Assembly: GCA_022821085.1 (NCBI GenBank)
Contig: JAJEEG010000006.1
Coordinates: forward strand, 939,330-1,003,329
Direction: 5' to 3'
DNA length: 64,000 bases
DNA from: Candidatus Latescibacterota bacterium
GTDB taxonomy: Bacteria > JAAXHH01
The notes under the pieces were generated by a model. It ran no database searches. It was not told the DNA's origin and was given only the letters and a program-made list of their open reading frames with translations. Made by a program: the position numbers and the translations under genes. Of the stretch, positions 1-64,000 are shown piece by piece. Numbering within the stretch: position 1 is the first letter of the stretch; each line of letters begins with the position of its first letter.

Positions 1-848
1 ACGAGTGCGACCCGAAGAACCGGTCCATGGACCCGGTCATGGCGTTCAAGCCCTTCTGTGACTTCTTCAAGTCCTGGATGCCGCCCGGCATCACCGACAA
101 GGACTACGTCATCGCCCAGTACGACGGCGCCGTGGCGTACATGGACGCCTGCATCCAGACGATCTTCAACGCCCTGGAAGCCCACGGCATCATGGACGAG
201 ACGATCGTGATCCTCAACGGGGACCACGGCGAGACGCTCTACGACCATGAATGCTGGTTCGACCACCACGGCCTCTACGACGTGACGCTCCACGTGCCGC
301 TCATCATCCGGTATCCGGGCAGGGTCCCCGCGGGAAGCCGCGTCAGCGGGTACAACCAGCACAAGGACCTCGTCCCCACCATCATGGACCTGGCCGGGAT
401 CGAAACGGGAATCTACTTCGACGGCGACAGCCTGATGTCGCTGGTCGACGGCACGGTTTCGTCCTTCGACAGCGAGTTCTACATTACCGAGTGCACCTGG
501 ATGCGCAAGCACGGCTGGCGCACGCCGCAGTGGAAGCTCATGGTCGCCCTGGAACCGGATTTCCATTTCAAGCCGCCGGTCGAACTGTACAACCTGGTGG
601 AGGATCCCGACGAGAACAACAACCTGGCCGAGGAACTGCCGGAGGTGGTAAACCTGCTCAAGCGGCGGATGAATGGTTGGATCCGCAAGCGGGTGAAGGA
701 GACCGGAAAGCGTAATCCCATGCTCACGCAGGGAGACTGGCACGGTCACGAGGGCGTAGGCGCCTTCAAGTCCTCGCAGCAGGCCTACGACACGATGCAC
801 ATCGGAGACCCCAACCAGGCCGCCAGTCTGCAGGCGCGCAGCAGGTGA
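1..848 (+). CDS. Sulfatase family protein, C-terminal part (cut by left edge)
   Basis: The reading frame is open to the left edge (codons in phase from base 3), so only about the last 281 residues are present. The segment GDHGETLYDH followed by FDHHGLYDVTLHVPLIIRYPG is the typical alkaline-phosphatase-fold sulfatase region with metal-binding Asp-His and the 'P-L-I-I-R-Y-P-G' strand. The formylglycine motif CxPxR would lie upstream and is not visible. The family hydrolyses sulfate esters, often on sulfated polysaccharides. The gene precedes an Idh-type oxidoreductase, an isomerase and a dehydratase on the same strand, which suits sulfated-sugar breakdown. The exact substrate cannot be read from this part. 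Confidence 0.88.
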   Translation, partial: ECDPKNRSMDPVMAFKPFCDFFKSWMPPGITDKDYVIAQYDGAVAYMDACIQTIFNALEAHGIMDETIVILNGDHGETLYDHECWFDHHGLYDVTLHVPLIIRYPGRVPAGSRVSGYNQHKDLVPTIMDLAGIETGIYFDGDSLMSLVDGTVSSFDSEFYITECTWMRKHGWRTPQWKLMVALEPDFHFKPPVELYNLVEDPDENNNLAEELPEVVNLLKRRMNGWIRKRVKETGKRNPMLTQGDWHGHEGVGAFKSSQQAYDTMHIGDPNQAASLQARSR

Positions 849-995
849 TGGGACCTGTACATGTGGGTTCGCAGCCGCGCTCACTATGCGGGCTATGCGG
901 GCGCCCTGGTGGAGTGGAATGAGCAAGTAACTGAAATACATCAACTTAATGCGTGTTATTATAGCAGCGATGTTTGCGCAAAGGAGCGTTTGACG

Positions 996-1991
996 ATGGG
1001 TTTGAATATCGCGGTGGTCGGCATGGGCGGCATCGGCAACAACCATGCCCGGAACTACCAGGCACATGAAGCGTGCACGATCGTCGCCGTTTGCGACGCC
1101 ATTAAGGAAAAGGCCGACGAGGCGGCGCAGACCTACGGATGCCAGGCATTCTACAGCGTCGGCGACTTGCTGAACAGTGGGCTGAAGGTCGACGCGGCCA
1201 GCGTATGTACCGCCGGCGTGGAGAACGGCGGAGACCACTACGCGCCCACGATGGAACTGCTGGGCGGCGGCATTGCCGTACTGGGCGAAAAGCCCATTTC
1301 GAACGAGATCCCGAAAGCCCGGGAGATGGTTGCGCTGGCCCGGGAACGGGGCATTCGCTACGGGATAAACCTCAATCACCGCTTCACACCCGCCGCGTTA
1401 CGGGCGAAGGAATGGGTCGAGGCCGGCCGTCTGGGCGAGTTGAACATCATCAACATGACGATGTGGATCAACAACCCCAACGAAAGTTCGCCCCATTTCC
1501 ACATGCGGGCGCTCCATCCCCACTCCATCGACGTGATGCGGTATTTCTGCGGGGACGTGGCGAAAGTGCAGGCCTTCTTCAAGAAGGGCAGGGGAAGGAA
1601 GATCTGGTCCAACGTCCAGGTCAACATGCTGTTCGAAAACGGTGTCGTCGGCCACCTGACCGGCAGCTACGACGCCGGAGGAAGCTACGGCCTGGAGACC
1701 TGCGAGGTCGTGGGGTCGGACGCCCGGTTTGTCATACGCGAAGCCTGCGAGCAGCTGGAGTTCTTCCCCAGGCATTCGAGGGAAGTGGAGTCCTACCAAT
1801 ACCTGGGCGGCATGTTGGGGTTCTCCGAAACGTTCGAATCTCGGATCACCCGCTGGGTCGAACAGAACCTGGAAAGCGCGGCGCCAGAAGAAATCGACGC
1901 AAAGGCCGAAGATGCCTTGCGCGCCCAGTTGATCATCGAGGCCGCCATCGAATCCTGGGATACGGATTCCGTGGTGACGGTGCAGTATTGA
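996..1991 (+). CDS. Gfo/Idh/MocA family oxidoreductase
   Basis: The 331-aa protein starts with a Rossmann nucleotide-binding strand (NIAVVGMGGIGNNHARNY, residues about 4-20) and carries the family EKP motif (LGEKPISNE, about residue 95), where the Lys takes part in catalysis. The C-terminal half is the usual alpha/beta sheet domain. The family oxidises or reduces sugars and inositols with NAD(P). An ATG at 996 with AAGGAG at 981-986 fits better than the in-phase GTG/ATG codons further up. It is followed after 16 bases by a sugar-isomerase gene, so the two are likely co-transcribed. Confidence 0.9.
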   Translation: MGLNIAVVGMGGIGNNHARNYQAHEACTIVAVCDAIKEKADEAAQTYGCQAFYSVGDLLNSGLKVDAASVCTAGVENGGDHYAPTMELLGGGIAVLGEKPISNEIPKAREMVALARERGIRYGINLNHRFTPAALRAKEWVEAGRLGELNIINMTMWINNPNESSPHFHMRALHPHSIDVMRYFCGDVAKVQAFFKKGRGRKIWSNVQVNMLFENGVVGHLTGSYDAGGSYGLETCEVVGSDARFVIREACEQLEFFPRHSREVESYQYLGGMLGFSETFESRITRWVEQNLESAAPEEIDAKAEDALRAQLIIEAAIESWDTDSVVTVQY

Positions 1992-2007
1992 CGACTAAGG
2001 AGAAAAC

Positions 2008-2805
2008 ATGAAGCTTGGCGCCAACTCGGTACTGTTCGGTGGATACGACATGGAAACTGCCTTCAAGTACCTGGCCATGGCCGGGTATGACGGAATCGAA
2101 GTGTCGGCCATCGGTGGCATGAGCGAGCATCTCGTCCTGTCGGACTGGCGGGCTATCGCGCCGGAAATCAAGCGATTGTCCCGGGAGTACGGCCTGGAAT
2201 TGCTGGCCATGGAGCAGCCGTCCCAGGATGAAGAGATCATGGAGTCCGCCTTCCAGGCCGCGGCCGAAACCGGCATCCCGATCATCAATTGCGGACCCGG
2301 CGGCACGTCCGGAGACGAAGAGAGCCTTCAGGCGTCCATTGACTCCCTCGGCAGCCTGGCGGAAAGGGCGGAACACTATGGCGTCGTGCTGTGCGTGAAG
2401 GCCCACGTGGGCGCCAGCATCGACGATACACCGACGACGCTGCGAGCCATGGAGGCTATTTCATCGCCCGCCTTCGGGATCGACATGGATCCTTCCCATA
2501 TCCACCGCGCCGATGAGAATCCGGTCGAGGCCATCAAGGCCGTGCTGCCCCGCGTCCGTCACGTACACATCCGTGACTGCAAGGGCCGCCAGGCCGGCCC
2601 CGGCGCGCCGGAGGACCAGGCCAACGGCCGTGGAGATATCGACCTGGTCGGGTATATCCGAGCACTGCACGAGGGCGGTTACGATGGCCCCGTCAACCTC
2701 GAGGTCATCGGGGCAAAGGAGTATTCGCTCGAGCAGTGCTGCGTCATCGCGGCGGAGACGCGGGGCCACATGCAGGCGTGCCTGCAGGCGTGCGGGGCGA
2801 GGTAA
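2008..2805 (+). CDS. Sugar phosphate isomerase/epimerase (xylose isomerase-like TIM barrel)
   Basis: The 265-aa protein begins MKLGANSVLFGGYDMETAFK and shows the AP-endonuclease-2/xylose-isomerase-like barrel pattern: GYDGIEVSAIGG near residue 28, VLCVKAHVG near 130, FGIDMDPSHI near 157 and VRHVHIRDCKG near 184, which supply metal ligands (Asp, His, His-x-Arg-Asp). The family interconverts keto- and aldo-sugars or their acids. A strong TAAGGAG lies at 1996-2002. It sits between an Idh-type oxidoreductase and an enolase-superfamily dehydratase, a usual setting for oxidative sugar catabolism. Confidence 0.88.
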   Translation: MKLGANSVLFGGYDMETAFKYLAMAGYDGIEVSAIGGMSEHLVLSDWRAIAPEIKRLSREYGLELLAMEQPSQDEEIMESAFQAAAETGIPIINCGPGGTSGDEESLQASIDSLGSLAERAEHYGVVLCVKAHVGASIDDTPTTLRAMEAISSPAFGIDMDPSHIHRADENPVEAIKAVLPRVRHVHIRDCKGRQAGPGAPEDQANGRGDIDLVGYIRALHEGGYDGPVNLEVIGAKEYSLEQCCVIAAETRGHMQACLQACGAR

Positions 2806-2865
2806 CAAGGGTTAGGAAGGCGTGCAGAGCGCGCCAAGGCGATGCTCAACCCGGAGAGGCACATC

Positions 2866-3969
2866 ATGAAAATCACCAAGCTGGAGACCTTCCTGGTCAA
2901 ACCGCGCTGGCTCTTTCTCAAGTTACATACCGACGAGGGCCTGGTGGGACTCGGCGAGCCCATCCTGGAGGGCCGGGCGAAGACCTGCGCACAGGCCGTG
3001 GCGGAATTGGAACCGTATCTGATCGGCAAGGACCCGACCCGGGTGGTCCACCACTGGCAGGCCATGTATCGCCACGCCTTCTACCGGGGCGGACCGATCC
3101 TGACCAGCGCGCTGAGCGGGGTGGAGCAGGCGCTGTGGGACCTGTCGGGCAAGGCCCTGGGCGTGCCGGTCTACAAGCTGTTGGGCGGTCCCACGCGGGA
3201 CCGGATCCGCCTGTACAAGGGCGGCGGCGACCCGGCAACCATCAAGGATTGGATCGCCAAGGGTTTCACCTGCTTCAAGACCGGACCCTACTCGGAGCGT
3301 CCGTCCCGGATCATCGAGAACAAGGCTTTCATCGACACGGCCGCCAGCCACTTCGCCCGGCTGCGGGAAGTCGCCGGTCCGGAAATCGACCTGGCCATCG
3401 ACTTCCATGGGGCCATCAGTCCGCAAACGGCCAAGCTGCTCATCAAGGAACTCGAACCCTACCAGCCCTTCTTCGTGGAAGAGCCCGTCCAGTGCCAGAA
3501 CGTCGACGTGCTCGCCGAAATCGCCCGGGGCACCCACCTGCCCATCGCCACGGGCGAACGCGTATTCACCAAGTGGGGGTTCCGGGAGATCCTGGAGAAG
3601 CAGGCCGCGTCCATCCTGCAGCCGGACCTGTGCCATGCCGGCGGCATCTTCGAAGTGCGGCTCATCGCGGGCATGGCCGAGGCCTACTACGGCGGGATCG
3701 CGCCTCATAACCCCCTGGGACCCATTTCGCTGGCCGCCTGCCTGCAACTGGACGCGTCGATCCCCAATTTCGTCGCCCAGGAGCACACGACGCTGGGCGA
3801 GGGATACCTGAAGAAGCCCTTCGTATTCAAGGATGGATTCGTGGAGTTGCCCACGGAGCCGGGGCTGGGGATCGAACTGGACGACGATGCCATGGAGGAT
3901 AAGATCGACCACGACTGGCGGAACGGCGAGAGCTATCTGGCCGACGACGGGTCCGTGGTGGACTGGTAG
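2866..3969 (+). CDS. dgoD: Mandelate racemase/enolase superfamily dehydratase, galactonate dehydratase-like
   Basis: The 367-aa protein matches the D-galactonate dehydratase group: N-terminal capping domain (KITKLETFLVKPRWLFLKLHTDEGLVGLGEP), then a TIM barrel with metal ligands in AIDFHGA (Asp), FFVEEPV (Glu) and PIATGERVF (Glu), and the catalytic His in GIAPHNPLGP. The Asp-x-His pair in the first motif is a mark of the DgoD type. The reaction would be loss of water from a sugar acid to a 2-keto-3-deoxy acid. I chose the ATG at 2866, preceded by GGAGAGG at 2853-2859, over the ATG at 2842. The symbol is by family likeness; the true acid sugar is not known. An aldolase able to split the product lies at 6.2-6.9 kb. 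Confidence 0.82.
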   Translation: MKITKLETFLVKPRWLFLKLHTDEGLVGLGEPILEGRAKTCAQAVAELEPYLIGKDPTRVVHHWQAMYRHAFYRGGPILTSALSGVEQALWDLSGKALGVPVYKLLGGPTRDRIRLYKGGGDPATIKDWIAKGFTCFKTGPYSERPSRIIENKAFIDTAASHFARLREVAGPEIDLAIDFHGAISPQTAKLLIKELEPYQPFFVEEPVQCQNVDVLAEIARGTHLPIATGERVFTKWGFREILEKQAASILQPDLCHAGGIFEVRLIAGMAEAYYGGIAPHNPLGPISLAACLQLDASIPNFVAQEHTTLGEGYLKKPFVFKDGFVELPTEPGLGIELDDDAMEDKIDHDWRNGESYLADDGSVVDW

Positions 3970-3971
3970 GA

Positions 3972-4751
3972 TTAGGGCTGGTAGAGGAGCCCGCGCACCA
4001 GTCTGAAGCCGTTTTCTGTGGCCGCCAGGGGGTCGGGGAGTCCGGGGTTCATTTCCAGGCTGACCGGACCGTCGTATCCGATGGTGTCGAGCGCGGCCAG
4101 CGTGGTTTTGAGCACGTCCTCGGTGAGCACCCCGTCGCACAGGGCCCAGTGGAGATCGGACACGCCGTCGTTGTCGTCGAGGTGGAAGTAGCCGAGACGG
4201 TCACCCGCCTGCACAACCGCTTCGGCGGGATCTTCCTTCGAAATCTGCGCATGCCCGATGTCGAACAGCAGGCACAGGTTGTCGTGACCCAGCTTCGCGA
4301 TGTAGTCGAGGGTGTCTCGCACCGTCGCCAGGGCCTTCCCCGGAAAATGCTCGATGCACAGCTTGATGCCGTATTCGGCAGCCGCGTCGGCAAGTTCGAT
4401 CACGCACTCCCCGTATCGGTTCAGGGACTCCCCGTCGCTGTCTTCCCCGGGCAGTAGATAAGCCCTTCTGATGCCGGTCTCCTGGGCGTATTCAAGGGCG
4501 CGCCGGGTATGTTCAACGGCCGCGTCTCGGGCACCGGCATCGGCCGCGTCGAGTGCCGCGCCTTCCGGCATTCCGAAACCCGTCGCCATGCAAGCGGGCG
4601 TGAGCTCCAGGTCCGAGATCAGGCGCCGGGATTCGGCGGACCTGAAATCGAAGGGGCGGTGATCGATATGGCGCAGCCCCACCTGAGCGATCGCCGTCAA
4701 CACGTCCGCTTCCGTCCCCCCCAACGCCCAGGTACAGCAGGAAATCGTCAT
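3972..4751 (-). CDS. Sugar phosphate isomerase/epimerase (TIM barrel)
   Basis: The 259-aa protein (MTISCCTWALGG...) has the same barrel family as the gene at 2.0-2.8 kb but is only distantly alike. Visible motifs are IKLCIEHFPG, LCLLFDIGHAQIS and LGYFHLDDNDG, giving Glu, Asp/His and His/Asp metal ligands, then VSLEMNPG near the end. The start at 4751 overlaps the stop of the upstream sulfatase by 4 bases (ATGA), showing translational coupling. It is convergent with the dehydratase gene, two bases away. Likely acts on the sugar released by the sulfatase, which is inference from the coupling. Confidence 0.85.
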   Translation of the reverse strand: MTISCCTWALGGTEADVLTAIAQVGLRHIDHRPFDFRSAESRRLISDLELTPACMATGFGMPEGAALDAADAGARDAAVEHTRRALEYAQETGIRRAYLLPGEDSDGESLNRYGECVIELADAAAEYGIKLCIEHFPGKALATVRDTLDYIAKLGHDNLCLLFDIGHAQISKEDPAEAVVQAGDRLGYFHLDDNDGVSDLHWALCDGVLTEDVLKTTLAALDTIGYDGPVSLEMNPGLPDPLAATENGFRLVRGLLYQP

Positions 4752-6139
4752 CTTTCCGGTTCCCCTTTCTCGTACATCGCGTGATTGAACCGCTGGCCCA
4801 GCAGCAGCATGCCCGTCTCCGGATCGCGAGGACCGGTGTCGAATGGATCCCCGGTATCCGCCATCCAGCGTTGCAGCCGTGCTTCGCACTCGTCCTGAAC
4901 CTTCCCATACGCAGGATCGCCGGCCAGGTTCTTCAGTTCAAAGGGATCGTCCTGCCGGTCGAAAAGCAGCGTGTCCCGTTGGTTTTCGCGCCAGCGCGCG
5001 TAGACCCAGCGGTCCGTCCGGATCCCGCGCCAGAAGCCGACCCATTCGCCCCGGTGCGGCCAGCCCGGTCCGAGAATCTGCAGATAGACCGAATCGTTGC
5101 GCGGTCCTGGCGTCCCCGTCAGCACGTGGGTCTGGTCGTTGCCTTGCACGCCTTCGGGTACCGGCACGCTGGCCATGCCCAGCAGCGTGGGCATCATGTC
5201 CACGCTGCTCACCAGGGCGTCGCTCCTCGTCCCGGGAGCGATCCGGCCGGGCAGCCGGGCGATGAAGGGCACATGGATCGATTCCTCGTACGGCGTCGCC
5301 TTCGAGGCCCGGAAGGAAGGGTGCATCCAGCGGTCCATGGGCTTCCCGTAGCCGTGGCTGCTGAGGTGGTCCCCGTGGTCGGAGGTGAAGACCACCAGGG
5401 TGTCGTCCCTGATCCCCAGCCGGTCCAGCGCGTCGTCCAACCGGCTGAACTGGTCGTCCAGCGCGGACACGTTGCCGTAGTAGTGGGCGATCTCCCGCCG
5501 GGCGAAGGCGGCAAAATGCTCCGGGACGTTGGGCGGCAGGTCCACCTTCTCCGGGTCGTAGATGTCGAATTCGTCCGGGTACGCGTCGTAGGGCCAGTGG
5601 GGCGGTCCCCAGCTCAGCACGAGGGCGAAGGGCCGGTCGGCATGTTCGCTTGCATGCTCCTCCATGAACCGGATCGCCAGCGCGGTCTCCGTTTCCGGCG
5701 CCCACCCCGCCATGTCGATCGGACCCTGCTCATTCTCATGGTAGGATACATCGTAATAATCGTGATTGCAATCGTAGGCGGCCATGTAATCGAAGCCATA
5801 GCGGCAGTCCGCTCCGTAGGGACCGTAGCCCAGGTGCCACTTGCCGATGTACGCCGTGCGGTAGCCGTGGTCTACGAGCACGGCCGGCAGGAAGTCCTGG
5901 TCTCCGTGGAGGAGGTACTCGTTGTCCATGACGCCGTTGGCGTGCGAGTACCGACCGGTCATGAGCTGGCCGCGGTAGGGCGAGCAAATGGGACAGCTGG
6001 AAAACACCTGGTCCAGCACCACGCCTTCGGACGCGAGCCGGTCCAGGTTCGGCGTTTGCACGACGGGGTTGCCGTTGGTACCCATGGCGGAGTACCGGTG
6101 CTGATCGTCGAATATGAAGAGGATGTTGGGGCGGGACAT
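4748..6139 (-). CDS. Sulfatase (arylsulfatase A / choline-sulfatase-like)
   Basis: The 463-aa protein starts MSRPNILFIFDDQHRYSAMG, with the metal-binding Asp pair, and has the formylglycine motif CSPYR (Cys about residue 52) followed by GQLMTGRY. Later come VVFTSDHGDHL and a C-terminal region with WVGFWRGIRTDRWVYARW. No signal peptide is visible, so it may act in the cytoplasm on imported sulfated sugars. A GTG at 6157 that shares one base with the upstream stop (TAGTG) is an alternative start adding six residues; I prefer the ATG because the family usually begins right before the RPNILFI strand. A dedicated formylglycine-generating enzyme is not in the window. Confidence 0.92.
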   Translation of the reverse strand: MSRPNILFIFDDQHRYSAMGTNGNPVVQTPNLDRLASEGVVLDQVFSSCPICSPYRGQLMTGRYSHANGVMDNEYLLHGDQDFLPAVLVDHGYRTAYIGKWHLGYGPYGADCRYGFDYMAAYDCNHDYYDVSYHENEQGPIDMAGWAPETETALAIRFMEEHASEHADRPFALVLSWGPPHWPYDAYPDEFDIYDPEKVDLPPNVPEHFAAFARREIAHYYGNVSALDDQFSRLDDALDRLGIRDDTLVVFTSDHGDHLSSHGYGKPMDRWMHPSFRASKATPYEESIHVPFIARLPGRIAPGTRSDALVSSVDMMPTLLGMASVPVPEGVQGNDQTHVLTGTPGPRNDSVYLQILGPGWPHRGEWVGFWRGIRTDRWVYARWRENQRDTLLFDRQDDPFELKNLAGDPAYGKVQDECEARLQRWMADTGDPFDTGPRDPETGMLLLGQRFNHAMYEKGEPER

Positions 6140-6156
6140 GGTGGTCTCGGCCGGCA

Positions 6157-6939
6157 CTACGACCCGTCCAGCGCCTTGCGCATATCGTCGCCTTCACGCC
6201 GCCAGTAGCCGTGCAGCACGTGCACGTCCGTGCCGATGCAGAAGTGGCGCACGCCGAGATCAAGGTAATACCGGGCCTCGTCCGCGGTGTTGATTTCCGC
6301 GCGGGGGTTCCTGCCCGCGGCCAGTGACTTGTCGATGACCACGCGTTCGACGGATTTTACCGCTTCCCGCTGGCCGATCTTGCCCACGTTCACGGAATAG
6401 TCGGCCGGTCCCCACTGGATCATGTCGATCCCGTCGATTTCCAGGATCTCGTCCAGGTGGTCCACCGCGGGTCCCTTTTCGATCATGACCGCCACGACGA
6501 TCCCGTCCAGGGCGTCCACGTATTCCTGACCGCCGCCGTATCCCATGTAGGAGAACCTTCGCGTCGCCACGCCGTAGGTACCCCGGGATTCCGGCGTATC
6601 CGGCCGCGCGATGTCCACGCAGGCGCGGAATTCGTCCGGCGTCTTGCAGTCGGCGAAGAGCACGCTCTGGAAACCGGAACCGATGGCCCGCTGCGCGAGG
6701 AATCCCCGCGGTTCCTGGTCGACCTTGATCATCAGGCCGAGGTCGTGCAGTTCGGCGGCGCGGCCCAGGTTGTCCAGGTCATGGAGGTCGTAGGGTCCGT
6801 ATTCTCCCACGAACTCAACGTAGTCGTACCGGCCGGTGTGCCCGACGAGTTCGACCACGGAGGGCCAGACCGTGTGTATGTGGGTAGCCAGGGACGGACG
6901 TCCCTCGTTCAGGATGCTCCTGAGCTTGTTCGGTCGCAT
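6157..6939 (-). CDS. HpcH/HpaI family aldolase (2-keto-3-deoxy acid aldolase type)
   Basis: The 260-aa protein begins MRPNKLRSILNEGRPSLATHIHTVWPSVVEL and shows the class II pyruvate aldolase pattern: VEFVGEYGP, then GIVVAVMIEKGPAVDHLDEIL (Glu metal ligand) and GIDMIQWGPADYSVNVG (Asp/substrate loop). These enzymes split 2-keto-3-deoxy acids to pyruvate and an aldehyde with a divalent metal. It lies directly upstream of the sulfatase (stop and possible GTG start share a base) and follows the PadR gene on the same strand. The nearby dehydratase could supply its substrate. Confidence 0.88.
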   Translation of the reverse strand: MRPNKLRSILNEGRPSLATHIHTVWPSVVELVGHTGRYDYVEFVGEYGPYDLHDLDNLGRAAELHDLGLMIKVDQEPRGFLAQRAIGSGFQSVLFADCKTPDEFRACVDIARPDTPESRGTYGVATRRFSYMGYGGGQEYVDALDGIVVAVMIEKGPAVDHLDEILEIDGIDMIQWGPADYSVNVGKIGQREAVKSVERVVIDKSLAAGRNPRAEINTADEARYYLDLGVRHFCIGTDVHVLHGYWRREGDDMRKALDGS

Positions 6940-6984
6940 TTATCTCACTTGCCTTTCCGGGTTCCGGACCGCCTGCAGCGGCGT

Positions 6985-7020
6985 TCTTGATGAAACCACT
7001 GATCTTGATGAAACCACTTG
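6985..7020. repeat. 18-bp tandem repeat, two copies
   Basis: TCTTGATGAAACCACTGA at 6985-7002 is followed by TCTTGATGAAACCACTTG at 7003-7020, differing only at the end. It lies between the PadR stop and the aldolase start. It may be one of the many short duplications seen across this window or part of the leader of the aldolase gene; no function is evident. Confidence 0.85.
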
Positions 7021-7036
7021 AATAGATACCGTCTGG

Positions 7037-7600
7037 TTATGGTGTGTTCGGCTCCGTGGCTTCGAAAGCCGACATGGCCTGGTCCGCCCAGTCGATATGC
7101 ATCTGGATCATGGAGATCTCCCGCTGCAGTGAAAGGGCGAAATGTAGAGAGCTTTCGGCCTGTGTCCTGGTCTGGGATTTGAGGATGCTGGCGTAGGTCC
7201 TGGCCTTGCGCCTGAAATCCTGGAGAAACCGCAGCGTTTCCTGGCCGCTTGCGATGTCTTCCATGAACCGGAACCGGAGCATCAACTCGGAGAGGTTGTC
7301 CCTCAAATCGGATACAGCGAGCCGTTTGTGCAACCACGCACTGAGGGCCTTTTTGCCCTTCTCGGTCAGGTGAAACACTTCTCGCGGTTTCAACCGGGAG
7401 CGGTGGATGACCTCGCTGTCGATGAAACCGTTTTTCTTCAGCAGCTGAAGCGCCGGGTAAATCGAACCGGGGCTGCTGCTGAAATGGCCCATGGGCGTCG
7501 TCTCCATCTCCATGCGGACGTCGTAGCCCGACCGGGGAAGCTGGTTCAGCAATCCCAGCAGTACGTATCCGAGCAGGGTGGGGGAGTACGGTCTGGCCAT
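7037..7600 (-). CDS. PadR family transcriptional regulator
   Basis: The 187-aa protein has the PadR winged helix at its start (SPTLLGYVLLGLLNQLPRSGYDV, then SPGSIYPALQLLKKNGFIDSE and REVFHLTEKGKKAL) and a C-terminal helical dimer part (Vir_C-like, residues about 95-180). PadR proteins are repressors that respond to small phenolics or other ligands and usually repress themselves. A near-palindrome at 7645-7665 upstream would be its operator, and the same motif in perfect form lies 21 kb away before an enolase-superfamily gene. The aldolase gene follows 97 bases downstream. Confidence 0.92.
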   Translation of the reverse strand: MARPYSPTLLGYVLLGLLNQLPRSGYDVRMEMETTPMGHFSSSPGSIYPALQLLKKNGFIDSEVIHRSRLKPREVFHLTEKGKKALSAWLHKRLAVSDLRDNLSELMLRFRFMEDIASGQETLRFLQDFRRKARTYASILKSQTRTQAESSLHFALSLQREISMIQMHIDWADQAMSAFEATEPNTP

Positions 7601-7644
7601 CGGGCAGTTCAGTTAAATCGTGCAGTTCTGATAATATGGAAAGA

Positions 7645-7665
7645 AATAGTACGAACCGTTCTAAA
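7645..7665. promoter_or_regulatory. Imperfect palindrome, likely PadR operator
   Basis: AATAGTACG, three bases AAC, then CGTTCTAAA. The left arm is identical to the left arm of the perfect palindrome at 28991-29011; the right arm matches it at six of nine bases. The site is 45 bases upstream of the PadR start, where an autoregulatory operator is expected. The surrounding stretch 7601-7810 is otherwise without a gene and is AT-richer than its neighbours. Confidence 0.5.
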
Positions 7666-7810
7666 CGAATATACGAACGCCATCCATCGTCGCCAAACAG
7701 AAAATGTCCGGCCGGCGCATATACCGATATGAATGCTGACCGTTCGGGGAGCTGATGTACGTGATGCCGGCTTTCCAGCGCAACGTTGAAGGCGTAACGA
7801 TGGCGTTCCG

Positions 7811-8632
7811 CTACGGGTCGTCCGCAGCCTGCTGCTGCCGCCAGACCTCGAATTCGGCCGTCATCTCGGCGGTCCACTCGCGGTCGATCTCGCCGGGCGT
7901 GTAGGTGCCCTCGCGAAGCTGCTGGTGGCCCCAGGCGTCCCGCATCCTGGTTTCTTCCGATTCGATGACGACCTGCTCCGCCAGGTGCGGCGGAATGAAG
8001 ATGACCCCTTCCCGCGTCCCGAGCACGACGTCCCCGGGTACGCAGGTCGCCTCGAGTCCGATTCGGACCGGCACGTTGATGCCGAGGAGGGTTACGTCCG
8101 CGATGGCCGTGGGATCGACCCCGCGGATGTACGAGGCCATGGGGATTTCGTAAAGCCTTTGCAGGTCCCGGATGCCTCCGTCGATGACCATGCCCGTTCC
8201 GGTCTTGGCAAAGATGGAATTGCCGAGATTGTCGCCGGCGAAGGTGCCGAACTTGACCTTCCCGAAGAGGTCGATGACGATCACGTCGTTGGGTTCGAGC
8301 GTATCGATGATCCAGGAGTTCTGGCCGCCAATGCAGCCATGCTTTTCGCCGTCGGCCTGGACCGCGGTCTCCAGGTCGGGCCGGGTGGGCACGTACACGC
8401 CGGTCACCGCGCGGCCGACCAGGGTGCGATCGGGGTGGAGGATCTGCCAGTCCCCCGCGAACTGGTAGTTGAATCCCTTTCCCCCGATGACGCCCCAGGC
8501 TTCCTCTATGGTTACCTTCTTCATCCGTTCCAGAATGCTGTCAGGCACGACGGGGCGCCCGTCCGGGCCCCGTTCGCCGTCCCACTGCGAGGTGACGGCT
8601 CGCGTGAACTCCGGACTGTTCAAACCGATCAT
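7811..8632 (-). CDS. RraA family protein (HMG/CHA aldolase-like)
   Basis: The 273-aa protein carries the RraA/demethylmenaquinone-methyltransferase-like fold: LVGRAVTGVYVPTRPD, then DVIVIDLFGKVKFGTFAGDNLG (the family G-x-x-x-x-G region), GTGMVIDGGIRDLQRL (the R-D pair binding the metal and substrate) and VNVPVRIG-like strands followed by PGDVVLGTREGVIFIPP. Proteins of this size in catabolic clusters are often 4-hydroxy-4-methyl-2-oxoglutarate aldolase-like or sugar-acid related. The ATG at 8632 is preceded by AGGAG; codons further upstream in phase have no family likeness. The start of a longer form is rejected for that reason. Confidence 0.85.
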   Translation of the reverse strand: MIGLNSPEFTRAVTSQWDGERGPDGRPVVPDSILERMKKVTIEEAWGVIGGKGFNYQFAGDWQILHPDRTLVGRAVTGVYVPTRPDLETAVQADGEKHGCIGGQNSWIIDTLEPNDVIVIDLFGKVKFGTFAGDNLGNSIFAKTGTGMVIDGGIRDLQRLYEIPMASYIRGVDPTAIADVTLLGINVPVRIGLEATCVPGDVVLGTREGVIFIPPHLAEQVVIESEETRMRDAWGHQQLREGTYTPGEIDREWTAEMTAEFEVWRQQQAADDP

Positions 8633-8700
8633 GTATGGCTCCTGTCTACCTGAACGATCTACCGTTGTCGGACCGTAATCGTACGCCCGCGCGGGCTGCG

Positions 8701-9528
8701 CTACCTGCTGCTGGTCTGGGCCCCCAATGTTCTTATATCGATGAAGGGCATGGCCTGGCCGATGACCTGGGGGAAATGGCCGTCCCATTTCTCGATCGCG
8801 CGCAGCTGCAGCAGAGTCGGCGTGATCGTGGCGCGCTGCAGGCGCTGTGCCTCGGCTTCGGCCTCGGCCTGGGCGATCTTCTGCTCGGCTTCGATCCGGA
8901 TGCGCTCCAGGTCGCGCTGGGCCTTCAGGGCCTGCTGCTCGGCCGTCTGCTTGGCCTCGATCGCCAGGTTGAAGGTCTGCGAGAAGGAAAAGTCGACGAT
9001 ATTGAACTCGTCCACGATCATGTTGAAGGTGATCAGCCGTTCCGTGAGGGACTCCTTGATCTCATCCTTGACATCGGCTCGGCGCGTGATCAGTTCCTCC
9101 GCGGTGTACTGGGCGGACACCGCCTTGACCGCTTCCTGCACCGCCGGATCGATGACCCGCTCCTTGAAGAAGATCCCGATTTCCTGGTAGACCGTGTTCA
9201 CTGCGCCCGGATCGACGTGATAGTTCAACGCGATCGTGGATGAGACGGTCTGCAGATCCTTGGTGGAGGCCGTGGCGGCCGTTTCCGACTTCTTGATCTT
9301 GACGTCGACGGGGATCACGTCCTCGATGAAGGGCAGCTTGAACTGCAGACCTTCGGACAGGACGCGTTCCTGGACGCCGCCGAACTTGCTGAACACGACG
9401 CCGCGCTCCCCGGCACCAATTACGGCGTATGAGTTGTACAACACCAGCAGCACGACGATGCCGATGGCGATCTTGAGATAGGGTATGTTGCTGCCGGGAA
9501 GCTGCTCCCGGATATCATAGTCAGACAT
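8701..9528 (-). CDS. Prohibitin / SPFH domain membrane protein
   Basis: The 275-aa protein has one membrane segment near the start (IAIGIVVLLVLYNSYAVIGAGERGVV, residues about 20-42), then a Band-7 domain (FSKFGGVQERVLSEGLQFKLPFIEDVIPVDVKI) and a long charged coiled coil (ALKAQRDLERIRIEAEQKIAQAEAEAEAQRLQ, about 200-235). Prohibitins form ring oligomers in the inner membrane and modulate proteases or organise microdomains. The start has an AGGAGG-type site directly upstream. No protease partner is adjacent. Confidence 0.92.
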   Translation of the reverse strand: MSDYDIREQLPGSNIPYLKIAIGIVVLLVLYNSYAVIGAGERGVVFSKFGGVQERVLSEGLQFKLPFIEDVIPVDVKIKKSETAATASTKDLQTVSSTIALNYHVDPGAVNTVYQEIGIFFKERVIDPAVQEAVKAVSAQYTAEELITRRADVKDEIKESLTERLITFNMIVDEFNIVDFSFSQTFNLAIEAKQTAEQQALKAQRDLERIRIEAEQKIAQAEAEAEAQRLQRATITPTLLQLRAIEKWDGHFPQVIGQAMPFIDIRTLGAQTSSR

Positions 9529-9551
9529 TTCAACTCCTCCTTCTACTTGGT

Positions 9552-9614
9552 GGACTGGCTCGACTGGCCGGACTGGCTCGGCTGGCCGGATTGGCCGGAT
9601 TGGCCGGATTGGCC
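9552..9614. repeat. 9-bp tandem repeat, seven copies
   Basis: Seven consecutive 9-base units of the type GGAYTGGCC fill 9552-9614, with the last three identical (GGATTGGCC). They lie between the prohibitin start and the stop of the dehydrogenase upstream of it, so they would be in the transcript leader of the prohibitin gene. The same unit length recurs inside coding sequence at 43222-43257 and 58568-58621. Confidence 0.9.
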
Positions 9615-9636
9615 GGAAAATACGATAAAGTGGTCT

Positions 9637-10665
9637 TCACCCGTTGATCTGAATCAACACTTTCAGGGAATCCTTCGCGGCGGCGGTGATCTCCATGCCC
9701 CGCCGTGTCTCCGACAAAGGAAAGCGGTGCGTAACGACCTGGTCGGAAGTTACCACACCGGCCTCGATAAGGTCCAGCGCCATGCGTGTATCGTTGGGAC
9801 CGCAGGAATAGCTGCAAACGATCGATACGTCGTTAAAGTACAGGTCATAGGGCCTGAAGGCAAGCACATCCTCCTCCGGCGAGGACATGAAAAGGAGCAC
9901 GATCCCGCCTTTGCCCACGCACGCCAGTCCGGACTCCATCGCCGCGATGCTGCCGGGGCCGACGATCACCGCGTCGGCCATCACGCCGCCCGTCAGTTCG
10001 CGCACCGATTCCGCCGGATCGTGTTCCCGTACGTCGACCGCGTGGTCCATGCCGAGTTCGAGCGCCTTGTTCAGTCGCCAGGGTTCCCTGTCGGCCCCGA
10101 TGACCGTCCTGGCGCCGTAGTGCCGGGCCACGATGCCGTTCAAAATACCCATTAAGCCCAGCCCGATGACGAGCACGATGTCTCCCGGGCGGATACGCGC
10201 GCGTTCCACCGCCTTGACCGAGCAGGCAACGGGCTCGATCAGCGCGCCGTCGTCGAAGGAGACCGAATCCGGCAGGACCAGTGTATCGTAACGGAGGTTG
10301 ATTTCCGGGACCCGTACGTATTCGGCCGCGCCGCCCGGGTCGAGGCAAGTCTTCTTCCAGGTGGCGCACATGGTGAAGTTGCCACGGCGGCAGTGCCGGC
10401 ACCGGTAGCAGGGCGCGTGGTGGTGTATGAAAACGCGGTCCCCTACGGAGAGCCCTTCGACCTCGTCGCCCAGGGCCTCCACGACACCGGTCGGCTCGTG
10501 GCCGATGACGATGGGCGCCTTACGCCGGATGTACCAGGGGGTGACGTCCCCGCTGCAGATACCGCAACTGCGCATCTTCACCAGCGCGTCGCGCGCCGTG
10601 ATGGCCGGCGTATCCATCTCCTCGATACGGATATCGTCGATATCGTAGACTTTTGCGGCTTTCAT
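9637..10665 (-). CDS. Zinc-dependent medium-chain alcohol/sugar dehydrogenase
   Basis: The 342-aa protein has the catalytic zinc ligands in SCGICSGD and GHEPTG, the structural zinc cluster CYRCRHCRRGNFTMC (residues about 93-107) and the NAD fold VLVIGLGLMG (about 170). It resembles threonine/sorbitol-type dehydrogenases. The start at 10665 is 20 bases after the stop of another 342-aa dehydrogenase on the same strand; the two are probably one operon. They are distant paralogues. The frame stays open upstream across the other gene but with no family likeness there. Confidence 0.9.
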   Translation of the reverse strand: MKAAKVYDIDDIRIEEMDTPAITARDALVKMRSCGICSGDVTPWYIRRKAPIVIGHEPTGVVEALGDEVEGLSVGDRVFIHHHAPCYRCRHCRRGNFTMCATWKKTCLDPGGAAEYVRVPEINLRYDTLVLPDSVSFDDGALIEPVACSVKAVERARIRPGDIVLVIGLGLMGILNGIVARHYGARTVIGADREPWRLNKALELGMDHAVDVREHDPAESVRELTGGVMADAVIVGPGSIAAMESGLACVGKGGIVLLFMSSPEEDVLAFRPYDLYFNDVSIVCSYSCGPNDTRMALDLIEAGVVTSDQVVTHRFPLSETRRGMEITAAAKDSLKVLIQING

Positions 10666-10685
10666 GGAAGGCACCCCAGCCGGGA

Positions 10686-11714
10686 TCAGGGAATGATCGC
10701 GTACTTCAGCGTATCCTTTCCGCGAAAGGTCCTGAAGGTCTCCGGCACTTCCTCCAGCGTCCGGTCTCCCGAAATCAGGGGCGATACGTCGAGCCGTCCC
10801 TCCGCGAGCAGATCGTAGGCGCTCCGGACCGCCTCGGGCGTGAAGTGAAAGATGCCCTTGAGAGTGATCTGGTCGTAATGAAGCCGGGCCGTATCGTACG
10901 TGACCGTCGTACCGCCCGGGCATCCACCGAAGAGGATGACGCATCCACCCCTGCTGACCATGGTTACGGCTTCTTCCCAGACCGCGAGCAGTCCCGTGCA
11001 TTCGAAGACGACGGGCGACCCGTGGCCTCCTGTGGCTTCCTTCACGGCTTCCGCGGCGTGCCCGCTGTCGCTGTCGATGACGAGGTCCGCCCCCACCGCC
11101 TTCGCCGTTTCGAGCCGGTATGCGTGTCGTCCCGAAACGATGACCTGCCCTACCCCCATTTCCTTCAGCACCATGACATGCAGCAACCCGATGGCTCCGG
11201 CGCCGATCACGACCGCGGTCTCCGGCCGCGTGGCCAGCGCCTGGCCGACACAGTAGGTCACGCAGGACAGGGGCTCCAGCATGGCGGCCTCGCGATAGCC
11301 CAGTTCGTCGGGCTTGGGGTACATGTTCGCCTCGACCACCGTGCCGGGAACCCTCAGGTATTCGGCGTATGCGCCCAGCGCCATCGTCCTCGTAAGGTTC
11401 GGGCACAGGTTCTGAAGCGATCTGACGCAATAGAAGCACTTTCCACAGGGCGCTGTATGAACCGACATGACAGGTTGCCCGATAGCGTAACGGTCCACCT
11501 TGTTCCCTTTGTCGAACACCACCCCCGAAAACTCGTGGCCGAACAGGGTCGGCGGCGGCATGAGGTGATGCCCCCTCCGGTATGCTTTGAGATCGGTCCC
11601 GCAGGTCAGCGCGGATTCCACCCGTACGACCACGTCGGACGGTCCCGCGACCGGCAAATCGACATCGCCGCGGGTTTCGATCCGTCCCGGTTCAACCAGC
11701 ACACATGCGCGCAT
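10686..11714 (-). CDS. Zinc-dependent medium-chain dehydrogenase
   Basis: The 342-aa protein begins MRACVLVEPGRIETRGD and has TCGTDLKAYRRG and GHEFSG (catalytic zinc), CGKCFYCVRSLQNLC (structural zinc) and VVIGAGAIGLLH (NAD fold). It is of the sorbitol/galactitol dehydrogenase type by motif. The ATG at 11714 is the family start; upstream in-phase codons encode unrelated sequence. A TTGCGC-17-TATAAT promoter on this strand lies at 11824-11852. It heads the pair with the gene at 9637-10665. Confidence 0.9.
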   Translation of the reverse strand: MRACVLVEPGRIETRGDVDLPVAGPSDVVVRVESALTCGTDLKAYRRGHHLMPPPTLFGHEFSGVVFDKGNKVDRYAIGQPVMSVHTAPCGKCFYCVRSLQNLCPNLTRTMALGAYAEYLRVPGTVVEANMYPKPDELGYREAAMLEPLSCVTYCVGQALATRPETAVVIGAGAIGLLHVMVLKEMGVGQVIVSGRHAYRLETAKAVGADLVIDSDSGHAAEAVKEATGGHGSPVVFECTGLLAVWEEAVTMVSRGGCVILFGGCPGGTTVTYDTARLHYDQITLKGIFHFTPEAVRSAYDLLAEGRLDVSPLISGDRTLEEVPETFRTFRGKDTLKYAIIP

Positions 11715-11745
11715 AGGGTTAGGTATCCGTAGCTTTGTGGGTACG

Positions 11746-11767
11746 TTCGCCTTGAATTCGCCTTGAA
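11746..11767. repeat. 11-bp direct repeat in promoter region
   Basis: TTCGCCTTGAA occurs twice back to back (11746-11756 and 11757-11767). It lies in the leader between the proposed promoter at 11824-11852 and the dehydrogenase start at 11714, and could be a binding site or a chance duplication. Confidence 0.7.
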
Positions 11768-11823
11768 CGTAAACGCCTATCAGATAAGACGTAATGACTA
11801 CGAAACAAGTTTCACGGACGCCT

Positions 11824-11856
11824 ATTATACGTCCTTGACGAAGCAAGCGCAAGGAC
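11824..11856 (-). promoter_or_regulatory. Sigma-70-type promoter with inverted repeat, for the dehydrogenase pair
   Basis: Read on the minus strand, TTGCGC (11852-11847), a 17-base spacer and TATAAT (11829-11824) form a promoter reading toward 11714. An inverted repeat with arms GTCCTTG (11831-11837) and CAAGGAC (11850-11856) and a 12-base loop covers the -35 and spacer, a place where a repressor could act. Confidence 0.45.
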
Positions 11857-11900
11857 AGGCGTCCGGCACGAATCAAAACGGAATACAGGGGTGATTTGTA

Positions 11901-11929
11901 TTGACACCCCACGGGCCGCCCGGTATCGT
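11901..11929 (+). promoter_or_regulatory. Sigma-70-type promoter, possibly giving a leaderless mRNA
   Basis: TTGACA (11901-11906), 17 bases, TATCGT (11924-11929). The predicted transcript start falls at about 11936, which is the A of the ATG of the dipeptidase gene. No Shine-Dalgarno site precedes that ATG. Together these suggest leaderless translation, but only by position. Confidence 0.4.
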
Positions 11930-11935
11930 TTTCCC

Positions 11936-13057
11936 ATGCTCATCTTCGACGGCGACTATCCCATGGCATATGGCGGCGTGGAGCTTAACCGCGATCTCAC
12001 ACTTCCCCTGGCCGGGGTGCGTGCGGCGGACGGGGAATCGGGCAATGGGGAATCGGGCAACGGGGAATCGGGCAACGTAGCTTTCGCATGCCTGCCCGAG
12101 ATGCGACGGGGCCGCGTGGCGGCTGCGCTCATGAAGTTCACCGTGCGTCAAAAACGTGAAAACAGCATACTGGCCGGTCTACGAGGGACCGCGGCGGTCT
12201 TCGGGGCGGCCCGCGGCCAGTTGGCCTACTATCATATACTGGCGGAACAGGGGGAAGGCGTCGTACTCACGCACGGGGAAGCCCTGGCCGGCCATACGGA
12301 GGCCTGGGAGAAGGCGGAGGATACCCACAGCCTGCCCGTGGGTTTCATCCTCGGCATGGAAGGCGCCGATCCCATACTCTGGCCGGACCAGGTACACGAA
12401 TGGTTCGAATCCGGTGTCCGCGTGGTCAGCCTGACCCATTACGGTCCTAGCACCTATGCCCACGGCACGGGATCGGAGGGCGGCCTGTTCGCGCCTGCAC
12501 GCGACCTGCTGCGGGAGATGTCCGCCTGCGGCATGTTGCTCGACCTCACCCACATTTCGGACGAGAGTTTCTTCGAGGCCGTGGACCTGTACGAGGGACC
12601 GGTGCTGGCCAGCCACCAGAACTGCCGCGCCCTCGTGCCCGGCCAGCGCCAGTTCTCCGACGAGCAGCTCCGGATCGTCATCGAAAGGGGCGGCGTCATC
12701 GGCGCTTCCATGGATACCTGGATGCTCTGTCCGTGGTACACCCTGGACTGGGCGAACACCGGGGGATACAACCGCCGGGACCACTTCAGGCGCGAGGAAA
12801 TTTCGCTGAACCACGTGGCCGATCATATCGATCACGTGTGCCAGCTTGCCGGCAATGCCGACCATGCGGCGATCGGCGGCGATACCGACGGGCAGGGCGG
12901 CATAGACGGCGCGCCTTGCGAAGTCGATTCCATCGCGGATTACCAACTGCTTGTCCCCATCCTCGAAGGCCGGGGCTACGCCCGGGCTGACGTCGAGAAG
13001 ATCATGTACCGGAACTGGGTGAGATTCTACACCGACCACCTGCCGAAGACGAGCTGA
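11936..13057 (+). CDS. Membrane dipeptidase (peptidase M19) family protein with altered N-terminal metal motif
   Basis: The 373-aa protein matches the renal-dipeptidase family: FILGMEGADP (bridging Glu), LLDLTHISD (His), VLASHQNCRAL (His) and IGGDTDGQGG (active-site Asp). The usual DGHxD motif at the N-terminus reads DGDYP (residues 5-9), so two first-metal ligands are replaced. Residues about 32-47 are three GESGN copies from a 15-base tandem repeat (12032-12076). The start at 11936 sits 7 bases after a -10 box. It is followed after 23 bases by an oligopeptide-binding protein gene, suggesting peptide use. Confidence 0.85.
   Translation: MLIFDGDYPMAYGGVELNRDLTLPLAGVRAADGESGNGESGNGESGNVAFACLPEMRRGRVAAALMKFTVRQKRENSILAGLRGTAAVFGAARGQLAYYHILAEQGEGVVLTHGEALAGHTEAWEKAEDTHSLPVGFILGMEGADPILWPDQVHEWFESGVRVVSLTHYGPSTYAHGTGSEGGLFAPARDLLREMSACGMLLDLTHISDESFFEAVDLYEGPVLASHQNCRALVPGQRQFSDEQLRIVIERGGVIGASMDTWMLCPWYTLDWANTGGYNRRDHFRREEISLNHVADHIDHVCQLAGNADHAAIGGDTDGQGGIDGAPCEVDSIADYQLLVPILEGRGYARADVEKIMYRNWVRFYTDHLPKTS
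12032..12076. repeat. 15-bp tandem repeat, three copies, in coding sequence
   Basis: GGGGAATCGGGCAAY is repeated three times (12032-12046, 12047-12061, 12062-12076) in the dipeptidase gene and keeps the frame, giving GESGN three times. The near identity suggests a recent expansion. Confidence 0.9.
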
Positions 13058-13080
13058 CGTTACAGAACGAGGTTCCCGCA

Positions 13081-14814
13081 ATGGACCCATTGAGCCGAGG
13101 AACGAGTCGTCGCGGACTTTTTTTGCGTGCGCGTTCCGGCAGCTATCTCCTGGCCTTGATGGTCCTGTGTCTGAACGGCTGCGCTGGTGAAGATAACGGC
13201 ACCCGGTCCGCAGACCAGACCTGGGTCAATTCCATCGGCCGCCCGTTGCCCGAGGACGCGGCCCCGCCGGACCAGCAGAAATTCCGCTATATGTTCCGCG
13301 AGCCGTCTACCTTGGACATCAGCGTGGCGGCCTACGAGGCCGACGGCACGTACTTCGCCTTCGAGCGGCTGGTGCTGCTGGACGAGAACAACGAGCTGGT
13401 GCCTGCCGCGGCGGACCGCTGGGAATCCTCGGAGGACGGCCGGACATGGACCTTCCATCTCCGGGAAGGCGCGCGGTGGAGCGACGGCAGGGACGTTACG
13501 GCCCACGACTTCGAGTATTCCTTCCGTCGCATGCTGGATCCGGCCAGCGGGAACATCTACGCCTTTCTATACTACGTGATCAAGAACGGGCGGGCCTTCA
13601 ACCAGGGCGAACTGCAGGACGTGGAGCAGGTGGGGATCCGCGCGGTGGACGATCTCACCTTCGAGATCGAGACCGAGGGACCCTGCCCCTACCTGCCCTA
13701 TATCGTTTCCTTCATCACGTCGTCGCCCGTGCCCCGGTGGCAGGTGGAGAAATTCGGCGCGGAATGGACGGAACCGGAACACATCGTGTCCAACTTCACC
13801 TATCGGCTGGCGGAGTGGAACACGGGTTCGGACATGACGTTCACGCTGGATCCGAACTACAACGGTCCGCACAAGGCGCTGCTCGAGGAGATCATCGTCA
13901 AGTTCATCGGCGCCCAGCGACCGGGCACGCTGCCCTACGAAAACGGTGAAATCGACGCCTACCGCCTGGACCCCATCGACTACGAACGGGTGCGCCAGGA
14001 CGAAAGGCTCGCGCAGGAGATTCATCGGATGCCGGAGTTCACCACGTGGTACCTGTTCTTCCAGACCCGGCAGCCGCCCTTCGACAACGCCCGGGTGAGG
14101 CAGGCCATTGCACGTGCCGTCGACCGATCTACGCTCAGCACGACCGTCCTCAACGATCTCGCCATCCCGGCGTACTCCATGCTCCCGCCCGGCTTCCCCG
14201 GGTATTCGGCGGAGCAGTTCAAGGCGTCCCAGACCTACGCCCCCGATGAGGCGCGGCGGCTCTTGGCGGAAGCCGGCTATCCGGACGGACGGGGCTTCCC
14301 GAAGACCGAGCTGTGGCTGCGGGTGGCCGATACGGGCATCAACCGCATCGCGGGAGAGGCCGTGCAGGCCATGCTCCGGGAAACGCTGGGCATCGAACTC
14401 GAAATCAGGTATCAGCAGCGCAACGTTTTCAACGAGAACCTGTTCCAGTGGCAGATCCCCATGGGCATGCTGGTCTTCGTCTACGACTATCCGGACCCGT
14501 CCAACATGCTCGGCCTCCTCTGGCGGTCCCAGCCCAGGGGCTACGCCCGCCACGACTGGCTGCACGCGGAGTTCGACGACCTGCTCGACCGGGCCAATAC
14601 CCATATGGACCCCGCGGTCCGCTACGACCTGTACGCCCGGGCCGAGCGCATCATGGCGGAGGAGGCGGGCGCCGTCTTTCTCTTCCATCCGGTGATCACG
14701 GAGTTGCGTAAACCCTATCTCCGGGGCGTCAAGCAGGACCGCGAAGGCCGCGTGGTGCCGATCATTTCGATTCAGACCGTGAACTTCACGGAAATGTACA
14801 TCGCCCGCCACTGA
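13081..14814 (+). CDS. Oligopeptide/dipeptide ABC transporter substrate-binding lipoprotein
   Basis: The 577-aa protein has a lipoprotein signal (hydrophobic YLLALMVLCLNGC, lipobox LNGC, Cys about residue 37) and the SBP_bac_5 fold: LDPAS-like FRYMFREPSTLDIS, then GRTWTFHLREGARWSDGRDVTAHDFEYSFRRMLDP near 120-150, PFDNARVRQAIARAVDR near 340 and FVYDYPDP near 465. This is the DppA/OppA type that delivers peptides to an ABC importer. The cognate permeases and ATPases are not within the window. It follows the M19 dipeptidase after 23 bases, likely as one operon. Confidence 0.93.
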   Translation: MDPLSRGTSRRGLFLRARSGSYLLALMVLCLNGCAGEDNGTRSADQTWVNSIGRPLPEDAAPPDQQKFRYMFREPSTLDISVAAYEADGTYFAFERLVLLDENNELVPAAADRWESSEDGRTWTFHLREGARWSDGRDVTAHDFEYSFRRMLDPASGNIYAFLYYVIKNGRAFNQGELQDVEQVGIRAVDDLTFEIETEGPCPYLPYIVSFITSSPVPRWQVEKFGAEWTEPEHIVSNFTYRLAEWNTGSDMTFTLDPNYNGPHKALLEEIIVKFIGAQRPGTLPYENGEIDAYRLDPIDYERVRQDERLAQEIHRMPEFTTWYLFFQTRQPPFDNARVRQAIARAVDRSTLSTTVLNDLAIPAYSMLPPGFPGYSAEQFKASQTYAPDEARRLLAEAGYPDGRGFPKTELWLRVADTGINRIAGEAVQAMLRETLGIELEIRYQQRNVFNENLFQWQIPMGMLVFVYDYPDPSNMLGLLWRSQPRGYARHDWLHAEFDDLLDRANTHMDPAVRYDLYARAERIMAEEAGAVFLFHPVITELRKPYLRGVKQDREGRVVPIISIQTVNFTEMYIARH

Positions 14815-14909
14815 TTCGCCGTGAGATACACTGACTGTCCCGGCGAGTTATATGTTGCCCTCCACGGATTCGCCCCGGGCACCCGCCACGTTGACCAGCC
14901 GGCTTTCTT

Positions 14910-16184
14910 ATGAACAAGACCGACGTATTGATCATCGGAGGCGGCGCGGTGGGGGTATGCGCCGCGTACTACCTGCGTGACGCGGGATACGAGGTGACCC
15001 TCGTGGATCGCGGGGAGATCGGGTCCGGCGCGTCCCACGGCAACATGGGGCTCGTCGTGCCCAGTCACAGCGTGCCGCTCGCTTCACCGGGCGTCGTGTC
15101 GCAGGGCCTGAAGTGGATGTTCAAACCGGACAGTCCCTTCTATATCAAGCCGCGGCTGGATCCGTCGCTGATCCGCTGGCTCTGGGCCTTCTTGAAGGCG
15201 AGCAGTGAAGACCGGATGCGCAGGGCCATTCCGCTGATCCGGGACATGAGCCTGGCAAGTCTTGCGCTCTTCGAAGAGTTAAGCGGTCTGGACGGGGTGG
15301 ATTTCGACTATCATCAGCGAGGTGTGGTGGCCGTTTACCGAACGCGGGAGGGCCTGGATGAAGGAGAAGAGGAACGGCACCTCCTCACTTCATACGGACT
15401 GGAGATCGACGCACTCGCCCCGGACGGACTCGCCGAGGCGCTTCCTGGGCTGGAACTGAGCGCTTTGGGCGGCCTGCACTTCAGGCAGGATGCCCATCTG
15501 ACGCCCGGCAAGTTCGTGCGGTCATTGGCGGACTATTCGGCGCGGGCCGGCGTCACTGTGCAGCCAGGGGTCGAAGTGACCGGATTTACACGAGAAAACG
15601 GCCGCATCGCGGTTACCCACACGACTCGGGGGGATATCGCGGCCGGAGAGGTGGTGCTCACGGCGGGATCCTGGTCCGCCGCGCTCGGTGATCTGGCCGG
15701 TGTTTCTTTGCCCATACAGCCGGCAAAGGGCTACAGCGTTACACTGAGACGGCCGGCCGGCTGGCCTGAAACGCCCTTCATGCTGTCCGAATCCCGGGTG
15801 GCCGTCACGCCCATGGGCGACATGCTGCGAATCGGTGGCACACTGGAACTGGCCGGCATGGACCAGACCATAAACCAGCGGCGGGTTGCCGCCATTCTGA
15901 ATGCCGTTCCCCGGTACCTGCCGGATTTCGATGTCGGCTCATATGAGATCCTGGAGACCTGGTGCGGGCTGCGTCCCTGCACGCCCGACGGCCTGCCCTT
16001 TCTGGGACGGGTCCCGGACGTTCGCAACCTGGTCGTGGCGGCCGGCCATGCCATGATCGGGGTATCCCTCGGTCCGGTGACCGGAAAGCTGGTCCTAGGG
16101 ATCATAGCCGGCGAGCGGGCCGACAGTGACCTCGAACTCGGTATCGACCTCGAACTTCTCGCGGTGGACCGGTTCGCCGCCTGA
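14910..16184 (+). CDS. FAD-dependent oxidoreductase, D-amino-acid dehydrogenase (DadA)-like
   Basis: The 424-aa protein starts with the dinucleotide-binding motif DVLIIGGGAVGVCAAYYL (residues about 5-22) and the typical VTLVDRGEIGSGASHGNMG, then the C-terminal ETWCGLRPCTPDGLPFLGRVPDVRNLVVAAGHAMIGVSLGP, which closes the FAD site in the DAO family. Such enzymes oxidise D-amino acids or glycine-like substrates. Placement after peptidase and peptide-binding genes suggests amino-acid catabolism. The 95-base gap before it holds no clear signal. Confidence 0.88.
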   Translation: MNKTDVLIIGGGAVGVCAAYYLRDAGYEVTLVDRGEIGSGASHGNMGLVVPSHSVPLASPGVVSQGLKWMFKPDSPFYIKPRLDPSLIRWLWAFLKASSEDRMRRAIPLIRDMSLASLALFEELSGLDGVDFDYHQRGVVAVYRTREGLDEGEEERHLLTSYGLEIDALAPDGLAEALPGLELSALGGLHFRQDAHLTPGKFVRSLADYSARAGVTVQPGVEVTGFTRENGRIAVTHTTRGDIAAGEVVLTAGSWSAALGDLAGVSLPIQPAKGYSVTLRRPAGWPETPFMLSESRVAVTPMGDMLRIGGTLELAGMDQTINQRRVAAILNAVPRYLPDFDVGSYEILETWCGLRPCTPDGLPFLGRVPDVRNLVVAAGHAMIGVSLGPVTGKLVLGIIAGERADSDLELGIDLELLAVDRFAA

Positions 16185-16220
16185 GTACGCCCAAGTACGC
16201 CGCCTAAGAGCGCCGCCCAG

Positions 16221-17570
16221 GTGAAAATGCGCGATTCAAAGCCCGCGGGCACCTCGCCCGACCATCCGTTTTCAACCAGACCCCACGCCACGCTCGTACG
16301 GCTTTCCTTCCCCGTTCTGCTCTCGCTCATCGCCGAACCGCTTACCGGGCTGGTGGACACCGCCTTCATCAAGCGGCTGGGTGCGGAGTCGCTGGCCGCC
16401 CTCGGGGTCGGTGCCGTGTCGCTTTCAGGACTCTTCTGGATCTTTAACTTCCTCGGGATCAGCACCCAGACCGAAGTAGCCCAGGCCGAGGGCGACAACG
16501 ACCGGCCCCGGTCCGTGTCCATGAGCAGCCTGGGCATCATCATGAGCACGGCCTTCGGGCTGCTGATCATCGTCCTCGGCGTTCCGCTCACCTCGTACCT
16601 CGCCACGCTGCTCGGCGCCTCGGGTGCGATACACGAGGGGGCCGTGGACTACATCTTCTGGCGCTGGCTGGGCGCGCCCGGCATTCTGATCACGCTGACG
16701 GCCTGCGGGGCCTTGCGAGGACTCCAGGACATGCGTTCGCCGCTCTGGATCGCCCTCGGCATCAACGGCATCAATATCGTGCTCGACCCGATCCTCATTT
16801 TTGGGGCTGGTCCGGTGCCCGCCCTGGGCATCACGGGTGCGGCGGTGGCCAGCGTCGTCGCGTACTGGATCGGCGCAGCCTGGTCGATCTGGATCGTCAG
16901 GCGAAAGCTGGGCTGGTCCTTCCAGGTAAAATTCAGTGCGGTCCGTCGGCTGTTGCGCGTCGGCTCCGATCTCTTCATACGCACCGGCGTACTGAACCTG
17001 TTTCTCCTCCTGACGACCCGCGAGGCCACGCACGGAGGCGCCGACATCGGGGCCGCCCACCAGGCGATTCGGCAGGTCTGGATGTTCGGCACGTTCGTGC
17101 TGGACGCCCTGGCCGTCACGGGCCAGAGCCTGGTGGCCTACTTCCTCGGCGGCGACAAGATCAGGAGCGCCCGGAAGGTGGCGCGTATCGTCTGCCACTG
17201 GAGCGTGTGGTCGGGATGCCTGCTCGGATTTGTGCTGTGGATGGGCAGCGGGGTGGTGATCGATCTGCTCGTACCCGCGACCGCGGTAGCCTATTTTCAT
17301 TCGGCGTGGATCATCGCCGTCGTCGTACAGCCGCTGAACGCTCTGGCCTTCGCCACCGACGGGCTCCACTGGGGCTCGGGGGACTACCGGTATCTGAGAA
17401 ACGCCGTGGTCCTCGCCACCGGCGTAGGTGCGGCCGGACTGCTCGCCGGCCCCCACGCCCTGGACTGGATCTGGATGATGACCGCGGTCTGGATCGGCGT
17501 CCGGGCCGCGCTCGGCACGATACGAATCTGGCCGGGTGTGGGGAACAGTCCGTTCAGGGTGATGGGGTGA
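16221..17570 (+). CDS. MATE family multidrug/organic cation efflux transporter
   Basis: The 449-aa protein has about 12 hydrophobic segments and MATE signatures: LVRLSFPVLLSLIAEPLTGLVDTAFIKRLGAESLAALGVG near the start and the second-half copy beginning VRRLLRVGSDLFIRT. GALRGLQDMRSPLWIALGINGINIVLDPILIFG is strongly MATE (DinF subgroup). It would export cationic compounds using Na+ or H+. The start may be GTG at 16221 or ATG at 16227; neither has a clear ribosome site. It is convergent with the PIN gene, 20 bases away. Confidence 0.92.
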   Translation: MKMRDSKPAGTSPDHPFSTRPHATLVRLSFPVLLSLIAEPLTGLVDTAFIKRLGAESLAALGVGAVSLSGLFWIFNFLGISTQTEVAQAEGDNDRPRSVSMSSLGIIMSTAFGLLIIVLGVPLTSYLATLLGASGAIHEGAVDYIFWRWLGAPGILITLTACGALRGLQDMRSPLWIALGINGINIVLDPILIFGAGPVPALGITGAAVASVVAYWIGAAWSIWIVRRKLGWSFQVKFSAVRRLLRVGSDLFIRTGVLNLFLLLTTREATHGGADIGAAHQAIRQVWMFGTFVLDALAVTGQSLVAYFLGGDKIRSARKVARIVCHWSVWSGCLLGFVLWMGSGVVIDLLVPATAVAYFHSAWIIAVVVQPLNALAFATDGLHWGSGDYRYLRNAVVLATGVGAAGLLAGPHALDWIWMMTAVWIGVRAALGTIRIWPGVGNSPFRVMG

Positions 17571-17590
17571 GGGGGAGGGTGGTTACAGCG

Positions 17591-17980
17591 TTAAATCTTC
17601 GATTCCAGGATTGAGCTAAATCCAGTGTCAAAGGTCTTAACGTCGCCGATACCTCGACGTTGGCAACTTGCCCAGTGGCATAAGTCCCGTGACTGAAGCG
17701 TAGGAAAACGTTCGTGCATTTGGTGGGCAAGGTACACGTCGTCGTCCTCCAGCGGCCAGACATCTATGTCCAGGTCCGCTATAAGTCTCACTGCTGTTTC
17801 AAACGTCGGAAGGCGGTTCTCGGCGAGATAGACATGCAGTAGTTCCTGCAACACTTCCGCGGAAGTGCATAATTGATCGCGGTTGTGGATAGACGCTCGA
17901 AAGAACTCCGACGCTTGCGCTTTTAGTGTATGCTCCTTTCCAACCGCGTACATGAATACGTTGGTGTCGACAAAAATCAT
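17591..17980 (-). CDS. PIN domain ribonuclease (VapC-like toxin)
   Basis: The 129-aa protein has the PIN acidic residues: MIFVDTNVFMYA (Asp 5), SAEVLQELLHVYL (Glu about 45), LQSRDLCHWASCQRRG (Asp about 98) and VKTFDTGFS (Asp about 117). Such proteins cut RNA and are held in check by an antitoxin. Its start overlaps the stop of the 331-aa gene upstream by 4 bases (ATGA), so the two are translated together, the arrangement of toxin-antitoxin pairs. Codon and base use is lower in GC than the flanking MATE gene. Confidence 0.85.
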   Translation of the reverse strand: MIFVDTNVFMYAVGKEHTLKAQASEFFRASIHNRDQLCTSAEVLQELLHVYLAENRLPTFETAVRLIADLDIDVWPLEDDDVYLAHQMHERFPTLQSRDLCHWASCQRRGIGDVKTFDTGFSSILESKI

Positions 17981-18972
17981 GTTTTTGGAGTTCCGCGTCC
18001 TTTCGACTGTCTGATTACATCAAGATGTTCTTCCCAGTCGGGTTCCTTATCGGGACCGGGGAGATCACCGCAACTTTCAAGCAGACTGTCCAGTTTGGCA
18101 AGTTTCTCGACCGCTTCCTCTTCGGAGAGTATGAAGTTCTTTCTCTGGGTGTGGAGTTCCTCAAGCCAGGTACCGAATTCACCGTGGCGTTCCCGTTTTT
18201 TATGGTCGAAAAATCCCTCCGCACATCTAATCTTATCAAACAGGGTGTATGCCATCCCTGCAATGCTCGTGAGATAGTAGTATTCTTGACCTTCATAGGT
18301 GGAAATTGGGTACTCGGTTCCCTTAGCTGCATACCGCCTGAAATTTATGCCGATCGCTTTATCAAATCTTCGCTCATCTTCGTTAGAGGCTTCTCCGAAT
18401 ACCCCTTCCAGCCAGTTGTTTTCCGGAATCGATCCCGATATGCTTTTTTCGTTCCCCGATTTGTCACCATAAGGGATAACAACGCAACGTTCGATTTCAA
18501 GATCGTATTCCCTGGCACTTGTAAGCATTGTTTGGAGGTTATGTCCAAAGCTCTTTTTTTCCTTGAGATCAATCGGCAATAACCGCTCGTCCTTAAAAAG
18601 CAAGTATGCCTTGAGGCCGAGTTCAATACCATGTAGGAAATTGTAGGCCGTTGTTTGATGGGATTCAGGAAACTGAAGACCGAACGCTTCCTTCCAGTCA
18701 CGGGCCAATTCGTTGCGTCCTATCCTGACGAAATCCTTGCCAAACTCATAAAACTCCTTATGGCCAATCCATTGTCCGCCGATAGAAACGTGGGTGAACT
18801 GGTCTTTGCCCTGACTGTCAATGTGCACATTGTGTTTCAGGTATTCGCGTGCCTCGTCCCGGACCAACATTTTCCGTTGGCCTGTACTGTCGTATAGATA
18901 GAATCGACCGTCTGGATCGCGTTCGATTTTACTGTCTTCTGGTATTTCGAAACTGTGCAGCTTTAATTTCAC
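17977..18972 (-). CDS. Hypothetical protein with HEPN-like segment, partner of PIN protein
   Basis: I do not recognise a named family for this 331-aa protein. A helical stretch, HQTTAYNFLHGIELGLKAYLL followed by KKSFGHNLQTML (residues about 105-155), resembles HEPN domains (helix with ELxLKA, then GHxLxxL), but no clear R-x4-6-H RNase motif is near it. The last 25 residues (DWEEHLDVIRQSKGRG) look like the tail by which VapB-type antitoxins hold PIN proteins. The 4-base overlap with the PIN gene supports an antitoxin role. It could equally be an effector paired with PIN. The gene is AT-richer than its surroundings, suggesting transfer. Confidence 0.6.
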   Translation of the reverse strand: MKLKLHSFEIPEDSKIERDPDGRFYLYDSTGQRKMLVRDEAREYLKHNVHIDSQGKDQFTHVSIGGQWIGHKEFYEFGKDFVRIGRNELARDWKEAFGLQFPESHQTTAYNFLHGIELGLKAYLLFKDERLLPIDLKEKKSFGHNLQTMLTSAREYDLEIERCVVIPYGDKSGNEKSISGSIPENNWLEGVFGEASNEDERRFDKAIGINFRRYAAKGTEYPISTYEGQEYYYLTSIAGMAYTLFDKIRCAEGFFDHKKRERHGEFGTWLEELHTQRKNFILSEEEAVEKLAKLDSLLESCGDLPGPDKEPDWEEHLDVIRQSKGRGTPKT

Positions 18973-19160
18973 TGAGTACCAGCCCCGACTGAGTACCAGT
19001 CCCGTTGGTTTTCTTCATGGAGATAACAGAACCTGCTGTTTATTAAATGTCAACCCGATCTTAGCATTCGTCAATGCTGAATCTGATCGCATGCGCGGTA
19101 AAACATTACGGCACTGAATCATGCTTCGTCATGAATTCGACTTAAAGTTGGTCCGGACAT

Positions 19161-20912
19161 TCAGTTCCACGGAAACGCGAACGTCGGCCGGTTCGTGAAC
19201 CGTTCCATGGCGATCGTGAGCCGGGCGCCGGAACCGGGCGCTAGCCGAAGTTTGAGGTAGTCGCCGGCCACTTCCACGGTCCGTCCGCCTTCTTCCGCCG
19301 CCTCGCTCTGCACGGAAACCGATTTCAACGCGTGCTCCCGGTAGGCACCGCCCTGCACGATGACTTCGGCGGGGTCCACCGGGTTCAGGTTGACCAGCGT
19401 TACCGCCGATCTCGTGTCGCCGACCGTGTCGACTAATGCTGCAACGTTCTCCGGAAGGCCCGGCCTTCGTGCCGCGGGATCGAAATACCGGAACATGCAG
19501 TGCACCGCCTGGGCACGCTTCGGGGCTGGGCCGCCCATAGTCTGCTGAAAGAGTGCCGCGGGTGTCGCAGGATTGACGCCGTTCGTATTGTCGGACAGAC
19601 GCGTGTCCGGCGTCATGGGATCGTTGCGTATCCACTCCACTTTCTCCCGGATCGACGCCAGATCGGACTGCATTGCCTCTTCGGGATACGCGGGATTGTC
19701 GCCGGACACAAAGCGCACCCACGCATCATCGGCGCAACGCGCCCGCGATTCCTCGGTCATCGACCAGTACCAGGTCTCCAGCGCGCCGACGCTGTAGGGT
19801 CCAGGGGTGAAGTTGTACCATCCGTCGTCCCCGTATTTATTGGGGTACACCATCCGGCCGTCTTCTTCCCGGCCGTTTTCGTTAATCAGGTCGATCATCT
19901 CGCTCCACGGTGCCGCGTAGGACCGGTCCCCGGTCAGCATCAGCGCGTGGCTGAAACCCGACAGGCCCAGGTGGATCGTGTCTCGGTGAACGGTCCGGCC
20001 GTCCTGCGGGGCGACGGTCGTGAATCCCCAACCGTAGCACCCGCCGTACCACTTGCCGTCGCAGGCGCCGCCGATGGTCCCGTCCAGCCCGATATTCGTG
20101 GGGATGATGCCGCCGTTGGCCCGGGTGCGCTCGACCCAGGCGTCCACGTATTCCAGGATCCAGTCCCGGTACTTTGCCTCGCCCGTCAGCGCGTACGCGT
20201 TGAAGGCCAGGCCCGTCGCGAGCATGTTGGAGGGATGGTCGCCGATCACGTCGGTGTAGTCTTTGAAATGGCCCAGCATTTCCTCGAAGTTGCGTTCGCC
20301 GTGGGCCAGGACGAAGCGGCCTTCCTCGATGGGATCGCCCGCCCAGTCTATGGCCTCGGCCTTGCGCAACATGGGCCCGCGGCTGCCGTTGAATAGGCTG
20401 CGGATGATCCGGTGTTCCGGGTCGTAGTTCCGCGCCCCGGGATCCTCGTCCATGTAGAACCCGGACCACAGCCGCACCCGGCGCTCGAATTCCTCGGCGT
20501 CCGGGTCGCAGAGGCCCAGGTCACCGAAGACCGACATGCTCTCGCCGTTATGCAGCCAGTCGAACATGACGGGGAATTCCTTGTAGTACATCCCGTCCCG
20601 GCAGAAGGGCACGTCCACCGTCTTCGCCTCGGTGTACTGTTGGATATGGCCGTCCTGCGCCTGGTTGCTCCGGGCGAGCAACGCCTCCGGACCGCCCATC
20701 ATGTAGAGGACCGGCCAGCCGGTCAGGTTTTCGATGGCGTCGTCGGGTCCGTCGTCGCCGCCCCAGCGCGGCACGCAACGCATGTAGCCCCGTTCATCGA
20801 AATACCGATCGTAAAAGTACGCGCAGGCGCGGGCCTGGGCTTTCATGGACTCCTTCTGAAGGAGCGCCCAGGCCGGGGGCGGCATGGGGGTGGTGATGGA
20901 GAGGGTGGTCAT
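19161..20912 (-). CDS. Six-hairpin (alpha/alpha-barrel) glycosidase-like protein
   Basis: The 583-aa protein has no signal peptide and shows repeating helical pairs with aromatic and Gly-rich turns: DERGYMRCVPRWGGDDGPDDAIENLTGWPVLYMMGG, MYYKEFPVMFDWLHNGESMSVFG, LAFNAYALTGEAKYRDWILEYVDAWVERTRANGG and GGCYGWGFTTVAPQDG. This looks like an alpha/alpha-barrel fold of the kind in glycoside hydrolases and polysaccharide lyases, followed by a short beta-rich tail from about residue 500. I cannot assign a family or catalytic residues. The 188 bases before its stop (18973-19160) hold nothing I recognise. Confidence 0.6.
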   Translation of the reverse strand: MTTLSITTPMPPPAWALLQKESMKAQARACAYFYDRYFDERGYMRCVPRWGGDDGPDDAIENLTGWPVLYMMGGPEALLARSNQAQDGHIQQYTEAKTVDVPFCRDGMYYKEFPVMFDWLHNGESMSVFGDLGLCDPDAEEFERRVRLWSGFYMDEDPGARNYDPEHRIIRSLFNGSRGPMLRKAEAIDWAGDPIEEGRFVLAHGERNFEEMLGHFKDYTDVIGDHPSNMLATGLAFNAYALTGEAKYRDWILEYVDAWVERTRANGGIIPTNIGLDGTIGGACDGKWYGGCYGWGFTTVAPQDGRTVHRDTIHLGLSGFSHALMLTGDRSYAAPWSEMIDLINENGREEDGRMVYPNKYGDDGWYNFTPGPYSVGALETWYWSMTEESRARCADDAWVRFVSGDNPAYPEEAMQSDLASIREKVEWIRNDPMTPDTRLSDNTNGVNPATPAALFQQTMGGPAPKRAQAVHCMFRYFDPAARRPGLPENVAALVDTVGDTRSAVTLVNLNPVDPAEVIVQGGAYREHALKSVSVQSEAAEEGGRTVEVAGDYLKLRLAPGSGARLTIAMERFTNRPTFAFPWN

Positions 20913-21077
20913 AGGAGAACTTTTGTGATACCAATAGGGAGAAAACGGTAAGTCAGGAGTAATGCGTTACATCCGAAAGATCAAGGACTATCAGAGCCGC
21001 GGGAACACGCAGACGCACTCCGCCATACGTTGACGAACACCTGCAGCGCAGCCCGAGTCGACGTCCACAACCGGCGG

Positions 21078-21467
21078 TCAGCCAAGTACCCGGATAGGGC
21101 CCGGATAACTTCCCAACGTCGCGTTGGTCGTCAACAACGTCATCCGCTCGGTCTGTGCCTGCGCCACCAGGATTCGGTCGAACGGGTCTCTATGTATCAA
21201 CGGAAGATGAGTAACCGCTACGGCATGCGCACTCGTGATGGACAGTTCCCTGTAGCCGTTTTCCAACAACGCTCTTCGCAACAGATGCGGATCGACAACG
21301 AAATCATCCCGCTGCAGACCGTGCTTTATGGAAATCTCCCAAAGGGAAGCTGAGCTGAACACCGGGTCGTTGCCTGGATGAATGATCATATCCCTTGCCT
21401 CGGCAGGCAATCGCTGCGGCATGTGCGCAGCCCATAGCAAAACCTGTGTGTCCAACAGAATGATCAC
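21078..21467 (-). CDS. PIN domain toxin, VapC-like (COG3744 type)
   Basis: The 129-aa protein starts MIILLDTQVLLWAA (Asp 6) and has VFSSASLWEISIKHGL (Glu), LPLIHRDPFDRILVAQAQTE (Asp-x-x-Asp) and LLTTNATLG, which define the PIN group paired with Phd-type antitoxins. It is an Mg-dependent RNase by family. Its start overlaps the stop of the antitoxin gene by 4 bases. The region 20913-21077 before its stop holds no gene. Confidence 0.9.
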   Translation of the reverse strand: MIILLDTQVLLWAAHMPQRLPAEARDMIIHPGNDPVFSSASLWEISIKHGLQRDDFVVDPHLLRRALLENGYRELSITSAHAVAVTHLPLIHRDPFDRILVAQAQTERMTLLTTNATLGSYPGPIRVLG

Positions 21468-21709
21468 TGCTCGCCCTCGAAAAGCTTTGCGATTTCTTCG
21501 GCTCCCATCCGATCGAAGTCTTCCGGCACGGAACCCGGACCCTCCAGAAACCCCAGCCGACGTTCGGCGCCATGGTTCTCCGCGTCCACAGAGACGACCT
21601 TGACTGCGGGCTTGCCCGCCCGCGCGATGATAAACGGTTCACCGTTCACGGCATCCCGGACCAGCCTGGACAGGTGTGTCTTTGCCTCGTGCATGTTAAC
21701 GGTTCGCAT
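21464..21709 (-). CDS. Phd/YefM family antitoxin
   Basis: The 81-aa protein begins MRTVNMHEAKTHLSRLVRDAVNGEPFIIARAGKPAVKVV, the Phd/YefM DNA-binding fold; the C-terminal half (EDFDRMGAEEIAKLFEGE) would bind the PIN toxin. I chose the ATG at 21709; earlier in-phase codons fall inside the promoter. A promoter and a perfect 9-base-arm palindrome lie just upstream, so self-repression is likely. Confidence 0.9.
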   Translation of the reverse strand: MRTVNMHEAKTHLSRLVRDAVNGEPFIIARAGKPAVKVVSVDAENHGAERRLGFLEGPGSVPEDFDRMGAEEIAKLFEGEQ

Positions 21710-21769
21710 GGGTCGTTCCCCGAGTTTCAGATCGCATGATCGTATGAGTGGGTTACCGTCTACAGGCAG

Positions 21770-21792
21770 AACTAAGTCCACTTGACTTAGTT
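21770..21792. promoter_or_regulatory. Palindromic operator of the Phd/PIN module
   Basis: Arms AACTAAGTC (21770-21778) and GACTTAGTT (21784-21792) are perfect inverted copies with a 5-base spacer. The site lies 7 bases downstream of the -10 box at 21804-21799, so it covers the expected transcript start. This is where Phd-type antitoxins bind. Confidence 0.65.
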
Positions 21793-21798
21793 TACTAG

Positions 21799-21828
21799 AT
21801 TATATATGAAAAATCAAGTGCTTGTCAG
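21799..21828 (-). promoter_or_regulatory. Promoter of the Phd/PIN module
   Basis: On the minus strand CTGACA (21828-21823), an 18-base spacer and a perfect TATAAT (21804-21799) read toward the antitoxin start at 21709. Confidence 0.55.
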
Positions 21829-21946
21829 GGAATCCCGAGCGAGTTTCGCCCCTGGGTTCTCGTTACAAGCTGCGAGATATACGAATCACTTCCGGGTAAC
21901 GAGTTTCAATCGCGCCGAACGCCATCCAGCGGGGGCCGCGTCCTGC

Positions 21947-23833
21947 TCATTTCTGCCGCTTATTCCGCCCCGAACTCGAGGAACGGCCGATTGAACCGGA
22001 CTTGCGACCGGACGCTGACGGTGATCCGCTCTTTCGGACGTTGGGCGTGCTGCGAGGTTGCTGCCTGACGCTCGGGGTATTTCGCGGTTGCTGGCGAACA
22101 CTCGGTGCGTTCCGAGGTTGTTTCCGGATATCCTGGCCGGTTTGCCTTACGCGGGTTGGCGTGCTGCGCGGTTTTTGCCTGGCTATCTGGCTCAAAGGCG
22201 GTTTGACCCTGACGAAATCCTCCCTGCTGCGCCCCGAACCGGCACGTACGTTCGTAGCCTGCAGTTCGCGGTTCGGATTTCTGTTGGAAGTCGATACCTG
22301 CTTGCCGCGGTCCGGATTGCGATTCGGCGAATTCGACCCGGCTAAACGAGGTTTCTTGATGCGATCCGGTTGCCGCCTCAATTCCCGCCGGAGTTGATCG
22401 AATCGGTTGGCAGCACCCTTGCCCTTTCTGGACGAAACAGCCGTACGGTTTCGATCCGGCCTGACCGCCCGGTCCGGATACCGACGTATTACCCGAACTG
22501 GCTTTAATCCGCGCCGGACGTTCCGGTGCCTTCGGTCCACGACGATCACGTCGCGTCCCCATCGTCTTCTCGGATGAGGCCACGGGTTGTATCGCACGAA
22601 CAGCCAGGGATGGAACGAACGCCAATAGACACCCGTTCTACAACTCCATGGAACGTACACGCTGCCCGGTCTCAGCACAGGTTCGCACCACCAGGGCCAA
22701 TGTCCCGGCAACAGGCCTGGATGTACGACTACGGTAGTTCCGCGGTCGATCACCGTTATCTCATCATCTACCGTTTCTTCTTCTCCGCTTTCTTCTGCTT
22801 CGGCCGCTTCATTCGGATCGCTTGCATCGTGCTGCCCGGCATTCGCAGTGGAAGCGAACGCATCCTCGTCTGTCCCGTCAGGATTCGTCGCAGCCGCGGA
22901 ATCTCCCGATTCAGCAGCCAGTTTGAACCACCTGGCCGCTTCCTCGAAGTTCTGTGCCACGCCCAGTCCCTCGGCGTACATGTTGCCCATGGCGTACTGG
23001 GCGTCGGCCAGTCCCTGCTCTGCCGCCAGCCGGTACCACATCGCGGCTTCGATGTAGTTCTGCGCTACGCTCAATCCCGCCACGCCGGTGAAGCCCGGGC
23101 CGGCGGACGAATCCCCCGGTTCCCGTTCCGCAGCCATCGCGTACAGGGATCCCAGGTTGAACTGTGCTTCTGCAAGGCCCTGATCCGCGGCAAACCGGTA
23201 CCACCGGGCTGCTTCGTCGTAGCTATGGAGCACGCCCTCGCCTTCGGCAAACAGGGACCCCAGGAGGTTCTGCGCGTCGGCGAGCCCCTGTTCGGCGGCC
23301 GCGAGATACCATCGGGCGGCATCCGCGAAGCTCTGCGGCACGCCATGGCCCGCGGCATACATGGTACCCAGGACAAACTGGGCGCCCGCCAGGCCCTGAT
23401 CGGCCGCTTTACGGTACCACTTTGCCGCTTCAACCTCGTTCGGGGTAACGCCAAAACCGAAGTAGTGCATGAATCCGTAGTTCATCTGCGCCACGGCATG
23501 GCCCCCTTCGGCCGCGGCGCGACAGGCCGGTACCAGGGCGTTTGCATGATCAGGCGTCAAATGACGCAACGACTCGGATCGCGAGAAATCCTCCGTGCAC
23601 GAAGCGAGCACAGGGTCCAGGCCGGACTGAGCGGCCTGGGTCGACTGATCGAACGGTGTGAGTTGTGCGGGCTGAGCGGCCTGAACAGTCTGTCCGGGCT
23701 CTGGCAGATGAACGGGCTGTGCGTCCTGAGCTGAAACGTCATTGGCCTGTATGACCGAGATGCATATCAAAAGTGGCAGTATCGTCATCAAACGCGGCGA
23801 TACCGTCCTCATCGGTGGCAATTGGGTCCTCAT
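21947..23833 (-). CDS. Sel1-repeat protein with Arg-rich repetitive tail, exported
   Basis: The 628-aa protein has an N-terminal signal-like segment (LMTILPLLICISVIQANDVSAQ, cleavage likely near residue 37), then five Sel1 (TPR-like) units between about residues 105 and 320, each of the form GLADAQ..LG.MYA.G.GV.Q....AA.WY..AA. An acidic linker follows, then a Trp/Arg-rich part and a basic tail with 10-residue repeats (QPRNAPSVRQ type, about residues 565-605). Sel1 proteins serve as scaffolds for protein complexes; the basic tail suggests binding to polyanions. The start has AGGAGG at 23846-23841. The upstream 23834-24105 holds no gene. Confidence 0.85.
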   Translation of the reverse strand: MRTQLPPMRTVSPRLMTILPLLICISVIQANDVSAQDAQPVHLPEPGQTVQAAQPAQLTPFDQSTQAAQSGLDPVLASCTEDFSRSESLRHLTPDHANALVPACRAAAEGGHAVAQMNYGFMHYFGFGVTPNEVEAAKWYRKAADQGLAGAQFVLGTMYAAGHGVPQSFADAARWYLAAAEQGLADAQNLLGSLFAEGEGVLHSYDEAARWYRFAADQGLAEAQFNLGSLYAMAAEREPGDSSAGPGFTGVAGLSVAQNYIEAAMWYRLAAEQGLADAQYAMGNMYAEGLGVAQNFEEAARWFKLAAESGDSAAATNPDGTDEDAFASTANAGQHDASDPNEAAEAEESGEEETVDDEITVIDRGTTVVVHPGLLPGHWPWWCEPVLRPGSVYVPWSCRTGVYWRSFHPWLFVRYNPWPHPRRRWGRDVIVVDRRHRNVRRGLKPVRVIRRYPDRAVRPDRNRTAVSSRKGKGAANRFDQLRRELRRQPDRIKKPRLAGSNSPNRNPDRGKQVSTSNRNPNRELQATNVRAGSGRSREDFVRVKPPLSQIARQKPRSTPTRVRQTGQDIRKQPRNAPSVRQQPRNTPSVRQQPRSTPNVRKSGSPSASGRKSGSIGRSSSSGRNKRQK

Positions 23834-24105
23834 CGTCGCACCTCCTGACGGCAGGCGGAAAGACGGGCCTTGTGGGTCGAATGCAGCATATACACGGGGA
23901 TTCGGATGGGCAGGCCCATTTCGCAGTTAACGAAGTATAAGGCGGATCCTATTTCGAAATGAACACCTGATTATACGCTGTGGGTCCAGTTCGGGTTCCC
24001 TGTCGATCCGACATGGATTCTGGGTTGCTTTTCCAGATCAGTTGGTCCGACTCGAGCATGTATTACAAGCTGAATTCACTGTACGAATTACGCTCGCTTT
24101 GATAG

Positions 24106-24399
24106 TCACGCGACTTCAAGTGGCCTTATGGCACGCAAAGCCGAAGCGGCTGTACGTTTCGCCAGTGCCAGTTCGTATTGAATCTGAAGGTTCATCCAAC
24201 TCTGCGCGTCCGTATTGAAATACCTGGCCAGTCGCAATGCGGTTTCAGCTGTAATCCCTCTGCGGCCACGTACTATTTCGTTTATCCTCGCTGGCGTTAC
24301 GCCGACGGCTTTTGCCAACGCGCTCGAAGACAGTCCATATGGTTCCATAAAGTCACATTTAAGTATTTCGCCGGGATGTACGGGATTCAACCGCGTCAT
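24106..24399 (-). CDS. higA: HigA family antitoxin (XRE-type)
   Basis: The 97-aa protein matches the HigA antitoxin: NPVHPGEILKCDFMEPYGLSSSALAKAVGVTPARINEIVRGRRGITAETALRLARYF, with a full helix-turn-helix, then AQSWMNLQIQYELALA. It normally follows the higB toxin gene and represses the operon. Here the toxin gene upstream appears broken by a frameshift, leaving the antitoxin intact. Confidence 0.9.
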   Translation of the reverse strand: MTRLNPVHPGEILKCDFMEPYGLSSSALAKAVGVTPARINEIVRGRRGITAETALRLARYFNTDAQSWMNLQIQYELALAKRTAASALRAIRPLEVA

Positions 24400-24414
24400 A
24401 GCCGGATTATCCTT

Positions 24415-24623
24415 TCAGTGGTAGTCAACAATCTCCACTTCATATGCGTTTCCATTATCAACCTGAAACAATCGATAAACGACAAATAGTTTGTTTCCAA
24501 TTTCTGCACAGAGATAGATGGAACGCCATTTCCGTTTTCCTGACACGAAATTAAGCCTTTAGTATCCGATGGCCGATGCCGTTCAAGTTGACGCAGCCAA
24601 TAGACCTTGACATCACAGCACAT
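24415..24623 (-). pseudogene. higB: HigB/RelE-type toxin remnant with frameshift
   Basis: In the frame ending with TGA at 24417-24415 the codons give SGKRKWRSIYLCAEI and then LFQVDNGNAYEVEIVDYH, the C-terminus of HigB toxins (usual form KGDRKGQWSI...DAYDVEIVDYH). That frame is closed by a TAA just before 24558. The ATG-initiated frame from 24623 (MCCDVKVYWLRQLERHRPSD) continues through instead in another phase without family likeness beyond about residue 26. The N-terminal half of HigB is thus missing or out of frame. A sequencing or assembly error would give the same picture. Confidence 0.65.
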
Positions 24624-24706
24624 GGTTTGTGATAATTTCTGGGTTCAAAATTGCCACACGTCAGCTATACTATGCACACCAAACACTCACCTCGAAAGGA
24701 TCCGGC

Positions 24707-25486
24707 ATGCGCAAGAGCAAGGTCCTCTCCAAGCTCCGTTCTTCCGGCTTCGTCCGGATGGCCGGACTCGGCCATTACCTGCCATTCTACATCCGCTACG
24801 CCGCCCATTTCAAGTTCGACGGCCTGTGGTTCGACCTGGAACACCGGGCCATGGATTCCCGGGAGGTGCAGTCGATCCTGGCCATGTGCCGGCAACACGA
24901 CATCGACTGCATGGTGCGCCCGCCGACCCTGGAAAGGACCCGGCTGTACCGGTACCTGGAAGACGGCGCCACCGGATTCATGATTCCCTTCATGTCGACA
25001 GCGGAGACCGCGCGCCACGTCGTCGACTGCACGAAGTTCCCGCCCCTGGGCAACCGGGGCATCGACGGCGCGGGTATCGACGGCGATTTCGGTATCGAAG
25101 TGTGGAATGAGGGTTCGACCTATTTCGAGGACGCCAACCGGGAGACCTTCATCGTGGGCCAGATCGAAACCGTGGAAGGCCTGCGGAACGTGGACGCCAT
25201 CGCTGCTGTCGAAGGCATCGACGTGGTCTTCATCGGACCGGCCGACCTTACGCGGCGCCTGAAGACCGACCCCAACGTCAACTGGACGCTGGACGACGCG
25301 ATTTCGCGGGTCTCGGACGCGGCCGAACGGCACGGCAAGGCCTGGGGCATCACCGCGGGCACGCCCGAACAGGTGGCGAATTACCGAAGCCTGGGTGCGA
25401 GCCTCGTACCCTGGGGCGGGGATTTCAACCTGATGAAGGTGCTTGAGCAGTGCAGCAAGGACCTGGACGCGATCCCGGGCGCGTGA
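24707..25486 (+). CDS. HpcH/HpaI family aldolase
   Basis: The 259-aa protein begins MRKSKVLSKLRSSGFVRMAGLGHYLPFYIRYAAH and shows FDGLWFDLEHRAMD, CMVRPPTLERTRLYRYLEDGATGFMIPFMSTAETARHVV, the Glu-bearing VGQIETVEGL and the metal Asp in DVVFIGPADLTRRL. These are 2-keto-3-deoxy-acid or 2,4-dihydroxyhept-2-enedioate aldolase features. It is a paralogue of the gene at 6157-6939. AAAGGA at 24695-24700 supports the ATG at 24707. Confidence 0.88.
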   Translation: MRKSKVLSKLRSSGFVRMAGLGHYLPFYIRYAAHFKFDGLWFDLEHRAMDSREVQSILAMCRQHDIDCMVRPPTLERTRLYRYLEDGATGFMIPFMSTAETARHVVDCTKFPPLGNRGIDGAGIDGDFGIEVWNEGSTYFEDANRETFIVGQIETVEGLRNVDAIAAVEGIDVVFIGPADLTRRLKTDPNVNWTLDDAISRVSDAAERHGKAWGITAGTPEQVANYRSLGASLVPWGGDFNLMKVLEQCSKDLDAIPGA

Positions 25487-25562
25487 TTGCGCCGCGAAGC
25501 CTGATCAGAAGGATGAAATCGCCGACCGTTCATCCGACCATACTTCCTATAGTGATCTGATA

Positions 25563-26522
25563 TTGAATTATCAATGGAGACAGGTGACCGCCCGGCCGCC
25601 CTTCGCGCCCCGCGACGGGGCCGGTGCGCTGGTATTCGATGGCGCGATGTGGCTCATCGGCGGCTGGAATCCCCGCGACAAGGTCCATTCCCCCCGGATC
25701 TGCAGCAACGACGTCTGGCGGTCCACCGATGGGCGCGACTGGTCGCTGGCCAAACCCAACACCTACCTGAACGACGCATTCGAACCGATGAAGGACTGGG
25801 CGGGGAGGCATACAGGCGGATACGCCGTGCACGACGGCGCCATGTGGCTGGTCGGCGGCGATGCGAACCAGGGGTATCACCAGGGCGACGTCTGGGTGTC
25901 CGCCGACGGTCGGGACTGGCACTGTGTGCTGGACGAGGCGCCCTGGGCACCCCGCGTATTGCACGGTACGGCCACCTATGATGGGAAGCTTTGGGTCTGG
26001 GGCGGACAGACCATGCCCGGGTTCGCTGGCGGGACGGACCGCTTCTACGATGATGTGTGGGTTTCCTCAGACGGACTGGCGTGGACGCCGCTCGAGCCGA
26101 AGGAACCCCGGTGGACGTCACGGGGGATGGTGGGCGGCAGTGTCGTGCATGAGGGACGCCTCTGGATCCTCGGCGGCGGAACGTACGAGACGCCGGATAC
26201 GCCCGAACGCACGTTCCACAACGACGTATGGAGTACCGCCGATGGGGTCCACTGGAAATGCCACACCCGTAACGCACCCTGGTCGCCACGACAGTACCAC
26301 GGTACGGCGGTATTCGACGGAAGGATGTGGGTGCTGGGTGGATGGAATCGCCGGGACCTGAATGACGTGTGGTATTCGTCGGACGGCATGGCCTGGTTCG
26401 AAGTGCCCGACACACCCTGGCCGGCCCGCCACGCGGCGAGTGTCTACGTATACGACGATGCGATCTGGATTGTTGCGGGCAGTCTCATGGTTTCGGACGT
26501 GTGGAAGCTGGAACGGGTCTGA
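25563..26522 (+). CDS. Kelch-repeat (galactose-oxidase-like beta-propeller) protein
   Basis: About 319 aa with roughly six Kelch-like blades, each with a G-G pair and a closing [N/D]DVW.S.DG..W: GAMWLIGGWNPRDK, SNDVWRSTDGRDW, GAMWLVGGDAN, DVWVSADGRDW, LWVWGGQTMPG, DDVWVSSDGLAW, LWILGGGTYE, NDVWSTADGVHW, MWVLGGWNRRDLNDVWYSSDG. No ATG exists before the first blade; TTG at 25563 (or CTG at 25557) is the likely start, so the N-terminus is uncertain. No signal peptide was found. The following PhyH gene begins 12 bases after its stop. Confidence 0.75.
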   Translation: MNYQWRQVTARPPFAPRDGAGALVFDGAMWLIGGWNPRDKVHSPRICSNDVWRSTDGRDWSLAKPNTYLNDAFEPMKDWAGRHTGGYAVHDGAMWLVGGDANQGYHQGDVWVSADGRDWHCVLDEAPWAPRVLHGTATYDGKLWVWGGQTMPGFAGGTDRFYDDVWVSSDGLAWTPLEPKEPRWTSRGMVGGSVVHEGRLWILGGGTYETPDTPERTFHNDVWSTADGVHWKCHTRNAPWSPRQYHGTAVFDGRMWVLGGWNRRDLNDVWYSSDGMAWFEVPDTPWPARHAASVYVYDDAIWIVAGSLMVSDVWKLERV

Positions 26523-26533
26523 AGGGGAGCGGA

Positions 26534-27400
26534 ATGGTGAAGCCACAGGTACGGGTAGATGGAATGGCGGGACAGCATCAGCCGTCTCTGCTGACACCGG
26601 AAGAGAAATGGCATTTCGAACTGCAGGGATACCTGCTGCTGCGCGGTGTCGTTCCGGAAACCGACCTGGCCGTGATGGGGCCGGTCCTGGACGGCTGGCT
26701 GGCCGCGGATGAAGAAGCCCTGCCCGCGCCGCTCAAGCGGGGTAAACAGCCGCCGAACAAGACCCATATCGGCCATATCCACTACGGCCACGAGGTGTTC
26801 CAGAGGCTCAACATGAACCCGGAGATCATCCGCGTGGTAGCCGGGTTGACCTGGGGTTGTCCCCGGCTGATGCACTGCGTCTTCACGCACATGGTCAAGG
26901 GACCCGAGGACCTGCGTTTCCACCGGGATGACGACGGGGTCAAGGTGTCCCACGGGTTCCGCAATCCCAACAACGATTTCCAGGTGGCCGACGGCGAGAT
27001 CTATTGCAGCCACCTGGCCACTTGGGTTGCCCTTGCCGACGTGCCGCCGTGCACGGGATTCTGCCTGGTGCCCGGCAGCCACAAGTCCACGGTCCCCGAG
27101 CCGGAAGGCCTGGCCGTCGAACACAACCCGCCCGTATCGATCACGATACCCATGGAAGCAGGAGACGTAATTGTCTTCTCCACCCGCCTCTTACACAACG
27201 CCAGTCCGTGGACCGAGGACTCTCCCCGCCTGAACATATTCCAGCGGTACGTGTTCAGCTGGTTCTTCGACCTGCCCCACCTGTATCCGCTGGAAGATCA
27301 CCGCGATAAACTGTCGGATGAAATGTACGAGCTGGAAAAAATGACCCGCGACGAGAAGCAGGTCGTCAAGCAGGTGCGGGAGATGCTGGCCGGCGCGTAG
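26534..27400 (+). CDS. Phytanoyl-CoA dioxygenase (PhyH) family protein
   Basis: The 288-aa protein is an Fe(II)/2-oxoglutarate oxygenase: the His-x-Asp iron ligands are in LRFHRDDDG, the distal His in STRLLHNASP, and the 2-oxoglutarate Arg in SPRLNIFQR. The CHVFTH-like MHCVFTHMV strand and TGFCLVPGSHKS are also typical. Family members hydroxylate small acids, amino acids or alkaloids; the substrate is unknown. AGGGGAGCGGA lies just before the ATG. It ends in a 33-base unit that is repeated twice more after the stop. Confidence 0.9.
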   Translation: MVKPQVRVDGMAGQHQPSLLTPEEKWHFELQGYLLLRGVVPETDLAVMGPVLDGWLAADEEALPAPLKRGKQPPNKTHIGHIHYGHEVFQRLNMNPEIIRVVAGLTWGCPRLMHCVFTHMVKGPEDLRFHRDDDGVKVSHGFRNPNNDFQVADGEIYCSHLATWVALADVPPCTGFCLVPGSHKSTVPEPEGLAVEHNPPVSITIPMEAGDVIVFSTRLLHNASPWTEDSPRLNIFQRYVFSWFFDLPHLYPLEDHRDKLSDEMYELEKMTRDEKQVVKQVREMLAGA

Positions 27401-27481
27401 ATGAAGGCACGGGAAACGCCGACCGGCGCTTAGCAGCGGGTGCGAGCGATGCTGGCCGGCGCGTAGCAGCGGGCGCGGGCG
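27383..27481. repeat. 33-bp tandem repeat, three copies, spanning a stop codon
   Basis: Copies at 27383-27415, 27416-27448 and 27449-27481 share a core ATGCTGGCCGGCGCGTAG; copies 1 and 3 are identical over these 18 bases, and copies 2 and 3 share TAGCAGCGGG. Copy 1 carries the last residues and TAG stop of the PhyH gene, so later copies repeat the stop in the same phase (33 is a multiple of three). Confidence 0.85.
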
Positions 27482-27501
27482 CGATCGAGCCGCCTGTCCT
27501 G

Positions 27502-28653
27502 TTACGCCTCGTGCACGATCGTGTCCACCCGGTGCGCCTCGAGGTAATCCCGGTCGATATCGACGCCCAGGCCCGGGCCCTGTGGGACGGGCACGCATCC
27601 GTGTTCATCGATGTTCTCCAGCTCATCGGTGAATTCGGGCGCGTAGACGTGCGGCTTGGTCGTCTTGATGCCGGGATGTACGAGCCCCAGTTCATAGTAG
27701 TTGCTGTTCCGGACGGATGCCATGATGTGGCGGTGGGCGAGTCCGCCGCCGTGGAGTTCCATGTCCAGCCCGAGCCCCTCGGCCGCGTGGGCGATCTTCA
27801 TCACGCCGGTGATGCCGCCGTCCTCGTAGACCCCGGACCGCACGAAGTCCGTTCCACCGTTCACGACGAAATCGACGTGCTGCTCCAGGCCGAAGATATG
27901 CTCGGTCTGCAGGATCGGCGTGGTGATGTGTTCCCGAAGCTTCTTGTGGCCGAATATGGACACGCCGCCGTCCTTGTAAGGATCCTCCAGCCAGAAGAAC
28001 CCCGCTTCGTCGCAGGCCCGCCCCACCTTCAGCGCGTCCGCCCAGGTATTGTACTCGCACGCTGGATCGATCATGAGGTCCATGTCGTTGCCGACCCGCT
28101 TGCCCATGACTTTGACGTTCGCGACCTCCCGCTCGATGGGGGCGTTGCCCCAGCCGTGGATCTTGAAGGCGCGATATCCCAGGTCCCTGCACTGCTCGGC
28201 GAAGTCCGCGAAGGCCTCGGGCGTGTGCAGTCCGCCGTTTTCGTCGCCGTGGTACGTGCTCGCGTAGGCCGGCAGGGACGTCCTGTAACCGCCGAGCAAC
28301 TGGTAGACGGGCGCGTTGTAGTACTTGCCCGCGAAGTCCCACAGCGCGACGTCCACCGCGCCGATCTGGGTGCGGTCGGTGTGCCGCAGGCCGCGCTTCA
28401 GGTCGTTGTAGATCTTCTCCCGCTCGAAGGGATTGCTACCCAGCAGGTACTGGACCGCCGCGCCCAAAGGCGAAGGGCCGCCCAGGTATTCGCCGACGAT
28501 GCCGAGACTGGTATGTATCCGCAACAGGCCACCGCCGAGTTTGCGACGGGCGCCTTTTTCGTACACCATGTTGAAACCGTTGTAGTCCACGCCCATGTTT
28601 TCGACGGTATACTGAAAAACAACGGTTTCGATTTTTGTGATTTCCGCGGTCAT
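27502..28653 (-). CDS. Mandelate racemase/muconate lactonizing enzyme superfamily protein
   Basis: The 383-aa protein is an enolase-superfamily barrel: capping domain (TKIETVVFQYTVENMGVDYNG...), base Lys in AFKIHGWGN, metal ligands in LMIDPACEY (Asp), FFWLEDPYKDGG (Glu) and ILQTEHIFG (Glu), and a possible Asp-His pair in GVYEDGGITG and MELHGGGLAHR. By motif it is in the mandelate-racemase subgroup (acid-sugar dehydratases and racemases); substrate not assignable. GGGAGG precedes the start. The upstream region is AT-rich, with a perfect palindrome also found by the PadR gene, so specific regulation is likely. Confidence 0.88.
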   Translation of the reverse strand: MTAEITKIETVVFQYTVENMGVDYNGFNMVYEKGARRKLGGGLLRIHTSLGIVGEYLGGPSPLGAAVQYLLGSNPFEREKIYNDLKRGLRHTDRTQIGAVDVALWDFAGKYYNAPVYQLLGGYRTSLPAYASTYHGDENGGLHTPEAFADFAEQCRDLGYRAFKIHGWGNAPIEREVANVKVMGKRVGNDMDLMIDPACEYNTWADALKVGRACDEAGFFWLEDPYKDGGVSIFGHKKLREHITTPILQTEHIFGLEQHVDFVVNGGTDFVRSGVYEDGGITGVMKIAHAAEGLGLDMELHGGGLAHRHIMASVRNSNYYELGLVHPGIKTTKPHVYAPEFTDELENIDEHGCVPVPQGPGLGVDIDRDYLEAHRVDTIVHEA

Positions 28654-28792
28654 GGCCAGCTGCCTCCCTCAAGATGGGTTAGTGGATCTTAGAAAAGGTT
28701 TCGGGTTTGTTTTCATGGGGGCGGTTTCCGATTTCATCCAGTCTCTTCTCATCCAGGCGTTTTTTTCGGTCAGGTCCAGTCCCCCATCCTTC

Positions 28793-28813
28793 TTTAATAC
28801 GAAACGTACTATC
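28793..28813. promoter_or_regulatory. Imperfect copy of the palindromic operator
   Basis: TTTAATACG, AAA, CGTACTATC. The right half matches the perfect site at 28991-29011 in eight of nine bases and the left half in six of nine. It lies about 140 bases upstream of the enolase-superfamily start. Confidence 0.45.
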
Positions 28814-28946
28814 GTTCATTTGAATGGGGATCCGCTTCCGCACTTCCACGCTTCCACTTCCTTCTTCGGTCTTTTTTCAATCTTCCCTTCTTCCCTCCAG
28901 TCTTTTCTCTTCGTCCGGTCATCTCTCTTCAATCATCCGGATCACA

Positions 28947-28974
28947 ATAGTATTAATTTAATTAGTATTAACAA
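28947..28974 (-). promoter_or_regulatory. Possible promoter for the enolase-superfamily gene
   Basis: On the minus strand TTGTTA (28974-28969), 16 bases and TACTAT (28952-28947). The perfect palindrome sits 17 bases upstream of this -35, and the imperfect one downstream of the start, a layout that allows looping or dual control. The leader to 28653 would be about 290 bases, so a nearer promoter cannot be excluded. Confidence 0.35.
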
Positions 28975-28990
28975 ATCTAATACAAAATAA

Positions 28991-29011
28991 AATAGTACGA
29001 AACGTACTATT
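28991..29011. promoter_or_regulatory. Perfect 21-bp palindrome, likely operator
   Basis: Arms AATAGTACG (28991-28999) and CGTACTATT (29003-29011) are exact inverted copies around AAA. The same left arm and spacer start occur at 7645-7665 before the PadR gene. The simplest reading is a shared PadR operator. Confidence 0.6.
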
Positions 29012-29071
29012 ATTGACCGCAGTCGCAAAACACATGGCCATCCGCTGTTTGGGAGGGCATTGATTCCAGGT

Positions 29072-30298
29072 TCAATGCACCTTTCTAATATCCCGTATAG
29101 ACCCGTACGGCACCCCGGTAATCCCCACCATTTCCTCGGCCCGGCTCACCGTTTCCGCGACCTCGTCTTTCAGGTCGTCGGGATAGTACACCTCTCCGTT
29201 TCTCACAGTGAGGTGCGGGGTGATCATCTTCCGACCGGTTTCCTGCCTTCCGTGTGCGTCGGTAAAGGTAAAATCGCCTTCGTCCAGGTCGAAAACAGCT
29301 ATGTCCGCGACGCTTCCGGCCCTGAGCGTGCCGATGTCGTTCGAACGGTTCAACACGCGCGCGGGACTTACCGTCGTCTGGCGGACGATCTCTTCGAAAT
29401 CCAGTCCCATGTTCAGTAGCTTCGAAGCGGTTTCGGGGAGGCTGTACACCGGCGATTTCAGGCTGTAGACGTGCAGGTCCGTGCTGATCACGTCGGACAG
29501 AAAACCCAGTTCGACCGCCCGTTTCGCAATGCCGTAATGGAAGCTCCCCGCGCCATGGCCCAGGTCGAAGAACACGCCACGGTTCCTCGCTTCGTATACC
29601 TCCGGGATCACCTGGTCGCAATCGCCGAGAATATGGTCTCCCTTGCCCTGGTAGCAGTGCGTCACGACATCGCCCGGGCGAAGCAGTTCCAGAATTCTCG
29701 GCAGGGCGACCCCTTTGTCGATATGGACCATGACCCGGGTGTCCGCCATTTCGGCGGCTTCGATGGCCCTCCTGAGCGGCTCCACGCCGTGGACTCCCAC
29801 CTGGAACGCCCCCTGCCGGACCTTCACGCCCACGCAATGTTGCGGCCACATCGAAATGACCCGGGCCGTGTGCTCGGGATCGGCGTTCTTGATGTCCTCC
29901 ATTTCTCCGCGCATGGAATTCAGGAGTCCGATGCTGCTGATATGGACGAAGGTGAGCACTTCGGTCCGGGACGGTTCGATGATGTACTCGAGAAAACCGC
30001 GAAGGTTCGTCCAACCGGGGCTTCCGGCGTCTACGATGGTCGTCACGCCGGTGGCCAGGCAGAGCGCGTCGGCCTTGATACCGAAGGTGGTAGCGCCGGC
30101 GTAGACATGGGCGTGCAGGTCGATCCAGCCCGGCGTCAGATATTTGCCCGTTACGTCGATGGTCCTGTGGGCGCCGGCTTCGAGACGATGGGAAACCTCG
30201 GCGATTTTGCCGTTCCTGATCCCGACGTCGCCTTTTTCGTTCTTCTGCTGGGACGGATCGACGATCGTCGCCCCCGACAGCACCAGGTCGAAAGCCAT
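29072..30298 (-). CDS. Amidohydrolase / deacetylase-type metallohydrolase (dihydroorotase-like)
   Basis: The 408-aa protein has an N-terminal beta cap (LVLSGATIVDPSQQ), then the metal site of subtype-I amidohydrolases: DLHAHVY (HxH, about residue 63), carboxylated Lys in VGVKVRQG, His in RVMVHIDKG, His in VVTHCYQGKG and Asp in VISTDLHVYS, ending with GTLRAGSVADIAVFD. It is closest to the EF0837/YagT-like amidohydrolase-deacetylase group that cleaves N-acyl or cyclic amides. Start ATG at 30298 with GGAGGCTT-type site nearby. It is not adjacent to an obvious partner gene. Confidence 0.87.
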   Translation of the reverse strand: MAFDLVLSGATIVDPSQQKNEKGDVGIRNGKIAEVSHRLEAGAHRTIDVTGKYLTPGWIDLHAHVYAGATTFGIKADALCLATGVTTIVDAGSPGWTNLRGFLEYIIEPSRTEVLTFVHISSIGLLNSMRGEMEDIKNADPEHTARVISMWPQHCVGVKVRQGAFQVGVHGVEPLRRAIEAAEMADTRVMVHIDKGVALPRILELLRPGDVVTHCYQGKGDHILGDCDQVIPEVYEARNRGVFFDLGHGAGSFHYGIAKRAVELGFLSDVISTDLHVYSLKSPVYSLPETASKLLNMGLDFEEIVRQTTVSPARVLNRSNDIGTLRAGSVADIAVFDLDEGDFTFTDAHGRQETGRKMITPHLTVRNGEVYYPDDLKDEVAETVSRAEEMVGITGVPYGSIRDIRKVH

Positions 30299-30392
30299 GA
30301 AGCCTCCCGGGTTCGGTACTCATCAGCGCATGATTGTCTTGAGGCCATGAATAAGAACTTGTTGTTTTTACTAATAGTTTAAAGTTATGTTC

Positions 30393-30458
30393 GCAACCGA
30401 CCGGCAGGTTGCAAACCGTACCGAATATCATTCTACGACTACATCATTCTACTACTAC
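30393..30458. promoter_or_regulatory. Leader signals before sodC: inverted repeat and 16-bp direct repeat
   Basis: GCAACC (30393-30398) and GGTTGC (30407-30412) form a 6-base-arm hairpin or operator. ATCATTCTACGACTAC (30427-30442) is followed directly by ATCATTCTACTACTAC (30443-30458), 15 of 16 identical. Both lie between the amidohydrolase start and the superoxide dismutase gene; regulation of the latter is possible. Confidence 0.4.
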
Positions 30459-30484
30459 AATAGAATTCGATAGGAGTACTAACA

Positions 30485-31057
30485 ATGAAAAAGAACCCTA
30501 CTGCATTTGGAATGAAAGCCTCTTGTATGCTATCGATCTGCGTTTCTCTCGTTCTGACAAGTTGCGAAGGCAAAGAGAATCAGTTAGGCGTTCCCCTAAC
30601 GCCTTCGGCAAAAACGGCAACCGCCATCATCAGCCCGACAAGCGAGAACAGAGTAACCGGCAGAGCGACTTTCACACAAAACGGTTCGCAAATCTCGCTC
30701 ACCATTGAGATTCAGAACGCATCTCCGGGCCTTCACGGCGTTCATATCCACCAAAAGGGCGATTGCAGTTCACCCGACGGTACGTCCGCGGGCGGTCACT
30801 GGAACCCAACCGGTGTTGCACACGGAAAATGGGGAGTGGGTGAATTCCACCTCGGAGACATCGGCAATATAAACGTTGGCCAGGACGGCACGGGCACCAT
30901 CGAATTAACGACAGACCTCTGGGAAATAGTCACAGGTTCTGACACGGATGTCGTCGGCAAAAGCATCATCGTCCATGCCGTTGCAGACGATTTTACCTCG
31001 CAACCCTCAGGCGCTGCCGGCGCCCGAATCGGCTGCGGCGTAGTATTGTCGGAATAA
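30485..31057 (+). CDS. sodC: Superoxide dismutase [Cu-Zn], lipoprotein
   Basis: The 190-aa protein has a lipoprotein signal (SICVSLVLTSC, lipobox LTSC, Cys about residue 27) and the Cu,Zn site: GLHGVHIHQKGDC (two copper His), GGHWNPTGVAHGKWGVGEFHLGDIGN (bridging and zinc His, zinc Asp), VVGKSIIVHAVADD (last copper His) and GARIGCGVV (disulfide Cys). It would remove superoxide in the periplasm. TAGGAG at 30471-30476 precedes the ATG. Its coding sequence is AT-richer than its neighbours, which suggests acquisition. Confidence 0.95.
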   Translation: MKKNPTAFGMKASCMLSICVSLVLTSCEGKENQLGVPLTPSAKTATAIISPTSENRVTGRATFTQNGSQISLTIEIQNASPGLHGVHIHQKGDCSSPDGTSAGGHWNPTGVAHGKWGVGEFHLGDIGNINVGQDGTGTIELTTDLWEIVTGSDTDVVGKSIIVHAVADDFTSQPSGAAGARIGCGVVLSE

Positions 31058-31136
31058 TCACTACAGCCTGAATTCATCACGTTTTAGCGTATCATTGGTC
31101 TTGACACCCACCAACTACCCTTGCTGAATCGCGTAT

Positions 31137-31970
31137 ATGCCGGCCGGTTTGACTGAAACCCAAATACGGGCGTACTTGGAAGACGGCTTTCTGCCGATCG
31201 AAAGGCTGTTCGACCCCGCTTCACTCGAACCCCTGATCGCGGAATTGAACGAGGTCGTCGACGCATGGGCGGAGCGCTACTATGCGGACGGTAGACTGGC
31301 GGACCGGTTCACGAATGAGCCCTTCGAGCGCAGGCTGTACCTGATACACGAAGCGATGGACGGCCATTGCAGGGAACTGATGGAAGCCGTGCTGGGAAAG
31401 CGGAAGACCGCGGGCATGTTTCACGTCATGACCCTGCCCGGGATTCTGGACGTGGTCGAATCCCTCATCGGCCCGGAGATCCTCGTCCACCCCCAGTTCA
31501 ACTCCCGGGCCAAGCTTCCGGACAGGACATCCGTCGTGGACTGGCACCAGGACATCGGGTTTTTGGATCCGGACGTGATGCAGACTTTCATGGCCAATTT
31601 CTGGCTGCCGCTGGTGGATACGAACGAACACAACGGCTGCCTGGAGGTCATCCGCGGCAGTCACCGCAGCGAACGCCTGCCCTTCGAGGATTCGCCGGAG
31701 AACATCGATCCGGCAGCCCTGCCCGCCGGCGAGCGGGTATCCTGCCCCATCCCAAGGGGCGGCGCGCTCCTGTTGCAGCACACCACGGTGCACCGATCCG
31801 CGCCAAATTACTCGGATCACATACGTTGGAGCCTGGATATCCGGTACAGCGACTGGCGAAAACCCACGGGCAGGGACGACGTCCCGGGTTTTATCGCCCG
31901 CAGCCGGTCGCATCCTGAGAAAGTCGCGGCCGGACACGAGGAATGGCAACGGTTGTTCGAACTGGCGTAA
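31137..31970 (+). CDS. Phytanoyl-CoA dioxygenase (PhyH) family protein
   Basis: The 277-aa protein has the iron ligands in VVDWHQDIGF (His-x-Asp), the distal His in LLLQHTTVHRSAPN and the Arg that binds 2-oxoglutarate in HIRWSLDIRY. TEHNGCLEVIRGSHRSERLPFE is the usual PhyH strand-turn. The next gene, an NCS2-type permease, begins 3 bases after its stop, so import and hydroxylation of the same compound is plausible. TTGACA lies at 31101-31106, but no convincing -10 follows, and no ribosome site is seen before the ATG. Confidence 0.9.
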   Translation: MPAGLTETQIRAYLEDGFLPIERLFDPASLEPLIAELNEVVDAWAERYYADGRLADRFTNEPFERRLYLIHEAMDGHCRELMEAVLGKRKTAGMFHVMTLPGILDVVESLIGPEILVHPQFNSRAKLPDRTSVVDWHQDIGFLDPDVMQTFMANFWLPLVDTNEHNGCLEVIRGSHRSERLPFEDSPENIDPAALPAGERVSCPIPRGGALLLQHTTVHRSAPNYSDHIRWSLDIRYSDWRKPTGRDDVPGFIARSRSHPEKVAAGHEEWQRLFELA

Positions 31971-31973
31971 ATC

Positions 31974-33737
31974 ATGGACAAAGTTACCGCGAACCATCAG
32001 TCAGGCGTTCGTTACGAAGCGGACGAAAGGCCTCCGTTGCTCCTGGCCGTCGGCCTCGGACTTCAGTTCGCCCTGCTTACCGTTGGCGGCGTGTTCCTGA
32101 AGGTGGCCATCGTAAGCCGCGCCGGAGGTGCGCCGGAATCCTATCTGGCGTGGGCGGTGTTCGCTGCCGCGGTCATTACCGGAATCACCACGATCATCCA
32201 GGTCCTGCGCGTCGGCCGCGTGGGCGCCGGCTACGTACTCCTGATGGGCACGTCGGGCAGCTTCATCGCGATCTGCATTGCAGCGCTCCTGGCGGGTGGC
32301 CCCGGGTTGATGGCTACGCTGATCATCGTCTCGTCGCTTTTCCAATTCCTGTTGTCGGCCCGCCTGTCCCTGTTTCGCAGAATCCTGACGCCGGTCGTTA
32401 CGGGCACGGTCATCATGCTGATTCCCGTCTCGATTATGCCCGTGGCATTCAACATGCTGGGAAATGTTCCCGATGGGCTCCCGGCGTCAGCCGCTCCGGT
32501 CACGGTGCTGACGACCCTGCTGGTCACCATCGTCATTGCATTGAAGGCCACGTCATCGCTGCGGCTGTGGGCGCCCGTGATCGGCATGGTCGCGGGATCC
32601 ATAGTAAGCGGGTTTTTCGGCCTGTACGACACGAGTAGCGTGGCCGCCGCTCCCTGGCTCGGGTTTCCGGAGGGTAGCTGGCCGGGTGTCGATCTCTCGT
32701 TCGGCCCGGCGTTCTGGGCGTTGCTTCCCGCCTTTCTGTTCGTAACGCTGGTGGATGCGGTGGATACGATCGGCGACTCGGTCGCGATCCAGCGCATATC
32801 GTGGCGCCGGCCCCGGGCGGTGGATTACCGGGCCGTGCAAGGCGCGCTCGCCGCGGACGGCACAGGCAATCTCCTTTCCGGACTGTTGGGAACATTGCCC
32901 AACACCACCTATTCGTCGAGTATCGCGGTGACCGAATTGACCGGCGTGGCCTCCCGCATGGTCGGGCTGATCGTGGGGTTGCTCTATATTTGCATCGCGT
33001 TTGTTCCCAAGGTTCCCGCGGTGGTCCTCGCCATACCGAATCCCGTGGCCGGAAGTTTCCTGATCGTCCTGCTCGCCATACTATTCCTCATCGGCATGAA
33101 ACTGGTCGTGCAGGACGGGATCGACTATCGCAACGGGCTTGTCGCCGGAGTCGGTTTCTGGATTGGCGTGGGTTTTCAGAACGGCGCAATCTTTCCGACG
33201 CTGGTCGCCGACTTCGCCGGTGGTTTCCTGGCAAACGGAATGACGGCCGGAGGGCTGGCGGCGATGCTCATGACGTTGTTCCTGGAGATGGCCGCACCGC
33301 GCCGCTGTCGCATGGAGACGGACTTCGTACTTACCGCGCTGCCGAAGATCAGGAAGTTCCTGGAAGTATTCGCCGCTCGACAGGGATGGGACGGGGCCAT
33401 GGCAGACCGGCTCTTCGCCGCCAGCGAAGAAACGATGCTGACGCTGGATCCGGGACGGGTTGAATCCGGCCAGGTCCGGAGGCTGCTTCTGGTGGCGCAC
33501 CGGGAAGGCGCCGGCGCGGTCCTCGAAATGATCGTCGCTACGGGGGAAGGCAATCTGCAGGACAGGATCGGGCTGCTCGGCGATGAACGGGCCGTGGAGA
33601 CACCGGAAGAGCTGCAGGTCTCGCTGCGCCTCCTGAGGCACTTCGCGATTTCGGTGCGACACCAGCAGTACCACGATACCGATATTATCACCCTCCGGGT
33701 AAATGTCGGGCCGGTCGATCACGCCGGAACCGCTTGA
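31974..33737 (+). CDS. NCS2-type nucleobase permease with C-terminal GHKL-like domain (paralogue 1)
   Basis: The 587-aa protein has about 12-14 membrane helices over residues 20-440 in the uracil/xanthine permease pattern: GLQFALLTVGGVFLKVAIVSRAGG, LMGTSGSFIAICIAALLAGG, LTPVVTGTVIMLIP, LVDAVDTIGDSVAIQRISWRRPRAVDYRAVQGALAADG and SGLLGTLPNTTYSSSIAVTELTGVASR. The last ~140 residues are soluble: DRLFAASEETMLTL, then VLEMIVATGEGNLQDRIGLL and SLRLLRHFAISVRHQQYHDTDIITLRV, which resembles RsbW-type GHKL ATPase domains but lacks the Asn of the N-box. Substrate unknown, perhaps purine-like. It follows a PhyH gene by 3 bases. Confidence 0.85.
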   Translation: MDKVTANHQSGVRYEADERPPLLLAVGLGLQFALLTVGGVFLKVAIVSRAGGAPESYLAWAVFAAAVITGITTIIQVLRVGRVGAGYVLLMGTSGSFIAICIAALLAGGPGLMATLIIVSSLFQFLLSARLSLFRRILTPVVTGTVIMLIPVSIMPVAFNMLGNVPDGLPASAAPVTVLTTLLVTIVIALKATSSLRLWAPVIGMVAGSIVSGFFGLYDTSSVAAAPWLGFPEGSWPGVDLSFGPAFWALLPAFLFVTLVDAVDTIGDSVAIQRISWRRPRAVDYRAVQGALAADGTGNLLSGLLGTLPNTTYSSSIAVTELTGVASRMVGLIVGLLYICIAFVPKVPAVVLAIPNPVAGSFLIVLLAILFLIGMKLVVQDGIDYRNGLVAGVGFWIGVGFQNGAIFPTLVADFAGGFLANGMTAGGLAAMLMTLFLEMAAPRRCRMETDFVLTALPKIRKFLEVFAARQGWDGAMADRLFAASEETMLTLDPGRVESGQVRRLLLVAHREGAGAVLEMIVATGEGNLQDRIGLLGDERAVETPEELQVSLRLLRHFAISVRHQQYHDTDIITLRVNVGPVDHAGTA

Positions 33738-33841
33738 CCAGGTGAGGGGTACCGTTATTTTACTTTTTTATACTTTTTCCTGAATAATCACTGCTGCCGG
33801 TCATTTCTATACACGAAACACGATTGACGAATGGCGAATCC

Positions 33842-35605
33842 ATGACCAGTGATGCGATGGCCAACCAATCCGGGGTCCGGTACGAGGCGGACGAAAGACC
33901 GCCGATCCCCTTGACGATTGGTCTCGGCCTGCAGATCGCGCTGCTCACGGTGGGCGGGGTGGTGCTGACCGTCGCAATCGTGAGCCGTGCCGGCGGCGCC
34001 AGCGAATCCTACCTGACCTGGGGCGTTTTCGCCGCCGCGGCGATCTGTGGCATCACCACGGCCATCCAGGCGCTCCGCGTCGGCAGGATCGGCGCCGGCT
34101 ACGTGCTCATGATGGGCACGTCAGGCAGTTTCATCGCGGTGTGCATTACGGCGCTCGTCCAGGGCGGGCCGCCGCTGATGGCTACGCTGATCATTATCTC
34201 CTCCCTGTTTCAGTTTCTGCTGTCGACGCGCCTGTCGCTGCTTCGCAGGATACTGACGCCCGTGGTATCCGGTACGGTAATCATGTTGATCTCGGTTACC
34301 GTGATGCCCATTGCCTTCGATATGATCGGGGACGTGCCCGAAGGCGAACCCGTGACAACGGCTCTGGTCATCGCTGCCGTCACCATGCTGGTCTCCATCG
34401 GCATCGCGTTGAAGGCGACCTCTTCGCTGCGCCTCTGGGCGCCGGTGATCGGGATCGCGGCCGGGTCCATCGTCAGCGCCTACTTCGGATTCTACGATAC
34501 CGCGCGGGTGGCGGCCGCTCCGTGGGTGGGATTGCCGGAAGGCAGTTGGCCGGGGATCGATCTTGCATTCGGGCCGGCATTCTGGGGATTGCTGCCCGCC
34601 TTCATGTTCGTGACGCTGGTGGGCGCGGTGGAGACAATCGGTGACTCCGTGGCCATACAAAGGGTTTCCTGGCGCCGTCCCCGAGCGGTGGACTACCGGG
34701 CCGTCCAGGGCGCGGTGGCGGCGGACGGCCTGGGCAACCTGCTTTCCGGTCTCATGGGGACGGTACCCAATACGACCTATTCCACGAGCATCGCCGTGAC
34801 CGAATTGACCGGCGTGGCGGCCCGAAGGGTGGGCGTCGTCGTAGGCGCGGCCTTCATCGCGGTCGCGTTCATTCCAAAGTTCCTCGCCGTGGTGCTGGCC
34901 ATACCGAATCCCGTGGCAGGCGGATTCCTCATCGTACTGCTGTCACTGCTCTTCGTGATCGGGATGAAACTGGTCGTCCAGGATGGCATCGACTACCGGA
35001 AGGGCCTGATCGTCGGCGTGAGTTTCTGGATCGGCGTGGGATTTCAGAACGACGCCATTTTTCCCGAGCTTGTCTCGGGTTTCGCCGGAGGACTCTTGCA
35101 GAACGGCATGACGGCCGGCGGCCTTACGGCTATGGTCATGACACTGTTCATGGAATTGACCGCTCCCCGGAGATACCGGCTCGAATCCGATCTGACCCCG
35201 GCGGCGTTACCCGGAATCAAAGACTTTCTGGAGGACTTCGCTTCGCGAAACGGATGGGATTCCGCCATGTCCGGCCGGCTGGTGGCGGCGAGCGAGGAGA
35301 CCTTGCTCTCACTGGGCCGCGATGCAGACGATGGCAGCGCGCGTAAACGCCTGCTTCTGGTCGCGCACCGGGAGGAAGGCGGAGCCGTTATCGAACTGGT
35401 GGCCTCCACGGGAGAGGGAAATCTGCAGGACCGGATCGAATTACTCGGCGACGAAAGGGCCGTGGAGACCCCGGAGGAAATGGAGGTTTCGCTTCGTCTC
35501 CTGAGGCACTTCGCTTCGTCGGTGCACCATCAGCAGTACCACGATACCGATATCATCACGCTTAAGGTGGATGTTCGCCCGAACCACACCGACGCGTCGT
35601 CCTGA
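33842..35605 (+). CDS. NCS2-type nucleobase permease with C-terminal GHKL-like domain (paralogue 2)
   Basis: This 587-aa protein has the same length and layout as the preceding permease and is closely alike throughout, including NQSGVRYEADERPP at the start, the QRxSWRRPRAVDYRAVQG loop, PNTTYSTSIAVTELTGVA and the C-terminal domain (SGRLVAASEETLLSL...LLRHFASSVHHQQYHDTDIITLKV). It is a tandem duplicate. The ATG at 33842 gives the matching length; a TTG at 33824 is also in phase. The 86-base gap before it holds only T-rich sequence. Its stop lies in the first copy of a 50-bp duplication. Confidence 0.85.
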   Translation: MTSDAMANQSGVRYEADERPPIPLTIGLGLQIALLTVGGVVLTVAIVSRAGGASESYLTWGVFAAAAICGITTAIQALRVGRIGAGYVLMMGTSGSFIAVCITALVQGGPPLMATLIIISSLFQFLLSTRLSLLRRILTPVVSGTVIMLISVTVMPIAFDMIGDVPEGEPVTTALVIAAVTMLVSIGIALKATSSLRLWAPVIGIAAGSIVSAYFGFYDTARVAAAPWVGLPEGSWPGIDLAFGPAFWGLLPAFMFVTLVGAVETIGDSVAIQRVSWRRPRAVDYRAVQGAVAADGLGNLLSGLMGTVPNTTYSTSIAVTELTGVAARRVGVVVGAAFIAVAFIPKFLAVVLAIPNPVAGGFLIVLLSLLFVIGMKLVVQDGIDYRKGLIVGVSFWIGVGFQNDAIFPELVSGFAGGLLQNGMTAGGLTAMVMTLFMELTAPRRYRLESDLTPAALPGIKDFLEDFASRNGWDSAMSGRLVAASEETLLSLGRDADDGSARKRLLLVAHREEGGAVIELVASTGEGNLQDRIELLGDERAVETPEEMEVSLRLLRHFASSVHHQQYHDTDIITLKVDVRPNHTDASS

Positions 35606-35696
35606 GCGTTCGCCCCGGCGATGCGTACTACCCGGCAGCCGGCAACTCGTCCTGAGCGTTCGTCCCGGCTATGCGTACTACCCGGCAGCCGGTGCT
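35597..35696. repeat. 50-bp tandem duplication covering two convergent stop codons
   Basis: 35597-35646 and 35647-35696 match over their first 46 bases with two mismatches (TCGTCCTGAGCGTTCG..., TGCGTACTACCCGGCAGCCGG). Copy 1 carries the TGA of the permease; copy 2 carries the TAG (minus strand) of the PhyH gene. Each copy contains both stops, so before the duplication the two convergent genes would have ended about 25 bases apart. Confidence 0.9.
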
Positions 35697-36463
35697 TCAG
35701 CCCCAACCCCCGCCACGATTACTTCGGGCTTTGTGGACTTGAACGGGCTGTCTTTCGAAGAGCGGCAGTGCGTTGAAGCGTAGTGATACTGGAGCGCCCT
35801 TCGTCGCCGGTCGGAGGTATTCGGCGGCGTGTAGTGGTAGGTCTCGCCGTGGAAAACGAGGGCGTCCCCGGATTTCATAACACAGGCTACCGCGTCCTCC
35901 GCCGTCGGCGCCGAAGACAATCCGTAGTCGTCCGCCACACCCCCGTGTTCCCCGATGCCTTCGCGGTGCGACCCCGGAATGACGTGCATGCATCCGTTCT
36001 CCACGTCCGCGTCGTCCAGCGCGATCCAGAACCCGAATACATTGTTGGGTTCCAGTCGGAAGTAGGCGTTGTCCTGGTGCCAGACCTTCTGGCCCCCGAA
36101 CCGGGGGGGCTTCATCAGCAACATGCTTTGAAACAGGGAAACGTCCGGTCCGATCAGTTCGACGGCGATACCCACCATTCCGGGATGGAGCGCCAGGCTG
36201 CGGAACAGCTCGCTGTGGCGGGTCATCCGGAACAGCTTCCGCACACCAAGCTCCGTGGATTCGGGCGTTACCGTACCGCGACGGGCGGCCGGCTCGATCT
36301 GCACCAGTTCCTCCGGAACGTCCGGGTAACGGTCCACGATCGCCGTAATTTCGCGCCGGATGGATTCGACTTCGTCCGGGGAAAGGAACGCATCCGCGAT
36401 GAAGTAGCCGTCCCGGTCGAAGGCGGTTTTCTGTTCGTTTGACAACAAGGTCCCGGCGGTCAT
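35678..36463 (-). CDS. Phytanoyl-CoA dioxygenase (PhyH) family protein
   Basis: The 261-aa protein has the iron ligands in QKVWHQDNAYF (His-x-Asp) and the distal His in HGETYHYTPPNTSDRRRRALQYHYAS (His and 2-oxoglutarate Arg). IALDDADVENGCMHVIPGSHREGI is the PhyH signature strand. It starts 3 bases after the stop of the zinc-free dehydrogenase upstream, forming an operon DUF362-dehydrogenase-PhyH. The substrate is unknown. The third PhyH of the window and not closely alike to the others. Confidence 0.92.
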   Translation of the reverse strand: MTAGTLLSNEQKTAFDRDGYFIADAFLSPDEVESIRREITAIVDRYPDVPEELVQIEPAARRGTVTPESTELGVRKLFRMTRHSELFRSLALHPGMVGIAVELIGPDVSLFQSMLLMKPPRFGGQKVWHQDNAYFRLEPNNVFGFWIALDDADVENGCMHVIPGSHREGIGEHGGVADDYGLSSAPTAEDAVACVMKSGDALVFHGETYHYTPPNTSDRRRRALQYHYASTHCRSSKDSPFKSTKPEVIVAGVGAEAPAAG

Positions 36464-36466
36464 GGA

Positions 36467-37480
36467 TCAGTCCTTCCAGTTGAACACGACACCCATCATG
36501 TTCTTCTCACGACGGTAGATCATTTCGTAGGCTTCATTGATTTGGGAGTAGTGCATCCGGTGGGTTATCAGGCGCTTGGGTTCGAGCTTGCTTTCCCGCA
36601 TCAGGTCCAGCGTAAAGCGGCACATGGAAGACCATTCCCTCCGGTCGCCCCGCTCGGGGGGGAACAGGTAGCCGGCCCGTCCGTTGATGGCAATCAGGGA
36701 AATCCCCTTGGCGTAGAACCATTCCATGTCCAGGGGATTGAAATCGAGCGGCGGTTCGCCCCGGCCGGGCAGGGCTACGATGCCGACCCGCCCGTTGTTG
36801 CGCACGATCTGGCAGGATGTACGTAGCGCGGGCCAGGGATTGGCCGTGAGAATGACCAGGTCGACGCCCTCGCCGTGAGTGAAGTCGTCCAGCTTTGCAT
36901 CCAGGTCCGGATCGTTGTACATGAAAGTCGCATCGGCCCCCATACGCACGGCCATTTCCATGCGCACCGGGCTGTTCGCGATGCCGATCGTCCGGGCCCC
37001 GAGGCACGGTCCGAGGCCGACGGCGCCAAGACCGAGGACGCCCAGGCCGACGACGGCCACATTCTCGCCAGGCTGGAACTGCGACTTGTAGTAGCACAAG
37101 GCACTGAGCGTGTACAGGTGGCCGTATACCGCGTCCTCGTCGTGCACGCCTTCGGGGACCTTGACGAACATTTCATCGTCCTTCGCGATGAACTCGGACT
37201 GGTGAGGGTACCGGGAGATGACCCGGTCGCCCACGGCGAAGTCCGTGACGGCGTCTCCCACGCCGCGGATCACGCCCAGATTGCTGTCGCCGACCCAGCG
37301 CGGGAAATCCGGCGCTCCGGGCACCTGCTCCGCACCTTCGTAGTTACCACGGTCCGTCCCGATCTTGAGCGCCGATATCACGGTCTCGACCCAGAGGTCG
37401 TGAGGACCCAGGCTGTCCGTGTCCAGGGGATGGTCTTCGATGCGCAGGTCTCTCGGGCCATAGAGCATGGCGATTTTCAT
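36467..37480 (-). CDS. Medium-chain dehydrogenase/reductase lacking zinc ligands
   Basis: The 337-aa protein has the MDR fold with NAD(P) motif VAVVGLGVLGLGAVGL (residues about 140-155), but the catalytic Cys-Gly-x-Asp is ALKIGTDRGNYEG (Ile for Cys), the GHE motif reads GDSNLG, and no four-Cys structural zinc loop is present. It should therefore be zinc-independent, like quinone-reductase or bchC-type members, or have another role. It lies between a DUF362 gene (14 bases upstream) and a PhyH gene (3 bases downstream) in one operon. Confidence 0.85.
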   Translation of the reverse strand: MKIAMLYGPRDLRIEDHPLDTDSLGPHDLWVETVISALKIGTDRGNYEGAEQVPGAPDFPRWVGDSNLGVIRGVGDAVTDFAVGDRVISRYPHQSEFIAKDDEMFVKVPEGVHDEDAVYGHLYTLSALCYYKSQFQPGENVAVVGLGVLGLGAVGLGPCLGARTIGIANSPVRMEMAVRMGADATFMYNDPDLDAKLDDFTHGEGVDLVILTANPWPALRTSCQIVRNNGRVGIVALPGRGEPPLDFNPLDMEWFYAKGISLIAINGRAGYLFPPERGDRREWSSMCRFTLDLMRESKLEPKRLITHRMHYSQINEAYEMIYRREKNMMGVVFNWKD

Positions 37481-37494
37481 AATCTAATCTCCGA

Positions 37495-38712
37495 TCAGGC
37501 CGACAGGGCGGAAAGGCAGCTGTCGTAGACCTCGAATCGCTCGCCTTCCGTTTCCTCGGGGTCCACCAGCTTGAGCCAGAGGGCGCTGCCGGGTCTGGCC
37601 GAGCTGTACGACCGGTGGCTGCCGATCACGGAGGGATCCTCGCCGTGCCAGGCGACTTCCCCCTCCTGCATGTAGATGAATTCTCCACGGTACCGGTCCA
37701 CGATGTCTTTTTGGTGATCGCGGTAGAACAGGCCCTGTTCGCAAGCCGTGCGCCGCAGTCTGTGCAGCAGTTCGGGCGCTTCGTCGATGTCCGAATCGAA
37801 GTGCGACACCGGGGCCTGCACATCGCACTCGAAATCGATTTCGTCCAGGTCTACCGTGCCGAAACCCCGCTGCGCGGCCACCAGGAGGTGATTCCGGTCC
37901 CGGCGAAACGGCGGCGTCGGCCAGTCCGACGCGGGATCGTGCCCCATCAGATGAGCGCCACAGGCGTCCGTGGCCGTGATCTGGTCGCCGGCGATCAAAA
38001 CGTCGCCCACGCGCCCTTCACCGCCCCACTCCCTTCCTTTCTGGCCCACCAGCCCGTCGATGATGTTCAGGCATGGATTCGTGATCATGGCCAGGTCGGG
38101 AAGCACGTACGAGAGCCGGATCGCGTGATGGAAATACGTCCGGACACGCCCCCCGGGGGGAACGATGGGTGGGAGCCCGAAGAGGTTCTTCATGCACAGC
38201 GTGATGCCCATGAAGGAGTGATTCTTCATCTTCGCCACGGAAATCACTTCGTCCGCGTCCTCGAACACGCCGCTCAGGATGTACCGGTCGAACATGTTCC
38301 CGCCGCCCGGCACGTCGTACACCGCCCAGGGCGGACGGTTCGAGTCGTCGTACTTGACGTCGAATTCGCGGAGGTGGTGGACGTAATTGAACTCGTCCGG
38401 CGTGAGTTTGTCCTTCGCGTAGGGATTGGTGTCCGTGGCGTAGATCTCCGCGTCGGTATGTTCCCGGAGCAGTTGCAGCACGGCCCTGCATACCGCGTCG
38501 TCCACCAGCTCCTGCCGGCGCCCCTTGAACCGGACGACGTTGTCCATGGGTTTCATCATGTTGAACTTGATGACGATCTTCCGGGCTTTCTCGATGCGCG
38601 CCCAGGACTCTGCCAGCGGTTCGGTGATGCGCTTGAGCGTTTTGTAGACGCCATCGTATGGCGACCGATGGTCGCAGGACGCCGCGCGAACGGTGTATTG
38701 CTTCTCCGGCAT
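37495..38712 (-). CDS. DUF362 domain-containing protein
   Basis: The 405-aa protein shows the DUF362 pattern: ARKIVIKFNMMKPMDN, then EIYATDTNPY, DADEVISVAKMKNHSFMGITLCMKNLFGLPP (the most conserved part) and LNIIDGLVGQKG with VLIAGDQITATDACGAHLMGHDP. DUF362 proteins are often joined to 4Fe-4S ferredoxin domains, but no such Cys cluster is here. Function is unknown. GGAG lies 8 bases before the ATG. First gene of the operon with the dehydrogenase and PhyH genes. Confidence 0.85.
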   Translation of the reverse strand: MPEKQYTVRAASCDHRSPYDGVYKTLKRITEPLAESWARIEKARKIVIKFNMMKPMDNVVRFKGRRQELVDDAVCRAVLQLLREHTDAEIYATDTNPYAKDKLTPDEFNYVHHLREFDVKYDDSNRPPWAVYDVPGGGNMFDRYILSGVFEDADEVISVAKMKNHSFMGITLCMKNLFGLPPIVPPGGRVRTYFHHAIRLSYVLPDLAMITNPCLNIIDGLVGQKGREWGGEGRVGDVLIAGDQITATDACGAHLMGHDPASDWPTPPFRRDRNHLLVAAQRGFGTVDLDEIDFECDVQAPVSHFDSDIDEAPELLHRLRRTACEQGLFYRDHQKDIVDRYRGEFIYMQEGEVAWHGEDPSVIGSHRSYSSARPGSALWLKLVDPEETEGERFEVYDSCLSALSA

Positions 38713-39148
38713 GTCATGGTCTCCAGGTGATGCGGCACGAGAGGGAATTCAATTCAAGTTGCAATATACATCCACCGAAAACGGCGACAAGGGCAAAGGG
38801 CCGGGTTCGGTCCGGCCGGCCCGGTACGGTCCGGTTGGGCCCGGTACGGCCCGGCCACGTCCCTGCGCAGCCCGTTCCGGCCGGGCCGCTTCCCTGCGCA
38901 GCCCGTTCCGGCCCGGTCGATTACGTGCGCGGCGTCGACGACGCGATAGTCGCGACGGCCGTCAAAATGAAAGGCGCGGGCATTTTGGGTTGTATATTAA
39001 ATTTCGATGGGGCATATTGAACACCCCTTTGTCCTGTGATTCCCCCACGGGGAAACCGAATAGCCATCGGGAACGCGGTACGCCCGCGCAATCTGGACCG
39101 TTCCGGCCGGGCTGGCTGGGCTGGCCGGGCGCCGCATCCAACAGGAAG
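38713..39148. other. Intergenic region with GC-rich repeats between divergent genes
   Basis: No gene is supported in these 436 bases between the DUF362 gene (leftward) and the TRAP genes (rightward). Two 23-base direct repeats (TCCCTGCGCAGCCCGTTCCG plus GCC) occupy 38860-38882 and 38891-38913, and GCCCGGTACGG occurs twice just before them (about 38819-38849). They are degenerate, low-complexity CGG/CCG-rich units. Promoters for both directions should lie here, but I could not place them with confidence. Confidence 0.7.
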
Positions 39149-39739
39149 GTGAACACGGAATTGAATGCGCTTCGGAAATTCGTACGGTTCGTGGACGGGT
39201 TGAACGAACGGGTCGGTACAGTCGTTTCCTGGTTTACGACTCTGCTCGTCCTGACCGTCTGTCTCGACGTGTTCACCCGGTATTTCCTGCGCAGGAGCAG
39301 CGTGGCGGTGCAGGAACTGGAGTGGCACTTCTTCGCGGTGATCTTCCTGCTCGCCTCGGCCTGGGCCCTTAAGCACAACAAGCACGTCCGCGTGGACGTG
39401 CTGTACATGAACTTCAAGCCCCGAAGCCAGGCCCTGGTCAATCTCATCGGCAGCCTGCTGTTCCTGCTTCCCTTCGCGGTGATCGCCATCTGGAGCTCCC
39501 AGAATTTCGTCCTGAATTCCTTCCGGATCGGCGAGGTCTCCCCGGATCCGGGCGGTCTGCCCGCCCGATACATCCTGAAGGCCATGATCCCCATCGGGTT
39601 TTCGCTCATACTCCTGCAGGGACTGGCCCTGGCGGCACGCTCCCTGGACCGGTTCATCCACGGAGGAGAAGACCCCATGGGCGAAACGGACGAGTCGCCC
39701 CCGAGAGGGCTTTCGGCCAGGGAGGAGGACGCGGTTTGA
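39149..39739 (+). CDS. dctQ: TRAP transporter small permease (DctQ-type)
   Basis: About 196 aa with four membrane helices: VGTVVSWFTTLLVLTVCLDVFTRYFL, HFFAVIFLLASAWALKHNKHVRVDVLY (the DctQ signature, with HVRVD), ALVNLIGSLLFLLPFAVIAIWSS and ILKAMIPIGFSLILLQGLALAARS. It serves as the small membrane subunit of a TRAP importer with the next gene. GTG at 39149 (AGGAAG just before) is chosen; TTG at 39161 with AGGAAGG at 39143-39149 is an equal option. The frame is open far upstream but through repeats. Confidence 0.88.
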   Translation: MNTELNALRKFVRFVDGLNERVGTVVSWFTTLLVLTVCLDVFTRYFLRRSSVAVQELEWHFFAVIFLLASAWALKHNKHVRVDVLYMNFKPRSQALVNLIGSLLFLLPFAVIAIWSSQNFVLNSFRIGEVSPDPGGLPARYILKAMIPIGFSLILLQGLALAARSLDRFIHGGEDPMGETDESPPRGLSAREEDAV

Positions 39740-41049
39740 CCGAAGCGATGCCCCTCATCCTTTTCCTGGTCCTCTTCCTGATGCTCCTGTTGGGGTACCC
39801 GGTCGCCTTCACCCTGGGCGGCGTGTCCGTACTCCTCGGCCTGATGACCTTCGGCGCGGATTTCTTCAACCTGCTGCCCCTGCGCATCTGGGGCGTCATG
39901 ACGAACTATGTCCTGCTCGCCGTGCCCCTATTCGTCTACATGGGCGTCATGCTGGAGAAATCGGGCCTGGCCGAGGACATGCTGGAGACCATGGCCCTGC
40001 TCTTCGGCCGGCTGCGGGGCGGGCTCGCGGTGGCGGTGGTGATCGTGGGGGCGTTGCTGGGCGCGTCAACGGGCATCGTGGGGGCGACGGTCGTGACCAT
40101 GGGCCTGCTCAGCCTGCCCACCATGCTCAGGCGCGGTTACAGTCCCCAGGTGGCTACGGGTACGATCGCCGCGTCGGGGACCCTCGGCCAGATCATCCCG
40201 CCCAGCGTGGTGCTCGTGCTGCTCGGGAGCATCCTCAACGTGTCGGTCGGGGACATGTTCATCGGCGCCGTCATCCCGGGCGCCATCCTCGTGGGCATGT
40301 ACCTGGTCTGGATCTCCATCGTCGCCGTATTCAAACCCACAGAGGCCCCGGCCATGCCCGCCGAGGAACTGGCCGCGTTCCGTGAAAGCGGCATGTTCAG
40401 GAAGATCATCCGGGCCTTCCTGCTTCCCCTGGGCCTGATGACCGTCGTGCTGGGCTCCATCTTCGCGGGCATCACCTCGCCGACGGAAGCGGCGGCCGTG
40501 GGTGCGCTGGGCGCGACCCTGCTCACCGTCTTCCAGGGCAAGTTCTCCTATGAAACGCTGAAGGAGGTCATGAAGGAGTGCACGCACATCACGTGCATGG
40601 TCTTCTTCGTGCTGGTGGGCGCCGAGGCTTTCGGGCTGGTATTCCGGGGCATGAAGGGCGACGCGTACATGACCAGCCTGATCATGGACGCCAACCTCAG
40701 TACCTACGCATTCCTGGCGCTGGTCCTGGTCATGATCTTCATCGCCGGCTTCTTCATAGATTTCATCCAGATCACCTACATCATCGTGCCGGTCGTCACG
40801 CCCATCTTCATCGCCTTCGGGGTCGACCTGCTGTGGCTCGGCATCCTGATCGCGGTGAACCTGCAGACTTCCTTCCTCACGCCGCCCTTCGGGTTCTCCC
40901 TGTTCTATCTGAAAGGCGTGGCGCCACCCGAAGTGCAGACCCGGCACATCTACCGGGGTATCCTGCCCTTTATCGTGATCCAGCTGATCTGCCTGAGCCT
41001 GCTGGTCTACACCCCGCTCCTTGCCACGTGGCTGCCGAGCCTGCGCTAG
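39736..41049 (+). CDS. dctM: TRAP transporter large permease (DctM-type)
   Basis: The 437-aa protein has about 12 membrane helices and DctM marks: [105 protein letters not shown] and [33 protein letters not shown]. It moves organic acids such as sialic, keto- or sugar acids with Na+. Its TTG start overlaps the DctQ stop (TTGA) and is preceded by GGAGGAG. No DctP-type binding protein gene is in the window. Confidence 0.93.
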   Translation: [437 protein letters not shown]

Positions 41050-41060
41050 GGCGCTAGGTT

Positions 41061-42704
41061 TCAGTAACCGATCGCACAGCCGTCTTTTCGGGGCTCGGAC
41101 GCACCGTGTAGCATGCCGGATTCCGGGTCGATGCGTATTGCCTGGTAGCCGCCGTATCCGTGGGAAGACCGGGATATCCGGTGGCCCAATTCCTCCAGAC
41201 GCTGGAAGGCACCGTCGTCGATGCCTTCTTCCACGTTGACCCGGCCCCCTCCGGCCTCCATCGGGGTGCCCGTGGGTTCGGCCGAACCGAAGTGCTGGAA
41301 CCGCGGCGCGTCGCCCGCCTCCTGTACGTCCATACCGAAATCGATCATGTTGCAGAGGACCTGGGTGTGGCCCTGCGGCTGCATGGCGCCGCCCATCAGG
41401 CCGAAAGTGAGCCAGGGCTTCCCGTCCCGGGTCACCATGGCGGGGATGATGGTGTGAAAGGGTCGCTTGTGGGGCGCCAGCGCATTGCGGTGCGCGGGAT
41501 CCAGCGAGAAGAGCTGCCCCCGGTTCTGAATCGGGAATCCCGTGCGCTCCGGCACGATGCCCGAACCGAATCCCCGGAAGATGCTCTGGATGAACGAAAC
41601 GGCGTTGCGGTCGCTGTCGACGACAGTCATGTAGGCCGTGTCGCCATGCTGCAGGATGGGATCGCCGGCCGGGACGTCGACCGCCGCCCTGCGGGGATCG
41701 ATGCGTTCACGCTGCCGGTCGGCGTAGTCCTTTGACAGCAGCGCTTCCACGGGTACGTCCGCGAAGGCTGGATCGGCGTAGAACACGGCGCGGTCGGCGT
41801 AGGCGAGTTTCTTGGCTTCGATCTGCAGGTGCAGCGTTTCGGCCGAAAGACAGCCCGTTTCGGCGAGGTCGTAGCCTTCCAGGATGTTCAGCATCTGCAG
41901 GGCGGCGATGCCCTGCCCGCTCGGGGGCAGTTCCCAGACTTTGTGGCCCCGGTAGTCGACGCAGACGGGATCGTCCCAGGTCGACGCGTGGTTCCGGAAA
42001 TCCTCAGCGCTAAACAGTCCGCCGACGTCCCGGGAGCACGCCACGACGGCCTCGGCGATTTCGCCTTCGTAGAATGCGTCGCGTCCACCTTCTGCCAGGA
42101 TGCGGTAGGAACGGGCCAGGTCCGGGTTCCGGAACACCGCGCCGGGTTCGGGTGCGTGGCCGCCGGGCAGGTAGACGCGGACGGACTCGGGCCACGGCTT
42201 CAGCAACGGCGTGGACCCCGCCCAGTCCCGCGCGATGATGTCCGATACGGGGAACCCGTTCTCCGCGTAAGAGATAGCAGGTTCCAGCACCTGCCCCAAA
42301 GACATCGTGCCGAAACGATCGAGCAGTTGGGACCAGCCGTCGACGCAGCCCGGAACGGACCAGTTCAGCGGTCCGGTATCGGGGATGTATTCGTGTCCCC
42401 GGCTGTTGTAATAGTCGATCGTCGCCGCGTAGGGTGCCCGGCCGCTCGCGTTGAGACCCGTCAGCCCGCCGCGCTCCGCCTCCCAGGCGATGACGAAAAG
42501 ATCGCCGCCGATGCCGCAAGACATGGGTTCCACCACGCCGAGCGCCGCGTTGACGGCGATGGCGGCGTCAAAGGCGTTGCCCCCGGATCTGAGGATTTCG
42601 ATGCCGGCCTGGGCGGCCAGCGGCTGGCTCGTGGCGACCATGCCCCTGGGCGCCATGACGACCGAGCGCCTGGAGCGACGGTATGCGTAGGGATCGTATC
42701 TCAT
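41061..42704 (-). CDS. ggt: Gamma-glutamyltransferase (gamma-glutamyltranspeptidase) family protein
   Basis: The 547-aa protein has the Ntn-hydrolase layout: GMVATSQPLAAQAGIEILRSGGNAFDAAIAVNAALGVVEPMSCGIGGDLFVI at the start and the autoprocessing/nucleophile Thr in ILQHGDTAYMTVVD (about residue 360), then FGLMGGAMQPQGHTQVLCNMIDFGMDVQEAGDAPRF. No signal peptide is apparent, although the enzyme is often periplasmic, so a cytoplasmic acylase-like role is possible. It is the last gene of the kynU-ADH-epimerase-ggt operon (24 bases after the epimerase stop). Confidence 0.92.
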   Translation of the reverse strand: MRYDPYAYRRSRRSVVMAPRGMVATSQPLAAQAGIEILRSGGNAFDAAIAVNAALGVVEPMSCGIGGDLFVIAWEAERGGLTGLNASGRAPYAATIDYYNSRGHEYIPDTGPLNWSVPGCVDGWSQLLDRFGTMSLGQVLEPAISYAENGFPVSDIIARDWAGSTPLLKPWPESVRVYLPGGHAPEPGAVFRNPDLARSYRILAEGGRDAFYEGEIAEAVVACSRDVGGLFSAEDFRNHASTWDDPVCVDYRGHKVWELPPSGQGIAALQMLNILEGYDLAETGCLSAETLHLQIEAKKLAYADRAVFYADPAFADVPVEALLSKDYADRQRERIDPRRAAVDVPAGDPILQHGDTAYMTVVDSDRNAVSFIQSIFRGFGSGIVPERTGFPIQNRGQLFSLDPAHRNALAPHKRPFHTIIPAMVTRDGKPWLTFGLMGGAMQPQGHTQVLCNMIDFGMDVQEAGDAPRFQHFGSAEPTGTPMEAGGGRVNVEEGIDDGAFQRLEELGHRISRSSHGYGGYQAIRIDPESGMLHGASEPRKDGCAIGY

Positions 42705-42728
42705 GGTCTTGGTATCTCCGCACGAAAC

Positions 42729-43571
42729 TCAACCGCGAATGTAGGTCTCGGCATCGTGCCGGGGTTGGTAACCGATCTCTTCCTTCGGCGTCTGAATGTC
42801 GAAAATGTTGTAGGTGTTGTCCGAAATGACGAAATAGTGCCGCGCGGGAGGCAACTTGCCGGCGAGATGGGCCGTGTACGCCGCGTGGACCATGGCCGCT
42901 GCGTCCTGCTGGTGGCACCAGACGGCGAAATAGCCGCGCTCCTCCGTGATGGGCGTGTTGCGAGGGTTCACGCCGCCCCAGCGCGTTGCCACCGCACCGC
43001 AGCCCCGGCCGGCGGCCCGCTCCACCCAGGCCTCGACGTAGGCCTTTTCGTGGCCGTAGTCGTTGATCGGGCAGGCGGGCAGATGCGCGGAGATCGGCTC
43101 AGGCCATTCCTGGATCGAATCGAACCTCCGTTCCGCGATCAACGCATACGCGCCCGATTCGAAAAAGCGATAGGCATCGTCCACCGCGTGCACGGAACTC
43201 GAACCCACGATCATCGGCCGGTGGTCCGGACCGCCCGGACTGCCCGCACTGCCCGGGTGGCACAGATCCAGCACCGATTCGAACACCAGGTCCGTCATCG
43301 CGTTCATGGCGGCGAGATCGCCCTGCCGGGCCAGGTAGACGACGAGATCGAACCCGGGGAGCATGGCACGGAATCGATCCGGCTCTTCGACGATGTTCAT
43401 ATCGACGAACCGGCCGTCGGCGCGGCCCTCGGCCCGGTCGGGCGCACCGGGCAGGTCAATGGAACAGAAGCGGTATCTCCCGTCCATCTCCGGCAGGTAC
43501 GTCCTGAGTCCGGACCCGATCGTCCCCCGGCCCCCGATGAGCAGGGTGTTGAACGCCTTGTCGCTTCCCAT
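42729..43571 (-). CDS. NAD-dependent epimerase/dehydratase family protein
   Basis: The 280-aa protein is a short-chain-type Rossmann enzyme: NTLLIGGRGTIGSGLRTYL (GxxGxxG, residues about 8-26), DLVVYLARQGD, PMIVGSSSVHAVDD (Ser) and YGHEKAYVEAWVERAA (YxxxK). A Gly/Pro-rich insert GSAGSPGGPDH near residue 107 comes from a 9-base repeat at 43222-43257. The start shares one base with the stop of the alcohol dehydrogenase upstream (TGATG), so they are coupled. Sugar-nucleotide or sugar substrate unknown. Confidence 0.83.
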   Translation of the reverse strand: MGSDKAFNTLLIGGRGTIGSGLRTYLPEMDGRYRFCSIDLPGAPDRAEGRADGRFVDMNIVEEPDRFRAMLPGFDLVVYLARQGDLAAMNAMTDLVFESVLDLCHPGSAGSPGGPDHRPMIVGSSSVHAVDDAYRFFESGAYALIAERRFDSIQEWPEPISAHLPACPINDYGHEKAYVEAWVERAAGRGCGAVATRWGGVNPRNTPITEERGYFAVWCHQQDAAAMVHAAYTAHLAGKLPPARHYFVISDNTYNIFDIQTPKEEIGYQPRHDAETYIRG

Positions 43572-44734
43572 CAGTAGGCCTCCAGGTAAAGCGACTTGAT
43601 TTCGTCGGCCGTGGGCACGCGCGGATTGTTCTGCGGGCTACCCGAAGCGAGGGCGTCGCCGGCCATCTTGTCCAGCGCGCCGGTCAGGGCCGCCTTCGAG
43701 ATTCCGCAGTCCCTCAGTCCGGGTATTTCGACGGTATCATTGAGTTTCTGCAGGCCATCGATGAGCAAATCACAGGCGCGGCACGTATCGTCCCCTTCCC
43801 CCGCCCAGCCGAGCTTCCTGGCCAGGACCGCGTAGCGTTCGGGGGCCGCCGGCACGCTGAACCGGGTGACCGCCGGCAGCAGTACGGAATTGCTGAGGCC
43901 GTGGGGCAGATGGAATACCGCGCCGAGGGGCCTGCTCATGCCGTGCACGAGGCAGACGGAGCTGTTGGCGAAGGCCATACCGCCCAGGGAAGCGGCTTCC
44001 ATCATGCCGCTGCGGGCCTCGCGGTCGCCGGGATGCGTCCAGGCCTGCACAAGGTGCCTGCCGACGAGGTCGACGCAGGAAAGGGCGAGGGCGTCCGTCA
44101 TCGTGCCCGCCTTGCGCGATACATAGGCTTCGATGCCGTGGGTCAGGGTGTCCACGCCGACGTTGGCCGTCAGCGGACGGGGCATGGAAAGGGTCAGTGT
44201 GTAGTCGACGAAGGCCGCCGCGGGCAGCAGGTGGGCATCCAGGATCATCATCTTCACGTTGCGCCGCGTATCCGTTATGACCGTCACCCGGGTCATTTCG
44301 CTGCCCGTTCCGGCCGTCGTGGGCACGGCGAACAGCGGTACCCCGGGCCGGGGTATCCGGTGATAACCCGCATATTCGGACAGGGGCCCGTCGTTGGCGG
44401 CCATGACCGCGATGGCCTTCCCCGCGTCGATGCTGCTGCCGCCGCCGACCGCAATGACGCCGTCGCAGCCGTTTTCGGTAAGCAGGGCAAGCCCTTCCTC
44501 GACGTTCACTTCCGTGGGTTCGGGAGTCACTTCACCGTAAACACAGGCTTCAATACCGGCCTGGCGGCACTGGTCCACCATGCGGGCGGGCAGGCCCTGT
44601 TCGACTAGGTAGGGATCGGAGACCACCAGCACGTTTTTCAGTCCGGCGCGGACGGCCTGGGGAGCCGCTTCGTCGAATGCGCCAGCCCCACTTATGATGA
44701 TGGATGGGATATTGATCTGCACGGGACCGTTCAC
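43571..44734 (-). CDS. Iron-containing alcohol dehydrogenase
   Basis: The 387-aa protein has the Fe-ADH marks GGGSSIDAGKAIAVM (NAD site, about residue 97), GVDTLTHGIEAYVS and CLVHGMSRPLGAVFHLPHGLSNSVLLP, which hold the metal Asp and His residues. It oxidises or reduces alcohols and aldehydes with NAD. The start lies 2 bases from the kynureninase stop. In this operon it may act on an aldehyde or semialdehyde; this is inference. Confidence 0.93.
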   Translation of the reverse strand: MNGPVQINIPSIIISGAGAFDEAAPQAVRAGLKNVLVVSDPYLVEQGLPARMVDQCRQAGIEACVYGEVTPEPTEVNVEEGLALLTENGCDGVIAVGGGSSIDAGKAIAVMAANDGPLSEYAGYHRIPRPGVPLFAVPTTAGTGSEMTRVTVITDTRRNVKMMILDAHLLPAAAFVDYTLTLSMPRPLTANVGVDTLTHGIEAYVSRKAGTMTDALALSCVDLVGRHLVQAWTHPGDREARSGMMEAASLGGMAFANSSVCLVHGMSRPLGAVFHLPHGLSNSVLLPAVTRFSVPAAPERYAVLARKLGWAGEGDDTCRACDLLIDGLQKLNDTVEIPGLRDCGISKAALTGALDKMAGDALASGSPQNNPRVPTADEIKSLYLEAY

Positions 44735-44736
44735 CG

Positions 44737-46005
44737 TCAGGTAACTCCCTTTATGACGGCGCTGTACTGCCGGAATGAACCGGACTGCACGACCTCGCGG
44801 AGGGCGTGCACGGCCGTGTGCAGTTCTTCGTAGGTCGTGTAAAGCGGCGCGATGCCCAGCCTGATGTTGTCGGGCATGCGGAAGTCGGAAATCACCTGCC
44901 TTTCCTCCCGGATCGCCTGGTCGATGCGGTATCCCTCGGCATGGCCGAAGGAGACGTGCGACCCCCGGCGTGCGCCGTTCCGAGGTGAATTCAGCGTGAA
45001 TCCGAGGGGCGCAAGTTCAGACGCCCAGAGGGCGACCAGGTACTCGGACTGGCTCAGCGACTTGGCGCGTATGGGGTCCACGCCGGCTTCGACCGCGAGA
45101 TCCACGCCGGGTTCGATCATGGCCAGGGACAGGACGGACGGCGTGCCCGTGAGATATCGGTCGATGCCGGACGCCGGTTCGAATTCGGTATCGAAATAGA
45201 ACTGCTTCCGATGGCCGAACCAGCCTGAAATCGGATTGGCCAACCTGTCCTGCAGATCGTCGCGGACGTAAAGGAAGGCCGGTGCTCCCGGTCCGCCGTT
45301 CAGGTACTTGTACGTGGAACCCACCGCCAGTTCGATGCCCAGGTCGTGGCATGCCATGGGTACGACGCCGGCGGAATGACTCAGGTCCCACAGGATCATC
45401 GCGTCCCGGCCGTGGGCGATTTCGGTGATCCTCGCCATGTCGTACATGTAACTGGACTTGTACATGACGTGGGAGAGGAGCACCAGGGCCGTATCGTCGT
45501 CGATGGCCCGGTCCAGGGCCTCCTCGGACACCGCAAAGCCGTTGTCCACGGGGAGTACGACCAGCTCGTACGCGGGATCGAGCATGTCCGCCACGGCCTT
45601 CAGGATATAGATATCGGACGGGAAGTTTACACTGTCGGTTACGATGCGGCGCCGTCCCGGCCGCTCCTTCAGCGCGCCGGCAATCAGCTTGAAAAGGTTG
45701 ACCGACGTCGAGTCGGCAATGATCACCTCGTCGGGCCGGGCGCCGATCAAGCCGGCCAGCTTGCCGCCGATACGCCTGGAAAGCCCCATCCATTCGTCAT
45801 TCCAGGCCCGTATGAGCCGGTTCCCCCATTGGTGCCGGATCAGCCGGTCCATCAGGGAGACGGCGTCCCTGGGAACCCGTCCGAGGGAATTGCCGTCCAG
45901 GTATATCAGGCCGGGGTCGTCGATCAGAAAGCGATCCCGGAACCCGCCCAGTTCATCGCGGCGGTCCAGTTTTCGCGCGTACTCGAGCGACGTGTCGAAG
46001 TCCAA
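44737..46005 (-). CDS. kynU: Kynureninase-like PLP enzyme
   Basis: The 422-aa protein matches kynureninase: YLDGNSLGRVPRDA, then EVIIADSTSVNLFKLIAGAL, TDSVNFPSDIYI, ILWDLSHSAGVVPM (PLP Asp), VGSTYKYLNGGPGAPAFLYV (Schiff-base Lys) and ISGWFGH. It cleaves kynurenine to anthranilate and alanine. No other tryptophan-degradation gene is in the window, so another beta-ketoacid-type substrate is possible. It is the first gene of a four-gene operon with an Fe-ADH, epimerase and GGT. Confidence 0.9.
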   Translation of the reverse strand: MDFDTSLEYARKLDRRDELGGFRDRFLIDDPGLIYLDGNSLGRVPRDAVSLMDRLIRHQWGNRLIRAWNDEWMGLSRRIGGKLAGLIGARPDEVIIADSTSVNLFKLIAGALKERPGRRRIVTDSVNFPSDIYILKAVADMLDPAYELVVLPVDNGFAVSEEALDRAIDDDTALVLLSHVMYKSSYMYDMARITEIAHGRDAMILWDLSHSAGVVPMACHDLGIELAVGSTYKYLNGGPGAPAFLYVRDDLQDRLANPISGWFGHRKQFYFDTEFEPASGIDRYLTGTPSVLSLAMIEPGVDLAVEAGVDPIRAKSLSQSEYLVALWASELAPLGFTLNSPRNGARRGSHVSFGHAEGYRIDQAIREERQVISDFRMPDNIRLGIAPLYTTYEELHTAVHALREVVQSGSFRQYSAVIKGVT

Positions 46006-46136
46006 ACACCTGCCTCCACGGGTCGTGGTGTCTCGGGGATACGGCTGAATGGTCGGCGGGTAAGGAAAACCGGAATGTATACGGAGGGAGAGACCGGGAC
46101 AAGTGGAATGTCAGCGCCCGGTCGCGCGGTCCGTGC

Positions 46137-46808
46137 TCAGCGGCTGGCCCGCCTGGCCCGCTCGTCCAGCTCGAGGGAACGCGGCTGGGTGCCGAAGATG
46201 TTCAGGTCGACAAAGGCCATCGCCCGGGCGAGCGTTTCGCGACTGCGTACCAGCAGGGACTGGGTATACGGGGTGTCTTCGGCGCAGAAACCCGTCGCGT
46301 CGAGATCGACGGCATCCGCGAGGTAGAGCGCTCGTTCGCAGTGAAACTGCTGGGAAACGACGATGACGCGGTCGAGACCGAATACCTTCTTCGCCCGGAA
46401 GACGGAGTCCAGGGTCCGCACGCCGGCATAGTCGAGCATGATGAAGTCTTCCGGCACGCCCAGTTCGACCAGGTCCCGCTGCATCGTTGTGGTCTCGTCA
46501 TAGTATTGCGTGGAAGCGTCCCCACTGACGAGAATGGCCCTGACCCGGCCGGCGTGAAACAACTCGGCGGCGGCCTCGATGCGCGCGCGGTAGTACTGAT
46601 TGACGTGCCCCTCGGCGTACTTGGAAGTGCCCAGCAGGAGTCCCACCTGGCACTCGGGCGTTTCCTCGGCCAGGTAGTACAGACGGGCGGATGCGTTGCG
46701 GGCAATGGCGAAGTCGTTCAACAGGGCTGCGAAGAGACCGGTCATGGCGAGCGCCGTAAGGACCCTGGTCCAAACCGGCAAATGGCGAAGTGCAGGTTTG
46801 CTTCGCAT
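46137..46808 (-). CDS. sanA: SanA/YdcF-like DUF218 membrane protein
   Basis: The 223-aa protein has one N-terminal membrane segment (VLTALAMTGLFAALLNDFAI, residues about 16-36) and the DUF218 core: VGLLLGTSKYAEGHVNQYYRARIEAAAELFHAGRVRAILVSGDASTQYYDE, then VIVVSQQFHCERALYLA. Gram-negative SanA affects envelope permeability to vancomycin at high temperature. The start is next to a 143-base gap before the esterase gene in the other direction. Confidence 0.88.
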   Translation of the reverse strand: MRSKPALRHLPVWTRVLTALAMTGLFAALLNDFAIARNASARLYYLAEETPECQVGLLLGTSKYAEGHVNQYYRARIEAAAELFHAGRVRAILVSGDASTQYYDETTTMQRDLVELGVPEDFIMLDYAGVRTLDSVFRAKKVFGLDRVIVVSQQFHCERALYLADAVDLDATGFCAEDTPYTQSLLVRSRETLARAMAFVDLNIFGTQPRSLELDERARRASR

Positions 46809-46951
46809 TGAAACAGGCGATTTCCGGGGAATTGGATCTTTGAGGGATGAAGGACTGGGGTTATACTGTCATACTACCGGGCGCGGCCCGTGTCGTCAAG
46901 CGGTAAACCCTGGTTTTTTGTATTCTCTATTGACGCCGGAGTGATCCCATC

Positions 46952-47725
46952 ATGATTGAACGACGGTCCAGCGTGCTACACCTCTCGGTCTGGCTGCTCA
47001 CCTTGATCTGGCTGCTCCCCACCGCTGCGGCGGAACGCTGGCATGACGCTGCCGCGGAACGACGGCACGACACTGCGGCGGAACGCTGGCATGACGTTGC
47101 GGCGGAACGACGGCTAGACGCGGCCGAAGAAAACCGGCAGGACATGGCAGGCGAAGGGGCGCCGATGACTGTGCTGTTCTACGGCAACAGCCTTACGGCG
47201 GGGTTCGGGGTCGACCCCGACAAGGCCTTTCCGCATCTCGTTCAGTTGAAGATCGACGGGCTCGGCTGGCCGTTCCGGGTGATCAACGGCGGCGTGGGCG
47301 GAGAGACCACGGCGGGCGGCCTGAGCCGTATCGACTGGGTGCTGCAGAACCGACCCGACGTGTTTATCCTCGAACTCGGCGGAAACGACGGTCTCCGGGG
47401 TGTCGACCCCCGCGTCACCCGCCGGAACCTGCGGGCCATCATCTGGCGGGTCCGGGAACGGTATCCGGAGACGAAGATCATACTCGCCGGCATGCAGGCG
47501 CCGCCCAATATGGGCCAGCGCTTCGTGACCGAGTTCAGAGCGATCTATCCGGAGCTGGCGCAATCGGAGCGTGTCTCGCTGATCCCCTTCATTCTCGAAG
47601 GCGTCGGCGGCATACCGGAACTGAATCAGCCGGACGGCATCCATCCGACCGCGGAAGGGCACGCGATCATGGCCGAACTGGTCTGGAAAGTGCTCGAGCC
47701 TGTGCTCAAGGAATTGCTGCCGTGA
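46952..47725 (+). CDS. tesA: SGNH/GDSL esterase, TesA-like, with N-terminal 8-residue repeats
   Basis: The 257-aa protein has a signal peptide (LSVWLLTLIWLLPTAAA), then four 8-residue repeats (AAERWHDA, AAERRHDT, AAERWHDV, AAERRLDA; residues about 26-57) and the SGNH enzyme: VLFYGNSLTAGFG (Ser block, GNSL for GDSL), INGGVGGETTAGG, ELGGNDGLRG (Asn) and DGIHPTAEGH (Asp and His). It is a periplasmic arylesterase/lysophospholipase type. GGAG precedes the ATG. It converges on the ABC permease gene, and the tesA/ybbA/ybbP grouping is conserved in enterobacteria. Confidence 0.92.
   Translation: MIERRSSVLHLSVWLLTLIWLLPTAAAERWHDAAAERRHDTAAERWHDVAAERRLDAAEENRQDMAGEGAPMTVLFYGNSLTAGFGVDPDKAFPHLVQLKIDGLGWPFRVINGGVGGETTAGGLSRIDWVLQNRPDVFILELGGNDGLRGVDPRVTRRNLRAIIWRVRERYPETKIILAGMQAPPNMGQRFVTEFRAIYPELAQSERVSLIPFILEGVGGIPELNQPDGIHPTAEGHAIMAELVWKVLEPVLKELLP
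47027..47122. repeat. 24-bp tandem repeat, four copies, in esterase gene
   Basis: Units at 47027-47050, 47051-47074, 47075-47098 and 47099-47122 begin GCSGCGGAACG. Units 1 and 3 (…CTGGCATGACG) and 2 and 4 (…ACGGC) are more alike, so a 48-base unit may have been duplicated. The frame is kept, adding 8 residues per unit. Confidence 0.9.
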
Positions 47726-47746
47726 GTACGCAGACCGTCTGGATGT

Positions 47747-50314
47747 CTAGATTTCCGCCCGAAGCACTTCAAGCGGGGACTGGCGGTAGATGCCGGCGCT
47801 GGCGGCCATGCCCACCAGGATGGTGATCAACGCAATCCCGCCGACCACGGCCAGCACGGGGACGAAGGCCGGCACGTAGGAGATGTTGAAGACGAAGACG
47901 GCCAGGATCCACGTGGCGGCGAAGGCCAGCACGACCCCCGTCAATGCGCCGATCGCACCCAGGAACAGGTACTCGATCGACATGATCTTCAGGATCTGGT
48001 TCCTGGAGCCGCCGAGGGTCTTCAGCAGTACGCTTTCCTGCATCCGCTGGTAACGGCTGTTGGTCACGACGCCCACCAGGACGATGACGCCGGTGAATAC
48101 GCTGAACAGCGCCATGAAACGGACGATGAGGGAGACCTTGCCGAGGATGTCGTTGAGGGTGTTCAGGATGAGGCTCAGGTCGATCATGGAAACGTTCGGA
48201 AACCGGCTGACCGTTTCCCGCTGAAAGCTTGCCGAGACCTGCGGATCATCGATCCGGGTCACGACCACGTGGAACTGGGGCGCCTCTTCAAGGACCCCTT
48301 CCGGGAAGACCACGAAGAAATTGGGCTGCAACCGCTGCCAGTCTACCGCCCTCACGCTCCCCACGGTGGTACGCACCGGAACGCCCTGCACGTCGAATAC
48401 GATTTCGTCGCCGATGCCCAGCCCCAGCCGGTCGGCGATGCCTTTTTCCACGGATACGAGCACGGAATCCTTCCCGGTCTCGACGCGGGGCTGCAACAAC
48501 CCCTGCAGCAGCGTTTCCGCGTCCTCCAGGTGGCCCCGGTAGGTCGAACGGTACTCGCGCCGCAGCGCCCAGCGCGGAACCCGTTCCGTCGAATCCGCCA
48601 TCACCTCCGCGATCGTCCGCCCCTTCAGCCCCGCCAATCGCATGCTTACCACCGGCGTCTGCTGCATGACCGGCAGCTCGTTGCGGCTCATGGAAGCCAG
48701 GATGTCCTCCCGCTGGCCGGGTTGTATGTCGAAGAGCACCAGGTTCGACTGCCGGTCTCCGCCGACCTGGGTAATGTGTCCCACGAGAGAATACTGCAGG
48801 AGGTACAGCGTCGTTATCAGGAAGGCGCCCAGCCCGAGGGCGACGACCATGGTTACGGTCTGGTTGTCCGGGCGGAAGAGATTGGCCAGGCCCTGCCGCC
48901 AGACATAGGGCCACGTAGGCGGCACGATGCGCCGGGCCAGCGTGATCAGGCTCCGGGCGACCAGGGTCAGCAGCAGGAAAGCGCCGATCAGTCCTCCCGC
49001 GAACCCCACGCCCTGCAGCCACATCCGGGTCTGGCTGACGCCGAAAAGCACGACGCCGGCCACGAGCATCGCGATCAGTACGATGCGCCGCGGGTCCCAC
49101 TTGCCGCGCCGGGGTGTTTCGACGGAGGAGCGAAGTGTGAGCAGGGGAGAAATGTCCCTGATCGCAAGGAGCGGCAGGAGGGCGAACAGCAGCGCCATTA
49201 GCAGCCCGAGGCCCATGCCCTGGAGGAGCGGAAGCCAGGTAAACCCCACCACCAGTTGGAAGGGAACGAAGTCCTGGATCAGCACGGGCATTACGCCGAG
49301 GACGAGATAGCCGACGGCCGCACCGATGGCGGAACCGATCACGCCGATGGCCACGGCCTGGATGACGTAAACCGCGAAGGTGTGCCGGCCCTCCGCACCC
49401 AGGCAGCGCAGCACGGCTATGGTGCCCCGTTTTCGCCGTACATAGGTATGAATGGCGCTGGCGACGCCCACGGCGCCGAGGATCAGGGCGATGAACCCGC
49501 TCAGGTTGAGAAACCGGTATAGATTGCCCAGGGACCGTTCCAGGCCTGCCTGGCGGTCCTTCACGGTGTCCCAGTCCATCCCCCACCGGGCCGCGGTGTC
49601 CGCGCCGTAGGTTGCCGCGAGTTCGTCCGCATCCACATCGCCGGCGAACCGGAACAGCGCCCGGTATACGACGCGGCTGCCTGGCTGGATCAACCCCGTG
49701 GATTCGAGCTCCGACATCGGGATGTAGACCCGGGGACCGATCGTGCTCATGGCCGCGGTCTCGCCCGGAATGCTCACCAGGCGGCCGGAGATCTCGAGGG
49801 TGCTCACCCCGACGCGGATCGAGTCGCCGACCTCCACGCCGTGCTGGATCATCAGGTTGTCGTCCACGAGGGCCGTCCCGCTCGTTTTGAACGTTTGCGC
49901 GGCGGCGGGAGGCTCCGTTTCCAAAACGCCGTAGTAGGGGAATCCGCCTTCGAGCGCCCGTACGTTCGACAGGCGTGACGAGCCGGTCCGGGGGAAGGAG
50001 ACCATGGAGACGAAACTGTACTGGCGCGACTGCTCGCCGCCCAGGCTCCCGAGGAAGACTTCGGCCGAGTCCGAGAAGGCCGTCCGGGTGTTTATGTCGA
50101 GGTCGGCGCCGAGCAGGGCCTTGGACTCCACGTCGATCGCGGCCGACATGCTGTCGCCCAGGGTCCGTATCGACACCAGGGCGGCGGTGCCCAGGATGAT
50201 GGACGACATGTACAGCAACAGCCGCCGCCGGTACGTCCGGCTGTCCCGCCAGGCCATGCTGAGCAGCCAGCTTGCCCGGATAGGCGACTTATCGGATGGG
50301 GGAGGAACACTCAT
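47747..50314 (-). CDS. ybbP: ABC transporter permease, FtsX/YbbP type
   Basis: The 855-aa protein has the large-permease layout of YbbP: an N-terminal helix (RLLLYMSSIILGTAALVSI), a long soluble domain, then FtsX core helices near residues 270-430 (LSGFIALILGAVGVASAIHTYVRRKRGTIAVLRCLGA) and again at the C-terminus (SLIVRFMALFSVFTGVIVLVGVVTNSRYQRMQESVLLKTLGGSRNQILKIMSIEYLFLGAIGALTGV). Its start overlaps the stop of the ATPase gene by 4 bases. Such pairs act in lipid or lipoprotein extraction, but function of YbbAP is not settled. Confidence 0.9.
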   Translation of the reverse strand: MSVPPPSDKSPIRASWLLSMAWRDSRTYRRRLLLYMSSIILGTAALVSIRTLGDSMSAAIDVESKALLGADLDINTRTAFSDSAEVFLGSLGGEQSRQYSFVSMVSFPRTGSSRLSNVRALEGGFPYYGVLETEPPAAAQTFKTSGTALVDDNLMIQHGVEVGDSIRVGVSTLEISGRLVSIPGETAAMSTIGPRVYIPMSELESTGLIQPGSRVVYRALFRFAGDVDADELAATYGADTAARWGMDWDTVKDRQAGLERSLGNLYRFLNLSGFIALILGAVGVASAIHTYVRRKRGTIAVLRCLGAEGRHTFAVYVIQAVAIGVIGSAIGAAVGYLVLGVMPVLIQDFVPFQLVVGFTWLPLLQGMGLGLLMALLFALLPLLAIRDISPLLTLRSSVETPRRGKWDPRRIVLIAMLVAGVVLFGVSQTRMWLQGVGFAGGLIGAFLLLTLVARSLITLARRIVPPTWPYVWRQGLANLFRPDNQTVTMVVALGLGAFLITTLYLLQYSLVGHITQVGGDRQSNLVLFDIQPGQREDILASMSRNELPVMQQTPVVSMRLAGLKGRTIAEVMADSTERVPRWALRREYRSTYRGHLEDAETLLQGLLQPRVETGKDSVLVSVEKGIADRLGLGIGDEIVFDVQGVPVRTTVGSVRAVDWQRLQPNFFVVFPEGVLEEAPQFHVVVTRIDDPQVSASFQRETVSRFPNVSMIDLSLILNTLNDILGKVSLIVRFMALFSVFTGVIVLVGVVTNSRYQRMQESVLLKTLGGSRNQILKIMSIEYLFLGAIGALTGVVLAFAATWILAVFVFNISYVPAFVPVLAVVGGIALITILVGMAASAGIYRQSPLEVLRAEI

Positions 50315-51054
50315 GACTGGGGATCGGAGGTCAGGGACAGGGGGCGGGCTTCCGGGATGACGGAACGCTCCGGATGATAGTCTTCGACCATGCGGCCCCC
50401 GCTCAACCGGACGATGCGGCGGGTCCTCCGCGCCAGGTCGAGGTTGTGGGTCACGGTGACCAGGGTCGTCCCGGATTCCTCGTTCAGTTCAAACAGCAGG
50501 CTTTCCACGGTAGAGGCCGTGTCGGCGTCGAGATTGCCCGTGGGTTCGTCCACGAAGAGCAGCGCCGGACGGTTGATGAAGGCCCTGGCCATGGCGACCC
50601 GCTGCTGTTCGCCCCCGGACAGCTGCACCGGGTAGTGTGTGGTCCGGTCCGCCAGCCCCACGCGGTCAAGGAGTTCCTCCGCCCGACGGTAGACTGCCTT
50701 TTCGCCGCGCAATTCGGCCGGGACCATGACGTTCTCGAGACTGGTCAGGGTCGGGATGAGCTGGAAATTCTGGAAGACGAAGCCCACGTGCCGGTTGCGG
50801 ACGCGGGCCCTTTCATCTTCATCGAGTTCGTCCAGCACGATGCCATTCAGTGAAACCGATCCCGATGTCGCACGGTCCAGGCCGGCGCAGAGACCGAGCA
50901 GCGTCGTCTTGCCGCTGCCGGAGGGTCCGATGATCGCCAGGGAGTCGCCCGGCATCAGGTCGAATTCGATATCACGCAGCACGGTAAGTGTCCCGCCGCC
51001 GCTCGGGTAGGTCTTGCTCAGGTCCCGGACCGACAGGATAGGCTGTTCGCTCAT
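50311..51054 (-). CDS. ybbA: ABC transporter ATP-binding protein (LolD/YbbA type)
   Basis: The 247-aa protein begins MSEQPILSVRDLSKTYPSGGG and has Walker A GPSGSGKTTLLGL (residues about 42-54), Q-loop FQNFQLIPTLTSLENV, signature LSGGEQQRVAMARA, Walker B LLFVDEPTGNLD and switch VTVTHNLDLA. It powers the permease encoded next. The ATG at 51054 overlaps the GDPD stop by 4 bases; longer frames upstream run through the GDPD gene. Confidence 0.95.
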   Translation of the reverse strand: MSEQPILSVRDLSKTYPSGGGTLTVLRDIEFDLMPGDSLAIIGPSGSGKTTLLGLCAGLDRATSGSVSLNGIVLDELDEDERARVRNRHVGFVFQNFQLIPTLTSLENVMVPAELRGEKAVYRRAEELLDRVGLADRTTHYPVQLSGGEQQRVAMARAFINRPALLFVDEPTGNLDADTASTVESLLFELNEESGTTLVTVTHNLDLARRTRRIVRLSGGRMVEDYHPERSVIPEARPLSLTSDPQS

Positions 51055-51995
51055 GGTGACGGTGCTTCTCCTTCCCCGTTTTCCGGTTCCCGCAATTCCG
51101 GGTACCGGTCCAGTACCTGCAGCAGACGATCCGGATAGTCCGTGATGATGCCGTCCACGCCGTGATCGACATGGCGTCTCATTTCCGCTTCCTCGTTGAT
51201 CGTCCAGACATACACGTCCATGTTGTGCCGGTGAGCTCCGGAAACGAACCGGTTGCTTACCAGGGTCAGGTCCTGAAACCTGGGCGGTACCTGCATCGTC
51301 TCTCCTTCGGCCACGAAGGCGAACCCGAGTCTCATGGAGTTCAGCACCCAGAAGCCGAGTACCTCGCCGGCGGTGGACGATGTTGCGATGCCCGGGTTGT
51401 TGTCCCGAATGTATTTGACGCTCTCGGACTGAAAGGAAGCGATGACCTTCTGTTCCGGGTACGAACACTGCGCGATTGCCTCGGAAAAACGGACCCGGGC
51501 GGCATCGGACACGTCCTTCAGCTCGATGATCATCCGGGTATCCGGGAGTGTGTTCAGTACCTCTTCCAGTGTCGGTACCCGCAGTCCCATGCCGCGGAAC
51601 GGAAAGCTCGCGCCGTCGTCCGCGGTCCACCGGTAACCCGCGTCCAGTTCCCGCAGCACGGACCAGGACATCTCGTCGACCCGGCCCGCGCCGTCGGTCG
51701 TGCGGTCGACCGTGGCGTCGTGGATGACCACCAGTTCACCGTCGCTCGTGGCGTGCACGTCGAATTCCAGTGCGTCCACACCGATTCTGACCGCGTTCTG
51801 AAAGGCAAACAGGGTGTTTTCAGGCCACAGTCCCGCGCCGCCGCGGTGGGCGATGACCAGGAGCCGGTCAGTTTCCGTGAATGGATGTTCGGGCATGGGG
51901 CGGGATACGATCGAGTAGTAAGCCAGGACCGCGATTAGTATGACCACGGCTGCGACGGCCAGCCGAAGGAACCATTTCCAGATGAATCGAAGCAT
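51051..51995 (-). CDS. Glycerophosphodiester phosphodiesterase, membrane-anchored
   Basis: The 314-aa protein has an N-terminal membrane helix (LAVAAVVILIAVLAYYSIV), then the GDPD site LLVIAHRGGAGLWPENTLFAF (His, Arg, Glu), ALEFDVHATSDGELVVIHDATVDRTTDG (Glu-x-Asp, His) and MIIELKDVSD, ending with VYVWTINEEAEMRRHVDHGVDGIITDYPD. It splits glycerophosphodiesters to glycerol-3-phosphate and alcohol, probably outside the inner membrane. It is the first gene of a coupled unit with the ABC exporter genes (4-base overlaps), suggesting a lipid role for the exporter. Confidence 0.93.
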   Translation of the reverse strand: MLRFIWKWFLRLAVAAVVILIAVLAYYSIVSRPMPEHPFTETDRLLVIAHRGGAGLWPENTLFAFQNAVRIGVDALEFDVHATSDGELVVIHDATVDRTTDGAGRVDEMSWSVLRELDAGYRWTADDGASFPFRGMGLRVPTLEEVLNTLPDTRMIIELKDVSDAARVRFSEAIAQCSYPEQKVIASFQSESVKYIRDNNPGIATSSTAGEVLGFWVLNSMRLGFAFVAEGETMQVPPRFQDLTLVSNRFVSGAHRHNMDVYVWTINEEAEMRRHVDHGVDGIITDYPDRLLQVLDRYPELREPENGEGEAPSP

Positions 51996-52014
51996 TTAGC
52001 CGCCGCGGTTGGAG

Positions 52015-52440
52015 TTACAGGGGCCAGTCCCGAAGGATGCGTTCCACTTCCTCGGCGTGACTGCTCTCGTCCCGGATCATGTCTTCCAGCTGGACCATGA
52101 GGCCGTAATCGCCGTACTCTTCCGCCTCGGACCGGCGCTGGACGTATCGCTTGACGATCGTGCGTTCGTCTTCGAGCATGGTCTCCAGGTTCTCGCGGTT
52201 CGAATCGCTTACCTTGACCGGCCGGGGAACGGTCGTGGGCTCGCCGCCCAGCACCACGATCTTGTCGGCCAGGTACTGCGCGTGCAGTTGCTCGTCGGCA
52301 ACCTCATCCTGGAAGAACTTGGCCAGTTCGGGGCGGTAGGGACCGCTGGCCTTGGCCGCGTAGATGGTGAACTGGATGATCGCGCCGAGTTCGGCGGCCA
52401 GGTCTCCGTTTAGGTTGTCGATCAGGGTCTGCTTGTCCAC
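52015..52440 (-). CDS. Ferritin-like / bacterioferritin-family protein
   Basis: The 141-aa four-helix protein has carboxylate-bridged di-iron ligands: NGDLAAELGAIIQFTIYA (Glu), EVADEQLHAQYLADKI (Glu-x-x-His) and QLEDMIRDESSHAEEVERIL (Glu, Glu-x-x-His). It is like short bacterioferritin or Dps-related oxygen-protection proteins. It starts right after an AGGAGAG-type site. The 52441-52614 gap holds nothing recognised. Confidence 0.88.
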   Translation of the reverse strand: MDKQTLIDNLNGDLAAELGAIIQFTIYAAKASGPYRPELAKFFQDEVADEQLHAQYLADKIVVLGGEPTTVPRPVKVSDSNRENLETMLEDERTIVKRYVQRRSEAEEYGDYGLMVQLEDMIRDESSHAEEVERILRDWPL

Positions 52441-52614
52441 GCTTTCTCTCCTTTACTCGTTGTCCACTTTGACAAATAAGGACGTCTTATCCTTCGGTAG
52501 TTTTCATGATACGGATTGCCGCCCAAATGCACAACGCGTATTGCTTCCCATGAGCTTGCCGTGGCGGGCTAATCAAATTGCCGAGGCCGGGCAATGTCCT
52601 GGCTCGATCCTTCA

Positions 52615-53634
52615 TCAAGCCATTTCGAGTACGGCCTTGACCACGCCGCTCTCCGGGTCGAGCCACGTGGGGAAGTCCTTCAGCATGCCTTCCGGGTCGG
52701 CCCTGTGCGTAATCCAGGGCGAGGTATCGATCCGGCCGGCTTCGATATGGCCGATGACCCGCTGCAGGTCGACCGTACGGGCGTTCCGGCTGCCGAGCAG
52801 GGTCATCTCCCTCCGGTGGAAGTCGGGTCCGTCGAAGGAGATGCGCGAGCCGGTGATGCCGACGTAGACCAGGCGTCCGCCGTTGGCGACGTATTCGTGG
52901 GCCTGCATCATGGACCCGGCATGGCCGGTGGCGTCGAAGACCGCCGTCGGGAGTTCGCCGCCCAGCAGCGCGTGCAGCTTCGACGGTACGTCCGCGGCGT
53001 CGGAAATGATCTCAAAGAGATCGTAGCGACGCTTGCAGAATTCGATGCGCCGCCCGCTGATCTCCAGCAGGATCACCCGCGCACCGGCAAGGAGGGCGAA
53101 GGTCAGCACGGAGAGACCGATGGGTCCGGCGCCGATCAGCAGGACCGTTTCGCCCCTTTCGATCGCGGCGCGGTCCACGGCGTGGGCGCCGATGCCCAGG
53201 GTCTCCACCAGGGCCAGTTGCTCGAGGGACATGGCATCGGAACGCAGCAGCTTCCCGGCCGGGAGCACCAGGACGTCCCGCATGCCGCCGTCCACGTGTA
53301 CGCCCAGGACGTCGAGGTTCGTGCAGCAGTTCGTCTTGCCCATGCGGCAGGGTACGCAGTCCCCGCAGTCCATGTAGGGGACGACGGCGCACAGGTCGCC
53401 GGGATGGATGTGCGTCACGTCCCGTCCCGTCCCGAGAATCTCCACCCCCAGTTCGTGCCCGAGGATGCGCGGGTAGTCGAAGAAGGGTTGCGTACCCTCG
53501 AAGGCATGCAGGTCCGTGCCGCAGATCCCGACCCGGCGAATGCGCACCAGCGCCTCTCCGGGACCCGGAGGCGTGGGCTCGGGAGTATCCTCCAGGACGA
53601 AACGGCCGGGTTGTTCGAGTACGATAGTGGGCAT
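52615..53634 (-). CDS. Zinc-dependent medium-chain dehydrogenase
   Basis: The 339-aa protein has catalytic zinc ligands in GICGTDLHAFEG and GHELGVE, the structural cluster CGDCVPCRMGKTNCC (about residues 93-107) and the NAD motif VLLIGAGPIGLS. It is of the sorbitol/threonine dehydrogenase type. It lies 18 bases downstream of uxaB in the mazG-uxaB-dehydrogenase unit, so oxidation of a uronate-derived or related polyol is likely. Confidence 0.92.
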   Translation of the reverse strand: MPTIVLEQPGRFVLEDTPEPTPPGPGEALVRIRRVGICGTDLHAFEGTQPFFDYPRILGHELGVEILGTGRDVTHIHPGDLCAVVPYMDCGDCVPCRMGKTNCCTNLDVLGVHVDGGMRDVLVLPAGKLLRSDAMSLEQLALVETLGIGAHAVDRAAIERGETVLLIGAGPIGLSVLTFALLAGARVILLEISGRRIEFCKRRYDLFEIISDAADVPSKLHALLGGELPTAVFDATGHAGSMMQAHEYVANGGRLVYVGITGSRISFDGPDFHRREMTLLGSRNARTVDLQRVIGHIEAGRIDTSPWITHRADPEGMLKDFPTWLDPESGVVKAVLEMA

Positions 53635-53652
53635 ACGGTCAGGTCTCGCTTT

Positions 53653-54762
53653 TCAGGACAGCAGAGCGGAAAGCAGGGGTGGCTTGCGGTTAAACTTCTC
53701 GATGTACGCTTCGTAGGTGGGCGCCAGACGCATCTTCACCTTGATCTGGTGGTCCACCGCGATGGATTCGAGCCGGTGGTCCAGGAAAGGATTCCGGAAC
53801 CGTTCGATGCAGTCCTCCGCGAAGATCCGGGCGTCTTCCACCTCGTCCGGCAGTGCCGGCACGATTTCTTCCAGCATCAGGTCCCGCAGCCAGGGACCCG
53901 TTTCCCCATGGTCGACCGCCTCCCGGACGGTCCGGATGCCCAGGGGCATGGCCCGGCAGACCAGCGCCGTGTGGGCGCCGTTGAGCACCCTCACCTTGCG
54001 CAGCGCGTAGGGACGGACGTCCGGCGTACGGGTAATGGCCGGGTGCTCGATGAACCGCGCGGCCCCCGGCCGGTCCTCCAGGGCCCAGAAGGCGAAGGGT
54101 TCGGTCAGCGCCAACAGTCCGTCGCCGTGGGGATTGGGAAATCCCGGCGGCGGTTCGATGGTGATCCGGTCCACGAGCGTATGCAGCCAGGTCACGCCTT
54201 CTTCCAGCCAGTCCAGGAAGCCGTCGCCCAGGCGTCGCTGCCGACCCAGTGCCCGGACCAGCCCGTGCAACGCCCCGGCGTTGTCGTCGATCAGTTCGCA
54301 GGGGATGACGGTCACCGGCGCACCGCCGTGTTCATACCGCGCAAGGAGCACGGCGAGCAATTTTCCAGGGAAAGAAACCGGCGGCGCGCCTTCCAGCCGC
54401 TCCGATTCCGGCACGTCGTACCCGGTTTCCGACGTGTTGGAGAGGATGTATTCCGTAGACGGGTCGCGCCCCACGGCCAGTACGGCTTCCCAGTCCTCCA
54501 CGGCGCTCAGGGCCCTCGAGACGCTTTCCACTTCGACGGACTCGTCGATCCGCCTGCCGTCGCGGATCCCCCGCACGCGTAACCGGTAACGGCCGTGCTG
54601 GTCGTTGAACAACCGGGCCCTCCCCGTTCCCGTGGACTGGACCACCACGATCCGGCCGATCTCCTGTCCGGCCTGCCTGGCCTCGTGGATGAAGAGGTCG
54701 GCGAAGGCGCGGAGGAACCGGCCGCTGCCGAACTGGAGCACCGATTCAGCCGGCGTCGCCAT
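53653..54762 (-). CDS. uxaB: Tagaturonate reductase / mannitol dehydrogenase family protein
   Basis: The 369-aa protein has the long-chain mannitol dehydrogenase fold: ESVLQFGSGRFLRAFADLFI (residues about 6-25), YILSNTSETGY, IPCELIDDNAGALH, WLEEGVTWLHTLVDRI and KVRVLNGAHTALVCRAMPLGIRTVREAVDH with the active Lys/Asn/His. It is shorter than E. coli UxaB but like tagaturonate reductases of this kind. It would reduce tagaturonate to altronate in galacturonate use. Its start lies inside the end of mazG (17-base overlap). Confidence 0.85.
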   Translation of the reverse strand: MATPAESVLQFGSGRFLRAFADLFIHEARQAGQEIGRIVVVQSTGTGRARLFNDQHGRYRLRVRGIRDGRRIDESVEVESVSRALSAVEDWEAVLAVGRDPSTEYILSNTSETGYDVPESERLEGAPPVSFPGKLLAVLLARYEHGGAPVTVIPCELIDDNAGALHGLVRALGRQRRLGDGFLDWLEEGVTWLHTLVDRITIEPPPGFPNPHGDGLLALTEPFAFWALEDRPGAARFIEHPAITRTPDVRPYALRKVRVLNGAHTALVCRAMPLGIRTVREAVDHGETGPWLRDLMLEEIVPALPDEVEDARIFAEDCIERFRNPFLDHRLESIAVDHQIKVKMRLAPTYEAYIEKFNRKPPLLSALLS

Positions 54763-55537
54763 CCGACTCCCTTCGCTTGGCCTCGTCCCACAGGGCGTCC
54801 AGTTCCTCGAAGGTGGCCCTTTCCAGGCTTTCTCCCTTGAGTTCGAGGGCGGCCTCGATGTACCTGAATCGGCGGATGAACTTGTCGTTGCTCCTTCTCA
54901 GGGCATCCTCCGGCGGCACGTTGAGGTGGCGCGACAGGTTCACCAGGGAGAACAGCAGGTCGCCCATCTCCTCCTCGATCTTCGCCCGGTCCCCGTGCTC
55001 CATGGCGCGGCGCACCTCACCGATTTCCTCGCCGACCTTCCCGAGCACCTCCTTCACGTCGTCCCAGTCGAAGTTGACCCGGGCGACCTTTTCCTGGATG
55101 CGGTAGGCGCGGAGCAGCGCGGGCATGCCCGCCGGGAGGCCGTCAAGCACGGACCCGGGGCCTTCCTCCCCCTTTTCCTCCCGCTTGATCTTCTCCCAGT
55201 TGGTCAGCACCTCGTCGGCCGTGGCCGCCCGGACGTCCCCGAAGACGTGGGGATGGCGCCGGACGAGCTTGTCGTTGATCGCCCGGGCCACGTCGTGGAT
55301 GTCGAACCGCTGCTCCTCGGCGGCGATCTGCGCGTGGAAGACGACCTGGAGGAGCAGGTCCCCCAGTTCGTCCCGGAAGTCGCCGTCCTCGCCGTTGTCC
55401 AGCGCGTCCAGCACCTCGTAGGCTTCTTCGATCAGGTACGGCCGCAGGGTCTGGTGGGTCTGTTCCCGATCCCAGGGACAGCCTCCCTTCGACCGGAGTT
55501 TCGCCATGATGTCCACGAGCTCTTCGAAGGGGGTCAT
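54746..55537 (-). CDS. mazG: Nucleoside triphosphate pyrophosphohydrolase MazG
   Basis: The 263-aa protein has two MazG domains: first at residues about 20-110 (KGGCPWDREQTHQTLRPYLIEEAYEVLDALDNGE...FRDELGDLLLQVVFHAQIA) and second at about 165-235 (VGEEIGEVRRAMEHGDRAKIEEEMGDLLFSLVNL), each with the EE...ExxD metal site. It removes aberrant NTPs and lowers ppGpp. It is the first gene of the unit with uxaB; the overlap of unrelated functions is a chance grouping. Confidence 0.95.
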   Translation of the reverse strand: MTPFEELVDIMAKLRSKGGCPWDREQTHQTLRPYLIEEAYEVLDALDNGEDGDFRDELGDLLLQVVFHAQIAAEEQRFDIHDVARAINDKLVRRHPHVFGDVRAATADEVLTNWEKIKREEKGEEGPGSVLDGLPAGMPALLRAYRIQEKVARVNFDWDDVKEVLGKVGEEIGEVRRAMEHGDRAKIEEEMGDLLFSLVNLSRHLNVPPEDALRRSNDKFIRRFRYIEAALELKGESLERATFEELDALWDEAKRRESDGDAG

Positions 55538-55597
55538 AGGGGGTTGCGTCGGGTGGCAGGTTGAGCTTTGAAAGTACGTTTGATATAACGGAAGGCT

Positions 55598-55945
55598 CTA
55601 CGGATTCTTATTGCCGATGATATCTTCCAATTCTGTGATAAGAAGCGGCAGGTCGTTTCGTATGATTTTCCACAAGATGTCGAGGTTGACGGCATCGTAC
55701 CCGTGGACTAGCCGGTTGCGCACTCCAACGATCTGCGGCCAGGGTATCGTAGAGTGATTCTGCTTTGTCTTATCGGAAACTCGGTTAGCCGCTTCCCCTA
55801 CGGTTTCCACCAACTTCAGCAAGGCGAGTTGCCTTATCCTGTCTTCGAATAAGTCGTTCAGAGATTTCCCTTCAGTCAAGTCGACTGCTTCCACAGCGTA
55901 GTTTCGCATATCCATGAGGCTTACGCGATCATCACGTCTGCTCAT
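55598..55945 (-). CDS. hepT: HepT-like HEPN ribonuclease toxin (DUF86)
   Basis: The 115-aa protein starts MSRRDDRVSLMDMRNYAVEAVDLTEGKS and has the HEPN RNase motif in VGVRNRLVHGYDAVNLDILW (R-N-x-x-x-H-x-Tyr), where the Tyr is the site of AMP modification in known pairs. It is the toxin of the HEPN/MNT type. The ATG at 55945 lies in the end of the partner gene (14-base overlap). Confidence 0.92.
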   Translation of the reverse strand: MSRRDDRVSLMDMRNYAVEAVDLTEGKSLNDLFEDRIRQLALLKLVETVGEAANRVSDKTKQNHSTIPWPQIVGVRNRLVHGYDAVNLDILWKIIRNDLPLLITELEDIIGNKNP

Positions 55946-56243
55946 ACTGCACCTCGGCGGTGTTAAGTATCTCTTCCCGAAGAATCCAATTTCGGCTGTT
56001 TTCAACCCCTATAAAGGTGTACAGGTCTACCCGCCGGCCAAGTACATCCGATAGTTCGTCCTGAATGGTGAAGAATTCCAAGCCCGGTGTTCGGCCCGGC
56101 TCGAATTCCACTAGAATGTCCACATCGCTATCAGGCGTGAAATCGTCGCGCAGTACCGACCCGAACAGGGCAAGGCGCCTGATGTGGTGCCGCCGGCAGA
56201 ATTCAGCGATTTTCTTGTCGGGGATATCGATACGTACATTCAT
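55932..56243 (-). CDS. mntA: MntA-like minimal nucleotidyltransferase antitoxin
   Basis: The 103-aa protein has the nucleotidyltransferase motif ALFGSVLRDDFTPDSDVDILVEF (GSx10DxD, residues about 26-47) and a third Asp in GRRVDLYTF. In characterised pairs MntA adds AMP to HepT and so inactivates it. The start is at 56243. Confidence 0.92.
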   Translation of the reverse strand: MNVRIDIPDKKIAEFCRRHHIRRLALFGSVLRDDFTPDSDVDILVEFEPGRTPGLEFFTIQDELSDVLGRRVDLYTFIGVENSRNWILREEILNTAEVQYEQT

Positions 56244-56656
56244 GATTGGAGTTTCCTCGGCATTGTAACTGTGAGGTCGATCAGCAGAAACACCGAAGGT
56301 GACGCTGTGTAAATGCCAGATGAAATCAGGTTGACCGTGATTCGCCGGAAAGCCCTTCCGCGCTCCAGTGCGGTCCTTGTTCCTGGTCTGCGATTCTATT
56401 TGCGAGATTCCCGTAGTCGGAAACCGTATCTTACAATAACCAGAACCGGTCAGGAATCAAGCCGTAATTTGCCGCGTCGATACAGGATGCCACCGCGCTT
56501 TGAACTCCGCTCCATCCGCCCGTAACCACCAAGAAAACTATTGACGTAAGCCCTTGATAAATCTACATTGTCTAGGTTTAACGGGGATCGTTCCCGTAAC
56601 CGGTTCAGGATCGTTTCGCAAGGGAGGAACTGGGGTTTCTGAAAGGCGTGCAAGGC
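56244..56656. other. Intergenic region with promoter and leader of the HNH-scpAB run
   Basis: No gene is supported in 56244-56656. It holds a promoter at 56541-56569 and, in the leader, a small stem (ACGGG 56581-56585, CCCGT 56593-56597, 7-base loop) without a T run. Confidence 0.6.
56541..56569 (+). promoter_or_regulatory. Sigma-70-type promoter of the HNH-scpA-scpB operon
   Basis: TTGACG (56541-56546), 17-base spacer, TACATT (56564-56569). The predicted start near 56576 leaves a leader of about 80 bases to the ATG at 56657. Confidence 0.5.
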
Positions 56657-57196
56657 ATGGTAAGCGAACATGTCCTCATTCTGAACCAGAACTACGAGCC
56701 TTTGAGTGTTTGTACGGCAAGGCGGGCGGTCATTCTCGTTTTTCTGCGCAAGGCGGAGATCATTGACAAATACGCGGACCCGGTGCGAGGCGTATACACG
56801 CTGTTCGACCGGCCCAGTATCGTCCGGCTCGTGAACTTCGTTCGCATACCGAGCAAGGGCATCATGCTGTCGCGCAAGAATATCCTTAAGCGCGACGGCC
56901 ACCAGTGCCAGTACTGCAGCACGACGAGGGGCCCCCTGACCGTCGATCATGTGCTGCCCAGGTATCTTGGCGGCAGGGACAGCTGGGAGAACATGGTCTG
57001 CGCCTGCCAGCGCTGCAACAACAAGAAGGGGGACAGGCTGCCGGAAGAGGTGAACATGGCGCTGCGGCGCAAGCCCAAGGCGCCCACCAGGATACACTTT
57101 ATTCGAGACTTCATAGGCATCCACCATCACTCCTGGCGCCCCTACCTGTTTCTGAAGAACGAACAACCGGAAGAATTGCTATGGCCTACCAGGTAA
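56657..57196 (+). CDS. HNH endonuclease family protein
   Basis: The 179-aa protein begins MVSEHVLILNQNYEPLSVCTARRAVILVF, an N-terminal part typical of small bacterial HNH proteins, then a zinc-HNH site: RDGHQCQYCSTTRGPLTVDHVLPRYLGGRDSWENMVCACQRCNNKKGDR (CxxC, DH, N, CxxC). Function is not known; likely DNA binding or cutting in maintenance. It overlaps scpA by 16 bases, so coupled translation with the condensin-like genes is expected. Confidence 0.92.
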   Translation: MVSEHVLILNQNYEPLSVCTARRAVILVFLRKAEIIDKYADPVRGVYTLFDRPSIVRLVNFVRIPSKGIMLSRKNILKRDGHQCQYCSTTRGPLTVDHVLPRYLGGRDSWENMVCACQRCNNKKGDRLPEEVNMALRRKPKAPTRIHFIRDFIGIHHHSWRPYLFLKNEQPEELLWPTR

Positions 57197-57927
57197 GGCT
57201 CGAACACTTCGAAGGACCGCTGGATCTCCTGCTGTACCTGATCAGGGAACACGAGGTGGATATCTACGACATTCCCATCTCGCTGGTCACGCAGCAGTAC
57301 CTTCAGTATCTCGAGCTGCTCAAGTTGCTCGATCTCGAAGTCGGCAGCGAGTACCTGCTCATGGCGGCGACGCTCTTGCGCATCAAGTCGAAGATGCTGC
57401 TGCCCCGCAGGGCCGACGAGGAGGAAGAGGAAGGCGCGGATCCGCGGCAGGAACTCGTGCAGCGGCTGTTGGAATACCGGCAGTTCAAGGAAGCGGCCGG
57501 CGTGCTGAACGAGCACCAGGACCGCAACGCCGACGTGTTCTACCATCCGCCCGCGGAGCACCCGGACGAGGACCTGAACGGCGTGGAGACGCTCGATACC
57601 CGGCTGGCGGGCAACTTGAATCTCTGGGACCTGCTGCAGGCTTTCAAGTTCACGCTGGACCGCGCGAAAGACGATTTCGACCGGACCGTGGAGCGGGAGA
57701 CCCTGTCGATCGAGGACCGGATGGACGATATCCTGGATCACCTGAAGCGACAGAAGAACCTGTTCTTCAGTGCGCTCTTCCAGGAGGATCTCTCCCGCCC
57801 CTTTCTGATCATCACCTTCCTGGCCCTGCTGGAACTGATCCGGCAGAACCGGGTGGTTTTCGAGCAGACCGATACGCTGGGCGAGATCTGGCTGACCCTA
57901 TCCGATTCGGTAGGCACCTCTTCGTGA
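57181..57927 (+). CDS. scpA: Segregation and condensation protein A
   Basis: The 248-aa protein shows ScpA: MAYQVRLEHFEGPLDLLLYLIREHEVDIYDIPISLVTQQYLQYLELLKLLDLEVGSEYLLMAATLLRIKSKMLLP, an acidic middle part (DEEEEEGADPRQEL) and the winged-helix end (LSRPFLIITFLALLELIRQNRVVFEQ). It bridges SMC heads with ScpB. The start lies within the HNH gene end. The scpB gene begins 13 bases after its stop. Confidence 0.95.
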   Translation: MAYQVRLEHFEGPLDLLLYLIREHEVDIYDIPISLVTQQYLQYLELLKLLDLEVGSEYLLMAATLLRIKSKMLLPRRADEEEEEGADPRQELVQRLLEYRQFKEAAGVLNEHQDRNADVFYHPPAEHPDEDLNGVETLDTRLAGNLNLWDLLQAFKFTLDRAKDDFDRTVERETLSIEDRMDDILDHLKRQKNLFFSALFQEDLSRPFLIITFLALLELIRQNRVVFEQTDTLGEIWLTLSDSVGTSS

Positions 57928-57940
57928 GGGAGCACGCGTA

Positions 57941-58684
57941 ATGCAGAAGAAACTGATCATGGACGAGGCGCAGCTGGAAGAGTACCGCGCGATTACGGAA
58001 GCCGTGCTCTTCGCCAGTGACGCGCCGCTCAGCCTGGCCGAACTCAGCCGTATCATGGACGACGTGGGCGAGGACCTGGTCGGCGGATGCATCGAAGCCC
58101 TGAACGAGAAGTACGCGCAGGGCGGCCACGGCTTCGAAATCCGGCACGTGGCCAACGGCTACCAGCTGAGCAGCAAGGTAGATTACGCGAAATGGATTCG
58201 CCGGCTCTACCGGGGCCGGATACCGTCGCGGCTCACCCAGGCCGCCCTGGAATGCCTTTCGATCGTCGCGTACAAACAGCCGATCAGCCGGTCCGAGGTG
58301 GAGGCCATTCGAGGGGTGAACGTGGACGGCGTGCTTCGGACGTTGCTGGATCGAAACCTCATACGCATCGCCGGCAGGGGAGAAGGCGTCGGCCGGCCGA
58401 TTCTCTATGCCACGACGGGCGATTTCCTCCGGTATTTCGGGCTCAACAAGCTTTCGGACCTGCCCAAGCTGGACGAACTGAACGAACTGTTGAAGGATCA
58501 GGATATCGAGCTGGACGAAGTAGAAGAGCAGCTGGACCAGTCGCTGTTCCCGCGGCCGGGACAGTCAGGCAGTCCGAGCGGGCCGAACGGACCAGGCGGT
58601 CCAAGCGGTCCGGAAGGTCCGGTGGACGGTACGGATGAGCAAGTATCGGATGAGAAAACAGTGTCGACCGATGAGACTGAATAG
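57941..58684 (+). CDS. scpB: Segregation and condensation protein B, with Gly-Pro-rich tail
   Basis: The 247-aa protein has two winged helices (AITEAVLFASDAPLSLAELSRIM and RIPSRLTQAALECLSIVAYKQPISRSEVEAIRGVNVDGVLRTLLDRNLIRIAGRGEGVGRPILYATTGDFLRYFGL). After residue 200 a low-complexity tail contains six G-x-P-type triplets from a 9-base repeat (58568-58621). The last 14 bases overlap the start region of rluB. Confidence 0.95.
   Translation: MQKKLIMDEAQLEEYRAITEAVLFASDAPLSLAELSRIMDDVGEDLVGGCIEALNEKYAQGGHGFEIRHVANGYQLSSKVDYAKWIRRLYRGRIPSRLTQAALECLSIVAYKQPISRSEVEAIRGVNVDGVLRTLLDRNLIRIAGRGEGVGRPILYATTGDFLRYFGLNKLSDLPKLDELNELLKDQDIELDEVEEQLDQSLFPRPGQSGSPSGPNGPGGPSGPEGPVDGTDEQVSDEKTVSTDETE
58568..58621. 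repeat. 9-bp tandem repeat, six copies, in the scpB tail
   Basis: Six triplets of codons of the form xxC/A-GGx-CCx give GSP, SGP, NGP, GGP, SGP, EGP. The 9-base unit equals that of the intergenic repeat at 9552-9614. Confidence 0.85.
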
Positions 58685-59393
58685 ATACATGGCCCAGGCG
58701 GGCGTCGCCTCCCGGAGGCACAGCGAAGCGATGATCGTGGCCGGCCGGGTCAAACTGAACGGCGAGACGGTCGTTTCCCTGGCCACGCAGGTCCATCCCG
58801 ATTCGGATGTCGTGACGGTCGATGACCGGACGCTGGAGGTATCGGCTGCCCGTAAATGTTACCTGCTCAACAAGCCGGCCGGATACCTGACCACGTTGAA
58901 CGATCCGTTCGGCCGGCCGACGGTGGCCTCGTTGATCCGGGATATTCCGGAGCGCGTCTTTCCCGTCGGCAGGCTGGACCGGGACTCGGAGGGCCTGCTG
59001 CTCCTGACGAACGACGGCGCCTTGAGTCACAGGCTGATGCATCCGCGATTCCATTTCGAAAAGGAGTATCACGTCCTCGTAACGGGCGTGCCGAATGAAG
59101 TCGCGCTGCGAAGGCTGGGAGAAGGCGTTGTGCTGGACGGCAGGACCACGGCGAAGGCCGGCGTGGAATCGATCCGGCGCACGGATAGCGGTACCTGGCT
59201 TTCGATCGTGTTGCACGAGGGCCGCAAGCGCCAGATCCGGAGAATGTGCGACATTGTGGGGCATCCCGTGATGCGGTTGATCAGGGTGCGGCTGGGCGGA
59301 CTGGCCGACAGTGACCTTCCCGCCGGGAAATGGCGCGGGCTGACCCATGGAGAAATCGAGGAACTTGAGCCGGTGGGCCGCATGACCGGCTGA
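58671..59393 (+). CDS. rluB: 23S rRNA pseudouridine synthase (RluB/RsuA family)
   Basis: The 240-aa protein has an S4 RNA-binding domain (RLNRYMAQAGVASRRHSEAMIVAGRVKLNGETV, residues about 2-40) and the catalytic Asp in VGRLDRDSEGLLLLTNDG, then the RKRQIRRMCDIVGHPVMRLIRVR block. It makes a pseudouridine in 23S rRNA. ATG at 58671 is the family start; in-phase ATGs at 58635 and 58650 lie deeper in scpB. Confidence 0.93.
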   Translation: MRLNRYMAQAGVASRRHSEAMIVAGRVKLNGETVVSLATQVHPDSDVVTVDDRTLEVSAARKCYLLNKPAGYLTTLNDPFGRPTVASLIRDIPERVFPVGRLDRDSEGLLLLTNDGALSHRLMHPRFHFEKEYHVLVTGVPNEVALRRLGEGVVLDGRTTAKAGVESIRRTDSGTWLSIVLHEGRKRQIRRMCDIVGHPVMRLIRVRLGGLADSDLPAGKWRGLTHGEIEELEPVGRMTG

Positions 59394-59468
59394 AGGACAT
59401 TTATCGTTCGGGCGGGCCGTCCGGAAGAGTCGGCGGTCCGTGTTTTTCATTCATCAAGGAGGAGTGAC

Positions 59469-61565
59469 ATGTCAGAGGACTCACCGAAGACTACCGAGGT
59501 CGAGGAGACCGAGGCGTCTTCTTCACCCGCCGAACTCGCGGAGGCGGCTAAAGAGGTATCCGCGGAATCACCCGCACCGGATTCCGAACAAGACGCGCCG
59601 GCGGAGCCATCAGCGGAGTCGGAGACCGCCGTAGCGACGGAAACCGCCGTGGCGTCGGAAACCGCCGAGGCGACCGCCGAAACGGAACCCGCTTCACCGA
59701 AGCGCCCGTACCGGCTGCCCAAGTGGGTGGACGAGCAGGACCTGAATCAACAGGAACTCGAAGAATACGAACAGATGTTCCAGATGTATGACGAGACCCT
59801 GAAGGACATCGTGGAAGGCGAGATCGTACCCGGTCAGGTCATCGCGATCGAGAACGGAGAAGTCATCATCGACGTCGGGTTCAAGTCGGAAGGCGCGATC
59901 TCACTGTCCGAGTTCACCGACCCCGACGAACTCGAGATCGGCCAGGACATCGAGGTCTTCCTGGAGGATATGGAAGCCCAGGAAGGGCAGCTTGTCCTGT
60001 CCAAGCAAAAAGCCGATTTCATGAAGGTCTGGGACAAGATCAAGGACGCCCACGAGGAAGGCGCCGTGGTGGAAGGCCAGATCCTTCGGCGCATCAAGGG
60101 TGGGCTGGTGGTCGACCTGTTCGGCGTGGATGCCTTTCTGCCCGGTTCTCAAGTGGCGTTGAAGCAGACGCCGAACCTGGACCAGTTTATCGGAGAAAAG
60201 CTTCCCTTCAAGATCATCAAGCTGAACAAGAGCCGCAGGAACATCGTGGTGTCCCGCCGCGTGGTGCTCGAGGCCGAGAAGGAGAAGCAGAAGCAGGCCA
60301 TCATCGCCGAACTCGACAGGGGCCAGGTCCGAAAGGGCGTGGTCAAGAACATCACGGATTTCGGCGCGTTCGTGGACCTGGGCGGCATCGACGGGTTGCT
60401 GCACATCACGGACATCTCCTGGGGACGCATCGGCCATCCTTCCGAACTGGTGACGATCGGCAGCGAGATTACCGTGGCCATCCTGGAGTTCGACCGGGAA
60501 CGCGAACGGATTTCGCTGGGCCTCAAGCAGCTCGAGCCCTACCCCTGGGCGAACGTCGAGGAGAAGTATCCGGTCGGTTCGAGAATCACGGGGCGGGTCG
60601 TCAGCATCACCGACTACGGGGCCTTCGTGGAACTCGAACGGGGCGTCGAGGGGCTGATCCACATTTCCGAGATGTCCTGGACCAAGCACGTGACCCACCC
60701 TTCGAAGATGGTGACGGTCAACGAGAACGTGGACGCCATGGTCCTCAAGGTGGATCAGCAGAACGAGAAGATCTCCCTGGGCATGAAGCAAACCCAGCCG
60801 GACCCGTGGCTGTCGCTCAACGAGCGGTACAACGTGGGCGCCATGGTCCGTGGACGCGTGCGTAACATCACCGCCTTCGGCGCTTTCGTGGAAATCGAAG
60901 AGGGCATCGACGGTCTGGTCCATATCTCCGACATGTCCTGGACGCGGCGGATCAAGCACCCCAGCGAAGTCGTCAGGAAGGGTGAAGAGATCGACGTGAT
61001 GGTCCTCAACATCGATCCCGAGGCCCGACGCGTATCCCTTGGCATCAAGCAGGTCTCCGAGGATCCGTGGATTTCGCTGGCCGAGGTCTATCCGGTGAAT
61101 ACCGAGACGACGGGGGTCATCATCCGGCTTCTCGAACGAGGCGTGGTCGTCGAGCTTTCACACGAAGTGGAGGGATTCGTCCCCATTTCGCAGCTCAATC
61201 ATCCGGAGATCAAGCGGCCGGGCGATGCCTTCAAGGAAGGCGAAGAGATCCCGCTGAAGGTCATAGAATTCGACGGGAAGAACCGCCGGGTCGTACTTAG
61301 CGTGAAGGCCTACTTCCGCGACCGGGAACGGGCTGAAATCGACGACTACCTGAGCAAGCACCCGGTGGCGGGTACCGTGATCGGCGATGTCGTGGCCGTT
61401 GAAGAAGAGGCCGCCAGGGCCGAGGACGCCGTCCAGGCCGAGAAAGCCGCCAAGGCCGAGGACGCCACCAAGGCAGAGGTCACCGCCGAGGCCGAGGACA
61501 CTACCGAGGCAGAGGACACCGCCGAGGCAGAGGACACCGGCAAAACCGGGGAAGCGGACGGATAA
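59469..61565 (+). CDS. rpsA: 30S ribosomal protein S1, with acidic N- and C-terminal extensions
   Basis: The 698-aa protein has six S1 (OB-fold) domains: VPGQVIAIENGEVIIDVGF, VEGQILRRIKGGLVVDLFG, RKGVVKNITDFGAFVDLGGIDGLLHITDISW, GSRITGRVVSITDYGAFVELERGVEGLIHISEMSW, GAMVRGRVRNITAFGAFVEIEEGIDGLVHISDMSW and TTGVIIRLLERGVVVELSHEVEGFVPISQL. An Ala/Glu-rich stretch of about 70 residues precedes the first domain, and about 55 residues of (A-E-D)-type repeats follow the last. AAGGAGGAG just before the ATG is a strong ribosome site, as expected for a highly expressed gene. Confidence 0.96.
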   Translation: MSEDSPKTTEVEETEASSSPAELAEAAKEVSAESPAPDSEQDAPAEPSAESETAVATETAVASETAEATAETEPASPKRPYRLPKWVDEQDLNQQELEEYEQMFQMYDETLKDIVEGEIVPGQVIAIENGEVIIDVGFKSEGAISLSEFTDPDELEIGQDIEVFLEDMEAQEGQLVLSKQKADFMKVWDKIKDAHEEGAVVEGQILRRIKGGLVVDLFGVDAFLPGSQVALKQTPNLDQFIGEKLPFKIIKLNKSRRNIVVSRRVVLEAEKEKQKQAIIAELDRGQVRKGVVKNITDFGAFVDLGGIDGLLHITDISWGRIGHPSELVTIGSEITVAILEFDRERERISLGLKQLEPYPWANVEEKYPVGSRITGRVVSITDYGAFVELERGVEGLIHISEMSWTKHVTHPSKMVTVNENVDAMVLKVDQQNEKISLGMKQTQPDPWLSLNERYNVGAMVRGRVRNITAFGAFVEIEEGIDGLVHISDMSWTRRIKHPSEVVRKGEEIDVMVLNIDPEARRVSLGIKQVSEDPWISLAEVYPVNTETTGVIIRLLERGVVVELSHEVEGFVPISQLNHPEIKRPGDAFKEGEEIPLKVIEFDGKNRRVVLSVKAYFRDRERAEIDDYLSKHPVAGTVIGDVVAVEEEAARAEDAVQAEKAAKAEDATKAEVTAEAEDTTEAEDTAEAEDTGKTGEADG
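61399..61563. repeat. Degenerate tandem repeats in the rpsA tail
   Basis: GCCGAGGAC-type 9-, 12- and 15-base units give the A-E-D/K repeats of the last 55 residues of S1 (for example AEAEDT three times). They suggest slippage expansion. Confidence 0.8.
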
Positions 61566-61600
61566 ACACCCGTTCGTGACCAGCGGGACAGAGGTCTTTC

Positions 61601-63109
61601 GTGACTCAACCTGGACTGGCCCCGGCGCATGATGCTCCGACGGTAGCCTTGCATACGCTCGGCTGCCGTCTGAATCAATACGAGACCGAGGCCATTCGCG
61701 AGCAGTTCGTTTCGCGGGGCTTTATGGTCGTGCCCTTCACCGACCCCGCGGACGTCTACGTCGTCAATACCTGCACGGTCACCAACCAGGCCGATGCGTC
61801 TGCCCGGCAGGCGCTTCGCCGGGCCGTCCGGACCGTGCGGGCCATGCGGTCCGCCGGGCGCGATCCGGCGTCCATCGTCGTCGCCACGGGCTGTTACGCC
61901 CAGACGAATCCCGATCAGCTCCTGGAAATCGAGGGCGTGGACCTCGTCCTCGGCAACGTGGAAAAGGGCGATCTCGTCGACCACGTGCTGACGATGCATG
62001 CGGGTGATCCTCCAGCCTCCAAGGTGACGCGAAGGGCGGAGATGGCGCATTTCGACGAGCGTCTCGACGTCTCCGCTTTCGAAAACCGAACGCGGGCCAT
62101 GCTGAAGATCCAGGACGGCTGTGATCAATTCTGCTCGTTCTGCATCATTCCCTGGGCCCGCGGCCGGCATCGAAGCCTGCCTCCGGACACCGTGATGCGC
62201 CAGGTTCAGACCCTGGTGGACCGAGGTTACGCCGAGATCGTAATCACCGGCGTACATCTCGGCGAATACGGCACCGATCTGCCCACGCCCGTCACGCTCA
62301 ACGACGTCATTCGTCAAATCCTGGAGCGGACCACGCTGCCCCGCCTGAGGCTGAGTTCTATCTGGCCCACGGCGGTGGACGCGGAACTGATCGACCTGTT
62401 CGGAAACCACGCACCGAGGTTGTGCCGTTACACGCACCTGGCCGTGCAACACGGCGACGACCACCTGCTGGAGGCCATGCGCCGGACCTACACGGCTGGT
62501 CAGGCTGCGGATGTGGTCGAACGGCTGGTCGACACGGTGCCGGATATCTGTATCGGCGCCGACGTCATGGTCGGATTCCCCGGGGAAACCGACGCCTCCT
62601 TCCAACGCATGTACGACTGGCTGGACCGCCAGCCCTACGCGTATTTCCACGTGTTCTCCTATTCCAGGCGGGACCATACCCGGGCCGCCCGCATGCCGGA
62701 CCAGGTTCCGCCTTCGACGGCGCGGGAGCGCAGCCGGCTGCTTCGAACGTTGAGCGATCGGAAATCAGCGGCCTATAACAGCCGGTTCAGGGGAAGGAAA
62801 CTGCCTGTGTTGGTCGAGGAAGAATTGGATGAAGGGAAGATGACGGGGAGGACGGACCACGGGCTGAGATGCTGGTTCCAGGGAGAGGCGGAGCTTGTAA
62901 ATACCTTCGTCGAAGTGGAAGTGGATGCGACCGACGCCCTGGGCGCGACCGGCCGGCTATCCGTACCCGTCGCCCGGGGCGCCGCCGACCGGGTTCCCGT
63001 CGCCGACACGGTACCCGCAATCCGGGGCGCCGCCGCCGACACAGTACCCGCAATCCGGGACGCCGCCGACCGGGTTCCCGTCGCCGCCGCCACCCTTGAA
63101 TTGGATTGA
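61601..63109 (+). CDS. mtaB: tRNA t6A37 methylthiotransferase MtaB, with repeated C-terminal tail
   Basis: The 502-aa protein has the UPF0004 domain with cluster Cys (ALHTLGCRLNQYETEAI, VNTCTVTNQAD, VVATGCYAQ), the radical-SAM motif QDGCDQFCSFCIIPWARGR (CxxxCxxC, about residue 170) and a TRAM-like end (VLVEEELDEGKMTGRTDHGLRCWFQGEAELVNTFVEVEV). It adds a methylthio group to t6A37 of tRNA. The last ~45 residues (ADTVPAIRGAA / ADTVPAIRDAA) come from a 33-base repeat. GTG start at 61601 with an AGAGG site. Confidence 0.94.
   Translation: MTQPGLAPAHDAPTVALHTLGCRLNQYETEAIREQFVSRGFMVVPFTDPADVYVVNTCTVTNQADASARQALRRAVRTVRAMRSAGRDPASIVVATGCYAQTNPDQLLEIEGVDLVLGNVEKGDLVDHVLTMHAGDPPASKVTRRAEMAHFDERLDVSAFENRTRAMLKIQDGCDQFCSFCIIPWARGRHRSLPPDTVMRQVQTLVDRGYAEIVITGVHLGEYGTDLPTPVTLNDVIRQILERTTLPRLRLSSIWPTAVDAELIDLFGNHAPRLCRYTHLAVQHGDDHLLEAMRRTYTAGQAADVVERLVDTVPDICIGADVMVGFPGETDASFQRMYDWLDRQPYAYFHVFSYSRRDHTRAARMPDQVPPSTARERSRLLRTLSDRKSAAYNSRFRGRKLPVLVEEELDEGKMTGRTDHGLRCWFQGEAELVNTFVEVEVDATDALGATGRLSVPVARGAADRVPVADTVPAIRGAAADTVPAIRDAADRVPVAAATLELD
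62981..63086. repeat. Nested repeats in the mtaB tail
   Basis: A 25-base unit GCCGCCGACCGGGTTCCCGT... occurs at 62981-63005 and 63062-63086, and between them GCCGACACRGTACCCGCAAT... occurs at 63002-63026 and 63035-63059 (33-base period). Confidence 0.85.
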
Positions 63110-63135
63110 CAGAAGAAGCAACCGCCCGTTATATT
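63106..63135 (+). promoter_or_regulatory. Promoter of tRNA-Arg
   Basis: TTGACA (63106-63111) with an 18-base spacer to TATATT (63130-63135), or TTATAT at 17 bases. Start expected near 63142, about 10 bases before the tRNA. The -35 overlaps the mtaB stop. Confidence 0.6.
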
Positions 63136-63152
63136 GCGGGCTGGAAAGTCCT

Positions 63153-63226
63153 GCGCCAGTAGCTCAGCTGGATAGAGCGACGGCCTCCGGAGCCGTAGGT
63201 CAGAGGTTCGAATCCTCTCTGGCGTA
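63153..63226 (+). tRNA. tRNA-Arg(CCG)
   Basis: The 74 bases fold as a tRNA: acceptor GCGCCAG with CTGGCGT (first pair G-U), D arm GCTC...GAGC, anticodon stem ACGGC/GCCGT with loop CTCCGGA (anticodon CCG, reads CGG), five-base variable loop, T arm AGAGG-TTCGAAT-CCTCT, discriminator A. No CCA is encoded. Confidence 0.95.
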
Positions 63227-63295
63227 TATCCCCCAGGTTCAGTCCTTCTCCCCGGTTCGGATCCACTCGTCCCCGGACCAGTCCCGCTCTCCGTA

Positions 63296-64000
63296 TCAGC
63301 CCTGCTCTCCGGCCGGGTCGCCTTCCTCTTCTTCAGCGAGGTAGAGTTCGTTATTCAGCAGGTACCGGACCGTGGACGCGTACCAGCGGGTTTCCTTTGA
63401 AACCGCCGCGGCGCGCTTGGTAGGGATCGCCATATCGTTGAGTTCCTCCGCGATACTGCGCAGGCTCCTGCCCTGGGTTCGCCACTGCTTCACCTGCCGG
63501 ATGATCTCCTGCTCCCTGGCGTTGGGCACCAGTTGGTTGCCGGACAGGTCGTAACCGTAGGGGACCGCGCCATAGACGAACCGGTTGTTCTTCTTAAGCC
63601 GTATCCGGTTCCTCGTCCGCTCGGCGGGCAGGTCGTGGGCCATCCCGGCGAGCACATTGAGCGTGCTCATGACCAGCTTGCCCTGCTCCTGGTCGGTGCG
63701 GACGGACCGGCCGTCGAGGTCGAGGATGTGGCACGCGATGTCCTCGCCGGACCAGGCCGCGAGGCAGCCCGACATTTCCGCCGCGGACCTGAACAACCGG
63801 TCGAACCGCCAGAGGACGACATGCTGGATGCCCTTCGATTCGACCATATCGACCAGGTCCCGGCCACCCAGCCGTTCCTCGAGCGGAATGAACGCTTCGA
63901 CACGGATATCGCGTATCACCAGCATGATGTCGAGGTCGTTTTCCGCGCAGTAGGCGCGAAGCCGTTTCTCCTGGTCCGCTCTTCGAAAGGGATGCTTCCG
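63296..64000 (-). CDS. Serine recombinase (resolvase/invertase type), N-terminus cut by right edge
   Basis: The frame is open to the right edge, so 234 C-terminal residues are seen. QEKRLRAYCAENDLDI and VVLWRFDRLFRSAAEM (R-x-D-R-L-x-R) belong to the resolvase catalytic domain; the nucleophile Ser would lie beyond the edge. GMAHDLPAERTRNRI continues into the recombinase domain (FVYGAVPYGYDLSGNQLVPNAREQEIIRQVKQWRTQGRSLRSIAEELNDMAIPTKRAAAVSKETRWYASTVRYLLNNELY). No zinc-ribbon/coiled end follows, so it is a short form. It lies 69 bases from tRNA-Arg and may mark the start of an integrated element. Confidence 0.9.
   Translation of the reverse strand, partial: RKHPFRRADQEKRLRAYCAENDLDIMLVIRDIRVEAFIPLEERLGGRDLVDMVESKGIQHVVLWRFDRLFRSAAEMSGCLAAWSGEDIACHILDLDGRSVRTDQEQGKLVMSTLNVLAGMAHDLPAERTRNRIRLKKNNRFVYGAVPYGYDLSGNQLVPNAREQEIIRQVKQWRTQGRSLRSIAEELNDMAIPTKRAAAVSKETRWYASTVRYLLNNELYLAEEEEGDPAGEQG

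Follow-up and report, generated by a model that had tools for sequence, protein, structure and literature searches.

Type II VapBC toxin-antitoxin modules, of which FitAB is an example, pair a PIN toxin with a ribbon-helix-helix (RHH) antitoxin, VapB, whose RHH strand and first helix normally serve in dimerization and operator binding. Here we describe a gene pair in the window (the whole 64,000-nucleotide stretch of DNA that was analyzed, from a Candidatus Latescibacterota bacterium) that resembles these modules in its PIN toxin, its antitoxin-first gene order, an ATGA overlap between the two genes and a homologous antitoxin tail. It differs from FitAB, and from the conventional VapBC pair found at locus L006 in the same genus, in having an antitoxin of 331 aa versus about 90, which shows no RHH strand or first helix and instead holds about 255 residues with a HEPN-like domain.

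Most, but not all, HEPN members have the RX4-6H endoRNase motif. The domain described here has in common with HEPN domains (PF05168; 4nqf, 1o3u, 1ufb, 1wol, 3o10) the fold and the pattern ELxLKA...GH(D/N)L...RY. On the other hand, it falls below the Pfam cut-off, lacks a conserved RX4-6H, has an antitoxin tail attached and has no nucleotidyltransferase partner. The MNT nucleotidyltransferase of HEPN-MNT toxin-antitoxin systems is absent as well, since the partner is a PIN protein and the other neighbors are a MatE transporter and a 583-aa protein. HEPN and PIN also occur together in Swt1, where a HEPN pair is fused to PIN; however, this is a single eukaryotic polypeptide, and no antitoxin tail is described for it (PMC3710099). 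In the accessible part of their description, the paREP1 proteins link HEPN to an antitoxin-like part, as here, but the fusion is to RHH and that part describes no PIN partner (PMC2701414). PanA and other modular antitoxins likewise carry their neutralizing segment on an exchangeable second domain, which in PanA is Panacea, not HEPN (PMC10440598). The "double-ribonuclease" toxin-antitoxin system of Acidovorax was considered as a precedent and set aside, as the accessible part of the source yielded no HEPN-PIN pair (PMC10714953). Within the literature searched, with subscription papers and preprints outside it, we found no description of a PIN toxin whose antitoxin bears HEPN.

We consider it likely that the two genes form a type II VapBC module whose antitoxin is chimeric: a VapB tail would block the PIN RNase, and a HEPN-like bundle would sit where VapB usually has the strand and first helix of RHH. 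A fold normally found in toxins or effectors, HEPN would then belong to the antidote of a PIN system.

Architecture and composition of the gene pair

The putative chimeric antitoxin gene (17977..18972, minus strand) is an open reading frame of 331 codons with a GTG start, and its homologues elsewhere in the genus, in four genomes, are 63-78% identical. It lies directly upstream of a gene for a 129-aa VapC-type PIN toxin (17591..17980, minus strand), whose product matches PF01850 in hmmscan (E 1.7e-16) and has the conserved acidic residues of a PIN domain, with D5, E42, D99 and D118 invariant across all five homologues. As in VapBC modules, the antitoxin gene overlaps the toxin gene: stop and start codons share the ATGA at 17977..17980 (minus strand), and the two genes are predicted to be translationally coupled.

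An earlier note, made from the sequence alone, had placed the PIN start inside the stop of the long gene, taken both genes to be lower in GC than their neighbors and assigned the 331-aa partner to no family. All three observations hold. The GC content is 46.9% in the 331-aa gene and 50.6% in the PIN gene, against 66.0% and 64.7% in the two flanking genes and 62% in the window, and the 331-aa protein has no match in Pfam, NCBIfam, PADLOC, PHROGs or PDB sequences. Nor does it match RHH, AbrB, Phd/YefM or a similar DNA-binding family. Residues 1-49 (18826..18972, minus strand), for which a low-confidence AlphaFold2 (AF2) secondary structure predicts three short strands and a helix, match no family and are left unclassified. 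At its start codon (18971-18999), the 331-aa gene has two copies of ACTGAGTACCAG with a spacing of 17 bp; this 12-bp direct repeat was dropped as a candidate operator because it is absent from the relatives.

Homology of the tail to VapB and its linkage to the toxin

Residues 255-331 (17980..18210, minus strand) form a VapB-type tail that is predicted to neutralize PIN. Its stretch DWEEHLDVIRQSKGRG is conserved, and the tail shares homology with the C-terminal part of a short RHH-type antitoxin found in a sister genome (G012, locus L006). That genome carries, elsewhere than at the site of the present pair, a homologous PIN that is 52-54% identical and is preceded, again with an ATGA overlap, by a short VapB of about 90 aa. 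Over 71 residues, the C-terminal part of this VapB (its last 70 or so residues) and residues 255-326 of the 331-aa protein are 34% identical (E 6e-7), and their alignment score of 110 was reached by none of 1000 shuffles (shuffle maximum 53). The aligned region takes in FSAWLRTAAHMRLEE, which is by position the second RHH helix. For the strand and the greater part of the first helix of the short VapB, the 331-aa protein offers neither a counterpart nor a convincing alignment.

The N-terminus of the short VapB gives weak, sub-threshold matches to RelB-type antitoxin, DUF6290, NikA and Rv0623-like families, most of which are RHH or antitoxin families, and it reads as a ribbon-helix-helix. Neither this VapB nor the PIN has relatives in plasmids or convincing matches in the PDB. 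The same N-terminus (L006:1489-1758, minus strand) also bears a weak likeness to the anti-CRISPR AcrIF25 (E 0.15), which may be due to chance.

Because the C-terminus of the short VapB matches that of the 331-aa protein, while its strand and first helix find no counterpart there, the 331-aa protein is best read, from sequence comparison, as a VapB that has exchanged its DNA-binding strand and first helix for about 255 residues. The earlier note had proposed a VapB-like tail and a large part fused to VapB. The tail is indeed present, but rather than being added to a complete VapB, the large part would stand in for the RHH strand and first helix.

A comparison of two alleles, L002 and L003, shows how the tail relates to the toxin. 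They are 94-100% identical over the upstream region and the N-terminal domain, 65-79% identical over the tail and PIN, and 81-98% identical again towards and in the MatE gene. The breakpoint falls at nucleotides 793-816 of the gene (residues 265-272), and synonymous divergence rises from 0.015-0.03 before it to 0.61 in the tail and 1.13 in PIN. Since divergence jumps at residues 265-272 and continues through PIN, the tail and the toxin travel together. This supports, as a single event and short of proof, an exchange of tail and toxin as one piece in which the HEPN part stayed behind.

The case would thus be one of a toxin-antitoxin pair changing its control part while keeping its neutralizing tail and its toxin. 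One genome pairs this PIN toxin with a short RHH antitoxin; its sister genomes, at another site, pair it with an antitoxin that bears HEPN. The two arrangements offer a ready comparison of whether the domain exchange alters regulation.

The HEPN-like domain and toxin control

Residues 50-254 (18211..18825, minus strand) hold TAYNFLHGIELGLKAYLL...GHNLQTML...RY. Aligned by hhalign with 18 PF05168 proteins of the same phylum, they scored 25.2 with the first two motifs in register, a value reached by none of 300 column shuffles (maximum 23.45). Chunks taken from two unrelated alignments scored 17.0 at most. The similarity is a profile-profile one, as the protein does not pass the PF05168 gathering cut-off (hmmscan: no match).

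The AF2 model of the full-length protein had a pLDDT of 37.6. A motif scan of viral contigs yielded three short proteins that resemble HEPN and match PF05168 weakly, and these remote relatives were added to the shallow alignment used to model the core. As they were picked by a HEPN-like motif, the core model partly presupposes the HEPN assignment, whereas the comparison with PF05168 does not. The core model (pTM 0.62, mean pLDDT 55.6, core helices 70-78) is of moderate confidence and forms the helical bundle expected of the HEPN superfamily. Its best Foldseek match is a HEPN protein (E 0.4, prob 0.98). In VIA-align, the ten best rows are all HEPN domains or HEPN-containing proteins (Csm6), with Z from 10.6 to 6.4 and the first unrelated row at 5.4; the top row is 4nqf (Z 10.6 over 129 residues, rmsd 3.1). 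In helical bundles a Z under about 13 can reflect merely a common arrangement, and the weight here lies in the fact that all top rows are HEPN. Together with the hhalign score, these matches support the HEPN-like helices that had been suspected in the long gene, and structure prediction, proposed as a check and run on the core, returned a HEPN-like fold. We conclude with moderate confidence that residues 50-254 adopt a HEPN-like fold.

No R/H pair at the RX4-6H spacing is conserved in the five sequences. The domain is therefore probably non-catalytic, a dimerization or sensing module, and an RNase role is unlikely. HEPN domains without the motif, such as MtlR, are thought to be non-catalytic RNA binders (PMC3710099).

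Short unannotated proteins with (H)xIELxLKAxL...H(D/N)L...RY were also found on rhizobial plasmids (L081, L083, L084) and viral contigs (L076-L078); they seem to make up a HEPN-like family that scores under the Pfam threshold. L080 was set aside as a chance match.

In the VapBC reading with a chimeric antitoxin, the PIN protein would act as a metal-dependent RNase toxin, and we infer that the last 75 or so residues of the 331-aa protein bind it and block its active site. The ATGA overlap would ensure that the antitoxin is made first and coupled to the toxin. The small N-terminal strand-rich segment and the HEPN-like bundle would be found where RHH has its strand and first helix. The module has then presumably lost its autoregulation through RHH binding to DNA, although residues 1-49 might bind DNA instead. 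HEPN domains often dimerize, as RHH does, and the bundle most likely dimerizes the antitoxin in the role that RHH normally fills; it may also add an input. Such an exchange of RHH for a HEPN-like domain could alter toxin control.

How much the bundle does beyond dimerization divides two versions of this reading. In the simpler one, the pair is a plain addiction module and the HEPN part is a replacement scaffold for dimerization or stability that receives no input, a special case of the chimeric VapBC that we hold to be quite plausible, if somewhat short of an even chance. Besides the dimerizing habit of HEPN, it draws on the finding that antitoxins are modular and that a neutralizing segment alone can suffice, as the bare PanA_Phd-C segment does on a SUMO tag (PMC10440598). 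Nevertheless, the HEPN part contains long invariant stretches (TAYNFLHGIELGLKAY), which exceed what a scaffold seems to need. In the other, the bundle, lacking a conserved RNase motif, would be non-catalytic and would bind RNA or a ligand, thereby setting how stable or available the antitoxin is. More specifically, an RNA or nucleotide signal, arising for instance from phage infection or translation stress, might gate PIN post-translationally in place of DNA-binding autoregulation, a proposal that we regard as tentative.

Distribution and insertion site

Among the genomes searched, the large protein is encoded in five only, all from a single genus: that of the window, G004 (78% identity), G010 (75%), G006 (64%) and G007 (63%). 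Searches of GTDB contigs gave only three relatives, from the same genus. Three of the five genomes have GTDB records labelled as Candidatus Latescibacterota or Gemmatimonadetes MAGs; the homologue set is one of few MAGs. The insertion site is identical in all five genomes, between the 3' ends of the MatE transporter gene (16221-17570, plus strand) and the gene for the 583-aa protein without a Pfam family (19161-20912, minus strand). In four further genomes (G002, G005, G008, G011) the site is empty and the flanking genes lie only 77-97 bp apart.

The low GC of the pair, which suggests acquisition, and its patchy presence at a single site that is empty in relatives would suit a sensor-gated defense system, as would a large non-RHH domain where the DNA-binding part would be. 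HEPN would in that case recognize a product of the phage or a change in RNA and then release PIN, resulting in abortive infection; this too is a special case of the chimeric VapBC. Against it, there is no PADLOC match, the pair adjoins no defense genes (its neighbors being MatE and the 583-aa protein), and no relatives of the 331-aa protein were found in phages, plasmids or viral contigs. Such a system is, in our view, doubtful, and phage defense by the pair, to which the earlier note had tentatively linked it, is speculation.

The PIN gene stands beside the large gene in four of the five genomes, the window's included, and the fifth keeps the first codons of PIN. The earlier expectation that the two genes co-occur elsewhere was therefore supported. 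In the fifth genome (G007) the PIN gene is deleted, with just ATGATCTTC left after the antitoxin overlap. In G010 PIN is intact and the large gene has a stop that disrupts its first 36 or so codons and another near its end; the N-terminal segment may be dispensable, an internal start may be used, or this copy may be decaying. The lost PIN and the stops, taken with the four empty sites, might suggest a decaying remnant with no present function. However, three copies, that of the window among them, are intact, and dN/dS is about 0.1-0.37 in all segments for informative pairs (about 0.1-0.25 in PIN and 0.1-0.3 in the tail). These ratios point to purifying selection on both reading frames and in all their parts, which argues against decay of the window copy, and we consider a remnant improbable.

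If the 331-aa protein is the antidote, as the chimeric VapBC reading holds, the antitoxin is expected to persist without the toxin, as it does in G007, and no PIN of this subtype should stand without a tail-bearing antitoxin, and none was found in the phylum. Although HEPN is usually the toxin in HEPN-MNT pairs (PMC3710099), a role of the 331-aa protein itself as toxin or RNase effector, with PIN as a second effector or antidote, is very improbable given the missing conserved RX4-6H motif, the antitoxin homology of the tail and the persistence of the large protein without PIN, the reverse of which was not seen.

Between the same flanking genes, L048 (G003) and L049 (G009) hold a lone 77-aa RelB/RHH-like ORF with no toxin, and the site between the MatE and 583-aa genes seems to collect antitoxin-type inserts. 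A second toxin-antitoxin pair lies 3 kb away in the window (21078-21781, minus strand), where a Phd/YefM antitoxin (PF02604, 2.3e-11) is followed by another PIN protein (8e-10).
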